Shown here in pieces: positions 1 through 46,914 of a stretch of DNA of 46,914 nt (position 1 is its first letter; each line of letters starts with the position of its first letter). The translations under genes and the position numbers were made by a program. The DNA comes from Shackletoniella antarctica (GTDB lineage: Bacteria > Cyanobacteriota > Cyanobacteriia > Phormidesmidales > Phormidesmidaceae): assembly GCA_003241845.1 (NCBI GenBank), contig QBMN01000008.1, positions 1 to 46,914 on the forward strand, in the 5' to 3' direction. The notes under the pieces are model-generated. The model saw nothing but the letters and a program-made list of their open reading frames with translations, was not told the DNA's origin and did no database searches.

Positions 1-69
1 CATCTGGACGGTAGCCATGGTGCCCGAAGAGGGGATTAGTACGGATGCTCTTCATTCCCTGGCGCTGCC

Positions 70-1254
70 ATGTACTCGGCCACCCAAAGAGGCAAAAGTA
101 AAAAAGGCTCGGTTCAGTTCAAAAACACCAAAGGACGGCTGCAAATCGTCTTTTGTTACCCCGTCGAAGTGGATGGGGAGGTACAGCGCAAGCGGTTTTA
201 CATCTCCACGGGTTTTGACGACACGCCTCTGAGCCGCCAGCGAGTAGGCGATACGGTCAGGGCGATTCAGCGAGATATTGACTATGGGGAGGTAGATCTC
301 AGTTTGCAGAAGTACCAGACCGTTGGATCCCTCACCACGGTTTCCCCCATTTCCCCCAATCCGCCCGTAGCTCCTGAGATGGGGCTGGATAAGATTTGGG
401 AGAAGTACGCCCAGTTCAAGAAGCCCCAGATCAGCCCCAGCACCTACGCCAAAGACTTTACCAAACAGAAAAATCACATCAGCCGTTTCCCCAGTCGGTC
501 TCTGGACGAGGCTATTCTGATTCGCGACTACCTGCTGGCGAAGTTGACCCCGGATGCCGCCAAGCGCTGTCTGACCCAGCTCAAAGCCTGCTGTAGTTGG
601 GCAGAGGAGGAAGGCTTAATCGAGGGCAATCCTTTTCTGACAATGAAAATTAAGGCTCCCAAGGGGCTGTCTGAAGATGAGGACGTGAACCCCTTTACCA
701 AGGAGGAGCGAGACAGGATTATTGCGGGGTTTGAGGGCGATCGCTACTACAGCCACTACACCTCCTACGTTCGCTTCCTCTTTGCCGCTGGAGCCCGCCC
801 TTCCGAAGTCATTGCCCTCCAGTGGAAGCACGTTACCCAATCGGTCATCAAGTTCAGGCAGTCGGTGGTGGTCTCTGAGAATGGCTTGACCTTGAAAGAG
901 GGGCTGAAGACTCAGGGGAAGCGCAACTTTCCTATCACTCCAGAAGTCAAGGCCATTCTTGATGCCATCACACCGGAGAAGGACGATAGCGATACCTTTT
1001 TATTTCCCAGTCCGAAGGGCAAATTTATCGATCAGCACAACTTTTCTACCCGCGCCTGGCGAGCCGTCCTCAAAGCCTCTGATATTTTTTACCGCAAGAG
1101 CTACCAGTGCAGGCATACCTTCATCAGCCTTTGCGTGGAAGCCCACATCAACAGCACGGCGATCGGTCGGTGGACTGGCACCAGCGCTAAAATGATCGAC
1201 AAGCACTACGGAGCCACCAATTTCACAAACTTGAGGCCTCCTGACCTTACGTGA
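70..1254 (+). CDS. Tyrosine recombinase / phage-type integrase
   Basis: A 394-residue site-specific recombinase that would integrate or excise a mobile element by cutting and rejoining DNA through a tyrosine. The N-terminal ~80 residues look like an arm-binding domain, 105-185 like the SAM-like core-binding domain, and 205-385 is the catalytic domain. Visible catalytic residues are Arg243 (in AAGARPSEV), a likely lysine near 280, Arg348 and His349 in YQCRHTFIS, Trp368 and the nucleophile Tyr380 in DKHYG. The first His of the usual HxxR box is Tyr345, a common variant in phage integrases. An in-frame stop at 37-39 rules out a longer N-terminus. It opens a run of mobile-element genes (HNH, relaxase) and is probably the integrase of that element. 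No tRNA or att site could be identified beside it. Confidence 0.9.
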   Translation: MYSATQRGKSKKGSVQFKNTKGRLQIVFCYPVEVDGEVQRKRFYISTGFDDTPLSRQRVGDTVRAIQRDIDYGEVDLSLQKYQTVGSLTTVSPISPNPPVAPEMGLDKIWEKYAQFKKPQISPSTYAKDFTKQKNHISRFPSRSLDEAILIRDYLLAKLTPDAAKRCLTQLKACCSWAEEEGLIEGNPFLTMKIKAPKGLSEDEDVNPFTKEERDRIIAGFEGDRYYSHYTSYVRFLFAAGARPSEVIALQWKHVTQSVIKFRQSVVVSENGLTLKEGLKTQGKRNFPITPEVKAILDAITPEKDDSDTFLFPSPKGKFIDQHNFSTRAWRAVLKASDIFYRKSYQCRHTFISLCVEAHINSTAIGRWTGTSAKMIDKHYGATNFTNLRPPDLT

Positions 1255-1336
1255 TGTGCTCCCGTAGCCAGCTCTAGCTAAAATTGGGATCTTCCGTTTG
1301 GATCCAAACCCAAGCGTCTCATAGTTCAGCGCACCT

Positions 1337-1741
1337 ATGACAGCTACCGTCACCCTTGATATCCCAGAGCACATTCACCAGCGACTGGTGAATACCGCCG
1401 AGGCAACTCAGCGCCCTCTCAATGAAATTATTCTCAGGGCACTGCAAATCGGTAGCCCACCCCCTTGGGATGATGTGCCGCCAGAGTTTCAATCTGCATT
1501 AGCTGCCCTAGATCGGCTGGCTGATGATGCTCTGTGGAGAGTTGCCCGTAGCGAAAGATCTGAAGCCGAACTAGAGCGGTACGACGAACTGCTGGATCGA
1601 AATCAGAACGACAGTTTGACAGCAGCGGAACGAAGCGAGCTAGCCGCACTCAGGAAAGAGGCAGAGCAATTTATGCTTTGCAAGGCTCAAGCAGCAGTCT
1701 TGCTGCGCTGGCGAGGGCATTCGATTTTGTCAGAAGCTTGA
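1337..1741 (+). CDS. Small helical protein paired with an HNH nuclease gene
   Basis: A 134-residue protein beginning with a ribbon-helix-helix-like stretch (residues 3-35, TVTLDIPEHIHQRLVNTAEA) followed by a long charged helical region. From memory, similar proteins recur in cyanobacteria directly upstream of HNH nuclease genes, where the first may act like an antitoxin or DNA-binding partner; that role is inference. The stop codon overlaps the next gene's start by one base (TGATG), so the two are translationally coupled. The spacing and coupling support a two-gene unit, although the second gene is now broken. Confidence 0.7.
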   Translation: MTATVTLDIPEHIHQRLVNTAEATQRPLNEIILRALQIGSPPPWDDVPPEFQSALAALDRLADDALWRVARSERSEAELERYDELLDRNQNDSLTAAERSELAALRKEAEQFMLCKAQAAVLLRWRGHSILSEA

Positions 1742-2166
1742 TGGCCAGCTATATTCCTGTAGACTTGCGCAATCAGGTTCGAGCGTGCGATCGCAATCGT
1801 TGCTGCTATTGCAAAACCAGCGAGGATCTGAGCGGCATTCGCATGGCTTTTGATCATATTCATCCCCGTTCAAAAGGCGGAGAAACCTGCTTTGAAAATG
1901 TCTGCTTAGCCTGTCGATCCTGCAATGAATTCAAGGGCGACTCGACGACAGGTCAAGATTTACTCACCCAACAGACCGTGCCACTTTTCAACCCCAGGCT
2001 TCAGAATTGGCACCAGCATTTTGCTTAGAGCGATGACGGCAATAAAGTCGAGGGCAGTACCGCGATAGGTCGAGCTACGGTTCTAGCTTTGCGGATGAAC
2101 AATGAAGCCATCCTAGCAGCCAGAAAACGCTGGGTTTCAGTAGGCTGGCACCCTCCTAAGAATTAG
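1741..2166 (+). pseudogene. HNH endonuclease gene interrupted by an amber stop
   Basis: The ORF reads 95 residues from the ATG overlapping the previous stop and ends at TAG 2026-2028. The same frame then stays open for 45 more codons to TAG 2164-2166 and encodes a sensible continuation ending in RWVSVGWHPP, which matches how I remember intact relatives of about 140 residues ending. The stop sits where relatives have Trp (FxWSDDG), so one TGG-to-TAG change explains it. The HNH core is in the 5' part: Cys21/Cys22/Cys24, Asp38-His39-Ile-His41, Asn53, Cys58/Cys61 and Asn62. A truncated but folded nuclease core is still possible, so loss of function is likely but not certain. Confidence 0.85.
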
Positions 2167-2492
2167 GCCTGATACGCTCCTTTAACATTGCAAGGTCACG
2201 GAAGAGAATGTGCAAAATCGTTCTCTTTCGTGACCTTTGACTTTTGTGCTGAAAGTATCCTAAATTCTCCGTGACATTTTGTATTGAAGCTGAGCAAGGG
2301 CTGATACTTCAATTTAGGATCGGGTGTATCAGGATGCTGCGCCCCTCTCGGGGGCTTCGCGGAGAGGCCACACAGTATGCCAAGGTTTTGGCAAAAACTG
2401 GGCAACGGCCCTCCCCTCAGGGTTTCTACCGTTTTTGAAGACGCTATCGCTTTCGCCTCAGGGTGGCGTCGTGTTTTTAACCTCGTTTCTCC
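2167..2492. other. Hairpin-rich spacer before the relaxase, oriT candidate
   Basis: No credible gene in these 326 bases. Three inverted repeats are visible. First, a 17-bp stem with one wobble pair (arms 2192-2208 and 2221-2237, 12-nt loop). Second, a nested pair: ATCCTAAATT at 2257-2266 with its complement at 2311-2320, enclosing ATTGAAG 2283-2289 and CTTCAAT 2307-2313. Third, CCTCTC/GAGAGG at 2344-2367. None is followed by a T-run, so they are not ordinary terminators. MobF relaxases usually nick at an oriT with inverted repeats near their own gene, so this is the best oriT candidate here. Confidence 0.4.
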
Positions 2493-4073
2493 ATGCTTTC
2501 CACGAGCAACCTGTCTGCCGCTCAGGCGGAGACGTATTACACGAAAGAGGATTATTACTCGGCTGAGGAAGCCGCTCACCCGACCAAATGGGTGGGTAAG
2601 GGGGCTACGTCGTTGGGTTTGGCTGGAGTCGTCAATCAGCAAGAGTTCAGCCAGATGCTCTCGGGGCAGACAACCGATGGGCAGGTGTTGACAGGTAAGG
2701 TGGTCGATCCAGAAAAGCGGCGAGCGGCAACCGACTTTACCTTCAGTGCCCCGAAGAGTGTCAGCATTGCGGCCTTGGTACAGCAGGATGCGCGAGTCTT
2801 GGAAGCCCATCATCGGGCAGTGGCCAAGGCGCTAGCGGTTTTGGAAGAGCGCTATGCCCAGACGAGAATTTCAACTGAGGCGGGGCGAACGAAGGTGACG
2901 ACGGGGAATATCGCCACAGCCGTGTTTACCCATTCCACCAGTCGGGAGGCGGAGCCGCAGTTGCACAGTCATTGCGTGGTGATGAATGCGACGCAGCTGG
3001 CGGATGGGCGGTGGTTTAGTTTGAGCAATGAGGGGGCGATCGCACACCAAAAGCTCCTCGGCCAGATTTACCAGAATGAGCTGGCCGTAGCCCTCCAGCA
3101 GCAGGGTTACCGGATTGAAGCCAAGGCCCACGGGCAGTTTGAGCTGGCGGGGTATTCCCCAGAACTGCTGAAGGTATTCTCGACCCGCAGGCAGCAGATC
3201 CTAAAACTGATTGAGGAATGGGAGGCGACAGGATCTGAGAATAACCGAGCCACGCGGGAAACGGCGATGCTGGTATCGCGGAAGCGGAAACCCAAGGAGG
3301 TGGACGAGGGGCTATTGCAGCGAGGGTGGAATGCGCTGATTCAGCTCAAGGGGTTGGAGCTGCCGGAGTTGCCCGAAGGAGTCGCCCATCTACCCGACTT
3401 ATCACCATCGGCGCAATCAGCCATTGATTCAGCGATCCAGCACTGTGGGGAGCGGGAGTCGGTGTTTCGGAGGACGGCGCTGGAGCGGTTTGTATTTGAG
3501 CATGAGCTTGGGGTGCAGGGGTTTGAGGCGATTCAGCAAGCCATTGTAGAGAGCCCCGAACTCATCCGCGTCGCCGAGGGCAAGCTCACCACCCAGACCG
3601 CGCTCAATCTGGAACTCAACACCATTCGTCTAATGCAGCAGGGACGGGGGCAGGTGGCACCGATTGTCCCCAGCGGTACCCAGGTAAAGCGTCTGGAGAG
3701 CCACTCGCTGACCTCGGAACAGCAAAATACGGTGGAGATGGCGGCGACCGCACCGGATGCGGTGATGGCGTGGCAGGGCGTAGCGGGGGCTGGCAAGACC
3801 TATGCCCTGAGTGTTTTGAAAGAACTGACCCAGGAACAGGGGTACGACATTCGAGGATTAGCGCCCAGTGCTGAAGCGGCCCATGTCTTGGGAAAATCGT
3901 TGGGGATTGAGGCTACGACCGTAGCGGACTTATTGGTTTCTGATACCCCTGATCAAGCACCACAACCCAGGCTGTGGATTGTGGATGAGGCGGGACTATT
4001 GAGCATGAAGGATGCCCATGCTCTGTTGCGGCGGGCAGCGGCAGGCAGTTTCCTGAATTCATATCTCTGTTAG
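2493..4073 (+). CDS. Truncated MobF/TrwC-type conjugative relaxase
   Basis: The relaxase nicks plasmid DNA at oriT through an active-site tyrosine and stays bound to the transferred strand. Residues 1-300 form the TrwC relaxase domain: paired tyrosines at 15-16 and 21-22, the conserved DFTFSAPKSVS block, and the metal-binding histidines in EPQLHSHCVVMN. A helicase domain begins near residue 400 with Walker A (GVAGAGKT) and Walker B (LWIVDEAG). The reading frame then breaks about 25 residues later and ends in an unrelated tail. Family members commonly run to 900 residues or more, so most of the helicase is missing. Nicking activity could survive but transfer-linked unwinding should not. No coupling protein or other transfer gene is present. 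Confidence 0.85.
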   Translation: MLSTSNLSAAQAETYYTKEDYYSAEEAAHPTKWVGKGATSLGLAGVVNQQEFSQMLSGQTTDGQVLTGKVVDPEKRRAATDFTFSAPKSVSIAALVQQDARVLEAHHRAVAKALAVLEERYAQTRISTEAGRTKVTTGNIATAVFTHSTSREAEPQLHSHCVVMNATQLADGRWFSLSNEGAIAHQKLLGQIYQNELAVALQQQGYRIEAKAHGQFELAGYSPELLKVFSTRRQQILKLIEEWEATGSENNRATRETAMLVSRKRKPKEVDEGLLQRGWNALIQLKGLELPELPEGVAHLPDLSPSAQSAIDSAIQHCGERESVFRRTALERFVFEHELGVQGFEAIQQAIVESPELIRVAEGKLTTQTALNLELNTIRLMQQGRGQVAPIVPSGTQVKRLESHSLTSEQQNTVEMAATAPDAVMAWQGVAGAGKTYALSVLKELTQEQGYDIRGLAPSAEAAHVLGKSLGIEATTVADLLVSDTPDQAPQPRLWIVDEAGLLSMKDAHALLRRAAAGSFLNSYLC

Positions 4074-4161
4074 ACCAGATTTGGCCTCTTTTTACAATCC
4101 CTGCGACCTGTCTTTACCAGCGGTGATTGAAAAATTGCGAGCAGATTTTATCATGGGGTAA
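4046..4161 (+). pseudogene. 3' remnant of an unknown gene joined to the broken relaxase
   Basis: Downstream of the relaxase break, a coherent peptide of about 38 residues can be read across two frames, beginning QFPEFISLLDQIWPLF and continuing YNPCDLSLPAVIEKLRADF to a TAA at 4159-4161, if one T is restored in the T-run near 4098-4102. The protein-like composition in both frames suggests the tail of a foreign gene brought in when the relaxase was truncated. I do not recognise the family. Confidence 0.35.
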
Positions 4162-4331
4162 ATTCCCCTAGGCACGGAGCCTTTCTAATAATCTCCATAT
4201 CGTAGCGGTATTCTGAAGCAGAGATATGGTGTGGAATTCCCTCTATTCACGCTGAGCCCCACCGGAAAATGGTGTTCGCGAATTGCGATAGTCCAAAACC
4301 ACCGTGCACACCTCCTTAACCATCCTGACCT

Positions 4332-6203
4332 ATGGCAACCGCTAACCCACTCCCCCTCAGAACCGTCACAGAAGGCTTGAACGTCCGGACAGTGGACGAT
4401 CTCAAAAAGATGCTCCAGCTACTGTCAATTCAAGCGAGACCGACCCGTAAAGCGGAACTCGTTGACACCATAGCGGGCTACCTGTTGGGTTCAGGCCTGA
4501 AAAGCCTGTGGCAAGATCTGGATCAGCTACAGCAGGCGGCTGTGGCCGAAGCGGTTTATCTGACGGGGGGCTGCCACCAGGGTGAGCAGTTCCGGGCCAA
4601 ATATGGGGCATTGCCCGAATGGCGCGATCGCAGTTCTATGTATAGCTACAAGCAACCGGCGGCTAAGCTTGACCTGTTTTTCTACCCCACCGGCACCTAT
4701 ACCGCCCCAAATCTGTTGCCCGAGGATCTGCGTCTCAAGCTCAAAGCCTTTGTTCCTGAGCCCAGGGCACTCACCTTGCCCAGCGCCGAACAACCGCCCC
4801 AGACCTTTCGGGTCGAGCATCGGTACTTCGACTACCAAGAGCGTCAGTCTGTAGCGACGGCGGAAGATGTGGCGGTGGTGTGCTGCCCCACGGAGCAAGT
4901 AGCCCAGCAAGATTTGCTGGCGGTGCTGCGGCTGATTCACCTGGGTAAAGTCAGCGTCAGCGACAAAACTCTAATGCCCAGTAAGGCCACGCTGAACACC
5001 ATTGCCCCCCTCCTGCAGGGCGGCGACTACTACAGCGAAGCCGATGAACCCGACAACAACTACCATGACCCCATTGGCACCATTAAACCCTTTGCCTGGG
5101 TAATGCTGGTGCAGGGGGGCGGACTGGCCAGCCTCGATGGCAAGAAGCTGCAACTGACAAAGGCTGGCCAAAAAGCGATGGGGGCCGCCCCGGCAAAAAC
5201 CATCCAAACGATCTGGAAGAAGTGGCTCAAAACCACCTTTTTAGATGAGTTGCGTCGGGTGGAGTCGATCAAAGGCCAAACCGGTAAAGCCAAGCGCAGC
5301 TTGACGGCGGTCAGCGGTCGGCGGGCTCAGATTGTGGAGGCTCTGGGGCAATGCCCGGTCGGGGAATGGGTGACCTATGACGACCTCAAGCGTCACATGA
5401 TTGCCAGTGGCCAGACCTTCGAGGTCAGCCGTAATCCTGAGAATCTTTACATTAGCGAGCCTGGCTATGGTTACCTGTATGAGGCCGGGGGCTCCTGGAA
5501 TATTCTGCAAGATGCCTATATGAAGTGTTTTTTGTTTGAATATGCCGCCACCCTGGGGCTATTGGATGTGGCTTACATCACGCCCTACGATGCCCCCCGA
5601 GGCGACTTCGATAGCTTCTGGGGTGCCGATGACCTCTCGTTTTTGAGTCGCTACGATGGCTTGCTGGCGTTCCAACTAAACCCCCTGGGAGCCTTTTGTA
5701 TGGGGCTATCCGACACCTACACCGCTGCTCCCATCACCACTGAAAGCACGCTGCGGGTGTTGCCCAACCTCGACATTGTGATGGCCGGAGCCCCACTGAA
5801 CCTGGCAGACCATTTGATGATGGATACGTTTACTCGGAAAACCGCTGATGCGGTCTGGAAGCTAGACCGGGAAGTGGCCCTCAAGGCGGCTGAGGCGGGG
5901 CATTCGCTGCAAGAGTTTTACGACTTTTTAACCCAGGCCAGTGCGGAGGCCCTGCCCCAGACCGTCGAGCAGTTTTTTGCCGACTGTCGCAGCCGTTCGC
6001 AGAGTCTGCAAGACCAGGGCATGGCCCGACTGATTGAGTGCGCTGACGCGACTTTGGCGGCGCTGATTGCCCATGACTCGCGTACAAAAAAGTATTGCCA
6101 GCTGGCGGGGGAGCGGCATTTGGTGGTGTTGTTAGATGACGAGACTCGGTTTCGCAATGGGTTGCGCAAACTGGGGTATAGTTTGCCGATGAGTAAGGGT
6201 TAA
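4332..6203 (+). CDS. Helicase-associated (XPB-partner-like) SAP-domain protein
   Basis: A 623-residue protein. Residues 15-50 resemble a SAP DNA-binding helix pair (TVDDLKKML...RKAELVDTI). Residues 330-400 look like a winged-helix region, and the last ~150 residues (RVLPNLDIVM, the helix containing ALKAAEAGHSLQEFYDFL, then LPQTVEQFF) match the helicase-associated domain often annotated as XPB/Ssl2 N-terminal-like (Helicase_C_3). In bacteria such proteins are often encoded beside an XPB-type DNA repair helicase, but no intact helicase is found here. Two 5' stubs of an XPB-like helicase gene do occur downstream (8173 and 10799), which supports a lost partnership. A role in DNA repair or element maintenance is inference. 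Confidence 0.65.
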   Translation: MATANPLPLRTVTEGLNVRTVDDLKKMLQLLSIQARPTRKAELVDTIAGYLLGSGLKSLWQDLDQLQQAAVAEAVYLTGGCHQGEQFRAKYGALPEWRDRSSMYSYKQPAAKLDLFFYPTGTYTAPNLLPEDLRLKLKAFVPEPRALTLPSAEQPPQTFRVEHRYFDYQERQSVATAEDVAVVCCPTEQVAQQDLLAVLRLIHLGKVSVSDKTLMPSKATLNTIAPLLQGGDYYSEADEPDNNYHDPIGTIKPFAWVMLVQGGGLASLDGKKLQLTKAGQKAMGAAPAKTIQTIWKKWLKTTFLDELRRVESIKGQTGKAKRSLTAVSGRRAQIVEALGQCPVGEWVTYDDLKRHMIASGQTFEVSRNPENLYISEPGYGYLYEAGGSWNILQDAYMKCFLFEYAATLGLLDVAYITPYDAPRGDFDSFWGADDLSFLSRYDGLLAFQLNPLGAFCMGLSDTYTAAPITTESTLRVLPNLDIVMAGAPLNLADHLMMDTFTRKTADAVWKLDREVALKAAEAGHSLQEFYDFLTQASAEALPQTVEQFFADCRSRSQSLQDQGMARLIECADATLAALIAHDSRTKKYCQLAGERHLVVLLDDETRFRNGLRKLGYSLPMSKG

Positions 6204-6308
6204 GGATGGTGCGGTGCATAGTGATTTAGTCCTATCGACTCTCTCAACTATTCCAACAACTGCTTCGGCCTTGGCCGGGTAGGCGGCTCAGTTGGCAGGG
6301 GTGAACTT

Positions 6309-6324
6309 TGTAGCAAAAACTACA
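6309..6324. promoter_or_regulatory. NtcA-type palindrome TGTA-N8-TACA
   Basis: A perfect match to the NtcA nitrogen-regulator consensus. It lies about 430 bp before the next gene and 35 bp before the 40-bp repeat array. No well-placed -10 box about 22 bp downstream was found, so binding is only a possibility. Confidence 0.3.
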
Positions 6325-6358
6325 TTATGGTCTATGGGTACTAAACCCGAAAAGATGT

Positions 6359-6490
6359 GGAAAGTTTCTGGCGACCCATCCAGATTTGGATAATATACGG
6401 AAAGTTTCTCGCGATCTGGCGGATTGAGGTAGATATGCAGAAAGCTTCTCGCTATCCACCCTATCAGAGTTAATATGAGGAAATTAACTC
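6359..6490. repeat. Direct-repeat array with exact 40-bp period
   Basis: Units start at 6359, 6399 and 6439, each opening with GGAAAGTTTCTCGCGA or a close variant, then about 20 divergent bases and an ATAT motif at unit position 34-37. A fourth, partial unit starts at 6479 (GGAAATTAACTC). The core contains GAAA-N-TTTC, a small palindrome. Forty base pairs is close to four helical turns, so every core faces the same side of the DNA. This suits iterons or a cooperative operator. Confidence 0.7.
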
Positions 6491-6753
6491 TCTAATAAGA
6501 TTGTTAGCTAGCCTTGTCCCTGAGAGTGCATAGGGTCTAGGCGTGGACATACTAGAGTTTTCTATTCTACGATTTTTTTAAGTAGGGATAAATGATCAAG
6601 TTTTCATCCGGATGGCTGAATTCACCTATGAAAATTTAGCTTGACAAACCAAGTTATGGCCTGAAAGTTAGTCATAGTTTGATGCCAGATTTAACGAATC
6701 GTGTTTCATAGATTTCCTGCTAACTTGATTTATTTCTACAGGATAATTTACTT

Positions 6754-7329
6754 ATGATTTCAGGCATTGATATGTCAGTCCCGATGATCGCAGGACTCCT
6801 AGATTCAATTATTGAGGAGATGGGAGCTAAGGATAGGCGTGAGCATGAGCGCCGGATGAAGGATCTTCAGATCATTGAGAATTCCAACTTGAAGGATGAG
6901 TATGTAAAGCAATTACTTCTTGATCGAATATTGTATCCAGTTGAGAGAGCGCAACATGATATTCAAAATGCTGCTAAGCATGCTCAGTGGCTGTCTGAAA
7001 TAGTTCTTTTTCACTATAAGGATCACGGTCTAACTCAGGAGCAAGCTTATGAGCTTTCAAAGCAAATCAAGCTGCTTGCGATCCAAATCACCCATGCAGA
7101 TTCACTACATGATCTCAAGTTCGTCTATGCAGTAATTACGATGTTCAACAACAAGGTTTCGGTTTTCAAGCATTCTAAGAGAGAATACTCTATCCATTAC
7201 AACATCAGGGATCACATTCTGAATAAACTAAATAGCTGTATTGCTACCGGCAATAATTTCAAGGTCAGAGAAGAACTGATGAAAATGATGACCGGCCAAG
7301 GCTTGCCTGCTTTAGAACCCCAAAAATAA
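6754..7329 (+). CDS. Hypothetical helical protein
   Basis: A 191-residue protein I do not recognise. It is mostly alpha-helical by composition, with a strongly charged stretch at residues 20-50 (KDRREHERRMKDLQ) that could form a coiled coil, and no signal peptide or membrane segment. Codon use and base composition are AT-rich, unlike the host genes to the right. It precedes the J-domain gene by 81 bp on the same strand. A shared operon is possible but not shown. The 40-bp repeat array lies about 270 bp upstream and may control it. Confidence 0.6.
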   Translation: MISGIDMSVPMIAGLLDSIIEEMGAKDRREHERRMKDLQIIENSNLKDEYVKQLLLDRILYPVERAQHDIQNAAKHAQWLSEIVLFHYKDHGLTQEQAYELSKQIKLLAIQITHADSLHDLKFVYAVITMFNNKVSVFKHSKREYSIHYNIRDHILNKLNSCIATGNNFKVREELMKMMTGQGLPALEPQK

Positions 7330-7410
7330 TATTTTTTGTATTTAGCAAGTGCAGGATAGATTAGCGTCGCACAATTCAGGTATTCCGTGTTTTGAGAAGC
7401 TAAAACAAAT

Positions 7411-7953
7411 ATGAATAATCTAGATCTTCATAAACATTTTGCAGTTCTTGAGCTTAAGCCAGGTGCTTCCTTAGAACAAATTAAAGCTTCGTATAAAGAA
7501 TTAGTTCAAATTTGGCACCCAGATCGGTTTCAAAATAATCCCCAATTACAGCAACGCGCACATCTAAAGCTACAGCAAATCAATAATTCCTATGATTTTA
7601 TCAGGGAGAACTACGATCCCGATGATATAAGCGAAGATTCAGAAATTGACCCATCTAAAATATCTGATCTCAACGAATTACGTGATGCATTGCTAAGATG
7701 CAAGTTCTGTAGCCCTGTTCCCTTATTATTAAAAATAGATTTTAAGAAAGCTGGTTTAGTTAGTAAATTAAGAGATGGACATTATGTTTATCATTTAAGC
7801 CATTCGCTGGGAGGACAGCACCTATATATAACCTCTTTCCCAAAGTCAGAAAATTTTGAGTCAAGCTACAACTCAGTTGTTTTGTCATATTTTGGTGCAT
7901 TTCTTGGGAGAGGTGAAATTTTGGATATTGTTCGCCAGTTACGTGGATGCTGA
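7411..7953 (+). CDS. J-domain (DnaJ-like) protein, apparent cassette gene
   Basis: A 180-residue protein. Residues 5-68 form a J domain with the diagnostic HPD at 36-38 (LVQIWHPDRF), so it should stimulate the ATPase of a DnaK/Hsp70 partner. The C-terminal ~100 residues have no Gly/Phe-rich or zinc-finger region and match nothing I know, so this is a specialised J protein and not a housekeeping DnaJ. The gene is AT-rich. An attC-like site begins 40 bp after its stop, which is the layout of an integron gene cassette. The start is the ATG at 7411; no strong ribosome site is visible. Confidence 0.8.
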   Translation: MNNLDLHKHFAVLELKPGASLEQIKASYKELVQIWHPDRFQNNPQLQQRAHLKLQQINNSYDFIRENYDPDDISEDSEIDPSKISDLNELRDALLRCKFCSPVPLLLKIDFKKAGLVSKLRDGHYVYHLSHSLGGQHLYITSFPKSENFESSYNSVVLSYFGAFLGRGEILDIVRQLRGC

Positions 7954-7992
7954 TTTCTTATCTCTGTAGGAGTTTATCAGTGATATTCTGCT

Positions 7993-8079
7993 GTCTAACA
8001 ACCCCGCTGCACCAGAACGAATTGAGATTACTGGTGAGAAGCAAAAGTGATCTGCGTCCGGTTAGCGGAAACGTTAGGC
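7993..8079 (+). other. attC-like (59-base-element) recombination site
   Basis: An 87-bp imperfect inverted repeat. It opens with GTCTAAC (7993-7999, fitting RYYYAAC) and closes with GTTAGGC (8073-8079, fitting GTTRRRY). Inside these, after mismatched spacers, CCGCT pairs with AGCGG as an L-box pair, then ACC/GGT with extra unpaired bases on one side. Order, spacing and asymmetry follow integron attC sites. No integron integrase is in the window, so this would be an isolated cassette site. Confidence 0.55.
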
Positions 8080-8172
8080 GTCACCGAAAAACTATGCCCA
8101 GTATCAAGTGCACAGCGAAACTTGCTAGACGAGCCGGTCTAAGCCTTTCCCCTCCAAGCAAAGATACGTCTG

Positions 8173-8360
8173 ATGACCTATTCCCCCGACAATGCGCTGA
8201 TCATCCAGAGCGATGGCCCTTAGGGGCAGGTCTTCGACCATCGCACCGCCCTGCTCGACGTCCACGCCCCAAGGCCGAGGCGGCCCAGGCGGCGGTCGCT
8301 GAACTTGATCGTTAGAGCGACCCCATCAGACACATTGAAGGCATATATAGATTCAGCCTA
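8173..8360 (+). pseudogene. 5' stub of an XPB-type helicase gene, copy 1
   Basis: Reading from ATG 8173 gives MTYSPDNALIIQSD, then a 27-bp insertion with a stop, then TALLDVHAP, a frameshift to KAEAAQAAVAELD, and another to SDPIRHIEGIYRFS. In order, these pieces match the first ~60 residues of bacterial XPB helicases as I remember them (for example LIVQSDKTVLLEVDH, then PEHVHTYRITPL, in the mycobacterial protein). The helicase motor is absent. The insertion at 8215-8241 splits a HIP1 site. The first 43 bp (8172-8214) recur at 10798-10840 with one mismatch. Confidence 0.75.
8215..8241 (+). repeat. 27-bp small dispersed repeat splitting a HIP1 site
   Basis: The insertion lies between GCGAT (8210-8214) and CGC (8242-8244), so removing it restores GCGATCGC and the helicase reading frame. 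Its sequence, ending GGTCTTCGACCAT, matches the reverse complement of the 24-bp insertion at 11949-11972 apart from small gaps and a few substitutions. Confidence 0.7.
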
Positions 8361-8394
8361 TAAGCCTTCGGATGTATAAAGGCATTCCCGCAGT

Positions 8395-8865
8395 ATGCTA
8401 AGACTGAGTTATGTTCTTGGCGTTATGAAAAGGCGCAATGGTCAATTTAACCCGAAACGCAGAATGCTGAAGGTTGAACAGTGTGATTTCGAGAGCCTTG
8501 CTGAACTTGCATCTCAGGCTAAGTATGGTGGGAATCCTGAGCATAAGAGAAATCCAGGCAATTTCGGCTTGACACCGCCTAGTGGGCCTAGACCAGGCAA
8601 ATCTCTCTGTGACTCCGTTAAGGTTTTTACCAAGCAGGAAGCTCTAGATTTGCTAAAGAAAGGCATTAAAAACGGACTGGTCAGCGATCGCTTTGAAGGG
8701 CAGTGGCCTAAGAACGTTTGGTCGGTCATGGAGGATGGAACTCCGCTAGAAGCACAGCTTGAGTCAGCTGAGCAGGGAGCATACCACGGTTACCCCATGC
8801 AAACTGAGGATCCATTTTGTGAAGAAGTGATTAAGGAATGGAGGATTCGGAGTGAACTCGCTTAG
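8395..8865 (+). CDS. Small partner protein of a two-gene module
   Basis: A 156-residue protein of unknown function. It has a cluster of conserved-looking motifs: NPEHKRNP near 51-58, GQWPKNVW near 102-109 and AYHGYPM near 129-135. I recall short proteins with this pattern encoded next to degenerate ImmA/IrrE-type proteins, but cannot name a family. Its stop overlaps the next gene's start by 14 bp, so the two are translationally coupled. The start is uncertain: ATG 8395, 8425 and 8464 are all in frame and none has a good ribosome site. It begins just after the helicase stub, so the pair may have been inserted into that gene. Confidence 0.65.
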   Translation: MLRLSYVLGVMKRRNGQFNPKRRMLKVEQCDFESLAELASQAKYGGNPEHKRNPGNFGLTPPSGPRPGKSLCDSVKVFTKQEALDLLKKGIKNGLVSDRFEGQWPKNVWSVMEDGTPLEAQLESAEQGAYHGYPMQTEDPFCEEVIKEWRIRSELA

Positions 8866-10189
8866 CCTTAACTTTGAATGGCTTACAAGTGGAAATGATT
8901 CGCCCCAGATTCGACAGACTATGGGGATGTTTGGGCTGAAGGTGGGAGATATCAGTCTTGCGAGAAATGAAGATACTTGGTCTCAAACGATCCGCGACAG
9001 CGTTCTTGTTTCCGCTTATCCTCTTGCTGCATGGATGGTGTCTTCTTGGTGGAGATTACTTTACGAGCCTCTTCCGCCAACAGGAACTAGACCTTCAGTC
9101 ACTTGGAAGATGGCGCACGAGCTTACGGCAGCGAATCAAGGATTTATTTGGCCAAGAGTAATACTAGCTTCAGATACTGAGTTAATGCAGATATGGTCTA
9201 CAGCATCTAACGCTATTGAACAACAGTCAGTTAGGTACATCAATAGTCTGGATCGACCATTCCCGGTAGATTTACTCGAATTTGAGCAAACGGCCAAGGC
9301 TTTTATTGAATCTGTCTTATCTCGTCTTGACGCAACAGGGATTACCAACACTCCTCTAGCCAACCTTTGGCAAGAAGTCCAGGAAGAACTTGCTGATCCG
9401 TATGCAAGTCAGTATCGTCGTTGTGAAGCTGAATTAGGTTTTGATCCTGATGAGTGTCCTGAAAACCTTGTGAAAGATGCCCTGAAACTTGTTGAGCAGA
9501 TGGGGGGCAAAACATTTTCAGAGGTAGCTCCTGCTTACAGCAAAGATTTATTAGAAGCAAGACCACTCAGCGCAAAAATCAATGAGTTGATCCAAGAGTC
9601 AGGATTTGACGGCAAACCTGAAGTTTCTGTTGATCACTCTACTTCACCAGAATTCTCAAAAGCACCATGGCAAAAGGCAAACGAAGTAGCTTATCGTCTA
9701 CGTGATGTGATCGATATTGAAGAAGATCCAGTTACTGATGATCAACTCTATGACTTGCTTGGCCTACACAAGGCTGAATATGAAGCGTTTAATCCTCCAC
9801 CTCAACGACGCGTTTCGATTGCAGTTCCATCAGAGCAAATCGGATTTAAGTTTCACACTAGAAAACGACACCCAATTGCAAAAAGATTTGAGCTGGCCAG
9901 GTTCATTGGCGATTACTTACTCTATGGAAATCATGGAGAATCATGGCTTGTGAACACAGATCTAAGAACATCAAGGCAAAAATATCAACGTGCTTTTGCG
10001 GCAGAATTCCTGTGTCCTCTCAGTAGCTTGCGAGCTTATTTAGACAATGATTATTCAGAGTCGGCTATGGAAGATGCAGCTGAACATTTTAAAGTGAGTT
10101 CACAGACTGTCGAATCAATGCTTACAAACAATGGGCTAATTTGTTCTCCTCAGTCAGCTAGTTATTTAGAAGCTAGCCTTCCCTATTAA
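8852..10189 (+). CDS. ImmA/IrrE-like protein lacking the HExxH zinc site
   Basis: A 445-residue protein. The GTG start at 8852 is well supported by GGAGG at 8840-8844. The last ~110 residues follow the ImmA/IrrE (M78) layout: a helix where the protease motif belongs (KRFELARFIGDYLL, 345-357), FAAEFLCP (382-389), and a C-terminal winged-helix-like segment (MEDAAEHFKVSSQTV, 406-420). The HExxH motif is replaced by RFIGD at 350-354, so zinc proteolysis is not expected. The first ~330 residues are unique, with aromatic motifs such as SSWWRLLYEP (64-73). ImmA/IrrE proteins control mobile elements or stress responses by acting on repressors. Here a binding or sensing role in a toxin-antitoxin or defence-like pair is inference. 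Confidence 0.65.
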   Translation: MNSLSLNFEWLTSGNDSPQIRQTMGMFGLKVGDISLARNEDTWSQTIRDSVLVSAYPLAAWMVSSWWRLLYEPLPPTGTRPSVTWKMAHELTAANQGFIWPRVILASDTELMQIWSTASNAIEQQSVRYINSLDRPFPVDLLEFEQTAKAFIESVLSRLDATGITNTPLANLWQEVQEELADPYASQYRRCEAELGFDPDECPENLVKDALKLVEQMGGKTFSEVAPAYSKDLLEARPLSAKINELIQESGFDGKPEVSVDHSTSPEFSKAPWQKANEVAYRLRDVIDIEEDPVTDDQLYDLLGLHKAEYEAFNPPPQRRVSIAVPSEQIGFKFHTRKRHPIAKRFELARFIGDYLLYGNHGESWLVNTDLRTSRQKYQRAFAAEFLCPLSSLRAYLDNDYSESAMEDAAEHFKVSSQTVESMLTNNGLICSPQSASYLEASLPY

Positions 10190-10493
10190 TTGATTTGGCG
10201 CGGTAGATAAAGCGTTTCGTCTACCAGAAAATCGCTCTAATACTGCGTTGGTGCGGACGGCATAAAGGTTATCGGTAGGGGTTTAAGATTACCTGCCGCC
10301 GCACAACTTCACCGTTGAGAGTATCTACGTTTTCTCCGTAGCATTGGACTGTTAACGAGGGATGAGAGCCTAAAAGCCTTGCCGAGTATACGTTTCAATT
10401 TTTTGTTTTAAATCGGCTACAACCATTGTAAGACAAGCTTTCAGGCATTTATCATCGCTTTAGAGACCAGTGCCACGGTTAGAAATACCTCCC
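10190..10493. other. 304-bp spacer with two hairpins
   Basis: No gene seen. A short hairpin GGTAGA/TCTACC spans about 10202-10225 just after the ImmA/IrrE-like gene and could end transcription weakly. A longer imperfect inverted repeat at about 10246-10308 (TTGGTGCGG-type arm against CCGCACAA) is unexplained. Confidence 0.4.
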
Positions 10494-10793
10494 ATGAAGA
10501 CCCTGCCCCTCAATCTTGTTCCCTACAAGAGAACAACCGAGTTCACAAACGTATCGGTGCCCAGCGGATTACTCCACGCCCATCAGACTAAAGAAGACGT
10601 CTGGGGAAAAATCGTTGTGCTTGAAGGAGCCTTGACCTACCGGATACTAGAACCCGTAGCCGAGGAAATTTCCCTTGCCCCTGGGCATTACGGCGTGATA
10701 GAACCCACCATAAACCATGAAGTCATCCCGCAAAGCGGGGTTCGGTTTTATGTTGAATTTTATCGGGAGGCCGATACCCAACTCCCATCTTGA
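10494..10793 (+). CDS. DUF1971 cupin-like small protein
   Basis: A protein of about 99 residues. The pattern PYKRTTEFT, PSGLLHAHQT, WGKIVVLEGALTYRIL, then PTINHEV and FYVEFYR is typical of DUF1971, a single-domain beta-barrel family also found fused or adjacent to tellurite-resistance TehB-type proteins. The molecular role is not established. The ATG at 10494 gives the usual family N-terminus (MKTLPLNLVPY); the in-frame GTG at 10470 adds an atypical extension. The second XPB-like stub begins six bases after its stop, so the gene may once have been transcribed with a helicase. Confidence 0.85.
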   Translation: MKTLPLNLVPYKRTTEFTNVSVPSGLLHAHQTKEDVWGKIVVLEGALTYRILEPVAEEISLAPGHYGVIEPTINHEVIPQSGVRFYVEFYREADTQLPS

Positions 10794-10798
10794 GCCGG

Positions 10799-10850
10799 AT
10801 GACCTATTCCCCCGACAATGCCCTGATCATCCAGAGCGATCGCACCTTTC
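10799..10850 (+). pseudogene. 5' stub of an XPB-type helicase gene, copy 2
   Basis: The first 43 bp equal copy 1 with one mismatch and encode MTYSPDNALIIQSDRT. After that the frame continues for ~50 codons to a stop at 11000 but no longer resembles a helicase. It therefore retains only the start of the gene. In contrast to copy 1, the HIP1 site GCGATCGC at 10837-10844 is intact. Confidence 0.65.
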
Positions 10851-11265
10851 AGCAGGTCACCCCAGGTCACCGCACGGGGCTTTACTTTCGAGGTAAAAAA
10901 GCCCCCCTCGTGTCGCTTCGGTGGAGTCGTGGTTTGGCATACAGCAGCACGACACTCAATAAAAGTAAAGAACATCCATCACAATTGGGCGAAAGTTGAC
11001 CTATTTGGGGTGAGCGTCCCACTTCCTGTGAATCTGGCGATTGAAGGGTGTCACAACGCAGCGGGTTAAGCCACTGTAGAGCGAAGGGCAGACCTACTGC
11101 CTTTCCGTCCAACCCTATAGCGAACTCCTTATAGTCAAACCGCCCCCGGTGCCTAGTGCATTGGGGGTTATTCAATGGTGCGATCGCGCTTTAGGTGGAG
11201 CCATAGTCATCATCAAACCATTGGCATTGTGGCTCAGGGGGCACCCTGGACGGCACAATAACGCT
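10851..11265. other. 415-bp spacer of decayed sequence
   Basis: No gene is recognised. The frame opened by helicase stub 2 runs to about 10999 without family resemblance, and the rest carries no clear hairpin or promoter. It is probably decayed coding sequence. Confidence 0.4.
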
Positions 11266-11820
11266 ATGAACCGACAGAACTGCATTAAAACGATTTCTGC
11301 CCATACCCCCTTTAACGAGCAGGAAGCCGATTCCATCACGGCTACTCTGGCTTTTCTCGACGGGCAAACCCGCTTCTGGCAGCGGGATAACTATATTGGG
11401 CACCTCACAGCCTCTGCCTGGGTAGTCAATGCCACCAGATCTCATGTGCTGCTGACCCACCACAGAAAGTTGAACCGCTGGCTACAGGTGGGCGGCCATG
11501 TAGAGGAGGGGGATGGCTCTCTGCTGGAAGCGGCCTTGCGCGAAGCCAAGGAGGAATGCGGCATTCAGGCGATCGCACCGCTACAAACCACAATTTTCGA
11601 CATCGGCCATCACCCGATTAACACCGCCAAAGAACAGCCCCATGTACATTACGACCTCCGGTTTTTGCTGGTGGCCCAGGATATGGAGTTCGCGGTTTCT
11701 GAGGAATCCTATGCCCTGGGCTGGTTCGCCTTGGATGAGGTACACACTATCAGTGACTCAGCCGCCCTGCACCGGATGACGCGTAAGCTGGCCGGTCAAT
11801 CGCTTTCGCCGTCGCTCTGA
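11266..11820 (+). CDS. Nudix hydrolase
   Basis: A 184-residue protein that should hydrolyse a nucleoside diphosphate linked to another group. The Nudix box is clear at about residues 70-94: GGHVEEGDGS followed by LREAKEECGI, with the metal-binding REAKEE core intact. The spacing before REx2EE is one residue longer than the textbook motif, as in several GGH-type subfamilies. ATG 11266 (MNRQNCIK) fits; an in-frame upstream GTG/ATG at 11149 would add 39 unconvincing residues. Substrate cannot be read from sequence. The nearby MazG-like pseudogene hints at a former nucleotide-sanitising cluster. Confidence 0.85.
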   Translation: MNRQNCIKTISAHTPFNEQEADSITATLAFLDGQTRFWQRDNYIGHLTASAWVVNATRSHVLLTHHRKLNRWLQVGGHVEEGDGSLLEAALREAKEECGIQAIAPLQTTIFDIGHHPINTAKEQPHVHYDLRFLLVAQDMEFAVSEESYALGWFALDEVHTISDSAALHRMTRKLAGQSLSPSL

Positions 11821-11915
11821 AGCAGAAGAATGCCTACGTGAGCTGTGGAGTTCTGCCCTAAGTTACGACTACACTTTGCTCTACTATCCCCCCCGGAGAG
11901 GAATCTACGTTTATT

Positions 11916-12223
11916 GTGCGGAAGGAATATGACAAGCTGGTGCGCGATGGTCAAAGACCGGCCCTTGGCCATCGCATCCCCAACATTCTAAGTGCCCAAC
12001 AGGTGGCGTTTAGTGTTGAGGCGATGACCCGAGCTACTGCCAGGCTCTACGCCAAAAGCTGATCGAAGAAGCCCAGGCGGCGGCTGAGGCCGGTGAAGAT
12101 ACCCTGGTGACAGAATTAGCTGACCTGTGGGAGGTGATTGACGCCACGATGGTAGCCTACGACATTCAGCGGAACCAGGTGATGGCCTGCCAATCAATCG
12201 CCGCGCCCGAGGGCTTAGGATGA
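11916..12223 (+). pseudogene. MazG-like phosphoribosyl-ATP pyrophosphohydrolase homolog, broken
   Basis: From the GTG at 11916 the sequence gives RKEYDKLVRD, a 24-bp insertion, RIPNIL and VAFSVEAMT. It then changes frame near 12035 to LRQKLIEEAQAAAEAGED and ELADLWEVIDATM, and probably changes frame again near 12190, where NRRAR would restore the usual tail. This is the short MazG/HisE-like family that begins YDKLVRDRIP. The insertion sits exactly inside a HIP1 site. Two frameshifts plus an insertion make function unlikely. Confidence 0.8.
11949..11972 (-). repeat. 24-bp small dispersed repeat splitting a HIP1 site
   Basis: Inserted between GCGAT (11944-11948) and CGC (11973-11975). On the minus strand it reads ATGGCC...GGTCTTTGACC and aligns with the insertion at 8215-8241, with the same flanking GCGAT and CGC halves. 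Removing it restores VRDRIP in the MazG-like gene. Confidence 0.7.
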
Positions 12224-12279
12224 TTCCATGCACCTAATGTAGACGTATACTCTGCAAAGAATCTTCCTATCGGCACCCT

Positions 12280-12705
12280 ATGGAACTCACGTCTGCTGAA
12301 CTGAGCCAGGTACAGGCCCAACTGCAAACCTATGCACCGGCCCAGCCCGCTGCCGACAGCCTGATTCAGCATCAAGGACAGCTGGAGGCGGCTCTGGAAG
12401 CCATGCTGGTGGATACCTATGGCGCGCCTGCGGAGTTTGGTAAGCCGTCGCTGTGGGCAGTAACGCGAGATGTGCTGCGGCAGGAGTTGTGCAGCGATGA
12501 CGGTTTTCGAGGGCGCATTCGGGCCTATGTGGAGAAGCCCCAGCAGGCGACGCTGCTGACGGGGGCAATTATTTACCTGGTGGAGCAGGTGGCGCTGCCA
12601 TTTGTTATTAGTCCGTCGCTGGCGGCGTTAGTGGTGCTGTATGTCGCCAAGGTGGGGCTAGATATTTTTTGCAAGTACACCGAACCCTCTGAACCAGATG
12701 TTTAA
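12280..12705 (+). CDS. Hypothetical protein with C-terminal membrane segments
   Basis: A 141-residue protein of unknown function. The N-terminal ~85 residues are soluble and helical (SAELSQVQAQLQTYAP). Residues 87-130 hold two hydrophobic stretches, AIIYLVEQVALPFVI and LAALVVLYVAKVGLDIF, which could form a hairpin in the membrane. Composition is GC-rich like the host genes. It converges with the large CHAT gene on the other strand, and no functional link is visible. Confidence 0.6.
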   Translation: MELTSAELSQVQAQLQTYAPAQPAADSLIQHQGQLEAALEAMLVDTYGAPAEFGKPSLWAVTRDVLRQELCSDDGFRGRIRAYVEKPQQATLLTGAIIYLVEQVALPFVISPSLAALVVLYVAKVGLDIFCKYTEPSEPDV

Positions 12706-13129
12706 GACTATGTTGCATAGCCTTTAATACCGAAGCCTATTCGGTTACACCCGGTTTGTAGGGGCATTGCAGTGCAATGCCCCTACGAGATCCCTATTTT
12801 GAACCGGGGTTTCTCAAAGCAGATTTCGTATTAGACCAAGTAGTAGGGTGGGCAATGCCCACCACCCCATTTATTCACCCACCACTAACCCTTCGCCCTC
12901 AAAAACTCCTGCCTTTTTCCCTCCACAGCAACATCCCCAATCTTCGCCATAAAACCCCTCTACCACAAACTGTCGAAAACTCGAAAATTCCCATTGGTGT
13001 GGGCAGTGAACGGTGGGCAGTGCCCACACCTACTGGGGCGAGGCACCGCTCGATATCGTGAGCGGTGCATTGCGACCCAAAAGTCTATTTTGTGGATGGT
13101 TGTGCCTACTAAGGGGTTGTGAATGCACC
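12706..13129. repeat. Palindrome-rich intergenic region
   Basis: No gene. It contains a near-perfect 29-bp palindrome at 12758-12786 (arms GTAGGGGCATTGCA and complement), GGTGGGCAATGCCCACC at 12847-12863, GTGGGCAGTGCCCAC at 13013-13027, and a GCACCGCTC/GAGCGGTGC hairpin at 13043-13068. The GTGGGCA palindromes recur at 17017, 34170, 38431 and 38632. It may also act as a two-way terminator between converging genes. Confidence 0.6.
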
Positions 13130-16100
13130 CTACGGTTGGTTTTGCTCAAATGCCTGCCGGAGTTCGTCGGAGGTGGTGTTGAGGATTTGCGCCGCTTCGG
13201 TGAGAAGGGCTTCGTTTTGGGTGGTCTGATAGAAGCGAGCAAGATTGCGAAGAGAAATGCCTAACCCGTGCTCGTCATTAAATTCGACGGTGATTCTCAA
13301 ATCTTCTATGTAGTAAGCTCTGGCGTTTTCAGCATCACCTGTCTCCTCAGCGACCTGGCCAAGTTGGTAATACGTGCTGGCCTGCCCATAGCGATCGCCA
13401 AACTCGATGAAGAGGTCTAAGGCCTGTTGGTAGTACTGCTGGGCCTGCTCATAGTGTCGCTGCGCCTGCGCCACGCTGCCTATCTGGTGGTACGTGCGGG
13501 CCTGCTCATAGCGGTCGCCAAACTCGATGTTGAGGTCTAAGGCCTGTTGGTAGTACTGCTGGGCCTGCTCATAGTGTCGCTGCTCCTGCGCCACGCTGCC
13601 CATCTGGTGGTACGTGCGGGCCTGGGCATAGCGATCGCCAAGCTCGATTTTGAGGTCTAAGGCCTGTTGGTAGTACTGCTGGGCCTGCTCATAGTGTCGC
13701 TGCGCCTGCGCCACGCTGCCCATCTGGTGGTACGTGCTGGCTTGTAGACTACCCTTAAGTTCATCAGGTACGTCTTCAAGTTTGTTAATAATTTGAATTG
13801 TTATTTGGTAATATTTTTGCGCTGCTTCGTAATTCTGAGATTGATAATAGCCAAGCGCGATCCCATCCAACAATGCCAACAGGGAAAGTTCGACCTCCTG
13901 ATCTCGTTGCTCTTCAGGATATTTATCGATCGCTACATAGACATCACGAGCCAGCTGTATCTTTGTTTGCTTGTCCTGATTCAGTTTTAGAAACTCATCT
14001 AAGCAACCATAGATACTAAGCACTCCTTTTGCAAAGAACTTCAGACCGATCTGTAAAGCAGCGTAGAGATTATCATATTCAAGACGAGTAAAGGATAAGC
14101 CTAGTTGCCGTTCTTGAGGATCTTTGGAATTCATCAGTTGTTGGTACTGGCCTGCAAGGTCCTGATAGTGGTTCTTGAATCCGGTCTCCAGGGCATCGCG
14201 AGTCGCTTCGTCCAGTTCTGCTAGCTTGGTTTTCAAGAAGTAGGGGAAAATGGGTTGAATCGTGAGGATTCCAGATAGGCCAGCATCATGGGGAGACAGA
14301 AGCCCCCAATTGATCGCATCCTGAATAGCATTCTCGAATTGTGAAAAGTCGTAGCCTTGAAACGGCTCTAGCTTTTGAAGTTCCTGAATATAGCTGCTTG
14401 ACACAAGCTGAACAAAGACTCCCTTAAACGGAGCCAAGCACAGCAGCAGCTTCTGCGCTTGCGGCGACAAATTACTGTGAGAATATTCCACACATTTCAA
14501 AATGCTCTGGGTCTTATCGTCACTGCCGCTGTCCAGGTTCACATCTGCCGCGTCCAGCGCTGCCAAAATCTCCGTGGGGCTTTGCCGTGCCAGGTTCGCC
14601 AGCACCACTTCCATCGCTAGGGGGTAGCCCGCCAGCAGCGTCATCAGCCGCCCAAAGTCTTTGTCTTGCCTCAGTTGCTCAATCCGTGGGTTACTGCCTA
14701 CATGCTTTTCTAAAATTTTCTCGGCTAGCTCTGTGCGCGATTGTGGGTCTAGCCCTTGCAAAGCGTAGCGGTTGTCGCGATACACCTGCGCCAGCCAGTC
14801 TTCGCTACTGCGAGAGCCAAGCACTACCCTGGTTTTGCCGCCCACCAGCTTTTGCAAAAAGTCCTTCAGCTTGGTCTGTTCGGCCTTGGGCAGGGTGTTT
14901 TGAATCGCCAGATCCTGCCCTGTCACCGACTCCAGGTTGTCGAGCATTAGCCCGTAGGGTTCGCTGCGCAGGGTCTCCGCCAGCATTTCGGCCTTTGCTG
15001 CCAGGCTCAGGGGTTGCACGCTGCTCCACTCAAACTCGTCATATACCCGCTGGCCCACGTTCTGAATGATTTGCTCCAGGGTGTAGGCCCTTTCGTCATA
15101 GCCAAAGTAAAACACGTCTTTGGCAAACTGCGTCGTCTGCCACCACTCCCGCAGGTAGCTCAGCAGGGTGGTTTTGCCGGTGCCGCCCATGCCTCGCAGC
15201 AACAATACGTTGCGGCGCAGCAGCGACTTCTCAATCTTGAGGATTTCTAAATCGCGCCCCACAAAGCCGTAGGTGGGCTGGGTAAAGCGGTAGCGGCTGG
15301 CTTTAGCTTGGTAATAGGTGGCTTTATCGCGAGCCGACATTTCTTGCAGGTCAAACCGCACGGCTGAGCTGCCGTAGACCACGGGCAGCAGCCAGTCTTC
15401 TAGCTCCACTGTCATGTTAAACCAGCCCTTGCGGGTCTTGCGGTTGTGCAGCTCTCGCCGCCCCAGGCGAATGGCCTCGGCCAGGGGCTTTTGAGTAAAG
15501 AGTTCGGCGTAGAGCTTTTCCATCAAAATCGTCGCTGCCGTGACGCTGACCGAGTAGCCCATGGCGACGACCATCTGCATGCCAGCGGTCATCAGGCGGC
15601 TACCCAGGCTGGTTTCAGGATTTTGGATGTTGGAGTTTAGAGTTTGGAGCTGTAGATCGTCTCCACCATCTTCTGACTTCTGACTCCCGACGTCTAAGTT
15701 CTGCCTCACCTGCTTGGCCGACTGGCAGGCGTTGAGAATACAGACCGGAATCCCCTGGTTGGTGAGCAAATGTGCCAGCTCTTGGGCTTCCACCGGGTCA
15801 GACTGTCCGGGAGTCTCCCCTTCTAAAAACAAAAACGCCTTGACGCCTGCGTAAGGCTCAACATCACTACGCCCATAGCGATCTTTAAACAAAATCGCGT
15901 CAGACTCCTGCTGCTCGTTGGCGATCTGCTCAAAGGTGGCCAGTCCGCCGTGGGCATCGAAGTGAACGATGTGATAGTAGCCCGCACCTTTGGCTTGCAG
16001 GTGATTTTCGAGGGCTCTGTAGGTGCCGGGGCGCAGCAGCTCCACATTGATCGGCACCCTGGCCTGCTGAATGGCTTCAATCAGCGGACGGGAGATGGTG

Positions 16101-16618
16101 CGGTAGTTGACATCCTTTTCTTCACCGGGGCGGGCGGTGACCACCAGCAGGTTAATCGTGGGCGACGGGTTAGGGGTGGCGGCCACCACCATAGCCTGCT
16201 GGGGGCGGCGCACCATCGTGCAGTCCAGCGCCAGCGGACGCGGCAGGTCAGGGTCTTGCAGCGCTTCCCAGTGCAGGGCTTGAAACTCGGGCGACGCGCT
16301 CTCGATGACAAATTCAACGGTGCTGATTTGGGGGCGCAGGTTGGTGTAGGCCGCATAGGCTTTGCGATCGGCAAACACCTGGTCGAACAGGGTTTTCCCA
16401 TAGGTCGGGATGCTGTCTCTGATCTGATCTGCCGTTACCCTATCCAAAAAGGGTCGCCGCAGCCACCCTTCGAAGTACCATTCCAGCTGTGCTTCCTGCT
16501 GCTCATTAAAGGGATTGGTAATAGTGACGGGGTAGCTGCCGCCACCCTCAAACTGAAGGGTCGCCTGGAACTGGTTGGGGGCAAGCTGTCGCTGTTCGCA
16601 AAGCGTAATGGTCGGCAT
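13130..16618 (-). CDS. CHAT protease - NTPase - TPR protein
   Basis: A 1162-residue multidomain protein. The N-terminal CHAT (caspase-like) domain carries the expected dyad: His223 in HFDAHGG and Cys298 in ILNACQS. A P-loop NTPase module follows (GFVGRD at 451, Walker A GMGGTGKTT at 476-484, likely Walker B LMLDNLES), then a helical region and TPR repeats from about 960 to 1110. This is a sense-and-cut layout: TPRs recognise a ligand, the NTPase switches, and the protease acts. CHAT proteins of this kind are tied to programmed cell death and anti-phage defence, but no substrate gene sits nearby. Three TPR units are almost identical at DNA level, and a low-complexity insert (about residues 309-336) follows the catalytic Cys. 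Confidence 0.85.
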   Translation of the reverse strand: MPTITLCEQRQLAPNQFQATLQFEGGGSYPVTITNPFNEQQEAQLEWYFEGWLRRPFLDRVTADQIRDSIPTYGKTLFDQVFADRKAYAAYTNLRPQISTVEFVIESASPEFQALHWEALQDPDLPRPLALDCTMVRRPQQAMVVAATPNPSPTINLLVVTARPGEEKDVNYRTISRPLIEAIQQARVPINVELLRPGTYRALENHLQAKGAGYYHIVHFDAHGGLATFEQIANEQQESDAILFKDRYGRSDVEPYAGVKAFLFLEGETPGQSDPVEAQELAHLLTNQGIPVCILNACQSAKQVRQNLDVGSQKSEDGGDDLQLQTLNSNIQNPETSLGSRLMTAGMQMVVAMGYSVSVTAATILMEKLYAELFTQKPLAEAIRLGRRELHNRKTRKGWFNMTVELEDWLLPVVYGSSAVRFDLQEMSARDKATYYQAKASRYRFTQPTYGFVGRDLEILKIEKSLLRRNVLLLRGMGGTGKTTLLSYLREWWQTTQFAKDVFYFGYDERAYTLEQIIQNVGQRVYDEFEWSSVQPLSLAAKAEMLAETLRSEPYGLMLDNLESVTGQDLAIQNTLPKAEQTKLKDFLQKLVGGKTRVVLGSRSSEDWLAQVYRDNRYALQGLDPQSRTELAEKILEKHVGSNPRIEQLRQDKDFGRLMTLLAGYPLAMEVVLANLARQSPTEILAALDAADVNLDSGSDDKTQSILKCVEYSHSNLSPQAQKLLLCLAPFKGVFVQLVSSSYIQELQKLEPFQGYDFSQFENAIQDAINWGLLSPHDAGLSGILTIQPIFPYFLKTKLAELDEATRDALETGFKNHYQDLAGQYQQLMNSKDPQERQLGLSFTRLEYDNLYAALQIGLKFFAKGVLSIYGCLDEFLKLNQDKQTKIQLARDVYVAIDKYPEEQRDQEVELSLLALLDGIALGYYQSQNYEAAQKYYQITIQIINKLEDVPDELKGSLQASTYHQMGSVAQAQRHYEQAQQYYQQALDLKIELGDRYAQARTYHQMGSVAQEQRHYEQAQQYYQQALDLNIEFGDRYEQARTYHQIGSVAQAQRHYEQAQQYYQQALDLFIEFGDRYGQASTYYQLGQVAEETGDAENARAYYIEDLRITVEFNDEHGLGISLRNLARFYQTTQNEALLTEAAQILNTTSDELRQAFEQNQP
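13381..13740 (-). repeat. Three tandem 120-bp repeats inside the CHAT gene
   Basis: Blocks 13381-13500, 13501-13620 and 13621-13740 differ at only about ten positions. Each encodes a 40-residue TPR unit containing QRHYEQAQQYYQQALDL. Near-identity at silent sites shows recent duplication or gene conversion, so unit number probably varies between strains. Confidence 0.9.
15611..15706 (-). repeat. Intergenic-type repeat inserted in frame in the CHAT domain
   Basis: Codons ~305-336 encode a stretch rich in S, Q, N and D (SQKSEDGGDDLQLQ, TLNSNIQNPE). The underlying DNA resembles the cyanobacterial spacer repeat of the type CAAAACTC/AACATTC, seen again at 38755-38785. It sits a few residues after Cys298 and keeps the frame. 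Confidence 0.45.
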
Positions 16619-16821
16619 ACTTGCTGGCAGGATGACGTTGGCTTAAACATAACCTTAGTTACCTGGGGTCAACCACCCGGTCAGAGAAAAACGCAGACAC
16701 CGCGCCCTTAATTTTGAGCGATCAGCTCCACTCATAGGATGCATAGCGCTGAGGCGCGGCTTTGCCTACGCGCAGCAATGCACCCATTCATTAGCGCAGT
16801 AGCCCTACGTCTGCTGGTGGA
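16619..16821. other. Spacer upstream of the CHAT gene
   Basis: 203 bp without a gene. It should hold the CHAT promoter, but I see no convincing -35/-10 pair on the minus strand. A GC-rich imperfect palindrome around 16735-16790 (ATGCATAGCGC...GCGCAGCAATGCA) is a likely dispersed repeat. Confidence 0.4.
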
Positions 16822-17520
16822 CTACCCGCTGACATGAATTCGGGGTCGCCTTAGCGGGTCGGGTTCGGCCTTGCGCAGCACTTCGCGGGTGACCAGGGGC
16901 ACATCGCCTTCGCCAAAGAGCACAAAGCGCAGCAGATACTTCATGGGGTTGCCCTCCACCCACTCAAAGTAAACGTGGGGCACTGAACCATAAACGAACG
17001 TCACTGAATTAAGGCTGGTGGGCAGTGCCCACCCTACAGCAGATCAAGGCTTCTGACGATCTGCGAGGGTTAATTTCAGCTTATGTCAGTGCCATTCGAC
17101 CATAAACGACTGGGTCAGCTCATCTAGCTCTACCCCGGTGACCCGCAGCTCTGTGGAGCGAAATACCCGCGACACCATTGAGGTGAGGACAATGGCAGAG
17201 ATAAAAAACGCGGCAATGCGGATGCCATCGGGGCGCTCAACGATGTTGGCAATGGTGGTGTAGAAAAACACCAGGGCAATCAGCCCAAAGGCGATCGCCC
17301 CCCGCCTTGACCCGCGCCGATGGGCCGAGAGGGTCACCGCCACCGCCGCCGAGCTCATCAACACCAATACGCCTGTGGCGTAGGCCCCGCCCTGGGCCTC
17401 GACGCTGGCGTCAAAAATTGGGGTGACGGTGAAGGCGATCGCCGTAAACACCAGCACCAGAGGCCGCACCACACCGGCCCACTCGAGGCCATGCCGTAGC
17501 GGGGCAGGTAGCGGGGCACC
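16822..17520 (-). pseudogene. Remnant of an APC-family amino-acid permease gene
   Basis: Two minus-strand pieces belong together. The 5' piece (17086-17472 plus a frameshifted RYLPRYGMA up to ~17515) has four hydrophobic segments, including [16 protein letters not shown] and [19 protein letters not shown], and ends [10 protein letters not shown]. The 3' piece (16822-17004) encodes PHVYFEWVEGNP, LLRFVLFGEGDVP and VTREVLRKAEPDP, matching the C-terminus of cyanobacterial permeases as I remember them. The N-terminal membrane half is missing, about 80 residues are missing between the pieces, and a ~100-bp mobile element separates them. The gene is non-functional. Confidence 0.8.
16998..17098 (+). 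mobile_element. MITE-like element, copy 1
   Basis: A ~100-bp non-coding element. Positions 17000-17097 equal 34153-34250 with one mismatch in 98. The ends are imperfect terminal inverted repeats: GTCACTGAATTAAGGCTG against the complement of CAGCTTATGTCAGTGCCATT. Two inner palindromes are present (GGTGGGCAGTGCCCACC and GCAGATC...GATCTGC). It is flanked by an 11-bp direct repeat ACCATAAACGA (16987-16997 and 17099-17109), the signature of target duplication, and interrupts the permease remnant. Confidence 0.8.
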
Positions 17521-17882
17521 AATTCATTAGACCTTATCGGGAATAGCAGGAGAAATGGCTGACCCCAAATCTCCCCATAGGTTTTTGGAATTAAGCGGCC
17601 TCTAGGCGCTGAGCGGGTCTCGATTGGCAGTGGGTTAAGCGGAAATTAAGGACGCAGGCTCTGCGCCCCTACCTGGTGGTATTTTCTTGCCTGGAGACCT
17701 CCTCAATTCCGATCAGGTTTAATGTCCACAATGACGCCGTCAAGGGCCATGGCTACCCTTTTCAACGGTGGGGTGATGTTATCCTGGCAGAGTTTTTGCC
17801 GAGGGCCATCTTCCGAGAGGGGAGTGTATTCGTACCTGGCTGCGAGTCAAGGGGTGGTGTCCGGCGGAAAATTAGGTTAGCG
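17521..17882. other. 362-bp spacer with a dispersed repeat
   Basis: No gene recognised. Positions 17648-17703 form a repeat found inverted at 35938-35993. The remaining sequence downstream of it resembles degraded coding DNA but gives no family. Confidence 0.4.
17648..17703 (+). repeat. 56-bp dispersed repeat, copy A
   Basis: It begins AAGGACGCAGGCTCTGCGCC and ends GGAGACCTCCT, and matches the reverse complement of 35938-35993 at 53 of 56 positions. It contains a GGCGCAGAGCC-type palindrome and codes for nothing. Confidence 0.8.
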
Positions 17883-18770
17883 CTAGCCATACCGTTGCAT
17901 CGCCAGTCGAGCCGCCCCGGCGATGCCCGCCTGGTTGCCCAGCTCTGCCACCACCACTCGCATGCCCTCGCGGGAGCTGGGCAGCACGCGGGTTTCTAGC
18001 TCCGCCAGGGTTGTGGGCAAAAACAGATCTGCCGCTGCGCTAATGCCGCCGCCGACAATGACCGCCTCGGGGGTGAGCACATAGACCAGGCTGGCGATGC
18101 CCGCCCCTAGCCAGCGACCGTAGGTTTGCCAGAAGGCGATCGCCTCTCCATTCCCCGCCTGGGCTTGGTCAAACAGCGCCGCCGGGGTTAGCCCCGTCTC
18201 TCGCAAAATTGCCTGTACCGAGCAGTGCTGCTCCAGCGACCCCTGGTTGCCGCTGTTGCAGGGTGGTCCCTCGGGGTTGAGGGTGATTAGGCCCAGCTCT
18301 CCGGCGGTGCCGTGGCGGCCGACAAACAGCCTGCCGTCGAGCACGATCGCGCCCCCCACCCCCGTTCCCAGGGTGAGCACAATTAAATCTTTGTAGGCCC
18401 GCCCGGCCCCGAGCCAGGCCTCGCCCAGACCAGCGCAGTTGGCGTCGTTGGCCACGGTGACGGGGCGACCCGTCTTCGCTTCGAGCGCGTCGGCTATGGG
18501 CACGTCATGCCAGCCGGCCAGGTTGATGGCGACGCGGGCCATGCGGCCCCCAGCATCGGCGGGGCCGGGGGGGCCCCCACCGGTTTCGCGGTCGGGGTCA
18601 AGATCGGCGATCGCCGCTGCCATCGCCTCGATCACCGCCGCTGGGGTCGAGGGCTGAGGCGTGGGTACGGTCAGATCGGCCAGGCACTGGCCCGCCTGGG
18701 TAAAGCGCCCCAGCTTGATGGCTGACCCGCCCAAATCGACGCCGATCACCTGTCGTTCTGCCATCGCCAT
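17883..18770 (-). CDS. ROK-family sugar kinase, probable glucokinase
   Basis: Phosphorylates a hexose, probably glucose, with ATP. The phosphate-binding motif DLGGSAIKLG lies near the N-terminus, NDANC contains the catalytic Asp, and TLGTGVGGA is the second phosphate loop. The usual ROK zinc loop is degenerate: CxCGxxGC appears as CNSGNQGS, and the preceding GEIGH reads GELGL. Zinc should therefore not be bound as in E. coli-type enzymes; I recall the same variant in other cyanobacterial ROK kinases. The loop before PGPAD (ETGGGPPGPAD) looks shorter than usual. ATG 18770 (MAMAERQVIGVD) fits the family better than the upstream 18794. It is divergent from the aminotransferase gene. Confidence 0.85.
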   Translation of the reverse strand: MAMAERQVIGVDLGGSAIKLGRFTQAGQCLADLTVPTPQPSTPAAVIEAMAAAIADLDPDRETGGGPPGPADAGGRMARVAINLAGWHDVPIADALEAKTGRPVTVANDANCAGLGEAWLGAGRAYKDLIVLTLGTGVGGAIVLDGRLFVGRHGTAGELGLITLNPEGPPCNSGNQGSLEQHCSVQAILRETGLTPAALFDQAQAGNGEAIAFWQTYGRWLGAGIASLVYVLTPEAVIVGGGISAAADLFLPTTLAELETRVLPSSREGMRVVVAELGNQAGIAGAARLAMQRYG

Positions 18771-18860
18771 CGTTGACCCCAACCTTTCAAACAATAGGCC
18801 AGCGCCATTGTCTCAGATTGAGTGCGACAGAGGGCAACGTAACCGGCGGGCTGAAGGCTT

Positions 18861-18866
18861 TATAAT
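18861..18866 (+). promoter_or_regulatory. -10 box TATAAT for the aminotransferase gene
   Basis: A perfect -10 hexamer 70 bp before the favoured start 18937, inside the divergent spacer. The -35 region is weak. If it is used, translation cannot start at 18865/18868, which supports the downstream ATG. Confidence 0.45.
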
Positions 18867-18936
18867 GATGCTTTCGCCACCAGACCTTTCCATCCACCCT
18901 GTTTTCTCAGAAGCAGCCAGCCTCTCACCCAACACC

Positions 18937-20112
18937 ATGCAGATTGCCGAGCGCATGAGGCCTCTCCAGGCCAACGTATTTGCCGATATGGATCGGGCCA
19001 AGGCCCAGGCCCGCGCGGCAGGCAAACCGATTGTCGATCTGTCCCTCGGGTCGTCAGACTTGCCGACGCCGCCCCACGTGCTTGATGCGATCGCCGCCGC
19101 CCTCGGCGACCCCGCCACCCACGGCTACTGTCTGTTTTCGGGCACGCAAGCGTTTCGCGAGGCCGCCGCCCGCTGGTACACCGACAAATTTGGCGGCGCG
19201 GTCAACCCCGAAACCGAGGTGCTGCTGCTGATCGGCTCCCAGGAGGGCACTGCCCACCTGCCCCTGGCGATTCTCAACCCCGGCGACTTTGCCCTGCTGA
19301 TGGACCCCGGCTATCCCTCCCACGCCGGAGGGGTGTACCTGGCCAATGGGCAGATTTACCCCATGCCCCTGCACGCCAAAGACGGGTTCTTGCCCCGGTT
19401 TGAAGACATTCCTGCGGCGGTGCTAGAGCAGTCGCGGCTGATGGTGCTGAGCTACCCCCACAACCCCACTACGGCCACGGCATCTCTAGAATTTTGGCAG
19501 GAGGCGGTGGCCTTTTGCCAACGGCACGACCTGGTGCTGGCCCACGACTTTCCCTACGTCGATCTGACGTTTACGGGCCAGCCTGCGATCTCGGCCCTCC
19601 AGGCCGACCCTGAGAAAACCTGCACGGTGGAATTTTTCACCATGTCGAAGTCGTACAACATGGGGGGCTTTCGGGTGGGCTATGCGATCGGCAACGCCGA
19701 GATCATTGCCGCCCTGCGCCAGGTCAAGGCCAATGTCGATTTCAACCAGTATCCAGGCATTCAGCGGGGGGCGATCGCCGCTCTTACCGGCCCCCAAGAC
19801 ACCGTCCACCACATGGTGAATACCTTTCGCCAGCGACGCGATGTGGCGGTAGAGGCGCTGCATCGCATCGGCTGGGCGGTGCCGGTGCCCGAGGCCACTA
19901 TGTATATCTGGGCCAAACTGCCCGACCCTTGGGCCAATCGTTCTAAAGAATTTTGCCTGGGTCTGGTGGCGCAAACCGGGGTGGCCCTTGCCCCTGGCAT
20001 TGGCTTTGGCAAAGCGGGGGAGGGCTACGTGCGCATGGCTCTGGTACACCCCCCTGAGGTGATTGAGCAGGCGATCAGCCGCATCGCTAAGTTTTTGCCC
20101 AGCGCTGGCTGA
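18937..20112 (+). CDS. PLP-dependent class I aminotransferase (DapL/AspC-like)
   Basis: A fold-type I transaminase of about 391 residues. Visible landmarks are DLSLGSSDLPTP at the N-terminus, a substrate-loop segment THGYCLF, SYPHNPTTA with the cofactor-binding Asn, the PLP-binding lysine in TMSKSYNMGGFRVGY, and the C-terminal carboxylate-binding Arg in YVRMALV. The family includes LL-diaminopimelate and aspartate-type aminotransferases; the amino donor and acceptor cannot be decided. MQIAERMRPLQANVF at 18937 is the usual family start. Upstream ATGs at 18865/18868 lie on or next to a TATAAT box and add non-conserved residues. Confidence 0.85.
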   Translation: MQIAERMRPLQANVFADMDRAKAQARAAGKPIVDLSLGSSDLPTPPHVLDAIAAALGDPATHGYCLFSGTQAFREAAARWYTDKFGGAVNPETEVLLLIGSQEGTAHLPLAILNPGDFALLMDPGYPSHAGGVYLANGQIYPMPLHAKDGFLPRFEDIPAAVLEQSRLMVLSYPHNPTTATASLEFWQEAVAFCQRHDLVLAHDFPYVDLTFTGQPAISALQADPEKTCTVEFFTMSKSYNMGGFRVGYAIGNAEIIAALRQVKANVDFNQYPGIQRGAIAALTGPQDTVHHMVNTFRQRRDVAVEALHRIGWAVPVPEATMYIWAKLPDPWANRSKEFCLGLVAQTGVALAPGIGFGKAGEGYVRMALVHPPEVIEQAISRIAKFLPSAG

Positions 20113-20679
20113 GGTCGCGCTAGCGGAGCTAGAGTAATTGCTCTTCCTGAGCGCAAAAAGGCGCGCAAAAAGGCATTAGCAAAGCACCGATTAAGATGAG
20201 GTAATCGAGTTAAGAATTCCATGACCTACCCGGATTTCATCGAGTACCGGGTTACGCCATTAATTAGTATCCGGGGTGCAGCTGATTGAGTTATCAGGAC
20301 TGCTGACATTCCCAGTGACGCCAGTCCTTTGATCAGGATCTAAGGCAATGGTGGCATCTGGATCCATCTAGCCAGGGCCTCGTGACGACAACGATCAGGA
20401 ACGTAATGTAATAGTAATTACATGGGAGGCCAGAGGTTTTCCAGAAGAAATTGCCGAAAACGTCAATCTTTACAGTTCTAGGTGCGATCGCCGCCCCAGC
20501 AAAATAGGTATATAAGTAGCTTTAGACCTCTGCGCGTAAATACGGAGTCTAGCAAGCTGCCCACATGCCGCCCTAACCTAGCGATCCTGTTTGGGGCGGC
20601 AACTCGTCTCCTCGGCCAAACTTCACGGGGCAAATTTGCCGCTATCCTGGTTAGTACTAAAGGTTTAGACGCGCAACCT
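20113..20679. other. 567-bp spacer upstream of uvrC
   Basis: No gene is supported. The frame upstream of uvrC stays open back to 20482 but encodes unconserved sequence. A TGTA-N8-TACA palindrome lies at 20407-20422. The segment 20160-20400 may be decayed coding sequence, but I could not identify it. Confidence 0.5.
20407..20422. promoter_or_regulatory. NtcA-type palindrome TGTA-N8-TACA
   Basis: A perfect consensus match (TGTA, eight bases, TACA) 258 bp before the uvrC start and 295 bp after the aminotransferase gene. No correctly spaced -10 box was found, so function is uncertain. Confidence 0.3.
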
Positions 20680-22599
20680 GTGAGTTCTTCGGTTCAACCC
20701 ACCACCCTAGTTAACGACCCCGATCGCCTAGAGGCGCGGCTCAAAGAGATCCCCAAAGAGCCGGGGGTCTACTTTATGAAAGACAGCCACGACCAAACCC
20801 TCTACATCGGCAAGTCAAAATGTCTGCGAGCGCGGGTGAGGTCGTACTTCCGCGACTTCCACGGCCACATGCCGCGCATTGCCATGATGGTGATGCAGGT
20901 TGTCGAGATCGAGATCATCGTCACCGACACCGAGGCTGAGGCCCTGGCCCTAGAGGCCAACCTGATCAAACAAAATCAGCCCCACTTCAACGTGCTGCTG
21001 AAGGATGACAAGAAGTATCCCTACCTCTGTGTCACCTGGTCGGAAGACTACCCGCGCATTTTCATCACCCGCAAGCGGCGCAAGAGCCTCAAAGACCGCT
21101 ACTACGGCCCCTACGTGGATGTGGGCCTGCTGCGCAGCACCCTGCACCTGGTGAAGCGAATTTTTCCGCTGCGGCAGCGGCCCCAGCCCGTCCACCGCGA
21201 TCGCCCCTGCCTCAACTACGACATTGGCCGCTGCCCCGGCGTCTGCCAGCAGCTGATCACCCCGGAGGATTACCACAAGACCCTCCAGCGGGTGGTAATG
21301 GTGTTCCAGGGCCGCACCACCGAACTGGTAGATATTCTCACCGCCCAGATGGAGCGGGCGGCAGAAGACCTCAAGTTTGAGCTGGCGGCGCGCCTGCGCG
21401 ATCAGATTCGCGGGCTAGATCGACTGTGCGCCGACCAAAAGGTGGCCCTGCCCGACGACACGGTGTCGCGGGATGCGATCGCCCTCGCCGCCGACGAAAA
21501 ACACGCCTGCGTCCAAATCTTTCAGGTGCGGGCCGGGAGGCTGGTGGGCCGCCTGGGCTTTACCGCCGATGCCGAGTCGGGCACCCCCGGCGACATTCTC
21601 CAACGGGTGCTCGAAGACCACTACCAAACCGTAGATGCGGTCGAGATTCCGGCGGTGATATTGGCCCAGCACGAGCTGCCAGAATCAGACATACTTGCCC
21701 AGTACCTCACCCAGCGCCGGGGCCGCAAGGTCTCGGTCGAGGTGCCCCAGCGCCAGACCAAGGCCGACCTGATCGAGATGGTGGAGCGCAACGCCCAGTA
21801 CGAGCTGGCCCGCACCCAGGCCGCCGCCGATCGCAACATTCAGGCTCTGCAAGACCTGGCCGTGGCCCTCGACCTGCCCGACCTGCCTAAGCGCATCGAG
21901 GGCTATGATATCTCGCACATTCAAGGCTCCGACGCCGTCGCCTCCCAGGTGGTGTTTGTCGACGGCATGGCCGCCAAGCAGCACTACCGCCACTACAAAA
22001 TTAAAAATCCCGACGTGAAGCCGGGCCACTCCGACGACTTTGCCAGCATGGCCGAAGTCATTCGCCGCCGCTTTCGCCGCTACGCTACCGACCCCACCAA
22101 GCAGCGCCTCGGCAACCCCGACTGGCCTGACCTGGTGATGATCGACGGCGGCAAGGGCCAGCTCTCGGCGGTGGTCGCAGTGCTCAAAGAACTCAACCTG
22201 CTGCAAGAGATCAACGTGGTCAGTTTGGCCAAAAAGCGCGAGGAGATCTTTCTCCCCGGCGAATCGAACCCGCTGCCCACGGAGGCTGACCAGCCTGGCG
22301 TGCAGCTGCTGCGCCGCCTGCGCGACGAGGCCCACCGCTTCGCCATCAGCTTTCACCGCAAAAAGCGGACGGACAGAATGCGGCGATCGCGCCTCTCCGA
22401 AATCCCCGGCCTCGGCCAGCACCGCCAGAAAGAACTCCTCGCCGCCTTTCGCTCCATCGACTACATCCGCGAGGCCAGCCCCGAGCAGCTCGCCACCGTC
22501 CCCGGCATTGGCCCCCAGCTGGCCCAGCAGATCTACGAGTACTTCCACCCCCAGGCAGAGGAGGTGGGTGAGTGGGTGAGTGGAGGGGTAGGTGAGTAG
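20680..22599 (+). CDS. uvrC: UvrABC excision nuclease subunit C
   Basis: Makes both incisions around a DNA lesion after UvrA/UvrB loading. The 639-residue form from GTG 20680 has the N-terminal GIY-YIG nuclease (PGVYFMKD, then [17 protein letters not shown]), the UVR/UvrB-binding helix ([15 protein letters not shown]), an RNase H-like second nuclease ([16 protein letters not shown], then [13 protein letters not shown]) and a C-terminal helix-hairpin-helix ([25 protein letters not shown]). Length matches the family; the open frame to 20482 would add 66 unconserved residues. The last residues [12 protein letters not shown] come from a GTGGGTGAGTGG repeat, so the tail is probably repeat-derived. 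Confidence 0.95.
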
Positions 22600-22747
22600 A
22601 CGGGTCGGTGCCCACCCTACCCATAGGTGGTTGCCCAGATTGTTTGGGCTTGAGGTCTGTAGCTTATTTGAATGGTGCATTGCTGTGTTAGTGCACCCTA
22701 CAGAACTGCTTACACTAAGGACAGTCCTCTAGATCGATACTCCCCTT

Positions 22748-23221
22748 ATGACCGTTGATGCCAACCTGCTAGAGCTGCTGTTTAGCGGTGCCAACTTCTT
22801 CGTGCTGCCCTTTTGGACGCTGATGGTGCTGGTGCCCAACACCAAACTCACCCGCAGCGTCATGGGGTCGCTGCTGCCCTTCGCCGCGCTGGCTGGGCTA
22901 TACCTGTTTCTCTTCGTCACCAGCTTTAGCAACGTCGAAGGCATCGAAGCCCTCTCTGACCCCAACCTCAGCCTGGGCGATTTGGCCGTTGTCTTCGCCC
23001 AGCCCCACGTCACTGCCACTGGCTGGGTACACTTTCTTGCCTTCGACCTGTTCGTGGGCCGCTGGATCTACTGGCAGGGGCAAGAAAGCGGCGTCTTTAC
23101 CCGCCATTCCCTTGCCCTGTGCCTGTTTGCTGGCCCTCTCGGGCTGCTGTCGCATCTGTTCACCGACGCAGTATGGCAGCGATTTTCTAGTAAGGCGGTT
23201 GAGGGAGAGGTAGGCGGGTAG
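22748..23221 (+). CDS. ABA4-like (DUF4281) membrane protein
   Basis: A 157-residue integral membrane protein with about four hydrophobic segments: FVLPFWTLMVLVP, LLPFAALAGLYLFLF, WVHFLAFDLFVGRWIY and LCLFAGPLGLLSHLF. The motif HFLAFDLFVGRWIYWQ is typical of ABA DEFICIENT 4-like proteins, which in plants are needed for neoxanthin formation. The cyanobacterial role is unknown; a thylakoid or carotenoid role is inference. The C-terminal VEGEVGG again derives from a GGGTAGGTGGG repeat. Confidence 0.85.
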   Translation: MTVDANLLELLFSGANFFVLPFWTLMVLVPNTKLTRSVMGSLLPFAALAGLYLFLFVTSFSNVEGIEALSDPNLSLGDLAVVFAQPHVTATGWVHFLAFDLFVGRWIYWQGQESGVFTRHSLALCLFAGPLGLLSHLFTDAVWQRFSSKAVEGEVGG

Positions 23222-23320
23222 GTGGGTCACTCCCTCACATCATCCACTCACCGCCAAACTCCCCCTTGTCCCCAAAGGGTGATACAACTATGCCAATGTT
23301 GGCCCGTTAGATAGAACGTG

Positions 23321-24985
23321 ATGAATTTTTTGGCGTCGTGGTTTGGTAATCAAAATCGCCCCTGGGCGCGTCAGCCTTGGCGGCGGGTGACTCAGTTTGT
23401 GGGGCTGTTTGGGCTGGTGTTGGCGATCGCCCTGGGCTGCACCCCCAACAACCAGACCGCTACCGATACCCCAGGGGCGACGGATGGCCGCATTACCATC
23501 GGCACCACGCTGACGGCGCGCACCCTCGACCCCGCCGACGCCTACGAGACTTTCCCCGGCATTTTGCTCTACAACCTGGGCGATCGCCTCTACACCTACG
23601 AGCCGGGCACCACCAACCTGGTGCCCCAGCTGGCCACCGCCATGCCCACGGTCAGCGACGATAGCCTTACCTACACCATTCCCCTGCGGGACGATGTCAC
23701 CCTCCACGACGGCACCCCCTTCAACGCTGAGGTGATGGTTTTTTCAATTCAGCGGTTTATGGAAAATGGCGGTCGCCCCGCCTACCTGCTGTCTGAGAAA
23801 ATTGCCAGCGTTGAGGCCACGGCTGAGCATGAGCTGACCATCACCCTCAGCGCCCCCTTTGCCGCCTTCCCCGCCCTGCTCAGCTTTTCGGGGGTGACGC
23901 CGGTTTCGCCCGAGAGCTACGAAATCGGCACCGGCAGCTTTCAGCCCGACAGCTTTGTGGGCAGCGGCCCCTACAAGCTAGCCGCCTTCACCAGTGATTC
24001 GATCAAGCTCGACGTCAACGAAGATTACTGGGGCGAGGCCCCGGCCAACCAGGGCATTGACATTCAGATTTTCACCAGCGCCGCCAACCTCTACAACACC
24101 TTTAGAACCGGCGGCCTCGACGTGGCCTACCAAACCCTCGACCCCGAACAGGTTACCGCCCTAGAGCGCGAAGCCAGCTCCGGCGGCTGGGAGGCGATCG
24201 AGGCGGGCACCAACGTAATTAACTATATGTCGCTCAACCAGACCATCGAGCCGCTAGACGATGTGCGGGTGCGCCAGGCGATCGCCGCCATGGTCGACCG
24301 CCCGCTGATCAACGAGCGCGTCTTTCAGGGCCAGGCCGAGCCGCTCTACAGCCTGATCCCCGCCAGCTTTGACGTGTCCGAGCCGGTGTTTCAAGCGGCC
24401 TACGGCGACGGCGACTTTGAGCTGGCCCGCGAGCTGCTCACCGAGGCCGGGTTTTCTGAAACCAACCCCCTCACCGTTGAGATCTGGTACCCCTCCGCCT
24501 CGACCCCCCGCAGCATCGTCGCCAACACCCTGAAAGAATCCATCGAGAGCGCCCTACCTGGCCTAGTCACCGTCAATGTGCAAAACACCGAAGGGGCCAC
24601 GCTCTGGGAAAACGTGGGCAAAGGTATCTATCCCATCATTCTCTCTAACTGGTACCCCGACTACTACGATCCAGATACCTTTATCCAGCCCTTTTTGGGC
24701 TGCGAAAACGGCAGTGGTAGCACCTGCAAAGAGGGGCCATCCCAGGCCAACGGCTCGTTTTACTACAGCCCTGAGGCCAACGACCTAATCGCCCAGCAGC
24801 GGGCCGAACAAGACCCCGCCGTCCGGCAAGAACTGCTTAAAGACCTTCAGCAGATCATGGTCGACGACGTTCCCTACATTCCTCTATGGCAAAACAAAGA
24901 CTACGTCTTTGCCCAGGGCGACATCGATGGCGTATCGATCGAGCCGACCCAGCAGTTTTTGCTCTGGCAAATCAGTCGGGGATAG
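23321..24985 (+). CDS. ABC transporter substrate-binding lipoprotein (SBP family 5)
   Basis: A protein of about 554 residues that binds a peptide, nickel or similar solute outside the cytoplasmic membrane for an ABC importer. It has an N-terminal positive region, a hydrophobic stretch and the lipobox IALGC, so Cys40 is the lipidated first mature residue. Family 5 features follow: TLDPADAYE, then YTIPLRDDVTLHDGTPFNAEVMVFSIQRF (conserved HDGTPF), GSGPYKL, and the C-terminal VPYIPLWQNKDY. GTG 23318 is an alternative start one codon earlier. The permease gene follows after a toxin-antitoxin remnant; a second permease and the ATPases are not in the window. Confidence 0.9.
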   Translation: MNFLASWFGNQNRPWARQPWRRVTQFVGLFGLVLAIALGCTPNNQTATDTPGATDGRITIGTTLTARTLDPADAYETFPGILLYNLGDRLYTYEPGTTNLVPQLATAMPTVSDDSLTYTIPLRDDVTLHDGTPFNAEVMVFSIQRFMENGGRPAYLLSEKIASVEATAEHELTITLSAPFAAFPALLSFSGVTPVSPESYEIGTGSFQPDSFVGSGPYKLAAFTSDSIKLDVNEDYWGEAPANQGIDIQIFTSAANLYNTFRTGGLDVAYQTLDPEQVTALEREASSGGWEAIEAGTNVINYMSLNQTIEPLDDVRVRQAIAAMVDRPLINERVFQGQAEPLYSLIPASFDVSEPVFQAAYGDGDFELARELLTEAGFSETNPLTVEIWYPSASTPRSIVANTLKESIESALPGLVTVNVQNTEGATLWENVGKGIYPIILSNWYPDYYDPDTFIQPFLGCENGSGSTCKEGPSQANGSFYYSPEANDLIAQQRAEQDPAVRQELLKDLQQIMVDDVPYIPLWQNKDYVFAQGDIDGVSIEPTQQFLLWQISRG

Positions 24986-25050
24986 TCTTGCTGCTGGGGT
25001 TTTATAGTTGAGAGATGGCCTTACTCAACCCCTAACTTAGGTGTCTTGGT

Positions 25051-25275
25051 ATGGATATTGCAGCTGCGCTCAGCGAAATCAAATCCCTCAGCCTAGAGGA
25101 TCGAATCCACCTAGTGCAGGCCATTTGGGACAGCATTGCCGCTGAGCAAGTCCATCTCGACTTAACCGACGCCCAGAAACAAGAGCTGGATCGTCGCATC
25201 GATGCCTACGACACCGATGCCCAAAATGTTTTGACCTGGGAGGAGGTGAAAGCAGCGGTTAGAGAAGAGGCATGA
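25051..25275 (+). CDS. Addiction-module antitoxin (RelB/ParD-like, TIGR02574 type)
   Basis: A 74-residue protein with the typical layout of this family: SEIKSLSLEDRIHLVQAIWDSI at the N-terminus, a variable acidic middle, and a C-terminal LTWEEVKAAVRE that would wrap the toxin. It normally binds and neutralises a RelE/ParE toxin encoded directly downstream and represses its own operon. The stop overlaps a toxin-like ATG (ATGA at 25272-25275), but the toxin is gutted. This is therefore an orphan antitoxin in an ABC transporter locus. Confidence 0.85.
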   Translation: MDIAAALSEIKSLSLEDRIHLVQAIWDSIAAEQVHLDLTDAQKQELDRRIDAYDTDAQNVLTWEEVKAAVREEA

Positions 25276-25381
25276 ACTACTTCCATACGCTATTTACTAT
25301 CGCGTTGGGTCGAGTCGAGTGATTGTAACAGCTGTTTTTCATAGCCGACGCGATCCAAAATCCTGGCAAATCCGCAGCTAA
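25272..25381 (+). pseudogene. RelE/ParE-type toxin gene with most of its middle deleted
   Basis: The start ATGAACTACTTCCA encodes MNYFH, as expected for a toxin N-terminus. The frame then shifts and reads YAIYYRVGSSRVIVTAVFHS and RRDPKSWQIRS to TAA 25379-25381, the C-terminus of RelE/ParE-like toxins. About 55-60 codons between are missing. The remaining piece cannot form the toxin fold. Confidence 0.8.
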
Positions 25382-25417
25382 TTTCCTTGATCTTTCCACC
25401 TTCCTCACCCCATCCCT

Positions 25418-26446
25418 ATGTCTTCCCGCTCCGCTGCCCTGCGCTACTACATCTTTATGCGGCTGCTGCTGGCCCCGCTGATGATTTTCACCATCACCAC
25501 GGTGGTGTTTTTGCTGCTGCGGGCAACACCGGGTGACCCAGTAGATGCGCTGCTGGGGGCGCGTGCCCCAGCAGCAGCCAAAGACGCGCTCAGGGTACAG
25601 CTTGGTCTCGATCAGCCTCTCTTCGTTCAGTATTTAGCCTACCTGGGCAACCTGCTGCGGCTTGACCTGGGTACTTCCCTAGCCACTCGGGGGCAAACGG
25701 TGTGGCAAATTATTCAGGCCCACTTTCCAGCCACGGTAGAGCTGACGGTGTGCGGCATGATTGTGGCCACGGTGGTGGGGGTAGGCGTCGGTGCCCTGGC
25801 GGCCTCGCGGCCCAACTCGCCGCTCGATGCGGGTGGGCGGCTGTTTGGCATCATCACCTACGCCATTCCGATGTACTGGTTTGGCATGATTTTGCAGCTA
25901 ATTTTTGCGGTGCAGCTGCGCTGGTTTCCGATTGGCACCCGCTACCCGCTGCGGGGCACGCCCCCGGCGGGGCCGACCGGGCTTTATCTGCTCGACAGTC
26001 TGCTGGCGCTAGATTTTGGGGCCTTTGCCACCACCCTCTATCACCTGGCATTGCCTAGCCTCACCCTGGGCATTTTGATCAGCGGCGTGTTTGAGCGCAT
26101 GGTGCGGGTCAACCTCAAGCAGACCCTAGCAGCTGACTACGTGGAGGCGGCTAGGGCGCGGGGCATTCCCGAGCGGCGGATTGTCATGGTGCACGCCCTG
26201 AAGAATGCCATGATTCCGGTGATTACGATTTTGGGGCTGACCTTTGCCGCCATGCTGGGGGGCGCGGTGCTGACGGAGGTGACGTTTTCCTGGCCGGGGC
26301 TGGCAAACCGGCTCTACGAGGCGATTTCTCAGCGCGACTACCCGGTGGTGCAGGGGCTAATGGTGTTTTTTGGCATGATCGTGGCGGTGATGAGCATTGC
26401 CATCGACATTTTGAATGCCTACATTGACCCCCGCATTCGGTATTGA
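25418..26446 (+). CDS. ABC transporter permease (DppB/OppB type)
   Basis: A 342-residue inner-membrane permease with about six transmembrane segments: the N-terminal LAPLMIFTITTVVFLLL, then VELTVCGMIVATVVGVGVGAL, IITYAIPMYWFGMILQLIF, and others to the C-terminal VVQGLMVFFGMIVAVMSIAI. The family signature RATPGDP lies near residue 28. The cytoplasmic EAA loop is DYVEAARARGIPERRIVM, where the ATPase docks. It pairs with the substrate-binding lipoprotein upstream; the toxin-antitoxin remnant between them looks like a later insertion. Confidence 0.9.
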   Translation: MSSRSAALRYYIFMRLLLAPLMIFTITTVVFLLLRATPGDPVDALLGARAPAAAKDALRVQLGLDQPLFVQYLAYLGNLLRLDLGTSLATRGQTVWQIIQAHFPATVELTVCGMIVATVVGVGVGALAASRPNSPLDAGGRLFGIITYAIPMYWFGMILQLIFAVQLRWFPIGTRYPLRGTPPAGPTGLYLLDSLLALDFGAFATTLYHLALPSLTLGILISGVFERMVRVNLKQTLAADYVEAARARGIPERRIVMVHALKNAMIPVITILGLTFAAMLGGAVLTEVTFSWPGLANRLYEAISQRDYPVVQGLMVFFGMIVAVMSIAIDILNAYIDPRIRY

Positions 26447-26656
26447 GTAAGCCGCCCTCAGGACTGATGGCAAAGTCGAGTTAGACTATCCCATTAACAG
26501 TTTGCCTGGGGCAATTGCCCTATGCTGTCTTCAGCCAGCGCTGTGATCGGCCTGCTATCTATCAGCGGGGTCAGGCCAGGCCCAGCGCCCAGCTGATATA
26601 CTGAACGTCCAACCGTTACAAAAAGTAAAGCTCACGCCGGCCCGCCCACGGAGATT

Positions 26657-29350
<2,694 letters not shown>

Positions 29351-29411
29351 GGGTTGGCCAAAGCTGGGGGCGGCTAGCTGGCTCGCAACCGCCCAAAAAC
29401 CTCTATCAATA

Positions 29412-30026
29412 CTATGTCCGCTGCTCTCTCAACGCCCGGCGATAGGCTTTAACGGCCTGGGTTTGGCTGGTGCTATCGACATAACTCGCCAGCAGGGTCA
29501 TATCGAGCTGGGGCAGGCATTGACTCGTCTTTAAAGGCTGATACCCAAGGCCTCCGTCTGTCAGACCGTAGATATGCATCTGTTGGTTTTGCCAAAACCA
29601 AACTTCTTTGACTTTTAACCCCCGATAAACCTCAAGCTTATCGATGTCGCCGCTGGTGACCACTATCTCTAGGGCGAAGTCTGGTACCTCGTGCAGCTCG
29701 CCTAGGCAGTAGCATTCGTCGGGTTCTAGGCCACGGGCAGCGGCGGCTTGGCGAAAGGTGGCGGAGCCATAACCATTGAGATCTAGGTCAAGTTCTTCGG
29801 CAAAAGCTTCGATTAGGCGGGCAATGATTGTCTTGAGGCGTTCGTGCTCGGGGGAGGTGGTGATAAGTTCAAGCATGCCCTCCAGGTAAGTCATCCGCAG
29901 GGCGGGAAACTGGTTGATGAAGAGAGCTACCAAGGTATCGTACTGCTGCCAAGTCACGCCTTCTAGGACTAGTCGCTGCTCGTTGGCCGGTAGTGCTGCA
30001 GGAAGATTGATGAGTGATGCCGTCAC
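29412..30026 (-). CDS. Uma2 (DUF820) family putative endonuclease
   Basis: A 204-residue protein of the PD-(D/E)xK-like Uma2 family, greatly expanded in cyanobacteria with no settled function. The family order is visible: WQQYDTLVALF, MTYLEGMLELITTSPEHE, DLNGYGSATFRQ, LEPDECYCLGE, then PDFALEIVVTSG with the catalytic-type Asp and Glu followed by LEVYRGLKVKEVWFW containing the later Lys. It is a stand-alone gene. A triple 17-bp repeat lies just upstream of its start. Confidence 0.85.
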   Translation of the reverse strand: MTASLINLPAALPANEQRLVLEGVTWQQYDTLVALFINQFPALRMTYLEGMLELITTSPEHERLKTIIARLIEAFAEELDLDLNGYGSATFRQAAAARGLEPDECYCLGELHEVPDFALEIVVTSGDIDKLEVYRGLKVKEVWFWQNQQMHIYGLTDGGLGYQPLKTSQCLPQLDMTLLASYVDSTSQTQAVKAYRRALREQRT

Positions 30027-30047
30027 GGTGGTCTCCGTAGCCTCCTG

Positions 30048-30099
30048 TTAGCGTTTGTGGATCTTTAGCGTTTGCAGATCTTAAGCGTTTGCAGATCAC
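30048..30099. repeat. Three tandem ~17-bp repeats before a Uma2 gene
   Basis: Units read TTAGCGTTTGTGGATCT, TTAGCGTTTGCAGATCT and TAAGCGTTTGCAGATCA. They lie 20-70 bp upstream of the minus-strand Uma2 start, so they could be an operator or a replication-slippage product. Confidence 0.7.
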
Positions 30100-30288
30100 A
30101 GAATATTTTGATTGTAGCGATCTGCATTTGCCTATAGTGCTTACGCTCTGGGTGAAGATGCCGCCTGGGATACAACTGGGCTGAGTTGAATGGCGATCGC
30201 TGAAACAGCCGCTCATCTCTGTGCCCCGCCTGGGCTGAGACCCAGAGGCGACTGCTACGCTCAATCAAGCGCACTGATGTCAGCAGCC

Positions 30289-31854
30289 CTAGCCCAGCCG
30301 CTCAACCCCGGCGTTGAGCGGCGGCAGCGCCTCTCCAGAGAAAACTCGCAGCCAAACCACGAACAAAGCCCCAGGGTTTTGCGGGTAGGCGGCGGCCTCG
30401 GGCGGTAGCCAGGGGGTGCCCTGCACCGGGCTAATCAGATCGATGTGCCCCCCCATACCCTGTACCAGATCTTGCACAATGGCCAGCCCTAACCCCGTAC
30501 CCGGCAACTCGCCCTCGGCCTGCACGCCGCGAAAGTGACGGGTAAACAGCTGCGCCTGGTCGCCAGCGGGAATGCCCGCCCCCGTATCGCCGACAGCAAT
30601 GCCCTGGCACACCTGCTCTTCAAACCGCTGCACCAGCCCGGCAGTGACCCACACCAGCGAACCGGGAGAGGCATACTTAAGCGCATTGTCGAGCAGATTG
30701 TGCAGCACTTCGCCCAGGGCAGCGGGGTCAAACCAAACATCGGGCAGTGGCGTGGGGATATGGTGGGCGAGGTGCAGATCCCGCTCCTGGGCCAGGGGCA
30801 GCGTAGACTGCACCAGAGGGAGAGCTACCTCGGCGATCGCCCCCGGTTTGACGACCAGCGATCGCCCTAGCCCCGATCTCTGGGCCGGGGTGATCGTCAG
30901 GGTTTCAGTCGAGCCTTCTCTATAGTTTCGGGTGGCTAGAGCGTCGGTGGTTAGAGCGTCGGTCTCATCGGCGTCATCGGCTACCCCAGGCAGCAGTAGA
31001 CCGCTCACCGAAGGCACCGTAGGCCGGGCTGACGCCTCATCGCCCTCGGCCACCGCCGTGTCAAAATGCTCGGCTAAATCTTGTAGTCGCCGGCTTTCTC
31101 GCACAATGCCCTCGGCAATGGGGCGATTGGTGTCTTCAAGGGGCAGACGCTTGACCATGAGCTTGCCGAAGGTTTGCAGCGCCGTTAGCGGGTTGCGAAA
31201 CTGATGCAATAAGTTCTGGAAAGTTTCAGACTGATCGGACTGGTTGAGCTGGCGCTGGTTAAGCTGCCGCTGAAGCCACTGGCTGCGCTGATCCATCACG
31301 CAGGCGATCGCCAGAGTGCTAGCCACCTGCTCCGCCTGCTGATAGTCGCTGGCGGTCCAGGGGGTCAGCTGGCGGGTGCTGATCATCATGCCTAAAACCA
31401 CCCCCTCATGGGAAATCGGCAGCACTAAAGGGTAGGTCGAGGTCTCAGCGTCCACTGCCTGAGATGGGGCGTTGGTATCTATCGCTAGGGGTACTGAAAC
31501 CGGCCCATGGCCATAAGGTTCGCAGATTGGATCGGGGGGAGAGGGAAGAATTTGATCAGAGCCAGACGATGGTCGGGGCCAATCATCGGGTTGAACACCC
31601 CCCTGAGAAAAGCGCTGTGCTTTCTCCCCCATCTCCCCTTCCGCCTCCGACACAGCCGCTAACCCATCCCTTAGACCAATCCAAAGGTCAGCGGTCTCTG
31701 GATACGCCACCAGCGGCACCAGGGCCGGATTCATCGATTCTGCCGTGGTTTCAGCCAGATAAACCACGGTCGAAACCGCCCCCAAAGCCTGGGTCAGCAG
31801 GTGTACCTGGGCCTGACACAGGGCAACAAATTCGGAGCTAGGGGAGCCAATCAT
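30289..31854 (-). CDS. GAF-type sensor histidine kinase
   Basis: A 521-residue cytoplasmic sensor kinase with no membrane segment. The N-terminal ~185 residues resemble a GAF-like sensor (YPLVLPISHEGVVLGMMI). The dimerisation/phosphoacceptor box is LLHQFRNPLTALQTFGKLM with His217. A variable linker rich in D, T and S (about 265-310) follows. The ATPase domain has the N box EVLHNLLDNALKYA, G1 GDTGAGIP and G2 GTGLGLAIV. No response regulator is adjacent, so the partner is encoded elsewhere. It is divergent from the DUF3155 gene, and the spacer between them holds a good promoter for the latter. Confidence 0.9.
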   Translation of the reverse strand: MIGSPSSEFVALCQAQVHLLTQALGAVSTVVYLAETTAESMNPALVPLVAYPETADLWIGLRDGLAAVSEAEGEMGEKAQRFSQGGVQPDDWPRPSSGSDQILPSPPDPICEPYGHGPVSVPLAIDTNAPSQAVDAETSTYPLVLPISHEGVVLGMMISTRQLTPWTASDYQQAEQVASTLAIACVMDQRSQWLQRQLNQRQLNQSDQSETFQNLLHQFRNPLTALQTFGKLMVKRLPLEDTNRPIAEGIVRESRRLQDLAEHFDTAVAEGDEASARPTVPSVSGLLLPGVADDADETDALTTDALATRNYREGSTETLTITPAQRSGLGRSLVVKPGAIAEVALPLVQSTLPLAQERDLHLAHHIPTPLPDVWFDPAALGEVLHNLLDNALKYASPGSLVWVTAGLVQRFEEQVCQGIAVGDTGAGIPAGDQAQLFTRHFRGVQAEGELPGTGLGLAIVQDLVQGMGGHIDLISPVQGTPWLPPEAAAYPQNPGALFVVWLRVFSGEALPPLNAGVERLG

Positions 31855-32001
31855 GACAAGGCAGCATTAAAGTGTGACGGAAGAAAGATTAAAGTTTTGT
31901 CAATTTTTTTACAATTCTGTTCAGGCTAGCTGCCATCGAATCCCCTTGTACCCGTTGCAGGCATTGGTGTTTAGCACTTTTAGGGCAACTTTGAAGAGAA
32001 G

Positions 32002-32030
32002 TTGAAATTCTGATTTTGAGCCTATATACT
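32002..32030 (+). promoter_or_regulatory. Sigma70-type promoter for the DUF3155 gene
   Basis: TTGAAA at 32002-32007 and TATACT at 32025-32030 are separated by exactly 17 bp. Transcription would begin near 32037, giving a leader of about 60 nt with the NtcA-type palindrome just downstream of the start. Confidence 0.65.
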
Positions 32031-32049
32031 TGGCCTGGTTAACAAATTT

Positions 32050-32065
32050 TGTAACCGAAACTACA
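32050..32065. promoter_or_regulatory. NtcA-type palindrome TGTA-N8-TACA
   Basis: A perfect consensus match about 14-29 bp after the predicted transcription start of the DUF3155 gene, a position suited to repression. Part of a wider GTTAAC-AAATTTT-GTAAC symmetry. Function is unproven. Confidence 0.35.
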
Positions 32066-32097
32066 TCCAAATATCCAAAGAGAGGGAGGTAGGCAAC

Positions 32098-32424
32098 TTG
32101 GCAAGGAGACGCAAGCGTAAAAGTCGTCGTCGCTTAGAAGGCCGTCGCATTTTAGAGGCTGTTCCTCAGTATAGTATTGAGAGCGGCGATGAAAAACCCG
32201 TAACCGCAGCTCGGAATTTTATTCATTCCGAGGGCATTGCCCCCCCAGCCCTGCTGCTGGTTAAACGGAACGAGCATACCACCGACCGGTACTTTTGGGC
32301 CGAAAAGGGTCTGTTTGGTGCCCAGTACGTAGAAGAGAACCATTTTCTCTTTCCCAGTCTGCGGGTGCTGCTTGGCGAAGACGAAGAAGAGAACGCCTCA
32401 GCTTTAGAGACTCTGGCTCATTAG
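32098..32424 (+). CDS. DUF3155 protein
   Basis: A 108-residue cyanobacterial protein of unknown function. It opens with a very basic stretch (ARRRKRKSRRRLEGRR) that suggests nucleic-acid binding, then an acidic-aromatic core with RNEHTTDRYFWAEKGLF and VEENHFLFPSLRVLL. The start is TTG 32098, preceded by a strong GGAGG ribosome site; the basic N-terminus begins right there and no ATG would keep it. It has its own promoter upstream and a strong terminator downstream, so it is a single-gene unit. Confidence 0.85.
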   Translation: MARRRKRKSRRRLEGRRILEAVPQYSIESGDEKPVTAARNFIHSEGIAPPALLLVKRNEHTTDRYFWAEKGLFGAQYVEENHFLFPSLRVLLGEDEEENASALETLAH

Positions 32425-32443
32425 GTTGTTGATAGGCCTACGT

Positions 32444-32529
32444 TTTACCGGCAAGACCGATTTACCGGCAAGGCCGATAGAATAACGGCTTAACAAGTTC
32501 TAAGTAGATTAGAGTTCTAAGTAGATTAG
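32444..32529. repeat. Two different 17-bp tandem duplications
   Basis: TTTACCGGCAAGACCGA is repeated at once with one change (32444-32460, 32461-32477). AGTTCTAAGTAGATTAG is repeated exactly (32496-32512, 32513-32529). Both lie in the 3' untranslated part of the DUF3155 transcript. Confidence 0.85.
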
Positions 32530-32531
32530 AG

Positions 32532-32560
32532 AAGGCTAGCTTGCAAGCTAGCCTTTTTTT
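32532..32560 (+). terminator. Rho-independent terminator
   Basis: A perfect hairpin, AAGGCTAGCTTG paired with CAAGCTAGCCTT, running into a T-run of seven. It ends the DUF3155 transcript. Confidence 0.85.
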
Positions 32561-32797
32561 GTGCTTTATTCTGAGGTTGCGTTTATGGCTATCGCCAGAA
32601 CGGTTAGGGACTCGCTCAAAAATAGAGTACCAACGGCCACCTTGAGATAAGGAGACTTCTAGGAAACACTCTCCCAAAGTAGTAAGGTAAGACGGGCCTG
32701 ATATTGAGGCACGGCTAGAGCAAAACCCACTGTTGCCTAAGCGGGATATCCTGATTCGTCCAGCCTCAGGGTAACTTCTTTCTTAGAAATCACCTTG

Positions 32798-32988
32798 CCT
32801 ATGGCTTTTGCTTCTGCCGCAGATTTTGCTCCACCCTGCCGGCGGCGGCTGGCCCCGACCCCGTCGGGGCATTTGCACCTGGGCCACGCCAAGAGCGTTT
32901 TATCACGGTCTTCTGGTGCGGGACTCTGCGATCGCGCTTGGCAGCGGGGCCTCAGCCCAGAGCAAATTCGCAACCGGTGGATAGACTA
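32798..32988 (+). pseudogene. Remnant of a GluQRS-type glutamyl-tRNA synthetase paralog
   Basis: RRLAPTPSGHLHLGHAKS (about 32837-32890) contains the class I HIGH motif in the form used by GluRS and GluQRS. Immediately after, shifted frames give YHGLLVRDSAIALGS and then RGLSPEQIRNR, which resemble the C-terminal part of GluQRS. Roughly 200 central codons would be missing. The N-terminal identity is good; the C-terminal one is tentative. Confidence 0.5.
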
Positions 32989-33975
32989 ATGCAGCACCCC
33001 AGCCGCCACGTGTGGGATTTTTGGTATCACTTTGACCCTGAAGCCGGACTGTTTCATGTCTTTTACTTAAATGCCGATAAAGCTCTAGTTTCATCGGAGC
33101 AGCATCACTACGCGGCCTGCGTGGGCCACGCCACCACCCCAGACTTTGTTGCCATCGACTGGGGCGATCGCAGCAGCTTTAATGTCCTCAACCCTCCGGC
33201 AAAACACTGGGCAAACACCTGCCTGTGGAGCGGAGATGTGATCAAAGTCAAAAACGGCTACCTGATGTTCTACACCTCCAGAGACAGCCGCCAAGACGAT
33301 GGCCTGACCCAAAGCATCGGCGTCGCCTACGCCAGCGATTTATCGGCTAACCAGTGGCGTTTTTTTGACACCCAGCTAAAGCCAAAATTCTTTTATCAAT
33401 CTAGGGGTCTGGATGGCGATCGCACCATTCACGCCTGGCGCGATCCATTTTTGTTTCGGCGGCGAGAAAGCCAGCAGATTTTTATGCTGGTGTCAGCCAA
33501 AACCGTGAGCAGCCCGCTCGGCCAGAGTGGCGCTATTGCTTTGCTGCAAGTCGCTGATGACGGGTTTGCCCAAGCCGTGCGCGGAGAACAGGACTGGCAA
33601 TATCTCCCGCCGCTCTTAGCACCCTGTGGTTACGCTGAAATGGAGGTGCCCCAGCTCTATCAGCAGCCTGAGGGGAGCTATGAACTGGTGTTCTCCTGCT
33701 GGTCAAAACACGATTTTTCACCGCTGACGGCGGGCGGATTTCAGGGCATCACCACCGCCGGGTCTGAAAGCGGCGATCGCCTCGACCTGCCCCGATCAAA
33801 CCCGGCAATCCATACGCTGAGCCCAGAGGCTGAGGGGCTCTATGCCTGTCGTATCGTTCCTGAACTAGGCGGCGAAATCGTTGGCTTTGACATTCAGTCG
33901 GGCGGCATCCGCCGCAGCGGCATTCAAACCCACCTGGCCTCAGTAGATCGCGACTTCTCAGATCTGGCAGTTTGA
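32989..33975 (+). CDS. Five-bladed beta-propeller glycosidase-like protein (GH32/43/68 clan)
   Basis: A 328-residue protein that resembles beta-propeller glycosidases. HVWDFWYHFD at residues 7-16 carries a candidate nucleophile Asp10, AWRDPFLF contains the RDP transition-state motif, and EMEVPQLY may supply the acid-base Glu. FHVFYLNA and LMFYTSRD are typical blade strands. No signal peptide is seen, so it should act in the cytoplasm, unlike secreted levansucrases. Fructoside hydrolysis or transfer is the nearest guess, but the substrate is unknown. ATG 32989 starts just before the conserved part; the upstream frame is the GluQRS remnant. Confidence 0.65.
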   Translation: MQHPSRHVWDFWYHFDPEAGLFHVFYLNADKALVSSEQHHYAACVGHATTPDFVAIDWGDRSSFNVLNPPAKHWANTCLWSGDVIKVKNGYLMFYTSRDSRQDDGLTQSIGVAYASDLSANQWRFFDTQLKPKFFYQSRGLDGDRTIHAWRDPFLFRRRESQQIFMLVSAKTVSSPLGQSGAIALLQVADDGFAQAVRGEQDWQYLPPLLAPCGYAEMEVPQLYQQPEGSYELVFSCWSKHDFSPLTAGGFQGITTAGSESGDRLDLPRSNPAIHTLSPEAEGLYACRIVPELGGEIVGFDIQSGGIRRSGIQTHLASVDRDFSDLAV

Positions 33976-34103
33976 TTTGGCAATTTGATCTGGCAATTTA
34001 AAAACCGCCCCGCAATCTAATTAGGTTCACCCACCCTTAGCCCTGTAAAAGGGACTTCGGCCACAACCACCAGGGAGTAAACTCCCTGGCTCATAGCAAA
34101 AGT

Positions 34104-34296
34104 CTGCTAAAGCAGACTGGGGAACTCAGCTCCCAATCCTCTCCAGAGGAATGTCACTGAATTAAGGCTGGTGGGCAGTGCCCACCCTACGGCAGATCAA
34201 GGCTTCTGACGATCTGCGAGGGTTAATTTCAGCTTATGTCAGTGCCATTCTGCTAAAGCAGACTGGGGAACTCAGCTCCCAATCCTCTTCAGAGGA
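34104..34296. repeat. 47-bp direct repeats bracketing MITE copy 2
   Basis: Positions 34104-34150 and 34250-34296 match at 46 of 47 bases, beginning CTGCTAAAGCAGACTGGGGA. The unit is itself palindromic in places and resembles a common cyanobacterial spacer repeat. The length is far beyond a normal target-site duplication. Confidence 0.8.
34151..34250 (+). mobile_element. MITE-like element, copy 2
   Basis: It is 97/98 identical to the element in the permease remnant at 17000-17097, in the same orientation. It has the same imperfect terminal inverted repeats and inner palindromes, and no coding capacity. Near-identity of copies 17 kb apart implies recent movement, presumably with a transposase supplied from elsewhere. 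Confidence 0.8.
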
Positions 34297-34406
34297 TTTT
34301 TGCTTTGAGCCTGGAACTTCTAGTCCCAGGCTCAGCGGCTAAGGGATCGCACCTTTGAATTCGCTCCACCTTGCCAGGGCTAGTTCCCCCACCCACCCGC
34401 CTACTC

Positions 34407-34510
34407 ATACCAAATCCTGCTTGAATGCTCCCGGTTCAGCGGGGCGCATGCAGTGTGCCCCTACGGTTTGGCCTTTTGGGAATCTGGGGTGTGTGATTCG
34501 GATTTGGTAT
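34407..34510. mobile_element. Second MITE-like element with 11-bp inverted ends
   Basis: The ends are ATACCAAATCC (34407-34417) and its perfect complement GGATTTGGTAT (34500-34510), 82 bp apart, with no gene inside. I recall this type of end as frequent in cyanobacterial spacers. A flanking target duplication is not obvious. Confidence 0.5.
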
Positions 34511-34573
34511 CACCTACCCTCCCCCAACCGACTGTAGTAGGATCTGGACATCCCAGCGCCAGCAACCCATCTA

Positions 34574-35938
34574 ATGCAGAACTCCGGCTTATTTCGCAGC
34601 GCCCAGCGGTGGTTATCTCGCACCCCGGAGCGATCGCTCAACCAGGCCTACGAAGCCGCCCAAATGATTGAGGCGATCGAGCGTGAATACTTTGGCGGCA
34701 ACCCGATCTCGGCCCGCTACGGCAGCTACGGCGACAGCGCCATGGCCTACTTTCAGGGCGAGCTAAAGAAGTACCTGAATTTAATTAAGGTGCGCATGGC
34801 GGTGTTTCGGGCCAGCCGATCGGTGGCGCGGGTCAGCGACCCCAGGGTGACCGAGGTGCAGCTACCCTCCACTGGGGCAGATGACCTGGCCGTCAACGTG
34901 ATTGACCAGCAGGCGATGTTTTTTCGCAAGCTCCAGCTGATTGACGAGGTGCTGGCTCGCTACGACCGTCTAGAGGCCAACCCTGAGCGGGTGATTACCC
35001 TCGCTAACGGGGGCAATGGGGAGGCTGCCCCCTCGGCGCAGGTGCTGCGATCGCGCGCCGACCAGGCCCGAATTGAGCAACAAAATGGGGCGATCGCCGC
35101 CGCCCCTGCCTCCGAGGGCAAGCGACCCGCGGCCTCTGACCGCATCAACGTTCTGCCCCGATCCATTCTTCGCACCGTAGATCGCATTCGCCAAGACCTC
35201 GACCCCAACGCCGAGCAGGAAGTGGTGCAGGAGTTTCGCACCTCCAAGGGCAGAACTACCGCTGCGATTCGGTTCGTGCTGCTGCTGGTGATTGTGCCGC
35301 TGCTGACCCAGCAGTTCACCAAAAACTTTGTGGTGGGGCCGATAGTTGACCGGGCGCGGGTCGGAGCCGAAGAACAGGTCGACGTCTTCCTCAATATAGA
35401 AATGGAAGAAGAAGCCCTCCACGAGCTGCAACGGTTTGAAGAGCGGCTGCGCTTTGAGGTGCTAATCGGCAAGGCCCCCGCCCTGTCAGAGCTAAACATC
35501 GAGCAGCGGGTGCGCTCCAAAGCCTCCGAGATTGAGGAGGCGTACCGCGATCGCAGCGCCAGCGCCGTCAAAAACGTGTTTGCCGACATTCTGGCCGTCA
35601 CCGCCTTTGTGCTGCTGCTGCTCTACCGCAAGCAGGATGTCGCCAACCTCAAAGCCTTTATGGATGAGGTGGTCTACGGTCTCAGCGACAGCGCCAAAGC
35701 CTTCATCATCATTCTGTTTACCGACACCTTTGTGGGCTTTCACTCGCCCCACGGCTGGGAGATCTTGCTAGAGGGTCTGTCGCGGCACCTGGGCTTCCCC
35801 GCCAACCGCGACTTTATCTTCTTATTTATCGCCACCTTCCCGGTGATCCTCGACACCATCTTCAAATACTGGATCTTCCGCTACCTAAACCGGATCTCAC
35901 CCTCGGCAGTGGCCACCTACAAGAATATGAACGAGTAA
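34574..35938 (+). CDS. pcxA: Proton extrusion protein PcxA/CotA (CemA family)
   Basis: A 454-residue cytoplasmic-membrane protein needed in other cyanobacteria for light-induced proton release linked to inorganic carbon uptake. The N-terminal ~220 residues are soluble and helical (RSLNQAYEAAQMIEAIEREY). The C-terminal half holds about four hydrophobic segments: AAIRFVLLLVIVPLLTQQF, DILAVTAFVLLLLY, AKAFIIILFTDTFVGFH and FIFLFIATFPVILDTIF. HSPHGWE between the third and fourth is the CemA-family hallmark. The N-terminal extension separates PcxA from the shorter plastid CemA. The carbon-uptake context fits the sbtA operon 10 kb away. Confidence 0.9.
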   Translation: MQNSGLFRSAQRWLSRTPERSLNQAYEAAQMIEAIEREYFGGNPISARYGSYGDSAMAYFQGELKKYLNLIKVRMAVFRASRSVARVSDPRVTEVQLPSTGADDLAVNVIDQQAMFFRKLQLIDEVLARYDRLEANPERVITLANGGNGEAAPSAQVLRSRADQARIEQQNGAIAAAPASEGKRPAASDRINVLPRSILRTVDRIRQDLDPNAEQEVVQEFRTSKGRTTAAIRFVLLLVIVPLLTQQFTKNFVVGPIVDRARVGAEEQVDVFLNIEMEEEALHELQRFEERLRFEVLIGKAPALSELNIEQRVRSKASEIEEAYRDRSASAVKNVFADILAVTAFVLLLLYRKQDVANLKAFMDEVVYGLSDSAKAFIIILFTDTFVGFHSPHGWEILLEGLSRHLGFPANRDFIFLFIATFPVILDTIFKYWIFRYLNRISPSAVATYKNMNE

Positions 35939-35993
35939 GGAGGTCTCCAGGAAAGAAAACACCGCCAGGTAGGGGCGCAGAGCCTGCGTCCTT
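35938..35993 (-). repeat. 56-bp dispersed repeat, copy B
   Basis: Reverse complement of 17648-17703 with three mismatches. It begins at the last base of the pcxA stop codon, so it could sit in that transcript's 3' end, where its GC-rich palindrome may form a hairpin. Confidence 0.8.
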
Positions 35994-36363
35994 TCCTTAG
36001 CGCTACGGAGGTTTTGGGCGCACGCTATGCGCCCCTACGGGTTGGGCGATCGCTCAACCCGACATCCTCCCCAGGCAATAGTTTGCGCCTTCCCAAGGCT
36101 CTACTGACAAGCAGAGCAAAATTCTCTCAGCAAGAATTAACATTTCATAAAATTACGCCTGCCGCCCGCATCACCAGTGAGAGAATCTGGCCTCATCTAA
36201 GATGGCCCTGGCGATTGATAGCTGTGATACCTACCCTGTAAACAGCGGCTTGTTATGCTCAAGCTGCTGGCTGCTTAATCTCTGCCTAAACGTTAAACTC
36301 TAACCGTGTCGTTCAATCCTCCGTTAGCCCCCTAACCTCCAAGCCCCCCTAAGGACACCGCCT
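35994..36363. other. 370-bp spacer before the oxidase cluster
   Basis: No gene. A GGGCGCACGCTATGCGCCCC palindrome lies at about 36014-36035. The rest should contain the promoter of the DUF2231/oxidase operon, but no clear -35/-10 pair was found. Confidence 0.4.
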
Positions 36364-36861
36364 GTGTTTGAGTACCTGCCCCCCCTCAATGAGCACAACC
36401 TGCCCTACCCCGACACCCTGCACCCCATCGTGGTGCATTTTGTCATCGCCATGGCGCTATTTGCCTTTGTCTGCGACGTGCTCGGCAAAGTCACCAAAAA
36501 CCCTCGCTACTTCGAGGTCAGCTGGTGGAATATGTGCTTTGCCACCGTGTCTATTTTCATTGCCGTAATCTTTGGCCAGGTAGAGGCGGGCCTAGCCGAG
36601 CCCTACGGCAGGGCCGAGTCGGTGCTCAACCTGCACACTATTTTGGGCTGGTCGCTGTCTGGCATCATCGCCGCCATCACCGGCTGGCGCTATATTTTGC
36701 GCAACAACGACCCCAAGTCGCTGCCCACCGCCTACCTGGGGGCGGGGGTGTTGCTCACCGGCCTGGTGCTGTTTCAGACCTACCTGGGCGACAAACTGGT
36801 GTGGATCTACGGCCTCCACACCCTTGAGGTGGTCGAGGCCCTGCGCGATGGAGTGCTGTGA
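36364..36861 (+). CDS. DUF2231 membrane protein 1 of the oxidase locus
   Basis: A 165-residue membrane protein with four hydrophobic segments: HPIVVHFVIAMALFAFV, CFATVSIFIAVIFG, ILGWSLSGIIAAITG and GAGVLLTGLVLFQTYLG. HPIVVHF and LHTILGW are typical DUF2231 histidine-bearing motifs that could bind haem or metal. It starts with GTG (MFEYLPPL) and its TGA overlaps the next ATG by one base. Its place directly before the terminal oxidase genes suggests an accessory or electron-transfer role, which is inference. Confidence 0.8.
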   Translation: MFEYLPPLNEHNLPYPDTLHPIVVHFVIAMALFAFVCDVLGKVTKNPRYFEVSWWNMCFATVSIFIAVIFGQVEAGLAEPYGRAESVLNLHTILGWSLSGIIAAITGWRYILRNNDPKSLPTAYLGAGVLLTGLVLFQTYLGDKLVWIYGLHTLEVVEALRDGVL

Positions 36862-37484
36862 TGAACCCTGACCTAGTCGATCAAATGAGCAGCCAGCTTG
36901 GCCCCAACGGCCTGCCCTACATGCTGCCGATTCACCCCAACCTAGTGCATCTCACCCTGGGGCTGTTTATTGTTGCCATTAGCTTTGACATTGTTGGGGC
37001 GCTGTTCCCCCTCGAAAAGCGGGTGTTTAAGTTTTTGGCGGTGCCCGCCAGTCGCTCAAATTTCTTTGATGTGGGCTGGTTCAACATGGTGGCAGCGGCG
37101 GTAGTGACGTTCCCTACCGTAGCCGCCGGGTTCTACGAAATGCTGCTGGCCCAGCCCGCTAACGACACTGTCAGTGCCTGGGGTCTCCACAGCCTCGAAA
37201 CCATGCTCTGGCATGGGGTGGGCGGCGTGACGCTGCTGGCGCTGATCACCGGCATGGCCATCTGGCGCGGCTTTCAGCGCTACTCTTGGCGCAAGGACCG
37301 GGCTCGCGAGGTGCAGTGGTCTTACCTGCTCACCGGGCTGGGAGTATTTGTGATTATGTTTGCCCACGGCACCCTAGGGGCGCATCTGGGGGGCGAGTTT
37401 GGCATTCACATCAGCGCCGATCGCCTGCTGCGTGCCGGTGAAGACCTATCTGTGTTGAACGTACTGTTGCCGAGGGTGTTTTAG
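36861..37484 (+). CDS. DUF2231 membrane protein 2 of the oxidase locus
   Basis: A 207-residue protein with four to five hydrophobic segments. The family motif HPNLVHLTLGLFIVAI is near residue 27, followed by WFNMVAAAVVTFP, LWHGVGGVTLLALITG and LLTGLGVFVIMFAHGTLG. HSLETMLWH and FAHGTLGAHLGGEFG hold further histidines. It overlaps the upstream DUF2231 gene by one base and ends three bases before ctaC, so the three are one transcription unit. The two DUF2231 proteins are probably a heterodimer working with the oxidase, which is inference. Confidence 0.8.
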   Translation: MNPDLVDQMSSQLGPNGLPYMLPIHPNLVHLTLGLFIVAISFDIVGALFPLEKRVFKFLAVPASRSNFFDVGWFNMVAAAVVTFPTVAAGFYEMLLAQPANDTVSAWGLHSLETMLWHGVGGVTLLALITGMAIWRGFQRYSWRKDRAREVQWSYLLTGLGVFVIMFAHGTLGAHLGGEFGIHISADRLLRAGEDLSVLNVLLPRVF

Positions 37485-37487
37485 AGC

Positions 37488-38399
37488 ATGAAGGTACGCG
37501 TCTTTTTGAGACTACTGCTGCTCACCGCAATCATGACCCCGATTAGCCTCTGGGTGGGGCAGCTTTCCTACACCTGGATGCCCGAACCGGCTTCGGCGGA
37601 GGCACTGCTGGTCGATAACCTGTTCAGTTTTCTCACCACCCTAGGCACCTTTATCTTTTTGGGTGTGACGGGCACGCTGCTCTATTCTGTGCTGTTTCAG
37701 CGGGCCGACAAGTACGACGAAGGCGACGGCCCCCCGATCGAGGGCAACCTGACGCTAGAGATTGTCTGGACGGCGGTTCCCCTGGTGCTGGTGATCTGGA
37801 TTGCGGGCTACAGCTACCAGATCTATGACGAGATGGGTATCTTGGGGCCGATGGAGCACATGCACCGGGGCGAGGCGATCGCCGCCCCCCTCCCTGCCCT
37901 GGCCGAGGAAACTAAGCCCATCGAAGTCCACGCTCGCCAGTGGGTGTGGGAGTTTTACTACCCCGACGCCGAGGTCACCAGCACCGAGCTGCACCTGCCC
38001 AACAACACCCGCGCCCGGCTGCTGCTCAGCTCCGAAGATGTGCTCCACGGCTTCTTTGTGCCCGCCTTTCGGGTCAAGCAGGACGTGATTCCGGGGCGCA
38101 GCATCGACTTTGAGTTTACCCCCATTCGCGAGGGCACCTACCGCCTGCGCGACTCCCAGTACAGCGGCACCTACTTCGCCGCCATGCAGGCCAATGTGGT
38201 GGTGGAGTCACCGGAAGATTATCAGCAGTGGCTAGCCGCCGCCGCCAGCCAGGCACCCCAGCCTGGCCTCAACCCCTCCTATGCCGAGTACCAGGTCAAG
38301 GTCGAAAACCGCGACAATCGCCCCGGCTGGAAAACCATTGTGCCCGCCCCCGCGCCCCTGGTGAACTATCCCGGCACTGACCCGCTCACTAAGGGATGA
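37488..38399 (+). CDS. ctaC: Terminal oxidase subunit II lacking the CuA site (ARTO type)
   Basis: A 303-residue subunit II with two N-terminal transmembrane helices (about 42-70 and 88-110) and a periplasmic/lumenal cupredoxin domain. One CuA histidine remains (His187 in EDVLHGFF), but the CxExCxxxHxxM loop reads RDSQYSGTYFAAM: Asp222, Gln224, Ser226 and Phe230 replace Cys, Glu, Cys and His, and only Met233 is kept. Dinuclear copper cannot form. This is the known trait of the cyanobacterial alternative respiratory terminal oxidase, thought to accept electrons from quinol or another donor and not from cytochrome c. It follows the DUF2231 pair at a 3-bp spacing. Confidence 0.9.
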   Translation: MKVRVFLRLLLLTAIMTPISLWVGQLSYTWMPEPASAEALLVDNLFSFLTTLGTFIFLGVTGTLLYSVLFQRADKYDEGDGPPIEGNLTLEIVWTAVPLVLVIWIAGYSYQIYDEMGILGPMEHMHRGEAIAAPLPALAEETKPIEVHARQWVWEFYYPDAEVTSTELHLPNNTRARLLLSSEDVLHGFFVPAFRVKQDVIPGRSIDFEFTPIREGTYRLRDSQYSGTYFAAMQANVVVESPEDYQQWLAAAASQAPQPGLNPSYAEYQVKVENRDNRPGWKTIVPAPAPLVNYPGTDPLTKG

Positions 38400-38805
38400 C
38401 GAGCGCTGCTGCACTTCCCCTGGTTAGTAGGGTGGGCACTGCCCACCACCGAAGAGACGCTTTTTCAGAGAGATTCCTAGCCCTAGCGATCGCCAGTTGT
38501 AGTTAACCGTAAGCCACCCCACCTACCTGCTGTTGGCCTCCCAGCCGTTCTTCAAAGGCCTATAAACGCCCCTGTAAACAAATGATTTTGACGTTTAGCT
38601 CAAGCGACTTCTGGACAACAGTTTCCCTAGTGGTGGGCAGTGCCCACCCTACTGTTCTTCTTGATCACCTTCCCTAGCGGTGGGTTACGGCGGTGACGCT
38701 AGTGACCTAGTAATAGCCCCACCCCCGACCGCCTAACCCACACTACAGCTTCAATTCAAAACTCAACATTCAACCCTCAAAACTCCTCCTCCGCCCAATT
38801 TCCCC
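38400..38805. other. 406-bp palindrome-bearing spacer inside the oxidase cluster
   Basis: No gene. Two GTGGGCA palindromes occur, at 38431-38447 and 38632-38648. A C/A-rich stretch of the CAAAACTC/AACATTC type lies at 38750-38790. This unusual gap splits ctaC from ctaD and may carry a processing site or a second promoter. Confidence 0.5.
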
Positions 38806-40494
38806 ATGACTGATATTTCTGTAGAAGCCCTATCTCCCAATCGAGAACAGCCCGTCCCCGGCGAACCGGAAAACTGGCGGCGGTTCTTTAGCTTCAGCAC
38901 CGACCACAAGGTGATCGGTATTCAGTACATCGTCACCGCCTTTGTGTTCTTTCTGATCGGCGGCTTTTTGGCCATGGTGATGCGCGGCGAGCTGATCACC
39001 CCCGAGGCCGACCTGGTTGATCGCACCGTGTACAACGCCCTGTTCACCATGCACGGCACGATCATGCTGTTCATGTGGACGTTTCCGGTGCTCAACGGCC
39101 TTTCCAACTACCTGGTGCCCCTGCAAATCGGCGCGCGCGATATGGCCTTTCCCCGGCTGAATGCGGTGGCCTTTTGGATGGTGCCGGTATTTGGCATCAT
39201 TCTTATGGCCAGCTTTTTGGTGCCCGGCGGCCCCGCTAGCTCGGGCTGGTGGTCATACCCGCCGGTGAGCCTGCAAAACCCCGTCGGCAATTTGGTCAAC
39301 GGCCAGTTTCTATGGCTGCTGGCGGTGGCTCTCTCCGGGGTTTCTTCCATTTTGGGAGCGGTGAATATTGTCACCACCATCATCCGCATGCGGGCGCCGG
39401 GCATGACTTTTTTTAAGATGCCTGCCTTCTGCTGGACGGTGATGGCGGCCCAGATGATTCAGCTGTTTGGGTTGCCCGCTCTCACCGCTGGGGCAGTGAT
39501 GCTGTTGTTTGACCTCAGCGTGGGCACCAGCTTCTTTGACCCCGCCACTGGGGGCGACCCGGTGCTGTATCAGCACTTCTTCTGGTTTTACTCCCACCCG
39601 GCGGTGTATGTGATTATTTTGCCGGTGTTTGGGGTGTTTTCGGAGCTGTTTCCGGTCTATGCCCGCAAGCCGCTGTTTGGCTACAAGTTTGTGGCGGTGT
39701 CGAGCTTTGTGATCACGGCGCTAAGTGCGGTGGTGTGGGTGCACCACATGTTTGCCAGCGGCACCCCCGGCTGGATGCGGATGCTGTTCATGGCCACCAG
39801 CATGACCATCTCGGTGCCCACGGGGGTGAAGATTTTTGCCTGGGTGGCCACCATCTGGGGTGGCAAAATTCGGCTGACTACGCCGATGCTGTTTGCCCTG
39901 GGCGGGCTGGTCAACTTTTTGTTTGCAGGCATCACGGGCATCATGCTGGCGGCGGTGCCCTTTGATATCCACGTCAACAACACCTACTTTGTGGTGGGGC
40001 ACTTTCACTACGTGATCTACGGCGCGGCGGTGATGGGCATCTATGCCGCCATCTACCACTGGTTCCCAAAAATGACCGGGCGCATGTATTACGAGGGGCT
40101 GGGCAAGCTGCACTTTGTCCTCACCTTTATTGGCGTCAACCTCAACTTTTTGCCCATGCACTTTGCTGGGCTGATGGGCATGCCCCGGCGGGTGGCCTCC
40201 TACGACCCCGAGTTTGCCTATTGGAATGTGTTGGCCAGTCTGGGAGGCTTTTTGCTGGGGGTCTCGACCCTGCCCTTTTTGCTCAACATGATTAGCTCTT
40301 GGATTCAGGGAGAAAAGGCCCCGGCGAACCCCTGGCGAGCGATCGGCCTAGAGTGGCTGGTGGCCTCGCCGCCGCCCCACGAAAATTTTGCTGAGATCCC
40401 TATCGTGGTGTCTGAACCCTACGGCTACGGCAAAAACGAACCTTTGATTGCACAGCAAATGGTGTCTATGGAGTCGGCCAATGAGCTCAATTGA
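38806..40494 (+). CDS. ctaD: Haem-copper terminal oxidase subunit I
   Basis: A 562-residue, twelve-helix catalytic subunit that reduces O2 to water. The ligands are present: the haem His in FTMHGTIMLFMW, the CuB His and cross-linked Tyr in FWFYSHPAVYVIILP, the paired histidines in VWVHHMFASG, and the final haem histidines in VVGHFHYVIYG. HPAVY indicates an A-type enzyme with the usual His-Tyr cofactor. The long first cytoplasmic part (38806-38890) starts MTDISVEAL. It overlaps ctaE by 14 bp. With the CuA-less ctaC it forms the alternative oxidase. Confidence 0.95.
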   Translation: MTDISVEALSPNREQPVPGEPENWRRFFSFSTDHKVIGIQYIVTAFVFFLIGGFLAMVMRGELITPEADLVDRTVYNALFTMHGTIMLFMWTFPVLNGLSNYLVPLQIGARDMAFPRLNAVAFWMVPVFGIILMASFLVPGGPASSGWWSYPPVSLQNPVGNLVNGQFLWLLAVALSGVSSILGAVNIVTTIIRMRAPGMTFFKMPAFCWTVMAAQMIQLFGLPALTAGAVMLLFDLSVGTSFFDPATGGDPVLYQHFFWFYSHPAVYVIILPVFGVFSELFPVYARKPLFGYKFVAVSSFVITALSAVVWVHHMFASGTPGWMRMLFMATSMTISVPTGVKIFAWVATIWGGKIRLTTPMLFALGGLVNFLFAGITGIMLAAVPFDIHVNNTYFVVGHFHYVIYGAAVMGIYAAIYHWFPKMTGRMYYEGLGKLHFVLTFIGVNLNFLPMHFAGLMGMPRRVASYDPEFAYWNVLASLGGFLLGVSTLPFLLNMISSWIQGEKAPANPWRAIGLEWLVASPPPHENFAEIPIVVSEPYGYGKNEPLIAQQMVSMESANELN

Positions 40495-41092
40495 CCTCGA
40501 CCAAACCCTCAACACAGCGGCTACCGTCCCAGCCGCTGAGCACCACGAGGAAGGCGAACACCGGATGTTTGGCTTCATCATCTTTCTGATCTCAGAAAGC
40601 GTGATCTTCCTCAGCTTTTTTGTCGGCTACATTGTCTACAAAACCAGCGCCACCGACTGGCTCCCCGCCGGGGTGGAGGGGCTGGAGGTGCGCGAGCCGT
40701 TTATCAACACCATTGTGCTGGTGTCGAGCAGTTTTGTGATTTACTTTGCCGAGCGCTACCTGCACAAGGAAAACCTCTGGGGCTTTCGCGCCTTTTGGCT
40801 ACTAACTATGGCCATGGGCAGCTTCTTTCTCTATGGCCAGGCGGTGGAGTGGCAGGGGCTAGAGTTTGGCTTTACCGATGGCCTGTTTGGCGGCACGTTT
40901 TATTTGCTGACCGGCTTCCACGGGCTGCATGTGCTGACTGGGGTGCTGATGCAGGGGGTAATGCTGGGGCGATCGTTTATTCCGGGCAACTACGACGACG
41001 GCGAGGTCGGGGTGGCGGCGACTTCTCTGTTCTGGCACTTTGTGGATGTGATCTGGATCATTCTGTTTATCTTGATCTACGTGTGGCAATAG
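40481..41092 (+). CDS. ctaE: Terminal oxidase subunit III
   Basis: A 203-residue membrane subunit III with about five helices: FIIFLISESVIFLSFFVGY, TIVLVSSSFVIYFAE, FWLLTMAMGSFFLYG, LLTGFHGLHVLTGVLMQ and LFWHFVDVIWIILFILIYVWQ. Motifs ISESVIF, GFHGLHV and FWHFVDVIW are family signatures. The start at 40481 overlaps the end of ctaD by 14 bp, so it is translationally coupled; an upstream in-frame ATG at 40448 lies deeper in ctaD and adds unconserved residues. Confidence 0.9.
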   Translation: MSSIDLDQTLNTAATVPAAEHHEEGEHRMFGFIIFLISESVIFLSFFVGYIVYKTSATDWLPAGVEGLEVREPFINTIVLVSSSFVIYFAERYLHKENLWGFRAFWLLTMAMGSFFLYGQAVEWQGLEFGFTDGLFGGTFYLLTGFHGLHVLTGVLMQGVMLGRSFIPGNYDDGEVGVAATSLFWHFVDVIWIILFILIYVWQ

Positions 41093-41106
41093 GGCTGTAT
41101 TTATGA

Positions 41107-41355
41107 ATGTCTATTATGAACGCCTATAAAGTTGAGGCTGTTGTTGCTGAAAATGGCACAGTCACCCTCCAAGGGCTGCCCTTTCGACCTGGGGAAACGG
41201 TTGAGGTGATTGTTTTAGAGCGATCGCCTGCTGTTGTGGGGCGGCCACCTCAAGGGGAGAAAACCGCTTTAGATTGGGAGTATCTGCTAGGTGTAGAAGC
41301 CCAAATGAGTGAATGGATCTCTTCTGAAGACGAGGCCGCCTACTGTGACCTATAG
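41107..41355 (+). CDS. Putative antitoxin of a MazF-type pair
   Basis: An 82-residue protein. Residues 5-40 resemble a small beta-barrel (YKVEAVVAENGTVTLQGLPF), the remainder is acidic (MSEWISSEDEAAYCDL) and could cap a toxin. Cyanobacterial genes of this sort commonly sit upstream of MazF/PemK toxins. ATG 41107 and 41116 are both possible. Its stop codon overlaps the toxin start region by 11 bp. Confidence 0.7.
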   Translation: MSIMNAYKVEAVVAENGTVTLQGLPFRPGETVEVIVLERSPAVVGRPPQGEKTALDWEYLLGVEAQMSEWISSEDEAAYCDL

Positions 41356-41689
41356 GGCGTTTGATGTAGTTGTTGTGCCTTTCCCTTTTACAGACATCAA
41401 TGCATCCAAACGCAGACCCGCCTTGGTTCTATCAGATGAGCAGAAATTTAACACCCCAGTAGGACACAGTGTTATGGCAATGATGACGACTGCTGCTCAC
41501 TCCTCTTGGTCACTTGATGTGCCTATTGTGGATTTGCCTGCTGCTGGGCTGAAGACCCCTTCAATTGTCCGCATGAAGTTGTTTACCCTTGATCATGCTC
41601 TCGTCTTGAAGCATATCGGTCGTTTGAGTGCAGGTGATCAATCAACCGTTAAAAGAGCCCTTCACGACCTATTGCCTTGGTTGCAGTAG
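41345..41689 (+). CDS. MazF/PemK-family toxin
   Basis: A protein of about 114 residues, likely a ribosome-independent mRNA interferase. DVVVVPFPFTDINASKRRPALVLSD is the characteristic N-terminal half, with the RRP catalytic-loop arginine. IVRMKLFTLDHA in the second half contains the conserved R-x-K. GTG 41345 is preceded by GAGG at about nine bases and overlaps the antitoxin gene, the usual coupled layout. It seems intact, unlike the toxin at 25272. The pair lies 15 bp after ctaE, so it may be read through from the oxidase operon. Confidence 0.85.
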   Translation: MTYRAFDVVVVPFPFTDINASKRRPALVLSDEQKFNTPVGHSVMAMMTTAAHSSWSLDVPIVDLPAAGLKTPSIVRMKLFTLDHALVLKHIGRLSAGDQSTVKRALHDLLPWLQ

Positions 41690-41746
41690 GGTGGGTATTG
41701 CACACCCTGTCTCAGGCCCTTTAAGCCCCATCTGGTGAGGAACCCC

Positions 41747-43258
41747 ATGATTATCGACGACCAGCACTACGACGTGATCATTGTTGGCACTGGGGCGGGG
41801 GGTGGCACGCTGGCTCGCAAGCTGGCCCCGTCGGGCAAGCGGATTTTGCTGCTGGAGCGGGGCGACGCCATGCCCCTCGAAGAGCAAAATATCAGCGATG
41901 TGGATATTTTTCAAAAGCAGCGCTATCACGCGCCGGAGCAGTGGTATGACGGCGACGGCGAGCCGTTTACGCCGCAGATGAAATATGCGATCGGCGGCAA
42001 CACCAAGATTTATGGCGCTGCTCTTCAGCGTATGCGGGAGAGGGATTTTGAAACGGTGAACCACCAGGACGGCATTTCGCCCGAGTGGTGCCTGAAGTAT
42101 GGTGACTTTGAGCCTTACTATACCGAGGCTGAGGTGCTGTACCAGGTGCATGGGCAGAGTGGGGCAGACCCCACTGACCCCCCGCGCAGTAGCGCTTACC
42201 CCTACCCGGCTGTGGAACACGACCCCACCATTCAGCCGGTGGTGGAAGGCATTGAGAAGCAGGGCTGTCACCCGTACCCGCTGCCCATGTCGCTGTCGCT
42301 GCAAGAGGATGACCCCACGGGAGACGCGGAGGTGTTTGGGGTGGCTCCGGCGCTGGATTTTGGCAATGTCACCCTTAAGACCTCGACCAAGGTGACGGGT
42401 ATTCTCACCAACCCGTCGGGGACGGCGGCGCGGGCGGTGCAGGCCGAGGTCAACGGCCAGCCCTATATATTCACCGCCGACATCATTGTGCTGGCCTGCG
42501 GGGCCATCAACACGGCGGTGCTGCTGCTGCAGTCGGTTAACGAGAAGCATCCCCACGGCTTGGCCAACAGCTCTGACCAGGTGGGCCGCAACCTGATGAA
42601 AATCACCATGAGTTCGATTGTGGAGGTGACGGCCCAGCCGAACTCTGGGAAGTTTCCGCGATCGGTGGGGGTGAATGATTTTTACTGGGGCAGCGATAAG
42701 TTTGACTACCCCATGGGCCACATTCAAAACATGGGCGGGGTATTGCAAGACGCGATTTTTGCTGAGTCGCCGCCGGTGCTCTCGCTGATTACCAAGTTCA
42801 TGCCCAACTTTGGGCTGAAGCAGTTGGCGACGCGATCAATTCCCTGGTGGGCGATGACCGAGGTGCTGCCCGACCCCAAGAACCGGGTGGAGATTAAAGA
42901 TGGCAAGCTCTACGTCCACTTTGCCGCCAACAACGCTGAGGCCCACGATCGCCTGGTGTACCGCTGGCTTGATGTGCTCAAGGCGGTGGAAAAGGGAAAT
43001 AGCTTGTTTTCGCGATCGGGCATGCACCCGCGCGGCGAGGTGCCGCTGCCGGTGATGGCCAACCAGTGCGGCACCTGCCGCATGGGCACTGACCCAGCCA
43101 CCTCGGTGCTGGATATCAACTGCCGCGCCCACGAGCTGGATAATCTCTATGTAGTCGACAGCAGCTTCATGCCCTCTAGCTCTAGCGTAGGGCCAGCGCT
43201 GACGGTGATCGCTAACGCCCTGCGGGTGGGCGAGCATTTGCTAGGGCGGTTGGGGTAG
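41747..43258 (+). CDS. GMC-family FAD oxidoreductase
   Basis: A 503-residue flavoprotein dehydrogenase or oxidase of the glucose-methanol-choline family. The FAD-binding motif VGTGAGGGTLARKL is at about residues 13-26, the GMC glycine-rich YAIGGNTKIYGAAL near 78, and the C-terminal FAD/active-site part includes HPRGEVPLPV, NQCGTCRMG and NLYVVDSSFMP followed by GPALTVIANALRV. Substrate cannot be deduced. GGTGAGG eight bases before ATG 41747 supports that start over GTG 41735. No clear operon partner is present. Confidence 0.88.
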   Translation: MIIDDQHYDVIIVGTGAGGGTLARKLAPSGKRILLLERGDAMPLEEQNISDVDIFQKQRYHAPEQWYDGDGEPFTPQMKYAIGGNTKIYGAALQRMRERDFETVNHQDGISPEWCLKYGDFEPYYTEAEVLYQVHGQSGADPTDPPRSSAYPYPAVEHDPTIQPVVEGIEKQGCHPYPLPMSLSLQEDDPTGDAEVFGVAPALDFGNVTLKTSTKVTGILTNPSGTAARAVQAEVNGQPYIFTADIIVLACGAINTAVLLLQSVNEKHPHGLANSSDQVGRNLMKITMSSIVEVTAQPNSGKFPRSVGVNDFYWGSDKFDYPMGHIQNMGGVLQDAIFAESPPVLSLITKFMPNFGLKQLATRSIPWWAMTEVLPDPKNRVEIKDGKLYVHFAANNAEAHDRLVYRWLDVLKAVEKGNSLFSRSGMHPRGEVPLPVMANQCGTCRMGTDPATSVLDINCRAHELDNLYVVDSSFMPSSSSVGPALTVIANALRVGEHLLGRLG

Positions 43259-43347
43259 GCTGCTCAACCCGTTGCCCCCTTCCACTTGCAGACTACAATC
43301 GAGGTATAAAGGATGGCTTTTGTGGCTGCATCAACGAGGCTAACACG

Positions 43348-43920
43348 ATGGTTCAAACCCCTACTCGATATGTGACTCAGGAAGAATTTGAGCGGCTTTG
43401 CCGATCGCATTCCGATCGCATCATGGAGCGCACAGCCCAAGGAGAATTGGTAGACGTGGCACCAGTAGGGGGAGAAGGCAGTAGCCAGGAGGCTGATTTA
43501 ATCGGAGACTTGATCATTTGGAACCGGCAAACCAAGCTGGGAAAAGTGTTTAGTTCCCAGGGCGCTTTCAAGTTACCTTTTGGCTCGACCCGCGCAGCTG
43601 ATGTCGCCTGGGTTGAACTAGAGCGCTGGGAGGCACTAACGTCTGAACAACGGATTGGCTTTCCGCCGATTTGTCCCGATTTTGTCATTGAGCTGCGATC
43701 TCAGTCCATCTCCAATGGCACCGTTAAGCCACAATCTCTGGCAGAGCTACGCGCCAAGATGACCGAATACCTGGCAAGTGGATTGCGCCTGGGCTGGCTG
43801 ATTAACCACCAGGGTCGGCAAGTTGAAATTTATCGGGCTGGACAAGCAGTTGAGATGGTTTCGACGCCTACCGTTTTGTTTGGTGAAGCTGTGCTGCCGG
43901 GGTTTGAACTCCACGTTTGA
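43348..43920 (+). CDS. Uma2 (DUF820) family putative endonuclease
   Basis: A 190-residue second Uma2 protein, of a different subgroup from that at 29412. Markers are VTQEEFERLC, GELVDVAPVGGEGS, FKLPFGSTRAADVAWVELE, PPICPDFVIELRS with the active-site-like Asp and Glu, and MTEYLASGLRLGWLINHQGRQVEIYR. The family carries a PD-(D/E)xK-like fold, but nuclease activity is unproven. It converges with the carbonic anhydrase operon on the other strand. Confidence 0.85.
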   Translation: MVQTPTRYVTQEEFERLCRSHSDRIMERTAQGELVDVAPVGGEGSSQEADLIGDLIIWNRQTKLGKVFSSQGAFKLPFGSTRAADVAWVELERWEALTSEQRIGFPPICPDFVIELRSQSISNGTVKPQSLAELRAKMTEYLASGLRLGWLINHQGRQVEIYRAGQAVEMVSTPTVLFGEAVLPGFELHV

Positions 43921-43966
43921 CGGTAGGCGGCGGGGCGCGTTGTCGGCGAACCCACCATGACTGCAA

Positions 43967-44674
43967 TCAGGTAACCAGGGTGACGATGCCGGTATCGAGG
44001 TCGTAGCGGGCACCGACAATGTGCAACTGGCCAGAGGCTTGGCGATCGCGCACCAGTTCCGACCGTAACAACTGGTCAACCTGGTAGCTCACATTAGCCG
44101 ACACCGCATTGTCTACCGCATCCCCCGGCTGCCCCTTTACACTGTCCACCGCAGGCAAAATCGCATCTACAAACGTCCCCATGGCACCCCCCAGGATGCC
44201 ATGGTCTACCGCCGCCGTGACGGCACCGCAGCGCTCATGGCCCAGCACCATTAACAGCGGCGTTTCTAACAGGGCCACCGCATATTCAATGCTGCCGATC
44301 ACCGCCGGGGTAGCAATATTGCCCGCCACGCGCACATCAAAAATATCTCCCAGGCCCTGGTCAAAGATAATCTCGGCGGTCACCCGCGAGTCGGCACAGC
44401 TCAGCACCGTAGCCAAGGGGTGCTGAGTCTGGGTCAGCTGTAGCACCCGCTCCTCCGACTGATCGGGGTGCTCTAGGTGGTGCCCCGTAAAGCGCTTGTT
44501 GCCGTCTAGCAGCCGCTTCAGCGCCTCCTCAGGGCTGAGGGAGGACGGCGATAGCATGGCCGCCGCCGCCGATTTCATCGACCAGGGCATAGCCCCCAAC
44601 GCAGCTAACCCCAGCACCCCGCCGCCTAGGGTCAAAGCTCGACGTCGGCTGATATTACTTTCGCCATGTTTCAT
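43967..44674 (-). CDS. Exported beta-carbonic anhydrase
   Basis: A 235-residue enzyme interconverting CO2 and bicarbonate. The N-terminus has a twin-arginine signal (SRRRALTLGGGVLGLAAL, ending near AAAA), so the enzyme should act outside the cytoplasmic membrane. Zinc ligands are visible: Cys and Asp-Arg in LSCADSRVTAEIIFDQ and His-x2-Cys in LGHERCGAV. ATG 44674 gives the proper signal peptide; 44704 adds unlikely residues. It lies 11 bp after sbtB and would be the third gene of the bicarbonate operon, able to adjust bicarbonate supply at the transporter's outer face. Confidence 0.9.
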   Translation of the reverse strand: MKHGESNISRRRALTLGGGVLGLAALGAMPWSMKSAAAAMLSPSSLSPEEALKRLLDGNKRFTGHHLEHPDQSEERVLQLTQTQHPLATVLSCADSRVTAEIIFDQGLGDIFDVRVAGNIATPAVIGSIEYAVALLETPLLMVLGHERCGAVTAAVDHGILGGAMGTFVDAILPAVDSVKGQPGDAVDNAVSANVSYQVDQLLRSELVRDRQASGQLHIVGARYDLDTGIVTLVT

Positions 44675-44685
44675 AATTTCAATCC

Positions 44686-44997
44686 CTACAGCGACGCTAC
44701 ACATTTCACAGAGCGAATTTCCATTACATCGGAGATGTAGCAGGTACCCCCAAATTTGTTCAGCAGCGGTCGCACATTTTCGGCCACAGTTTTAATTTGA
44801 TCGGGCATGCAAAATGCAACAATGTAGACATTGTCGAGCATGGTCATATCCAAATCTTCGCTGCCGCCGCGCAATCCCTCACCTTCTACATTGCGAATTA
44901 CCGCATGGCCATGCACTCCTGATTTTTTTAAGCTGTCTAAAATCTTAGCTAGCTCAAAGGAGTTGGCAATAATTTCAATCTTTTTGACAAGGTGCAT
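44686..44997 (-). CDS. sbtB: PII-like regulator of bicarbonate transport
   Basis: A 103-residue PII-like trimer subunit that binds adenine nucleotides and controls SbtA. Start MHLVKKIEIIANSFELAKIL at 44997 matches the family; the longer frame to 45051 lies inside sbtA. The T-loop region is HAVIRNVEGEGLRGGSEDL, then VYIVAFCMPDQ and the final ISDVMEIRSVKCV. The C-terminus has a single Cys, so the two-cysteine redox loop described for Synechocystis SbtB appears absent. It starts four bases after the sbtA stop. Confidence 0.85.
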   Translation of the reverse strand: MHLVKKIEIIANSFELAKILDSLKKSGVHGHAVIRNVEGEGLRGGSEDLDMTMLDNVYIVAFCMPDQIKTVAENVRPLLNKFGGTCYISDVMEIRSVKCVASL

Positions 44998-45001
44998 GGG
45001 C

Positions 45002-45970
45002 TTAATTCCACAACAGGTTTGTGCCGTACAGATAAAGGGGAATTCCGACAATAATGTTGAATGGAAACGTCACCGCCAGAGCCGTAGAAACGTACAGACT
45101 GGGGTTGGCTTCGGGCACCGTTAGCCGCATGGCTGCGGGCACCGCAATGTAGGAGGCGCTGGCACAAAGCACCGCGAACAAAAGCGCGTCGCCCTGGGGC
45201 ATATTGATCGCCCTGGCGATCAGCAACCCAATACCGGCATTGAAAATTGGGATCAGTATGGCAAAGGAAATTAGGAATACGCCGGTTTTTTGGAGGTCTT
45301 TAATTCTTTTGGCGGCGACTAGGCCCATATCGAGCAAAAAGAAGGTCAGCACGCCGTAGAACATATCTTGGGTAAAGGGCGATAACACCTCCCAACCGTG
45401 TTCCCCGGTGAGCATGCCGATGATCAGGCTGCCCACCAATAAAAAGACCGAGCTGTTGAGAAAGGCGTCTCGCAGCACCTCAGACCAGATAAACTCTCGC
45501 TTTTCGTCTCTGGCAAAGAAATTCACCAAAATCAGCCCCACAATGATGGCGGGAGATTCCATCAGGGCCAGGGCCGCCACCATAAAGCCATCAAAGGGAA
45601 TGCCCAACTCGGTTAGAAAGGCGCTGGCGGTGATGAAGGTGACGGCGCTAATCGAGCCGTAGGTGGCGGCGATCGCCGCCGAATCGTAGGTATCGAGCTT
45701 GAGCCGTAGAATAAAATAGGTGTACAACGGCACCGCGCAGGCCATCATAATCGCCGCCAAAATCGTCAGCACCACCTGCTGGTTAATGCCGCTTTTGGTC
45801 AGCTCGACCCCACCCTTAAACCCGATCGCCAGCAGTAGATAGAGCGAAAATAACTTAGGAATCGGCGGCGGAATTTCTAAATCAGACTTGACTAAAACAG
45901 CTATCATTCCTAAAAAGAAAAATAGCACCGGAGGATTCAAAATATTGGACATGATCAAGTTGGCATTCAT
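45002..45970 (-). CDS. sbtA: Sodium-dependent bicarbonate transporter
   Basis: A 322-residue membrane protein, first gene of the sbtA-sbtB-carbonic anhydrase operon. It has about ten helices, starting with PPVLFFFLGMIAVLVKSDLE. The substrate-site segments are present: TYGSISAVTFITASAFL, FDGFMVAALALMESPAIIVG and CASASYIAVPAAMRL. It is shorter than the 374-residue Synechocystis SbtA, mainly in the cytosolic loop after helix 5, where the long insert is missing (FFARDEKREFIW). ATG 45970 has GAGG five bases upstream; GTG 45976 is less likely. Low-CO2 regulation is expected, but no clear regulator site was found. Confidence 0.92.
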   Translation of the reverse strand: MNANLIMSNILNPPVLFFFLGMIAVLVKSDLEIPPPIPKLFSLYLLLAIGFKGGVELTKSGINQQVVLTILAAIMMACAVPLYTYFILRLKLDTYDSAAIAATYGSISAVTFITASAFLTELGIPFDGFMVAALALMESPAIIVGLILVNFFARDEKREFIWSEVLRDAFLNSSVFLLVGSLIIGMLTGEHGWEVLSPFTQDMFYGVLTFFLLDMGLVAAKRIKDLQKTGVFLISFAILIPIFNAGIGLLIARAINMPQGDALLFAVLCASASYIAVPAAMRLTVPEANPSLYVSTALAVTFPFNIIVGIPLYLYGTNLLWN

Positions 45971-46250
45971 GTCCACCTCTTTTGACGCTGGAGAAGCTGA
46001 AAATTTAAAAAACTTTGCATTCTGAAAATTTTAATTGTCCATGACGCATCGCGTTGAATTATCTCTGCCAATGGTTTCAGCAAGATCTCTTGCTGCGGCA
46101 ATTTTCCGCTAGGTTAATTATGCACAAAATAGACCCCAGGATTATTGGAAACCCTGAGGTCTATGGCAATCGTCACATTGGTGAGGAGGGTAGCGATGGC
46201 TGGGGCAAAAACCCGGCTGCTAACTTCTAGCCACTAAATTTCGAGGCACT
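45971..46250. other. Spacer with the sbtA upstream region
   Basis: The 160 bp next to sbtA are AT-rich and should hold its promoter; neither a CmpR-type nor an NdhR-type site is clear. The far side carries the terminator of the flanking hydrolase gene. Confidence 0.5.
46129..46164 (-). terminator. Probable terminator of the isochorismatase-family gene
   Basis: A 12-bp stem with two mismatches (ATAGACCCCAGG against CCTGAGGTCTAT), followed on the minus strand by TTTTG. It lies about 90 bp after that gene's stop codon. Confidence 0.5.
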
Positions 46251-46914
46251 TCACGCCACTGCCTGAGCGGCATACTGGGCCGCTAGGGCGCTGAGCACCG
46301 CCTCGGTAGACCCCGTCCAGCCGATGATGCCATCCTGGGCGCGCAACATCTCTAGGGTGGATTGCTTAAAGGCGGGAAAGTAGCTTTCGGTGGCGTCTTC
46401 GACCAGCAGGCACTCGTAGCCGCGATCGTTGGCCTCGCGCATGGTGGTCTGCACACAGACTTCGGTGGTGACGCCGGTAATGATCAGGTGGGTAATGCCC
46501 TGGGCCTTGAGGTGAGTTTCTAGCTCGGTGGCGTAGAAGGCTCCCTTGCCGGGCTTAGGGATAATGACTTCGTTGGGCAGCGGCGCGAGTTCGGGGATGA
46601 TGCCGTTGCCCGGTTCACCCAGCACCAAAATTCGCCCCATGGGGCCGCGATCGCCGATTTTGAGTGAGCCAGTGCCGCGATCGCGTTTCGAGGTTGGGCA
46701 GTCTGATAGATCGGGCAAATGCCCCTCCACCGTTTGAAAGATCGGCAGATTGTAGCGGCGAAACGACTCTTGCAGCGCCTTGACGTTGGGAATGATTGCC
46801 CGCAGCAGGCCGACATCGTTGCCCAGGGCATCGCCAAAGCCGCCCGGCTCAATGAAGTCGCGCTGCATGTCGATGATGATCAACGCCAGGCCGGTGGTGG
46901 GTAGGGGGTAGGGG
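46251..46914 (-). CDS. Isochorismatase-family cysteine hydrolase, 5' end outside window
   Basis: A cysteine hydrolase of the isochorismatase/biuret-amidohydrolase superfamily. The catalytic triad is visible: Asp in IIIDMQRDF, Lys in PKPGKGAF and Cys in [11 protein letters not shown]. Long segments ([47 protein letters not shown]) resemble the biuret/ureidoacrylate-type amidases found near urea or pyrimidine degradation genes. The frame is open past TTG 46883 to the window edge ([15 protein letters not shown]), so the true start lies beyond 46914. The substrate is undetermined. Confidence 0.88.

Follow-up and report, generated by a model that had tools for sequence, protein, structure and literature searches.

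The window, by which we mean the whole 46,914-nucleotide stretch of DNA analysed here, carries a unit of two genes on the forward strand, a small gene and a large gene whose start lies within the end of the first (Table 1). A sequence-only reading of this DNA had described the two ORFs, their 14 bp overlap and the strong ribosome-binding site of the large gene, all of which we find: GGAGGA lies 6 nt ahead of the GTG start, suggesting that the overlap couples translation of the two genes. The small gene probably starts at the internal ATG rather than at the first position of its ORF, because the methionine there is common to most relatives. The unit is AT-rich, as had also been noted (44.4% G+C against 57.2% for the window minus positions 6201-10470), and the large gene was found in one copy in the 4.7 Mb draft genome (287 contigs) that holds the window.

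Table 1 Features of the two-gene unit, in window coordinates
Feature	Position	Strand	Basis
Imperfect inverted repeat 5' of small gene	8337..8369		Repeat scan
Small gene, predicted toxin	8395..8865	+	ORF from 8395 (156 aa); relatives conserve the part from ATG 8425 (146 aa)
Ribosome-binding site GGAGGA of large gene, within small gene	8840..8845	+	Read from sequence
Overlap of small and large genes, 14 bp	8852..8865	+	Overlaps or short gaps also in relatives
Large gene, predicted antitoxin, 445 aa, GTG start	8852..10189	+	ORF and structure model
N-terminal domain, residues 1-155, CdiI-immunity/Whirly-like fold	8852..9316	+	Structure-model comparison
Helical middle part, residues about 166-260	9347..9631	+	Secondary structure of model
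IrrE/CapP-like pseudo-peptidase with helix-turn-helix-like tail, residues 267-445	9650..10186	+	Structure comparison, Pfam
Pseudo-active site R350-F-I-G-D354 replacing HExxH	9899..9913	+	Alignments with intact relatives
Q376-K-Y-Q-R380; Gln at third-zinc-ligand Glu, Arg at Asn of ExxAN	9977..9991	+	Alignments

The sequence-only reading also placed the pair between two helicase stubs, which our scans do not confirm. Both helicase-like ORFs recognized are upstream: a truncated TrwC-type relaxase-helicase at 2493-4073 (PF08751, E 2e-82) and a Helicase_C_3-like protein at 4332-6203 (E 7.6e-7; 29.6 bits, under the Pfam cut-off of 34.2). A DnaJ-domain protein is encoded upstream as well, within an AT-rich stretch, and no helicase family was named among the seven downstream ORFs scanned, to 16.6 kb. 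The window contains no tRNA as an insertion site, and promoter and terminator scans around the pair gave no excess over shuffled sequence. The inverted repeat ahead of the small gene could at most be an operator, because no like repeat was seen 5' of the small gene among the cyanobacterial relatives scanned.

The large gene is widely but patchily spread and partly plasmid-borne. A tblastn search of genomes drawn from the window's phylum detects it in 5 of 386, its own genome included. In the Pseudomonadota, the phylum of Methylomicrobium, a profile search matches 25 of 398 genomes at E <= 1e-3 and 18 at E <= 1e-20, and several of the weaker matches are intact HExxH proteins of other kinds. At E <= 1e-10 the large protein is present in 3 of 349 genomes of the order of Pseudorhodoferax and in 6 of 337 of the class of Rhodovulum, the centre genome being counted in each. 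Scanning 84,980 species for the pattern RQKxQRxF (within residues 374-382) yielded 102 relatives, the best 80 of which were fetched; by record titles, relatives fall in the cyanobacteria, proteobacteria, Chlorobi, Acidobacteria, Verrucomicrobia, Chloroflexota and other groups, and the nearest among the best 80 of 102 is from Leptolyngbya sp. PCC 6406 (75%), which points to a probable cyanobacterial host. Matches to the large protein at E <= 0.01 occur in eight plasmid records, of which three are typed conjugative and three cover less than 70% of the protein, and an Agrobacterium plasmid is a ninth record with a relative.

The two genes form one co-inherited unit. With duplicates removed, the large gene is present at E <= 1e-20 in 114 loci; eight of these are too near a contig edge, and the 106 with at least 600 nt upstream were counted (left out are L001 and L095-L112, which are refetched or other, six duplicates, 12 weak relatives with E above 1e-20, and L013, which has no large gene). 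A full small gene lies directly upstream of the large gene in 84 of the 106, a partial, split or divergent one in 16, and none in six (L011, L053, L055, L064, L114 and L131). Most often the genes overlap by 4, 8, 14 or 20 bp, counted up to where the profile match begins; otherwise they overlap by some other length or lie a few bases apart. When the 398 Pseudomonadota genomes were searched for the small gene, it was present in 17, all of them among the 18 with the large gene and always beside it; these searches scored up to four (large) or nine (small) candidates per genome, and divergent lone copies may escape them. Pairwise distances of the two proteins correlate across 64 loci (r 0.74, against a maximum of 0.23 in 2000 permutations), a correlation to which shared host descent can contribute. 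Because the pair is conserved in many phyla, it is not a chance arrangement. It has the organization of type II toxin-antitoxin modules, with two adjacent, co-directional, usually overlapping and co-inherited genes.

The large protein, which is modelled with a pLDDT of 91.9 and a pTM of 0.90, ends in a domain with the fold of ImmA/IrrE proteins, as the sequence-only reading had recognized. Structure comparison aligns this domain with CapP (7t5t; Z 10.8, 164 residues aligned) and with PprI/IrrE (Z 9.2-9.4; 3dti, Z 9.3). Pfam Peptidase_M78 matches 30 of 81 large proteins at E <= 0.1, with a best value of 1e-6; the window's own protein scores E 0.021 and 15.1 bits, under the cut-off of 22. The large protein has the IrrE fold and sequence homology of M78 peptidases and lacks their HExxH motif and downstream glutamate, the latter being the third zinc ligand of these enzymes. 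A profile alignment with the intact relative L133, which shares the C-terminal domain alone with the large protein, places its HELGH on R350-F-I-G-D354. When five intact proteins that reach the site are aligned, the third-ligand glutamate falls on Q376 and, in four of the five, the asparagine of ExxAN falls on R380.

This replacement site is itself nearly fixed. The first histidine of HExxH is kept in none of 81 aligned family members. At position 350, 80 members have Arg and one has Lys. Position 351 is hydrophobic, position 353 is Gly in 71, position 354 is Asp in 69, Glu in seven and another residue in five, and positions 376 and 380 are Gln and Arg, respectively, in all 81. HExxH is also absent from all 92 rows of a wider set (three of them duplicates and two gapped at the site). 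Conservation of RQKxQRxF in L014-L093 arises partly by selection, because this stretch served as the scan pattern; R350 and D354 lie outside the pattern, and L010 and L011, which were found without it, also keep R350, Q376 and R380. Intact HExxH relatives, which would weigh against a dead protease if they belonged to the family, were found only outside it, as Xre-ImmA type proteins aligning with the C-terminal domain alone. The simplest reading of these alignments would be that the zinc site was lost in the family ancestor and that the new form was then conserved, which argues for a non-proteolytic function. That the C-terminal domain is catalytically dead as a protease is well supported by the residues at the site. 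A role for the dead protease as a sensor, also put forward in the sequence-only reading, is suggested by analogy with CapP and PprI.

The preceding part of the large protein had been described as a novel N-terminus of about 330 residues. The IrrE-like part in fact begins near residue 267, which shortens this region, and the first 155 or so residues are not wholly new. Residues 1-155 resemble the CdiI protein of Burkholderia dolosa (5ffp_A; Z 7.3, 123 residues aligned, rmsd 3.5), chain B of the Enterobacter cloacae CdiA-CT/CdiI complex (4ntq_B, which we take to be CdiI; Z 5.2), and Whirly and PUR-alpha proteins (Z 4.5-5.5; 4koo_A, Z 5.5). The best Foldseek E for the domain is 0.45, and all the Z values are under 8, so this likeness may reflect a common arrangement alone.

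The small protein of the window matches nothing in Pfam, NCBIfam, PADLOC or PHROGs at E <= 1, and 66 relatives give scattered weak Pfam rows and nothing more. Its structure model (pLDDT 84.8, pTM 0.81) has no significant Foldseek match in the PDB (best E 0.25) or among viral models. After realignment, 14 of the 18 PDB rows with Z >= 2 are toxin-antitoxin or contact-dependent inhibition (CDI) entries, including RelE, HigB, MqsR, CDI and other toxin-antitoxin entries; these rows span Z 2.0-4.8, and complexes were counted by title, whichever chain is the toxin. HP0892 (2otr), which we take to be a RelE-like toxin, would make a fifteenth. The top row is 5t87_E, from a CDI complex (Z 4.8 over 64 residues). 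Because Z values under 8 can reflect a mere common arrangement, we give moderate confidence to a resemblance of the small protein to BECR-type ribonuclease toxins. The motifs GQWPKNVW and YHGYP, picked out in the sequence-only reading, are conserved in relatives, and the conserved H40, K41, E109, Y120, H121 and Y123 may hint at ribonuclease activity. In fold, the small protein and the N-terminal domain of the large protein together look like a toxin and its immunity protein. Sequence-profile searches of solved structures with both proteins returned hemerythrin, GAPDH, apolipoprotein and Lrs14 rows, which we judged spurious.

The pattern of gene damage points to the small gene as the toxin. We scored a gene as failing if its best single frame covers less than 70% (small) or 80% (large) of the profile. 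Among 104 loci, both genes are whole in 82, the small gene alone fails in 18, the large gene alone in one and both in three. On inspection we judged the small genes of L010, L094 and L151 to be divergent but not damaged, and a different partner to be present in L011 and L055; setting these five aside leaves 13 failures of the small gene against one of the large. One of the 13, L064, keeps its large gene intact, but no small gene could be found there. The sole failure confined to the large gene is L051, where an in-frame stop interrupts it and the small gene is intact. At L013 the small gene is broken, and the 10.3 kb fetched show no large gene. By hand calculation, the chance of at most one large-gene failure in 14 is about 2e-7 if damage follows gene length (3:1) and about 1e-3 if it is even; the uncorrected one in 19 gives 2e-10 and 8e-5, respectively. 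As the large gene was the route by which loci were collected, the count favours intact large genes, and sequencing errors may account for some of the splits in draft genomes. Searching the 398 Pseudomonadota genomes by the small gene points the same way, with few cases. Loss of the toxin with retention of the antitoxin is the expected decay path of toxin-antitoxin systems, and the best reading is that the small protein is the toxin and the large protein the antitoxin.

In one locus the partner of the large protein has been exchanged. On the Rhizobium etli plasmid pRetIE4771b a TumE (DUF6516) gene lies directly upstream of a relative of the large protein (L011). This gene matches Pfam TumE (PF20126) with 29.2 bits against a cut-off of 23.4, and the large relative aligns with the family (hhalign 99.4% over family residues 56-430) and has an added N-terminal helix-turn-helix. 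This is the one clear case of a toxin swap. The large protein of Pseudorhodoferax (L055) has pentapeptide repeats, and we found no small gene with it; an upstream ORF contains YHGTS...ENE motifs, from which we suspect an ADP-ribosyltransferase. This ORF has no Pfam match, so we count L055 only as a locus where another partner is possible.

We consider it likely that the pair is a type II toxin-antitoxin module composed of an RNase-like small toxin and a pseudo-protease antitoxin. The small gene product would be a BECR-fold ribonuclease-like toxin, probably halting translation by RNA cleavage. Binding and blocking of the toxin would fall to the N-terminal domain of the large protein together with its helical middle part. 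The C-terminal domain would no longer cut and would act as a binding or regulatory module for operator DNA, single-stranded DNA or another ligand, and release of the toxin would occur by allostery or by loss of the antitoxin, not by proteolysis by this domain. The fold resemblances behind this reading are moderate in strength, those of the small protein being weak and those of the N-terminal domain modest. The co-occurrence of the genes, the excess of small-gene damage, the TumE swap and the absence of HExxH from all family members aligned lend good support to the central proposal of the sequence-only reading, that the two genes are a coupled and mobile pair of toxin-antitoxin type with a dead ImmA/IrrE domain at its core. 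In a bolder form, which we offer tentatively and think rather doubtful, the large protein would be a promiscuous antitoxin scaffold: a dead IrrE turned allosteric sensor of nucleic acid or damage, its zinc site replaced once, in the ancestor of the family, by a fixed basic pocket (R350, Q376, R380), to which exchangeable toxins dock, BECR-like here, TumE in R. etli and possibly ADP-ribosyltransferase-like in Pseudorhodoferax.

The same pair may have been selected for abortive anti-phage defence, with the pseudo-IrrE domain sensing a phage product or damage and freeing the toxin. This is a real possibility, and in our judgement falls somewhat short of probable. Of 81 large proteins, 28 are hit by the PADLOC model of the RosmerTA antitoxin RmrA at E <= 0.01 (lowest 1.2e-7), and in anti-phage RosmerTA systems ImmA-domain RmrA antitoxins are paired with varied toxins (PMC10440598, in excerpt). 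PprI is activated by single-stranded DNA, and the same is reported of CapP (PMC10904395, in excerpt). Some loci adjoin defence genes. Among plasmid relatives, that of Massilia is beside dptFGH, that of Rhizobium Pop5 beside methyltransferase, dGTPase, WYL and RecB-like nuclease genes, that of Agrobacterium beside restriction genes and an integrase, a truncated relative in A. caldus beside an N-6 methylase, and that of Sphingomonas beside insertion sequences, but others are beside catabolic and transport genes (Tistrella, Allorhizobium). A survey of 135 neighbouring ORFs from genome loci, of 139 chosen, gave the same mixture. Among the 25 of 130 and 25 of 131 families listed it includes OloA/OloB, HerA, SIR2, NucC and methyltransferase models, alongside SecA, gyrase/topoisomerase IV, DNA polymerase III and cobalamin genes. 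These neighbourhoods, which come from family loci alone, do not support a defence island as a rule; a defence-type role for the pair, as the sequence-only reading suggested, is possible. Against a primary role in phage defence, the viral contigs scanned contain one locus, flanked by an ORF that we read as transposase-like and by a serine recombinase (Pfam Resolvase/Recombinase), the small protein has no match in phage records, and plasmid maintenance is an equal candidate.

The likeness of the C-terminal domain to CapP and PprI, its helix-turn-helix-like tail and the resemblance of the N-terminal domain to the nucleic-acid binders Whirly and PUR-alpha could instead indicate a regulator of transcription or DNA damage, in which the large protein binds single-stranded or operator DNA, the small protein is an accessory and there is no toxin. 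We regard this as improbable given the patchy, partly plasmid-borne spread, the TumE partner in R. etli, the broken small genes and the lack of any shared operator-like repeat upstream in the relatives scanned. It is quite improbable that the roles are reversed, with the large protein as effector and the small protein as its antidote or adaptor: L051 keeps the small gene and has a stop in the large one, and the large protein is the longer, multi-domain partner, but in 13 loci the large gene is whole and the small one split, partial or absent, as against this single opposite case, a known toxin takes the place of the small gene in R. etli, the fold rows of the small protein are mostly toxins and those of the large N-terminal domain include immunity proteins, and the large protein is without any protease site. 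That the pair is an orphan toxin-immunity pair left from a contact-dependent or polymorphic toxin system, as the rows 5t87_E and 5ffp_A might suggest, is far-fetched, because the small gene, in every locus that was read, occupies a short frame rather than the end of a CdiA-like ORF and because the immunity-like domain is fused to an IrrE-like one.

Among the open-licence PubMed Central papers listed, we found no description of the pair, which can be compared with several known systems. CdiA-CT/CdiI pairs with BECR toxins provide fold rows for both halves of the pair. The characterized BECR CdiA-CT toxins are tRNases, with one rRNase, and CdiI proteins generally block the active site of the toxin (PMC9086364, in excerpt). 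In contrast to CDI systems, the toxin in the window and in the loci read is a short separate gene and not a CdiA C-terminus (stop-to-stop frames of small-gene matches span 78-229 aa in the 398-genome search and up to about 305 aa elsewhere), the immunity-like domain is fused to a pseudo-IrrE domain and no secretion gene was noticed beside the pair. TumE-TumA systems are linked to the family through the single large-protein relative that has an added helix-turn-helix and is paired with TumE; the small protein of the window itself has no TumE (PF20126) match in a Pfam scan. Six TumE toxins are toxic in E. coli and neutralized by their partners, and one was shown to lower protein synthesis; the six tested pairs come from one subcluster, and the diversity of TumE antitoxins is that study's hypothesis (PMC10584680, in excerpt).

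CapP and PprI (IrrE) have the fold of the C-terminal domain in common with the large protein (Z 9.2-10.8), but in the large protein the zinc ligands are replaced, and the GAF-like third domain of PprI has no counterpart, as the large protein stops at residue 445. COG2856-Xre systems (Makarova 2009) likewise combine an IrrE-like protein with small RNase toxins. COG2856 operons carry PIN or RelE toxins (PMC2701414, in excerpt), and RelE belongs to the BECR superfamily (PMC9086364, in excerpt). COG2856 proteins retain HExxH, which the large protein is without, and they occur in association with Xre domains.

Alongside the COG2856-Xre pairs, the nearest system in layout is RosmerTA (RmrT toxin and RmrA antitoxin; NetFlax node D25), likewise a two-gene system with an ImmA/IrrE-domain antitoxin and varied toxins. 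The large protein has the ImmA/IrrE (M78) domain of RmrA and lacks an intact protease site, which we assume to be characteristic of RosmerTA from the name 'protease antitoxin'. The pair differs from RosmerTA, which we compared by description and by the RmrA model, in that no aligned member has kept the protease site, in that its N-terminus resembles CdiI/Whirly folds whereas a small helix-turn-helix is frequent there in D25 proteins, and in that the toxin looks BECR-like. If the toxin-antitoxin reading is right, it would add a widespread family whose small protein, in the window's copy, is without a match in the four databases named above, and ImmA/IrrE-type antitoxins could work without proteolysis and may pair with different toxins. 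It also poses a testable question: do RosmerTA-like antitoxins need the protease activity assumed for them, or does the domain chiefly sense a ligand? The pair is probably a variant of the ImmA/IrrE-type toxin-antitoxin systems, set apart by a pseudo-protease with a conserved replacement site.

Upstream of the pair, an ORF that encodes a TrwC relaxase and the beginning of a TraI-like helicase, and stops at 526 aa, is probably the remnant of a mobilisation gene. The stand-alone DnaJ-domain gene sits where the window is richest in A+T, within a segment (7001-8000) of 36.8% G+C. Downstream of the pair, the CHAT protease domain (Pfam, E 1.2e-17) belongs to a CHAT - NACHT/NB-ARC - TPR protein, a STAND-like architecture with a frequent tie to defence.

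Features flanking the pair, and relatives
Sequence	Position	Strand	Feature
Window	2493-4073	+	TrwC relaxase
Window	7411-7953	+	DnaJ-domain protein
Window	13130-16618	-	CHAT - NACHT/NB-ARC - TPR protein
L095 (same genome, contig C218)	1336-2175		ImmA/IrrE protein, HELSH
L055 (Pseudorhodoferax)	4724-7230		Large-protein relative
L133	1186-2891		Xre-ImmA type protein, intact

The window's genome also holds a conventional relative with an intact site (L095), preceded by an Xre-like gene and followed by a RelE/HigB-like ORF identified by eye. The Pseudorhodoferax relative has pentapeptide repeats in its N-terminal part (Pfam, E 5.2e-13), and the ORF upstream, without a match, carries what we take to be ADP-ribosyltransferase-like motifs. 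At L133, a PIN/VapC-like ORF, identified by eye, follows the Xre-ImmA type protein, the same order, on this by-eye reading, as in COG2856-PIN systems.
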